Shown here one piece after another: positions 1-10,080 of a stretch of 10,080 bases of DNA. The stretch is taken from contig CALARM010000388.1 in the NCBI GenBank assembly GCA_937888925.1, positions 1 to 10,080 on the forward strand, in the 5' to 3' direction. The position numbers and the translations under genes are program-made. Under the pieces are notes generated by a model. The model made no database searches. It was not told the DNA's origin and saw nothing but the letters and a program-made list of their open reading frames with translations. Source of the DNA: an uncultured Synergistia bacterium. Lineage in GTDB: Bacteria; Eremiobacterota; SpSt-956; JAKJGF01. Positions within the stretch are counted from its first letter, which is position 1; each line of letters starts with the position of its first letter.

Positions 1-669
1 AGCCATATCATAATTGTTTACGGCATAATAGGCATAGGCCAGATTTCCATGAAGTATCCCGTTCTGTCCTTCGAGTGCTATAGCTTTTTTATAAGTTTCT
101 ATGGCTTTTTCAAATTTTCTTTCAGCACCGTATACAAGGGCCAGCCCGAAGTAAGCTTTTCCCATGTTTTTATTCTGTTCCAGTGCTTTTTTATAATATT
201 TCTTTGATTCTTTAAATTTCTTCTGTGAGTAATATGCATCTCCAAGACCTTTAAAGGAATAGGCATCAGAAGGGGCAAGTTTAAGAGCACCTTCATACAT
301 CCTTATGGCCTGTTCATATTTTCCGAGCTTATAATAAGTATTTCCAAGAGAATTATGGGTATAAACATCATTTGGATCCCATTCGAGAGCCTTTACAAAT
401 TCTTCAAGAGCTTTACTGTAATCTTTTTTATTGAAATGGACACAGCCAAGATTGTAATGAACTTCTCCTGCATTACGATCTTTATCAAGGGCTTTTTCAT
501 AGTTTTCTATGGCAGGTTCTATCTGTCCCTTTTCCTGATAGAGACGTCCCAGTCGGAAAAAGGCAGTAGAATCGGCCTCTCCTTCTTCGATAATCTGAAG
601 ATATGTATCAAATTCATGTTCCAGATTTTGAAGTTTCGGATTATAGTAAATTTTTTTATCTTTTTCCAT
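1..669 (-). CDS. TPR (tetratricopeptide repeat) protein, C-terminal part beyond the window
   Basis: Reading leftward from ATG at 669 gives 223 codons with no stop before the window edge, so the 3' end is missing. After about 35 residues the protein is a continuous series of 34-residue TPR units with the usual pattern (for example AFFRLGRLYQEKGQIEPAIE, then VHYNLGCVHFNKKDYSKALE), about five or six in view. TPR arrays are protein-protein interaction scaffolds. No signal peptide or membrane segment is visible at the N-terminus (MEKDKKIYYNPKLQ), so it is probably cytoplasmic. The partner and pathway cannot be read from the sequence. The start has no Shine-Dalgarno site: the ten bases before ATG are TATAAAAAAA and the next bases upstream already belong to a heptamer array. 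It is related in style to the TPR half of the gene at 7586-9682 and to the one at 9834. Confidence 0.88.
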   Translation of the reverse strand, partial: MEKDKKIYYNPKLQNLEHEFDTYLQIIEEGEADSTAFFRLGRLYQEKGQIEPAIENYEKALDKDRNAGEVHYNLGCVHFNKKDYSKALEEFVKALEWDPNDVYTHNSLGNTYYKLGKYEQAIRMYEGALKLAPSDAYSFKGLGDAYYSQKKFKESKKYYKKALEQNKNMGKAYFGLALVYGAERKFEKAIETYKKAIALEGQNGILHGNLAYAYYAVNNYDMA

Positions 670-679
670 TTTTTTTATA

Positions 680-770
680 GTGAGTCGTGACCGGTGACCA
701 GTTATCAGTGACCAGTGACCAGTTATCAGTTATCGGTGACCAGTGACCAGTTACCAGTTACCAGTTATAT
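680..770 (+). repeat. Heptamer array, 13 phased 7-bp units (GTGACCA/GTTATCA/GTTACCA type)
   Basis: Thirteen consecutive 7-bp units run without a phase break. GTGACCA occurs five times, GTTATCA twice and GTTACCA twice; GTGAGTC, GTGACCG, GTTATCG and a final GTTATAT occur once each. All share G-T-(G/T)-A in positions 1-4. This is the longest array of the window. It lies directly upstream of the minus-strand TPR start at 669, with its units reading away from that gene. Confidence 0.95.
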
Positions 771-793
771 TATCATATACAAAATCTGCTTAT

Positions 794-814
794 ACCTCAC
801 TCTTCACTCTTCAC
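794..814 (-). repeat. Heptamer array, 3 units (GTGAAGA, GTGAAGA, GTGAGGT), overlapping the HD-GYP stop
   Basis: Read on the minus strand the units are GTGAAGA (814-808), GTGAAGA (807-801) and GTGAGGT (800-794). The HD-GYP stop codon TGA (806-804) lies inside the second unit. The last codons before it (G, E, E) are array-encoded. The array faces the plus-oriented array at 680-770, giving a convergent pair. Confidence 0.88.
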
Positions 815-2249
815 CCTTTCTGTCTTTAATCTTAAAATTAAGATTTCCCTGAGGTTTTGCCTTGAAATTAAATTTCTCTTCCAGCATTTTTATGTCATTT
901 TCATATAAGGAAATATTTATTTCTCCTTTTTTTGCCAGTGCATATATAAAAGCAGGAACGAGGGTGGGATCAAACTGTGTACCGGAACATCTTATCAATT
1001 CCTTTACTGCCATATCTGCAGTAAGAGCTTTCCTGTAAGGACGATCTTCCGTCATGGCATCAAAGGTATCACATATGGCTATTATTCTTGCCTGAAGTGG
1101 TATGGCAAGGCCTGATATCCTGTCAGGATAACCGTAACCATCCCATTTTTCATGATGATGTCTTATACCGGGCAGTGCGCCATGAAGAGCAGGATAGGGA
1201 AGTACTATTTCTACTCCTATCATGGGATGTTTTTTTATCTGTGCAAATTCCTCGTCATTGAGTTTACTGTTTTTATTTAAGATTGTATCAGGAATTCTCA
1301 TTTTACCTATATCATGAAGGTTACCGCATTCTCTGAGAGAATTTTTTATATCCCTGATATAATTTAAAATATCTCCTTCACCATCTTTTTTCAGATAGGA
1401 AAAACCGTCAGGGCCGTACTGGCCTATATCTTTGAAAAAGGCTGCATTTTTAAGGTTTTCAAGCTGTTGTTCATCATTAATTCCCAGTTCTTCAGCAAGC
1501 CCCATAGTTAAATCCATTACTCTGTTGGAATGTTCAAAGGTATAAGCAGAATGTATTTTCATAAGAACTCCGAGAATTCCCGATGTAGTATCTTCTTTAT
1601 CTTCCGCTTTTCTTGCTTTTTTCAATATATCCCATATGGCTGAAGCGGCATTTCTTATGGCTACTCTGAGCTGTTCCTGAGAAGGTCCTCCTCCGGAAGA
1701 ACCTGAAACTGCTGCCTGTCTTGTTTCCATGAACTGCTTCATATCCGTCTTTCTCAGGGAATCAAGACCTCCTTTTCCCATAGCGGAAGATGTAAATTCT
1801 TTATTTATAAGTTTTTTTGCATCATCAAGTCTTGAAAAGGGTTTTTTTGTTGCCATACCTTTTGAGCCTTCAGGAGAACCTGAAGCAGCAGCGGATTTTT
1901 GACCTTCCTGTGTATTTTTTGTCTGCCCCTGTTTCTCGCCGGCATCTTCTTTTGCAAAGCCGCTGCCAAGTAATGGCATGGCTATTTCCGTAAGGTGTTT
2001 CATTACGCCGGAAGATAGTTTCGGATCTGACGTAAGACCGCTTTCTGACATAGATTTGGAAAGTTGCGAAAGGGATACCATTTTGCCCTGTATACCTGTA
2101 GATGTGCTGTCCTGGGTAAAGGCGGGAGGACTCTGGGCAGTAGATGTATCTTTAGGCGTCATTTCCTGACTCTGTTTCGGCGTCAGACCAGGAGATACAA
2201 AACCTGGCTGAATTGAAGGTTTAAAAGATGATGTTCCTTTAATATCCAT
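804..2249 (-). CDS. HD-GYP domain protein, probable cyclic-di-GMP phosphodiesterase
   Basis: A 481-residue protein. Residues 1 to about 220 are low-complexity (Ser, Gly, Lys, Gln, Thr, Pro) and probably disordered. Residues about 230-440 form an HD-GYP hydrolase domain: H240, the HD pair in LHDIGK (H312, D313), HP at 341-342, HHHE at 364-367, the GYGYP signature at 371-375 and the downstream CDTFDAMTEDRPYR. HD-GYP enzymes hydrolyse cyclic-di-GMP through a metal centre, and all the canonical ligands seem present, so activity is likely. No receiver or membrane sensor is fused, so input may come from another protein such as the response regulator next door. Oddity: a degenerate HD-like motif, FKDIGQ (272-277), precedes the true HD by about 39 residues. 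The start at 2249 is preferred because AAGGA lies 9 bases upstream. A longer in-frame start at 2318 would make protein from a repeat array. Confidence 0.93.
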   Translation of the reverse strand: MDIKGTSSFKPSIQPGFVSPGLTPKQSQEMTPKDTSTAQSPPAFTQDSTSTGIQGKMVSLSQLSKSMSESGLTSDPKLSSGVMKHLTEIAMPLLGSGFAKEDAGEKQGQTKNTQEGQKSAAASGSPEGSKGMATKKPFSRLDDAKKLINKEFTSSAMGKGGLDSLRKTDMKQFMETRQAAVSGSSGGGPSQEQLRVAIRNAASAIWDILKKARKAEDKEDTTSGILGVLMKIHSAYTFEHSNRVMDLTMGLAEELGINDEQQLENLKNAAFFKDIGQYGPDGFSYLKKDGEGDILNYIRDIKNSLRECGNLHDIGKMRIPDTILNKNSKLNDEEFAQIKKHPMIGVEIVLPYPALHGALPGIRHHHEKWDGYGYPDRISGLAIPLQARIIAICDTFDAMTEDRPYRKALTADMAVKELIRCSGTQFDPTLVPAFIYALAKKGEINISLYENDIKMLEEKFNFKAKPQGNLNFKIKDRKGEE

Positions 2250-2258
2250 AAAATGTAA

Positions 2259-2263
2259 TCCTT
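2259..2263 (-). promoter_or_regulatory. Ribosome binding site of the HD-GYP gene (AAGGA)
   Basis: AAGGA read on the minus strand, 9 bases from ATG at 2249. It decides for the start MDIKG over the upstream in-frame start at 2318, which has no such site. Confidence 0.7.
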
Positions 2264-2269
2264 GTGTTC

Positions 2270-2287
2270 GTAACGCGTTACGCGTAA
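2270..2287 (+). repeat. Short heptamer array of CGC type in the HD-GYP leader
   Basis: GTAACGC (2270-2276), GTTACGC (2277-2283) and the beginning of a third unit, GTAA. Because the core is ACGCGTTACGCGT it is nearly palindromic and can be read on either strand. It sits 20 bp upstream of the HD-GYP start codon and includes the ACGCGT hexamer. Confidence 0.75.
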
Positions 2288-2301
2288 ATTTTATCTGTTT
2301 T

Positions 2302-2307
2302 ATTATA
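2302..2307 (-). promoter_or_regulatory. Possible -10 element for the HD-GYP gene (TATAAT)
   Basis: A perfect TATAAT on the minus strand, about 50 bp upstream of ATG, in very A+T-rich DNA. No convincing -35 hexamer is found at 16-18 bp; the run there is CTTTTT or ACTTTT. If it is used, transcription would start near 2295 and the CGC array at 2270-2287 would lie at the start of the leader. Confidence 0.35.
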
Positions 2308-2351
2308 TATAAGTACAAAATAAAAAAAAGTAAAGTCTATTACATAAAATA

Positions 2352-2393
2352 GTGAGGCGTAATCAGTGAACAGTGAGCAGTGAACAGTGAGCA
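2352..2393 (+). repeat. Heptamer array, 6 units with alternating GTGAACA/GTGAGCA
   Basis: Units in perfect phase: GTGAGGC, GTAATCA, then GTGAACA and GTGAGCA alternating twice. The alternation implies a 14-bp higher-order unit (a duplicated pair). It converges on the minus-oriented array at 2432-2473. Confidence 0.93.
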
Positions 2394-2428
2394 GATTAAG
2401 ACAGATATTACTTTATTAATGGCAATAG

Positions 2429-2473
2429 AACTGATAACTGGTAACTGATAACTGGTAACTGTTCATGCATCAC
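2429..2473 (-). repeat. Heptamer array, 6 units with alternating GTTACCA/GTTATCA, overlapping the response-regulator stop
   Basis: On the minus strand: GTGATGC (2473-2467), ATGAACA (2466-2460), then GTTACCA and GTTATCA alternating twice down to 2432, and a partial unit GTTC to 2429. The stop TGA of the response regulator (2465-2463) is inside ATGAACA, which is a GTGAACA unit with G to A at position 1. As in the facing array, two unit types alternate as a 14-bp pair. Confidence 0.92.
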
Positions 2474-3275
2474 GCTCATATTCCCTGTAATATTTCTTTT
2501 TATGTACAGCAAGCACTTCTTCTACTTTTTTTACAAGTTCAACAGGATCGAAGGGTTTTGATAAATATTCTTTTATTCCTACATCATAGGCTATTTTTAT
2601 ATCTTCAAATTGATCTTTTGCTGTGAGTATAATGAAAGGAATATTTTTTGTCGAATTCTTCTCCTGAAGTTTCAAATAAAAAGTTATTCCGTCCATTTTG
2701 GGCATCATAACATCTGAAACTATGAGATCTATAGCATAATTATTTTCCTCCAGTATTTCAAGAGCTCTGTATGGTTGAGGAGCTGACCATACTTTATATC
2801 CTTCCAGTTTAAAAAGAGATACTACAATATTTAAAATCGTACTGTCATCTTCTACAATTAACAGTTTTATGTTTTCTTTTTTCAGTTCCTCTTCTTCAGA
2901 AGGGAAAATTTCTGCAAGTGTTTCTGCAAGTTTTGAAAAGTTATCCGGTCTATCGAGAGTATATTTAAGACCTAACCGTTTAAATTCCGACATATCTCTT
3001 TCACTTGCAAGATAGAGAACTATCAGAGGAATGGAAGAAACTGCAGGATTATTTTTGATTTCCTCACATAAAAACCATCCGTCCATATCAGATATAGATA
3101 TATCTATTATTATGGCATCCAGTTTTTTCTTTTTTATAATATTAGATGCTTCTGAGCCTGTTACTGCAGTGTAAATATCAAAATTTCCTTTTTCCAGGGT
3201 ATTTTCTATTTCTTTTAAGAGAGATTTTTCATCTTCTATTATTAAAATTTTAGGAATTTTAGGAATAAGAATCAA
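2463..3275 (-). CDS. Response regulator with two receiver (REC) domains and no output domain
   Basis: A 270-residue protein made of two CheY-like receiver domains joined by a short acidic linker (about 125-135). REC2 (about 136-256) looks fully functional: acidic pocket E142-D143-D144, phospho-acceptor D188 in SDVMMPKMDG, T218 in ILTA and K240 in SKP. REC1 (about 9-124) keeps the acidic pocket (E14, D15, E16) and D58, but the switch Thr/Ser is Y88 and the conserved Lys is R109, so it is probably degenerate. With no DNA-binding or enzymatic output, it may pass phosphorylation or allosteric signals to a partner; the HD-GYP protein next to it is a natural candidate, by inference only. The start is TTG at 3275. 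An in-frame TAA lies 18-16 bases upstream, no ATG is near, and the only purine-rich stretch (AAAAGAG) touches the codon, so the start is less certain than the domains. Confidence 0.92.
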   Translation of the reverse strand: MILIPKIPKILIIEDEKSLLKEIENTLEKGNFDIYTAVTGSEASNIIKKKKLDAIIIDISISDMDGWFLCEEIKNNPAVSSIPLIVLYLASERDMSEFKRLGLKYTLDRPDNFSKLAETLAEIFPSEEEELKKENIKLLIVEDDSTILNIVVSLFKLEGYKVWSAPQPYRALEILEENNYAIDLIVSDVMMPKMDGITFYLKLQEKNSTKNIPFIILTAKDQFEDIKIAYDVGIKEYLSKPFDPVELVKKVEEVLAVHKKKYYREYERDA

Positions 3276-3296
3276 CTCTTTTCGTAATAATTATTG

Positions 3297-3348
3297 GTCG
3301 TGACGGGTAACGCGTAACGCGTGACGGGAAGATTTCCCTTTTCACGAC
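3297..3348 (+). other. Nested inverted repeat (hairpin potential) between two converging arrays
   Basis: Outer arms GTCGTGA (3297-3303) and TCACGAC (3342-3348) are exact complements. Inside them GGGAA (3326-3330) and TTCCC (3334-3338) form a 5-bp stem with loop GAT, followed by TTTT. The arms belong to the two converging heptamer arrays. The inner hairpin plus T-run resembles a weak terminator for rightward (antisense to the response regulator) transcription. No role is proven. Confidence 0.45.
3300..3327 (+). repeat. Heptamer array, 4 units (GTGACGG, GTAACGC, GTAACGC, GTGACGG)
   Basis: Four units in phase with a symmetrical order. It lies 24 bp upstream of the response-regulator start at 3275 and contains the ACGCGT hexamer at the unit junctions. 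Units read away from the gene. Confidence 0.9.
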
Positions 3349-3366
3349 TCACTACTCACTACTCAC
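3339..3366 (-). repeat. Heptamer array, 4 units (GTGAGTA, GTGAGTA, GTGAGTC, GTGAAAA)
   Basis: Minus-strand units 3366-3360, 3359-3353, 3352-3346 and 3345-3339, in perfect phase. It faces the plus-oriented array at 3300-3327 across an 11-bp spacer that carries the GGGAA/TTCCC hairpin. Confidence 0.9.
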
Positions 3367-3422
3367 CATTCTCTTAATAAAATTCATCTCTTCCCATAGG
3401 AATCCTTCTTTGAAATTTGCTA

Positions 3423-3451
3423 TTGCTTCAATTAATCTGAATTGATATAAT
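3423..3451 (+). promoter_or_regulatory. Probable sigma70-type promoter of the aminotransferase operon, extended -10
   Basis: TATAAT (3446-3451) matches the -10 consensus in all six positions and is preceded by TGA (3443-3445), an extended -10. A weak -35 (TTGCTT, 3423-3428) lies exactly 17 bp upstream. Transcription would begin near 3458, putting the CGC heptamer array at 3463-3483 at the very start of the leader. Confidence 0.6.
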
Positions 3452-3462
3452 TAAACAATAAG

Positions 3463-3483
3463 CATCTACGCGTTACGCGTCAC
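3463..3483 (-). repeat. Short heptamer array of CGC type in the aminotransferase leader
   Basis: Minus-strand units GTGACGC (3483-3477) and GTAACGC (3476-3470), with a weaker third, GTAGATG (3469-3463). It sits between the predicted transcription start and the Shine-Dalgarno site AAGGAG (3491-3496), 19 bp before the ATG. Confidence 0.75.
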
Positions 3484-3502
3484 GAAACAAAAGGAGTTTA
3501 TT

Positions 3503-4708
3503 ATGGCAATAATTAAATTATCACAGAGAAGTTATGATATTCAGGCATCACCTATAAGAAAGCTCACTCCCTATGCAGATGAAGCAAAAAGAAGGGGCAT
3601 AAAGGTTTACCACCTGAATATAGGTCAGCCTGATATAGAAACACCGCCAGTATACTGGGAAGCTATTCGTAAATACGGAGAGAAGGTATTGAAATACGGA
3701 CCGAGTAACGGTATAGGTCTTTATCTGGAATCTCTTAAAAAATATTATAATAAACTTGGCTTTAATGTAAGAAGTGACGATATATTTGTCACAACTGCAG
3801 GAAGTGAAGCAATAATATTCACCTTTCTTGCGGTAATGAATCCGGGGGAAGAGGTAATAATTCCCGAACCTTATTATACAAATTATAACGGTTTTGCCAC
3901 TATGGCTGGAGTTAATATTATTCCTCTTACAACCTATATAGAGGAAGGTTTTAAACTTCCTCCTGCAGAAAAATTCGAGGAAAAAATAACAGATAAAACA
4001 AAAGCCATTTTGCTCTGTAATCCGGGAAATCCCACGGGAACAGTTTATTCTGAAGAAGAACTCTCAATGGTAGTAGAGCTTGCAAAAAAATACAATTTAT
4101 TCCTTATTACAGATGAAGTTTACAGAGAATTTATTTATGACGGACTCAAGCATACGAGTATAATGGAGTTTACCGGTATTGATAAACGGGCTATAGTGGT
4201 AGATAGCATATCCAAGAGATTTTCCGCCTGCGGAGCAAGGGTGGGCTGTATTGTATGTAAAAATAAAGAATTTATGGAATCTGTCATGAAATTCGGGCAG
4301 GCAAGACTCTGCCCTCCTACTCTGGAACAGATTGGTGCAATTGCACTTCATGAACTGGGGGTAGATTATTTTAAAAGTATTTATGATGAGTATAAACTCA
4401 GAAGAAATACCCTTTATGAAGGACTTGTATCTATTCCCGATGTAATTGTTCATAAGCCTCAAGGTGCTTTTTATATGGTTGCAAGATTTCCTGTGAAAGA
4501 TACGGAAGATTTTGCCACATGGCTTCTCAGGGATTTTGATGTTGACGGAGAAACGGTTATGTTTGCTCCTCTCGATGGTTTTTATGGCACTCAGGGTCTG
4601 GGGAAGGATGAATTGAGACTTGCCTATATATTGAACTGTCATGATATAAAGAAATCTCTTGTCATATTAAAAGAAGGGCTTGCCAGATATAAAAGTTCCG
4701 GTAAATAG
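3503..4708 (+). CDS. PLP-dependent class I/II aminotransferase, aspartate aminotransferase-like
   Basis: A 401-residue, full-length fold-type I aminotransferase, cytoplasmic. Diagnostic residues are in order: the N-terminal LNIGQPDIETP (38-48), NPGNPTG at 173-179 with the cofactor-contacting Asn, D204 and Y207 in ITDEVYREF, the Schiff-base lysine K238 in DSISKRFSACGARVG, the phosphate-binding R246, and R372 in ELRLAY, which binds the substrate carboxylate. It transfers an amino group between an amino acid and a 2-oxo acid. The closest remembered relatives are aspartate-type aminotransferases sharing the ASPIRKL start and SK-[RF]-SACGAR motif, so aspartate/2-oxoglutarate is a reasonable but unproven substrate pair. 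AAGGAG lies 6 bases before ATG. The next gene begins 18 bp after the stop, so the two are probably co-transcribed from the promoter at 3423-3451. No biosynthetic neighbour helps to assign the pathway. Confidence 0.93.
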   Translation: MAIIKLSQRSYDIQASPIRKLTPYADEAKRRGIKVYHLNIGQPDIETPPVYWEAIRKYGEKVLKYGPSNGIGLYLESLKKYYNKLGFNVRSDDIFVTTAGSEAIIFTFLAVMNPGEEVIIPEPYYTNYNGFATMAGVNIIPLTTYIEEGFKLPPAEKFEEKITDKTKAILLCNPGNPTGTVYSEEELSMVVELAKKYNLFLITDEVYREFIYDGLKHTSIMEFTGIDKRAIVVDSISKRFSACGARVGCIVCKNKEFMESVMKFGQARLCPPTLEQIGAIALHELGVDYFKSIYDEYKLRRNTLYEGLVSIPDVIVHKPQGAFYMVARFPVKDTEDFATWLLRDFDVDGETVMFAPLDGFYGTQGLGKDELRLAYILNCHDIKKSLVILKEGLARYKSSGK

Positions 4709-4726
4709 ATTTGAAAGGATGGCTCA

Positions 4727-5221
4727 ATGATTGAGAATGGTAAAAAAGACTACCGTACCGGTGCAACTTTTATTTTACTGATCTGTTTTTTTCTATGTCT
4801 GGCTGTTTCTTTATTCTATGGCTCAGTAGCTGCTGTTTTCAGAGCAGTCAGAGCGTCGAAATGGCAGAAAACACCATGTTATATACAATCATGCAATCTG
4901 CAAGAATATAAGGCGAAACATGGTATTAGATACAGAATTAAAATGTCTTATAGGTATGAATTTAAAGGGAAAGAATATACTTCTGATAGTTATAGTCTTA
5001 TAGATGAGACTGATCCTTCAATAACCCCGGAAGAACGTCATGATTTTATAAGACAGTATTATGGAAAGGGTAAAAAAAATTTCTGTTATGTGAATCCGAA
5101 AAATCCTGAAGAGGCTGTAATTACTAAGAAAATAGGTGTATTTTTTATTATAGGTACCTGTTTATGCGGATTATTTTCTACAGGAATTACATGCCTGTGT
5201 ATAATAATTTTTTTATATTAG
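4727..5221 (+). CDS. DUF3592-like membrane protein, function unknown
   Basis: A 164-residue protein with a hydrophobic segment near each end (about 13-38 and 136-163) and a polar central domain between them. The centre has the layout I associate with DUF3592: a Trp-x-x-Thr-Pro start (W46, T49, P50), a YRYEFKGKEYTSD strand pair (75-87), a YYGKGKK turn (111-117) and YVNPKNPEEAV (121-131), which resembles the family's Y-x-N-P-x-N-P-x-x-A motif. The central domain would lie on one face of the cytoplasmic membrane; its role is not known. It is preceded by AAAGGA 7 bases before ATG and starts 18 bp after the aminotransferase. This is the only tight junction in the window and one of two gaps without a clean heptamer array, consistent with a shared transcript. 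Confidence 0.78.
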   Translation: MIENGKKDYRTGATFILLICFFLCLAVSLFYGSVAAVFRAVRASKWQKTPCYIQSCNLQEYKAKHGIRYRIKMSYRYEFKGKEYTSDSYSLIDETDPSITPEERHDFIRQYYGKGKKNFCYVNPKNPEEAVITKKIGVFFIIGTCLCGLFSTGITCLCIIIFLY

Positions 5222-5261
5222 AAAATGTGTAAGCGTTAAGCTATCAGCATGTTTATCATCA

Positions 5262-5279
5262 TCGTGTCACAGGGCACGA
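5262..5279 (+). other. Small inverted repeat in the DUF3592-FxLYD gap
   Basis: TCGTG (5262-5266) and CACGA (5275-5279) are complementary arms around an 8-base loop. The preceding bases (5227-5248) contain GTGTAAG, GTTAAGC and TATCAGC, roughly 7-8 bp apart, which may be a decayed heptamer array. Both calls are weak; otherwise nothing is seen in this 82-bp gap apart from the ribosome binding site. Confidence 0.25.
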
Positions 5280-5303
5280 GCATAAATATATGAGGTGAAT
5301 ATT

Positions 5304-6137
5304 ATGTTAAAAACGTTATTGATTTTTCTTTTACTATTTTCTTTTACTTTACCTGTATGGTCAAGAGATAAGAATGTTTTAAATCCTACGAAAGGAATCG
5401 GTGATGTAATTTCTTTCGGAGAGGAAATAAATATTGATAAAGCGAAGGAAGCCTTTGGAAATCTCACCAAAGTAGACAGGCCCGGTCTTAACAGTGATAA
5501 TGCAGATATAAAAATTTATAATTTCACCAGAGGCTTTACCTGTCTTACGGCAAATGATAAGGTTGTTCAGATGCAGATAGGCAGTGATAATATCGTTCTG
5601 GATTCAGGTGTCAAAGTAGGAGATGATGCAGGTGATATTACTGATGAATATGGAAATGTTTTTGTAACAGAAGGAAATCCTAAATATGGAGAGGGGACTA
5701 TGATATTCAATCTATATCCTGATTATATTATTGCTTTTACAATAAATTATGAAGGTAAATGTACCAATATAATGTGTGCCAACTGTGATTTAATATATAA
5801 AATGTCTCCTTCCACTTCTATTTTAAAATACTGGGACGCTCCTGTAGATATTAAGTCTGCCAGCAGCAGAGATACGATAAAGATCATGAAAAATACTTCT
5901 TCCGTAGATGGCAAATATATGATAGTAAAGGGGGAAATTCTGAATATCGGTAATAAAGAACTGAGATATGTCCAGGCAGGTGTTACTTTTTACGATGTTA
6001 ACGGTCAGGTTGTTGATGTAGTAAATGCCTATATACCCGGTATACATCTTCAGCCGGGAGAAACGTCTCCTTTTACTGTCATATCTACACAGGGCAAACT
6101 TACTGCTACATATAATATAAAAATTACCAATCAATGA
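5304..6137 (+). CDS. Exported protein with C-terminal FxLYD-like domain
   Basis: A 277-residue protein. Residues 1-20 (MLKTLLIFLLLFSFTLPVWS) are a clear Sec signal peptide with likely cleavage after VWS, so it is secreted or envelope-located. There is no lipobox cysteine. The middle (about 28-170) is beta-rich and unassigned; GVKVGDDAGDITDEYGN (102-118) recalls the helix-turn of small envelope proteins that repeat a G-D-x-x-x-x-(V/I)-x-x-x-(Y/F)-G motif. A cysteine cluster occurs at C153, C158 and C161. Residues about 205-270 (VKGEILNIGNKELRYVQAGV, then FYDVNGQVVD and LQPGETSPFTV) match the FxLYD pattern, a beta-sandwich found in extracytoplasmic proteins and of unclear ligand. An in-frame GTG at 5295 lies within the ribosome binding site GAGGTG, so ATG at 5304, 6 bases from that site, is chosen. 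Confidence 0.8.
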   Translation: MLKTLLIFLLLFSFTLPVWSRDKNVLNPTKGIGDVISFGEEINIDKAKEAFGNLTKVDRPGLNSDNADIKIYNFTRGFTCLTANDKVVQMQIGSDNIVLDSGVKVGDDAGDITDEYGNVFVTEGNPKYGEGTMIFNLYPDYIIAFTINYEGKCTNIMCANCDLIYKMSPSTSILKYWDAPVDIKSASSRDTIKIMKNTSSVDGKYMIVKGEILNIGNKELRYVQAGVTFYDVNGQVVDVVNAYIPGIHLQPGETSPFTVISTQGKLTATYNIKITNQ

Positions 6138-6144
6138 TTGATCT

Positions 6145-6158
6145 GTGAAAAGTGAATC
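6145..6158 (+). repeat. Two heptamer units (GTGAAAA, GTGAATC) after the FxLYD gene
   Basis: Two phased plus-strand units begin 7 bp after the stop codon. They face the minus-oriented CGC array at 6163-6190. Alone the pair would be weak; the same layout in the other gaps supports it. Confidence 0.6.
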
Positions 6159-6162
6159 CCAC

Positions 6163-6190
6163 CCGTTACGCGTCACGCTTCATGCGTCAC
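6163..6190 (-). repeat. Heptamer array of CGC type, 4 units, upstream of the acidic protein gene
   Basis: Minus-strand units GTGACGC (6190-6184), ATGAAGC (6183-6177), GTGACGC (6176-6170) and GTAACGG (6169-6163); a fifth, diverged GTGGGAT would follow. ATGAAGC shows the same G to A change at position 1 as ATGAACA at 2466-2460. It lies 22 bp before the TTG start at 6213. Confidence 0.88.
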
Positions 6191-6197
6191 ACTTTAT

Positions 6198-6204
6198 AAG
6201 GAGG
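6198..6204 (+). promoter_or_regulatory. Strong ribosome binding site (AAGGAGG) deciding a TTG start
   Basis: AAGGAGG is an ideal Shine-Dalgarno match, 8 bases upstream of TTG at 6213, with no ATG at a suitable distance. It makes TTG the start of the acidic protein. Confidence 0.8.
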
Positions 6205-6212
6205 TTTCGCCT

Positions 6213-7454
6213 TTGTATTTTTCAGATTTTATTGTAAAATTTGAAGATTTCCTTTCCGGACATATTGATAGAGAAGATTTTTTATCTGCCCTGGAACCAT
6301 TAGAAAATGATCTTTTAGATATGGAAGAAATTGCCAGAGAAGCCAGGAAATCTACAGAAGCTATAGTAAAATCTCTGGAAGTAATAGATGATATTTCAAT
6401 ACTTCTTGAAGAAGAAGAGCCATGTTTTGCCAGACTCAAAGTCTGTCTGGAAAAATTAATAGAATTAAAGATATATTTTGACACTGATGAAAAACCTTCT
6501 CCTGTATCTGAAAATAAATTTTTTGATCAGACAAAACAAGTCTCCGGTCTTACGGGGCAATTGAGATTTAGCGAACCATCCTTTTATTTCCATCCCAATA
6601 TGAAAATTAAAATACCTCAGGCTCAACCTGTTTCCGGGCCATGTGAGCTTTCCGACATAGAACTGAAAATATCGCCTTTATATAATCTCATAGAATTTGC
6701 AAAAAATTACATGTCTTCCGTTGGAAATATGACAGATTTCTCTGAAATTCTGGAAAAAACCTGTAGAGACCTTTGCAAACTGTCAGAAGAAGGTGCTAAT
6801 TCAGATAATAATTTTATTTGTTTTATAGAAGAATCTATTGATAAGATTAATGAAATAGAAGACTTTGTCGAAGAAGCTGATTTTATGGAAGATCTGCCTG
6901 ATTTCATAGAAGAATTGCAAATGTTGAATGAGAAGTTTATTAATTTTCAGAAACGTCCCTTCCAGGATGAAATAGCCATGACAGATGAGAAACTGATTGA
7001 AGAATTGTACAATAGAATAGATCCGGACATTTTTATTACATCCAATTACCTTCTGATATGTAATAAACTGGAGAGCTTTCTTAATGATGAAACAGATGAA
7101 GAGGATGTGAAAAAAATACTTGCCTCAATAAAAGAAATAATCACATTTGCGAGAGAAGATTATGAAAAATCTTATATATCACCGGAAGAATGGACTCTGG
7201 AGGTTTGCACAGGTGATAAGTTGCTTTCCGAAGGTATCGACACATGGAAAGAAGGCCTTGTAGCCCTGGAAGAATGCTTTACAGAGAGAAATAAAGAAGA
7301 AATAGATAAAGCTATATCCATAATTTTTGAAGGAAATAAGAAACTTATTTTAAATCAATATCTTGCAGAATATATAGATGAACAGTTGATGTTAAATAAA
7401 ACCTACAATGAGAAAGATTTTAGTGAAGTGTTAAGGGTGAAGAGTGAAGGGTGA
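6213..7454 (+). CDS. Acidic, helical hypothetical protein
   Basis: A 413-residue protein that I do not recognise. It is very rich in Glu and Asp, with Lys, Leu and Ile spaced as in amphipathic helices, for example in residues 20-90 and again in the last 250. There is no signal peptide, membrane segment, nucleotide-binding motif or catalytic signature, so a cytoplasmic structural or interaction role is the most one can suggest. The TTG start is supported by AAGGAGG 8 bases upstream. The C-terminus is unusual: the codons from S-E-V onward (7423-7454), including the TGA stop, coincide with GTGAAGT, GTTAAGG, GTGAAGA, GTGAAGG and GTGATTG repeat units, so about ten terminal residues are translated repeat DNA. 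It lies between the FxLYD and HEAT-TPR genes with a heptamer array on each side, and probably has its own transcription unit. Confidence 0.82.
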   Translation: MYFSDFIVKFEDFLSGHIDREDFLSALEPLENDLLDMEEIAREARKSTEAIVKSLEVIDDISILLEEEEPCFARLKVCLEKLIELKIYFDTDEKPSPVSENKFFDQTKQVSGLTGQLRFSEPSFYFHPNMKIKIPQAQPVSGPCELSDIELKISPLYNLIEFAKNYMSSVGNMTDFSEILEKTCRDLCKLSEEGANSDNNFICFIEESIDKINEIEDFVEEADFMEDLPDFIEELQMLNEKFINFQKRPFQDEIAMTDEKLIEELYNRIDPDIFITSNYLLICNKLESFLNDETDEEDVKKILASIKEIITFAREDYEKSYISPEEWTLEVCTGDKLLSEGIDTWKEGLVALEECFTERNKEEIDKAISIIFEGNKKLILNQYLAEYIDEQLMLNKTYNEKDFSEVLRVKSEG

Positions 7455-7457
7455 TTG
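7423..7457 (+). repeat. Heptamer array, 5 units, encoding the C-terminus and stop of the acidic protein
   Basis: Phased units GTGAAGT, GTTAAGG, GTGAAGA, GTGAAGG and GTGATTG. The stop codon TGA (7452-7454) is the TGA of the last unit. Confidence 0.85.
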
Positions 7458-7475
7458 ATAAGTTTCACTTTTCAC
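7444..7475 (+). terminator. Hairpin formed by converging heptamer units, possible terminator
   Basis: GTGAAGGGTGA (7444-7454) can pair as RNA with TCACTTTTCAC (7465-7475): 11 bp including two G-U pairs, with a 10-base loop. Bases downstream are TATTTATTTAAATCT, moderately U-rich. The arms are GTGAAGG/GTGA on one side and GTGAAAA/GTGAAAC of the opposite array on the other. It is A+U-rich for an intrinsic terminator, so the call is tentative. Confidence 0.45.
7462..7475 (-). repeat. Two heptamer units (GTGAAAA, GTGAAAC)
   Basis: Minus-strand units 7475-7469 and 7468-7462, four bases from the end of the plus-oriented array at 7423-7457, making the tightest convergent pair in the window. Confidence 0.65.
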
Positions 7476-7543
7476 TATTTATTTAAATCTCCGGTAGGAA
7501 AAGGTTAATCTTTATAGAAATGTATAAAAATCTAATAAACTGA

Positions 7544-7578
7544 ACTTTACGCGTCACGCGTCACGCGTCACGCATCAT
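7544..7578 (-). repeat. Heptamer array of CGC type, 5 units, upstream of the HEAT-TPR gene
   Basis: Minus-strand units ATGATGC (7578-7572), GTGACGC three times (7571-7551) and GTAAAGT (7550-7544). It ends only 7 bp before the ATG at 7586, where a ribosome binding site would be expected. The 68 bp to its left (7476-7543) are A+T-rich and may hold a promoter, but no convincing -35/-10 pair was found. Confidence 0.93.
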
Positions 7579-7585
7579 GTAATTT

Positions 7586-9682
7586 ATGGATAAAGAAATA
7601 GTATCACTTATAGAGGATTACAGCACTTCCCGTCTTCACAGGGAAAAAGCACAGAAATCTCTGAAGAAATTAAATAGAAAAAAATCAGTTCTGGAAATAA
7701 TAGAAAGCCTGAAATCATCTGACAGGGATATGAAGAAGAAGGCTATTCTTGCCCTGGAGTTAATAAAGGACAGCCGTGCTACAGCGCCTCTTATAGAACT
7801 TCTTTCGGATGAAGACGAAGAGATAAGGGAACATGCCTGTATAGCCTTACAACTTACAGGCAGCAGAGCAGGAAAGTTACTCTTAAAATCTCTCAGGAGT
7901 GATAATATTTATGCCAGACGATATGCAGCTCTTATTCTCGGCAGTACTGGTTATAAAAGATCTGTAGATTACCTTATAAAATCTTTATATGATAAAGACC
8001 ATTACGTCAGGGCCAATGCTGCTCTTTCCCTGGGTACACTGGGAGATAAAAAAGCCAGAAAACATCTTGTAAGACTTCTGTGGGACAGTGTTACGGAAGT
8101 ACGTAAAAAAGCTATTTTTTCTCTCGGTCAGTTAGGGGGAAAATCTGTAATTCATCCTCTGAGTGAAGCTTTAAAGGACACAGATCCTTCTGTCAGGAAG
8201 GAAGCAGTCTTTGCTCTCAGGGCAACCGGTATTAAAGATGCCATTGAACCTCTTGCAGGAGCCCTTTCCGACTGTGATGAAAATATTCGTTACTGTGCTG
8301 CCATAGCACTGGAAGGGTTCGGTGATAGAAGAGCTCTGGATACTCTTATTGATTCTCTTAACAGCAAAGACATGTCGGTAAGAAGATATGCCATAGATTT
8401 ACTGGGTAAAATCGGTGACAAAAGAGCCCTTGAGCCACTGTTAAAACTTCTTTCTACGGTTAAAAAAGAAGGCTTTGATCTGACTCGCTACAGATTGAAT
8501 GACTCCATAGTGAAGCTTGGAGGTATTCCTGAAAGGAGATATCTTGCTATTAAAGCTCTTGAAGAAGGTAATTATGAGCTTGCCTTAAAAGAGATAGAAA
8601 AAGCTATAGAAGAAGACGGAGAAGACAGCAGACTTTATAATGATCTGGGAGATATTTACACGGAAACAGGTAATGTAAAAAAAGCACTGGAAGCCTATGA
8701 ATATGCTCTCAAACTGGACCCTGACAATGATTTATATTACAGGCAATCAGGTATAGAATATGCCAGGAGCGGCATGATAGACCATGCTATAAAAGCTTTC
8801 TTAAAGGCAGTTTCTTTAAATCCTGTAGCCTCTGACTATAATATGCTCGGAAATCTCTATAAAGAAAAGGGAGAATTTGTCATAGCTATAGATTATTATA
8901 ATAAAGCAATAAAATTAAATCCATGTAATCTGAAAGCCTGTCATAATCTGGCTTCTCTTTACAGTCACACCGGGGAATCCGAGAAAGCCCTGAGTACTTA
9001 TAAAAAGATTTTAAAGATAGATCCGAAAAATACCATGTCTTACCTGGGGCTTGCCATGGAATATGACCATCTGGGAAATATGGAAAAAACAATAGATATG
9101 GCAAAGAGTGCTATGGATATAGAACCTTCAAATACGTTGAGTCATCTTATCCTTGGCAATGCTTATTGCAGGACAGGACAATCCGATAAAGCAATTAATA
9201 TATTGAGATGGGCAGTAGAACTGGATTCTTCCAGTATTTTAAATCATACGGCTCTTGCTCTGGCCTATGAGAGAAATAAAGAGTATGATAATGCTCTGGA
9301 AGTGTGTAATAATGGCATGTCTCTGGAAGGGGATCATGGCTCTATATTCTGGTGTATGGGCGGGATATATTACAGTACGGGAGACATAGATAAATCTATA
9401 GAGTCTTATAGAAAAGCCCTGGAATTGAATCCGGAACAGATAGTTGATTTTTTAACGTCAGATGATGAGAGAGAAGATATTTTACAGAAACCGTTCAATG
9501 CTTTTAAAAAGTTACTGGACGATAAACCTGATGATATTATAGCCAGGTTTGCTATGGCCTATCTCTATAAAGCATATGGCAATAAAGATGAAGCGGAAAA
9601 ATGCTTTAAATATTGTATGGATAATGCCGATGATGTCACGATAGCCGATATGTGTTTCGGTGAAGTGAGTCGTGAGTCGTGA
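7586..9682 (+). CDS. HEAT-repeat plus TPR scaffold protein
   Basis: A 698-residue protein in two halves. Residues about 34-312 hold roughly nine 31-residue HEAT repeats of the PBS-lyase type, each with an A-x-x-A-L or L-G-x-x-G core, for example YVRANAALSLGTLGDKKA (140-157) and SVRRYAIDLLGKIGDKRALE (264-283). Residues about 319-690 hold about ten TPR units such as YNDLGDIYTETGNVKKALEA (351-370). Both halves are alpha-solenoid interaction surfaces; no catalytic residues, signal peptide or membrane segment is visible, so a cytoplasmic adaptor is likely. An in-frame TAA (7580-7582) stands just before the start, which rules out an earlier start, yet no Shine-Dalgarno site is present and the CGC array ends 7 bp away. 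At the other end the last residues V-S-R-E-S and the TGA stop are encoded by repeat units GTGAGTC, GTGAGTC and GTGAAAA. Confidence 0.93.
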   Translation: MDKEIVSLIEDYSTSRLHREKAQKSLKKLNRKKSVLEIIESLKSSDRDMKKKAILALELIKDSRATAPLIELLSDEDEEIREHACIALQLTGSRAGKLLLKSLRSDNIYARRYAALILGSTGYKRSVDYLIKSLYDKDHYVRANAALSLGTLGDKKARKHLVRLLWDSVTEVRKKAIFSLGQLGGKSVIHPLSEALKDTDPSVRKEAVFALRATGIKDAIEPLAGALSDCDENIRYCAAIALEGFGDRRALDTLIDSLNSKDMSVRRYAIDLLGKIGDKRALEPLLKLLSTVKKEGFDLTRYRLNDSIVKLGGIPERRYLAIKALEEGNYELALKEIEKAIEEDGEDSRLYNDLGDIYTETGNVKKALEAYEYALKLDPDNDLYYRQSGIEYARSGMIDHAIKAFLKAVSLNPVASDYNMLGNLYKEKGEFVIAIDYYNKAIKLNPCNLKACHNLASLYSHTGESEKALSTYKKILKIDPKNTMSYLGLAMEYDHLGNMEKTIDMAKSAMDIEPSNTLSHLILGNAYCRTGQSDKAINILRWAVELDSSSILNHTALALAYERNKEYDNALEVCNNGMSLEGDHGSIFWCMGGIYYSTGDIDKSIESYRKALELNPEQIVDFLTSDDEREDILQKPFNAFKKLLDDKPDDIIARFAMAYLYKAYGNKDEAEKCFKYCMDNADDVTIADMCFGEVSRES

Positions 9683-9692
9683 AAAGTAGGGG
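9665..9692 (+). repeat. Heptamer array, 4 units (GTGAGTC, GTGAGTC, GTGAAAA, GTAGGGG), overlapping the HEAT-TPR stop
   Basis: Phased plus-strand units. The TGA stop at 9680-9682 belongs to GTGAAAA. The last unit runs into the GC-rich hairpin at 9690-9711. The array converges on the minus-oriented units at 9722-9742. Confidence 0.85.
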
Positions 9693-9746
9693 CGATCACA
9701 GGGGGTCGCCCGGTACCGGTAAAAACACGCATCACACATCACGACT
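9675..9746 (+). other. Nested inverted repeat with GC-rich inner hairpin and CCGGTACCGG palindrome
   Basis: Outer arms AGTCGTGA (9675-9682) and TCACGACT (9739-9746) are perfect 8-bp complements and belong to the converging arrays. Inside, GGGCGA (9690-9695) pairs with TCGCCC (9706-9711) around a 10-base loop, followed directly by the 10-bp palindrome CCGGTACCGG (9710-9719). The GC content contrasts sharply with the surrounding DNA. No U-run follows on either strand, so a classic intrinsic terminator is unlikely; a REP-like palindromic element is the better description. Confidence 0.6.
9722..9742 (-). repeat. Heptamer array, 2-3 units (GTGATGT, GTGATGC, GTGTTTT)
   Basis: Minus-strand units 9742-9736 and 9735-9729, with a diverged third, 9728-9722. 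It forms the right half of the convergent pair in this gap. Confidence 0.7.
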
Positions 9747-9791
9747 GGCCTGAAACGTGAGTAATTTAAAAGCAAATTTTGTGAGGTGAGT

Positions 9792-9826
9792 TAACCACGC
9801 GTCACGCGTCACGCGTCACGCGTCAC
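9792..9826 (-). repeat. Heptamer array of CGC type, 5 units, abutting the last gene
   Basis: GTGACGC four times without change (9826-9799), then diverged GTGGTTA (9798-9792). It ends 7 bp before ATG at 9834. The identical copies suggest recent expansion. To its left GTGAG and GTGAGTT (9781-9792) occur in plus orientation but not in 7-bp phase. Confidence 0.93.
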
Positions 9827-9833
9827 GCCCATA

Positions 9834-10080
9834 ATGTCTACCAGAGGAGATTATTATTTTAAAAGAGGTAATTACAGAAAAGCCATTGATTCCTACGAAG
9901 ATACTCTCAAAAAAGACCCTGACAATATGATAGTCATGATAAATCTGGCAGAAGCATGTCTTAAATCTTCAGATTATGAAAAAGCTCTGGAAACCTATGA
10001 GTATGCCCTGGAAAAACTTCCTGAAGAGCCTACTTTATATCTTAAAAAAGGTGATGTTTACAGGGCACAGGGTGATTATG
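9834..10080 (+). CDS. TPR protein, N-terminal part, cut by the window edge
   Basis: ATG at 9834 opens 82 codons that run off the right edge. TPR motifs start at once: YYFKRGNYRKAIDSYEDTLK, then INLAEACLKSSDYEKALETY, then YLKKGDVYRAQGDY, so at least two complete units and part of a third are in view. It is probably a cytoplasmic interaction scaffold like its neighbour at 7586-9682; function beyond that is unknown. An in-frame TAA at 9792-9794 lies upstream and no other ATG, GTG or TTG lies between it and 9834, so the start is well constrained, yet no Shine-Dalgarno site precedes it: the four GTGACGC units end 7 bp before the ATG. The gap from the previous stop is 151 bp and is filled by repeats and a GC-rich palindrome. 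Confidence 0.88.
   Translation, partial: MSTRGDYYFKRGNYRKAIDSYEDTLKKDPDNMIVMINLAEACLKSSDYEKALETYEYALEKLPEEPTLYLKKGDVYRAQGDY

Follow-up and report, generated by a model that had tools for sequence, protein, structure and literature searches.

The window (the whole stretch of DNA analyzed, 10,080 nucleotides) encodes, according to Pfam, proteins with TPR, HD-domain, response-regulator, aminotransferase, DUF3592 and HEAT/TPR matches, together with two proteins without a Pfam match. All six gaps that bear tandem heptamer arrays open with GTGA on the plus strand and close with GTGA on the minus strand. The genes beside these gaps lie, in order, on strands --, --, -+, ++, ++ and ++. The arrays are as follows, G001 being the relative genome described below.

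680..770, plus strand: left arm of pair 1, 13 GTKANNN units of the GTGACCA/GTTATCA type.
794..814, minus strand: right arm of pair 1, three GTGAAGA/GTGAGGT units; the TGA stop of the HD-domain gene (804-806) is within the arm.
2268..2290, both strands: short palindromic GTAACGCGTTACG array upstream of the HD-domain gene.
2352..2393, plus strand: left arm of pair 2, six units, GTGAACA/GTGAGCA and others.
2429..2473, minus strand: right arm of pair 2, GTTACCA/GTTATCA units (2432-2459), followed by GTGATGC where the response-regulator gene ends (3').
3300..3327, plus strand: left arm of pair 3, four GTGACGG/GTAACGC units, in a gap between divergent genes.
3339..3366, minus strand: right arm of pair 3, four GTGAGTA/GTGAGTC/GTGAAAA units.
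3470..3483, minus strand: one-sided short array, flanked by a stretch conserved with G001 and by the aminotransferase ribosome-binding site.
6145..6158, plus strand: left arm of pair 4, two units.
6163..6190, minus strand: right arm of pair 4, two clean units (6163-6176), the rest degenerate.
7423..7457, plus strand: left arm of pair 5, five units, starting within conserved Ser-Glu codons of a 413-aa protein.
7462..7475, minus strand: right arm of pair 5, two units.
7544..7578, minus strand: one-sided array of the GTGACGC type, directly upstream of the HEAT/TPR gene.
9665..9685, plus strand: left arm of pair 6, three GTGAGTC/GTGAAAA units, holding the HEAT/TPR gene stop (9680-9682).
9686..9720, no strand: GTAGGGGCGATCAC..GGTCGCCC palindrome between the pair 6 arms, a hairpin in the RNA fold.
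9729..9742, minus strand: right arm of pair 6, two GTGATGT/GTGATGC units.
9758..9790, plus strand: non-phased GTGAG units that may open a second pair within the pair 6 gap.
9799..9826, minus strand: array of the possible second pair, four GTGACGC units.

The conserved stretch beside the 3470-3483 array looks promoter-like by eye, and the stop of the 413-aa protein (7452-7454) is part of the pair 5 left arm. This protein (6213-7454) has no Pfam match; at E<=1e-3 it has 8 other relatives among the candidates scored, one of them named Candidatus Eremiobacterota by its source. An Rfam search of the whole window gave 0 matches at the gathering threshold.

The arrays of the window and their polarity are real. 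GTGA repeated three times at 7-bp spacing occurred 8 times, compared to a mean of 0.00 and a maximum of 0 in 300 dinucleotide shuffles; the corresponding numbers were 13 for GTGA x2 (mean 0.16, maximum 2) and 8 for GT[GTA]A x4 (maximum 0). Every array listed in the sequence-only reading of this DNA was found at or inside its coordinates and in the orientation given there. That reading had described the units as GTGA; the arrays stand, but several units are GTTA or GTAA instead, and 2432-2459 consists wholly of GTTAYCA. Five arrays (6145-6158, 6163-6176, 7462-7475, 3470-3483 and 9729-9742) have only two clean units. The orientation assigned to 2268-2290 and 3305-3318 is partly ambiguous, since TAACGCGTTA-like stretches are palindromic and can be read on either strand. 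Finally, the GTGAG copies at about 9758-9790, previously taken as contrary to the polarity, can be read from their sequence as the left arm of another pair, whose right arm is the minus array at 9799-9826. Read in this way, they would break a rule set by gap edges and keep a rule set by an element.

The closest relative examined, G001, is a 5.0-Mb bacterial metagenome-assembled genome (MAG; contig title Bacillota bacterium UR.bin48), whose aminotransferase relative is 83% identical to that of the window. GTGANNNGTGANNNGTGA gave 348/343 matches in G001, compared to 76/78 for the reversed pattern. Among exact triple repeats with periods of 4 to 12 in 668 kb of G001, period 7 (n = 137) and period 12 (n = 134) stood out from all others (<=14); the period-12 repeats possibly belong to one long array. 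We scanned the whole genome with two gapped patterns at a spacing of 20 to 50 bp, counting overlapping matches separately, and obtained 279 convergent and 0 divergent matches; the reversed control pattern gave 22 matches. We further called 941 genes and 852 gaps with a custom gene caller in a G001 sample of 1,215,313 bases taken as stretches. Arrays with two or more units were merged, and a cluster had to include one or more arrays of three units. The 154 clusters comprised 95 "+-", 30 "+", 27 "-", 1 "-+-" and 1 "+-+" (57/154 one-sided, 2/154 mixed), and none was divergent. An opposite array faced 129 of the 187 arrays and backed one of them. With arrays of at least two units, we counted 92 convergent and 0 divergent neighbors 0 to 90 bp apart, 2 and 0 at 90 to 120 bp, and 9 and 6 at 120 to 600 bp. 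The orientation rule is real and strict at short range. It was less absolute when tested without the GTGA motif: tandem repeats of period 6 to 9 found by TRF, with the strand assigned by G skew, gave 62 "+-", 9 "-+", 14 "++" and 7 "--" neighbors in G001, and 1, 1, 0 and 2, respectively, in 1.1 Mb from genomes most of which lack arrays.

Polarity had been proposed to depend on gap edges and not on gene strand, and the two halves of this proposal fared differently. Convergent pairs occurred in all four gene contexts (34 ++, 26 --, 9 +- and 19 -+ among the 88 pairs with both neighbors called), and no cluster was divergent, in good agreement with independence from gene strand. Scoring array orientation in every gap, as had been suggested, also upheld the polarity: 130 of the 852 G001 gaps held arrays of at least three units, with 37 "+-", 49 "+" only, 44 "-" only and 0 "-+". 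That the gap edge itself sets the polarity is not supported, as convergence is short-range and one-sided clusters obeyed the edge in only 36 cases versus 19 (binomial P = 0.03). An edge effect does exist. It peaks at the 3' ends of genes, whose stop codon is often part of a GTGA-sense array; there, convergent pairs started at a median distance of 0.5 bp (56/78 within 10 bp) versus 34 bp at 5' ends (14/98 within 10 bp). Ten of the 88 convergent pairs were located more than 60 bp from both genes. The orientation rule is a property of the element more than of the gap: its reach is about 120 bp, and pairs at a good distance from genes obey it as well.

Arrays were nearer to the gene on their own 5' side in 126 cases versus 47, with medians of 22 versus 82 bp. 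When genes were trimmed by 30 bp, 153 of the 154 clusters were outside them; the midpoints of 19 of the 187 arrays fell within untrimmed called genes, none deeper than 60 bp. Within 15 bp, 130 stops accompanied GTGA-sense arrays and only 4 accompanied TCAC-sense arrays; TGA made up 71 of these 130 stops, compared to 173/763 elsewhere, and 73 stops in the sample lay inside arrays.

Arrays are homogeneous, while the two arms of a pair are nearly independent of each other. Adjacent units within an array were alike at 0.686 of triplet positions (0.362 at random), whereas the two arms were alike at 0.375 (0.357 by chance, standard deviation 0.020). Compared in the outer register, the arms reached 0.403 versus 0.347 (standard deviation 0.022), an excess of about 2.5 standard deviations. 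This excess came from spacers shorter than 20 bp (0.43 to 0.47 versus 0.33 to 0.37), and pairs with spacers of at least 20 bp showed no arm matching (88 of the 95 pairs were used, 7 falling outside the bins). A minority of pairs are thus near-perfect palindromes and most are not. Hairpin pairing was rejected as the basis of polarity because one arm's triplets say almost nothing about those of the other, the small excess at short spacers aside. Of the mechanisms offered in the sequence-only reading, paired insertion is the best fit, a directional binding protein is a less probable candidate, and the hairpin or cruciform is weak.

A minority of convergent pairs also share their cores. Among cores of at least 15 nt, 19/54 had further copies in the 1.2-Mb sample and 35/54 had no second copy; one AT-rich core linked 12 of the 95 pairs. 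A 130-bp inverted-repeat element with conserved terminal inverted repeats was present in 8 two-armed copies, one of which had lost its outer left end, and each copy enclosed a convergent pair. By eye, the units were of the GTGATGC/GTAATGC type in 7 copies and of the GTGAAAG type in 1. One repeated inverted-repeat element thus carries a pair. Palindromes of the GTAGGGGCGAAC..GTTCGCCCCTAC type sit between the arms at 9686-9720 of the window and in several G001 pairs; the strict palindrome pattern occurred 27 times in the G001 sample, twice within 80 bp of a cluster.

When the same gaps were compared between the window and G001, one was empty in the relative. At the TPR/HD junction, the window has a 135-bp pair (680-814), and G001 has a 4-bp gene overlap (ATGA) and no array; this is a single gap, and G001 may instead have undergone a deletion. 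The response-regulator 3' end carries a pair in both species, with the same coding GTGAT start and different units (codons compared by eye), for which an old site that turns over would fit as well as an insertion. GTGA arrays in the aminotransferase upstream region were found only in the window (3470-3483 is missing from G001). Upstream of the G001 aminotransferase gene, a CATTGTCATATTA..TAATATGACAATG inverted repeat (L001:8518-8601) occupies roughly the position of a heptamer array in the window. In five relatives of the 413-aa protein, the C terminus lies 1 to 8 residues beyond the conserved Ser/Gly-Glu/Asp, in whose codons the array of the window starts.

We thus propose, with a probability of about 0.5, that the convergent pair is a dispersed element resembling a MITE or REPIN, whose arms have been altered by slippage. 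Each pair would be one small element with two outer GTGANNN arms around a short core. Regardless of how a copy was placed, it would read GTGA(+)...GTGA(-), as its arms would be the two ends, mutually inverted, of a single unit. After insertion, each arm may grow, shrink or switch its triplet by slippage independently of the other, so that the arms of one copy would mostly no longer match. Copies would persist in intergenic DNA. Next to the 3' end of a gene, the element may abut or replace the native stop, because the GTGA strand offers TGA in all frames within three units. Transposition and the enzyme behind it, the slippage, and selection keeping the copies between genes are all presumed parts of this proposal.

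In its favor, subtracting the element from its gap left median lengths close to those of element-free gaps in three contexts (57 versus 55 bp for ++, 280 versus 260 bp for -+ and 67 versus 43 bp for +-). Several results argue against a dispersed element. In -- gaps, the remaining length was much longer (104 versus 39 bp); 35 of the 54 cores were single; and no target-site duplication was apparent, as no clear excess of any k-mer or offset was seen among the 95 pairs for k of 3 to 9 at the tested boundary offsets (the maximum at k = 2, 21, was at an offset inside the arrays). Repeated flanks were likewise not in excess at clusters (33/154, compared to 39/150 array-free gaps), and our searches found no enzyme for such an element.

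We also considered that one-sided arrays might be halves of pairs split by later insertions. One-sided clusters with one repeated flank had it on the front side in 13 cases and on the back side in 3 (P = 0.02), and there is one clear case, in contig C272. This reading was rejected as a general one, since array orientations near the 31 near-full copies of a 232-bp repeat were mixed (left plus 4, right minus 3, left minus 2, right plus 3). In C272, two tandem copies of this repeat are located between the arms of a heptamer pair (L222:967-1592, corresponding to G001 C272:20967-21592), and the CTAAG-like direct repeats at their borders resemble, by eye, a 5-bp target duplication.

REPIN and BIME elements are short inverted intergenic pairs of fixed polarity with a tetranucleotide at each outer end; they are mobilised by RAYT transposases, and their REP arms are hairpins tagged GTAG. 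The pairs of the window share with them the inverted intergenic arrangement, the polarity and the outer tetranucleotide but differ in having tandem heptamers in place of hairpin arms. IS200-like/RAYT-type transposases gave 6 matches in G001 and 0 in the array-rich Bacteroidales MAG G077; among 27 other genomes, 5 of the 9 with arrays and 12 of the 18 without arrays had any. Given this absence of association across G001, G077 and the 27 genomes, we rejected these enzymes as the driver.

Of 58 genomes searched as relatives, including G001, 6 had any match, and in the phylum, an array of four units was present in 4 of 149 genomes, which speaks against phylum-wide spread; in both searches, many matches occurred only in G001. 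The three-unit pattern was found in 9 of 27 further genomes, and a plasmid search with the longest array, run with the low-complexity filter on, gave no match. In G077, TRF neighbors within 100 bp were 7 "+-", 11 "--" and 0 "-+"; about 4.3 kb were counted twice (L062 overlaps L251), and no heptamer/octamer or different-period pair came from those loci. Arrays were also present in the Cloacimonadota MAG G062, in which neighbors were 5 "+-", 4 "-+", 13 "++" and 2 "--", and convergent polarity was not seen. Several heptamer families (GGGATTA-like, GTGAGTC and GTGATTG) occur at its loci L265, L270, L271 and others.

These genomes bear on an unlikely alternative, in which the arrays are scars of end extension: a break in intergenic DNA would be followed by extension of the 3' ends with a short G-strand repeat and then by joining. 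The added repeats would point to the break, as in a head-to-head telomere fusion, and each side would have its own array with a fixed polarity. The near independence of the arms in unit type is in agreement with this, as are the heptamer/octamer neighbors in G077, which were convergent in 4 of 4 cases though such arms cannot pair. Different-period neighbors within 100 bp were 5 convergent and 0 divergent (P = 0.06), but these G077 counts are low, a further 5 different-period pairs had both arrays on one strand, and G062 is without polarity. Among the 27 genomes, reverse transcriptases (PF00078) were found in 6 of the 9 with arrays and 4 of the 18 without (Fisher P = 0.04, uncorrected). None, however, was found in G001 or G077, the genomes with the most array hits (both MAGs, which may be incomplete), and we therefore rejected this enzyme as the driver. 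Furthermore, copying of whole pairs is evident from the recurring cores and from the copies of the 130-bp element. A broader version, which we consider quite unlikely, is that a general and so far unrecognized process in several phyla sets G-strand repeats on both sides of a gene junction, 3' facing 3'; each side could use its own repeat, even its own period (6, 7 or 8 bp), as though the DNA ends were tipped and then joined.

Paired binding sites, to which we also assign a low probability, would require a nucleoid or regulatory protein with directional binding to GTGA at 7-bp intervals and a need for two facing arrays, selection retaining GTGA while the triplets drift. The constant GTGA, the free triplet and the limited range of spacing fit such a protein, and opposite-strand octamer/heptamer pairs in Geobacter metallireducens have been proposed as IHF/HU sites (PMC2700814). 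The same gap, however, differs in array presence between relatives, and 57 of the 154 clusters are one-sided. Selection on translation alone is improbable. It would tolerate only GTGA-sense arrays by stops and TCAC-sense arrays by starts, convergence being a by-product. The excess of stops near GTGA-sense arrays and the enrichment of TGA agree with it, and it could explain the edge bias of one-sided arrays. For pairs it is contradicted, as the -+ gaps hold 19 convergent and 0 divergent pairs at median distances of 88 and 134 bp from the genes. In addition, the GGGAATC arrays of Xanthomonas (PMC4692102) have the same polarity, yet contain no stop codon on either strand (codons as read here).

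Least probable is a hairpin or cruciform acting as a transcription terminator or mRNA stabiliser: although 5 of 7 window elements folded as RNA with z scores of -1.8 to -3.4 relative to shuffles (the other two, -1.0 and -1.2) and arms are somewhat matched at spacers below 20 bp, they are unmatched at 20 bp and above, and hairpins do not explain polarity, because a divergent pair would fold as well. A terminator role was rejected, since gaps between convergent genes have the highest cluster density (1.84 per kb, compared to 0.87 to 1.27 in other contexts) but are not enriched by count (16% of +- gaps, compared to 15% of ++, 14% of -- and 28% of -+ gaps).

Convergence and outward placement were already published in 2015 for GGGAATC arrays in Xanthomonas (Rehm et al. 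2015, PMC4692102), and the window is a striking variant and not a new kind. That paper reports convergent heptamer pairs, 70 in Xcc and 75 in Xac; the arrays are mostly intergenic, almost always closer to their 5' neighbor gene irrespective of its strand, and in some cases overlap stop codons; the GGGGA(T/C)T arrays of Nostoc PCC 7120 form few pairs. The arrays of G001 and the window are likewise tandem heptamers that are mostly intergenic, convergent and nearer to the gene on the 5' side. The Rehm unit is fixed and G-quadruplex-forming, whereas here GTGA is followed by a free triplet, the arms are unlike each other and regular G tracts are missing. Because G001 units are GTGANNN and G-tract units are not the rule, these arrays resemble the GGGAATC family without belonging to it.

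TAACTGA repeats, described in Beggiatoaceae, cyanobacteria and Bacteroidetes (MacGregor 2015, PMC4679880), match the GTTATCA unit of the window once the latter is reverse-complemented and rotated. In the genome studied best, they are oriented to start codons in the same way as here, but they are mostly single arrays upstream of starts, with an inverted repeat in 1 of 170 sets. In G. metallireducens, tandem 7- and 8-mers are similarly paired on opposite strands at variable distance; their unit sequences and their proposed IHF/HU binding differ from what we see (PMC2700814). The BrickBuilt MITE of Porphyromonas gingivalis also has a tandem repeat inside an intergenic MITE, although this is one 23-nt array and not facing arms (PMC4596501). 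We found no report of such arrays in Eremiobacterota, or of arm independence, in the open-licence literature.

A short-range rule with 279 matches and no contrary one in a 5-Mb genome demands a mechanism. A similar rule has been published (PMC4692102) for a different, unrelated unit of the distant Xanthomonas lineage. The mostly non-matching arms rule out pairing in a hairpin as its cause and indicate a directional process. With arrays at 130 of the 893 scored stop codons of the G001 sample, these repeats bear on the evolution of gene ends.
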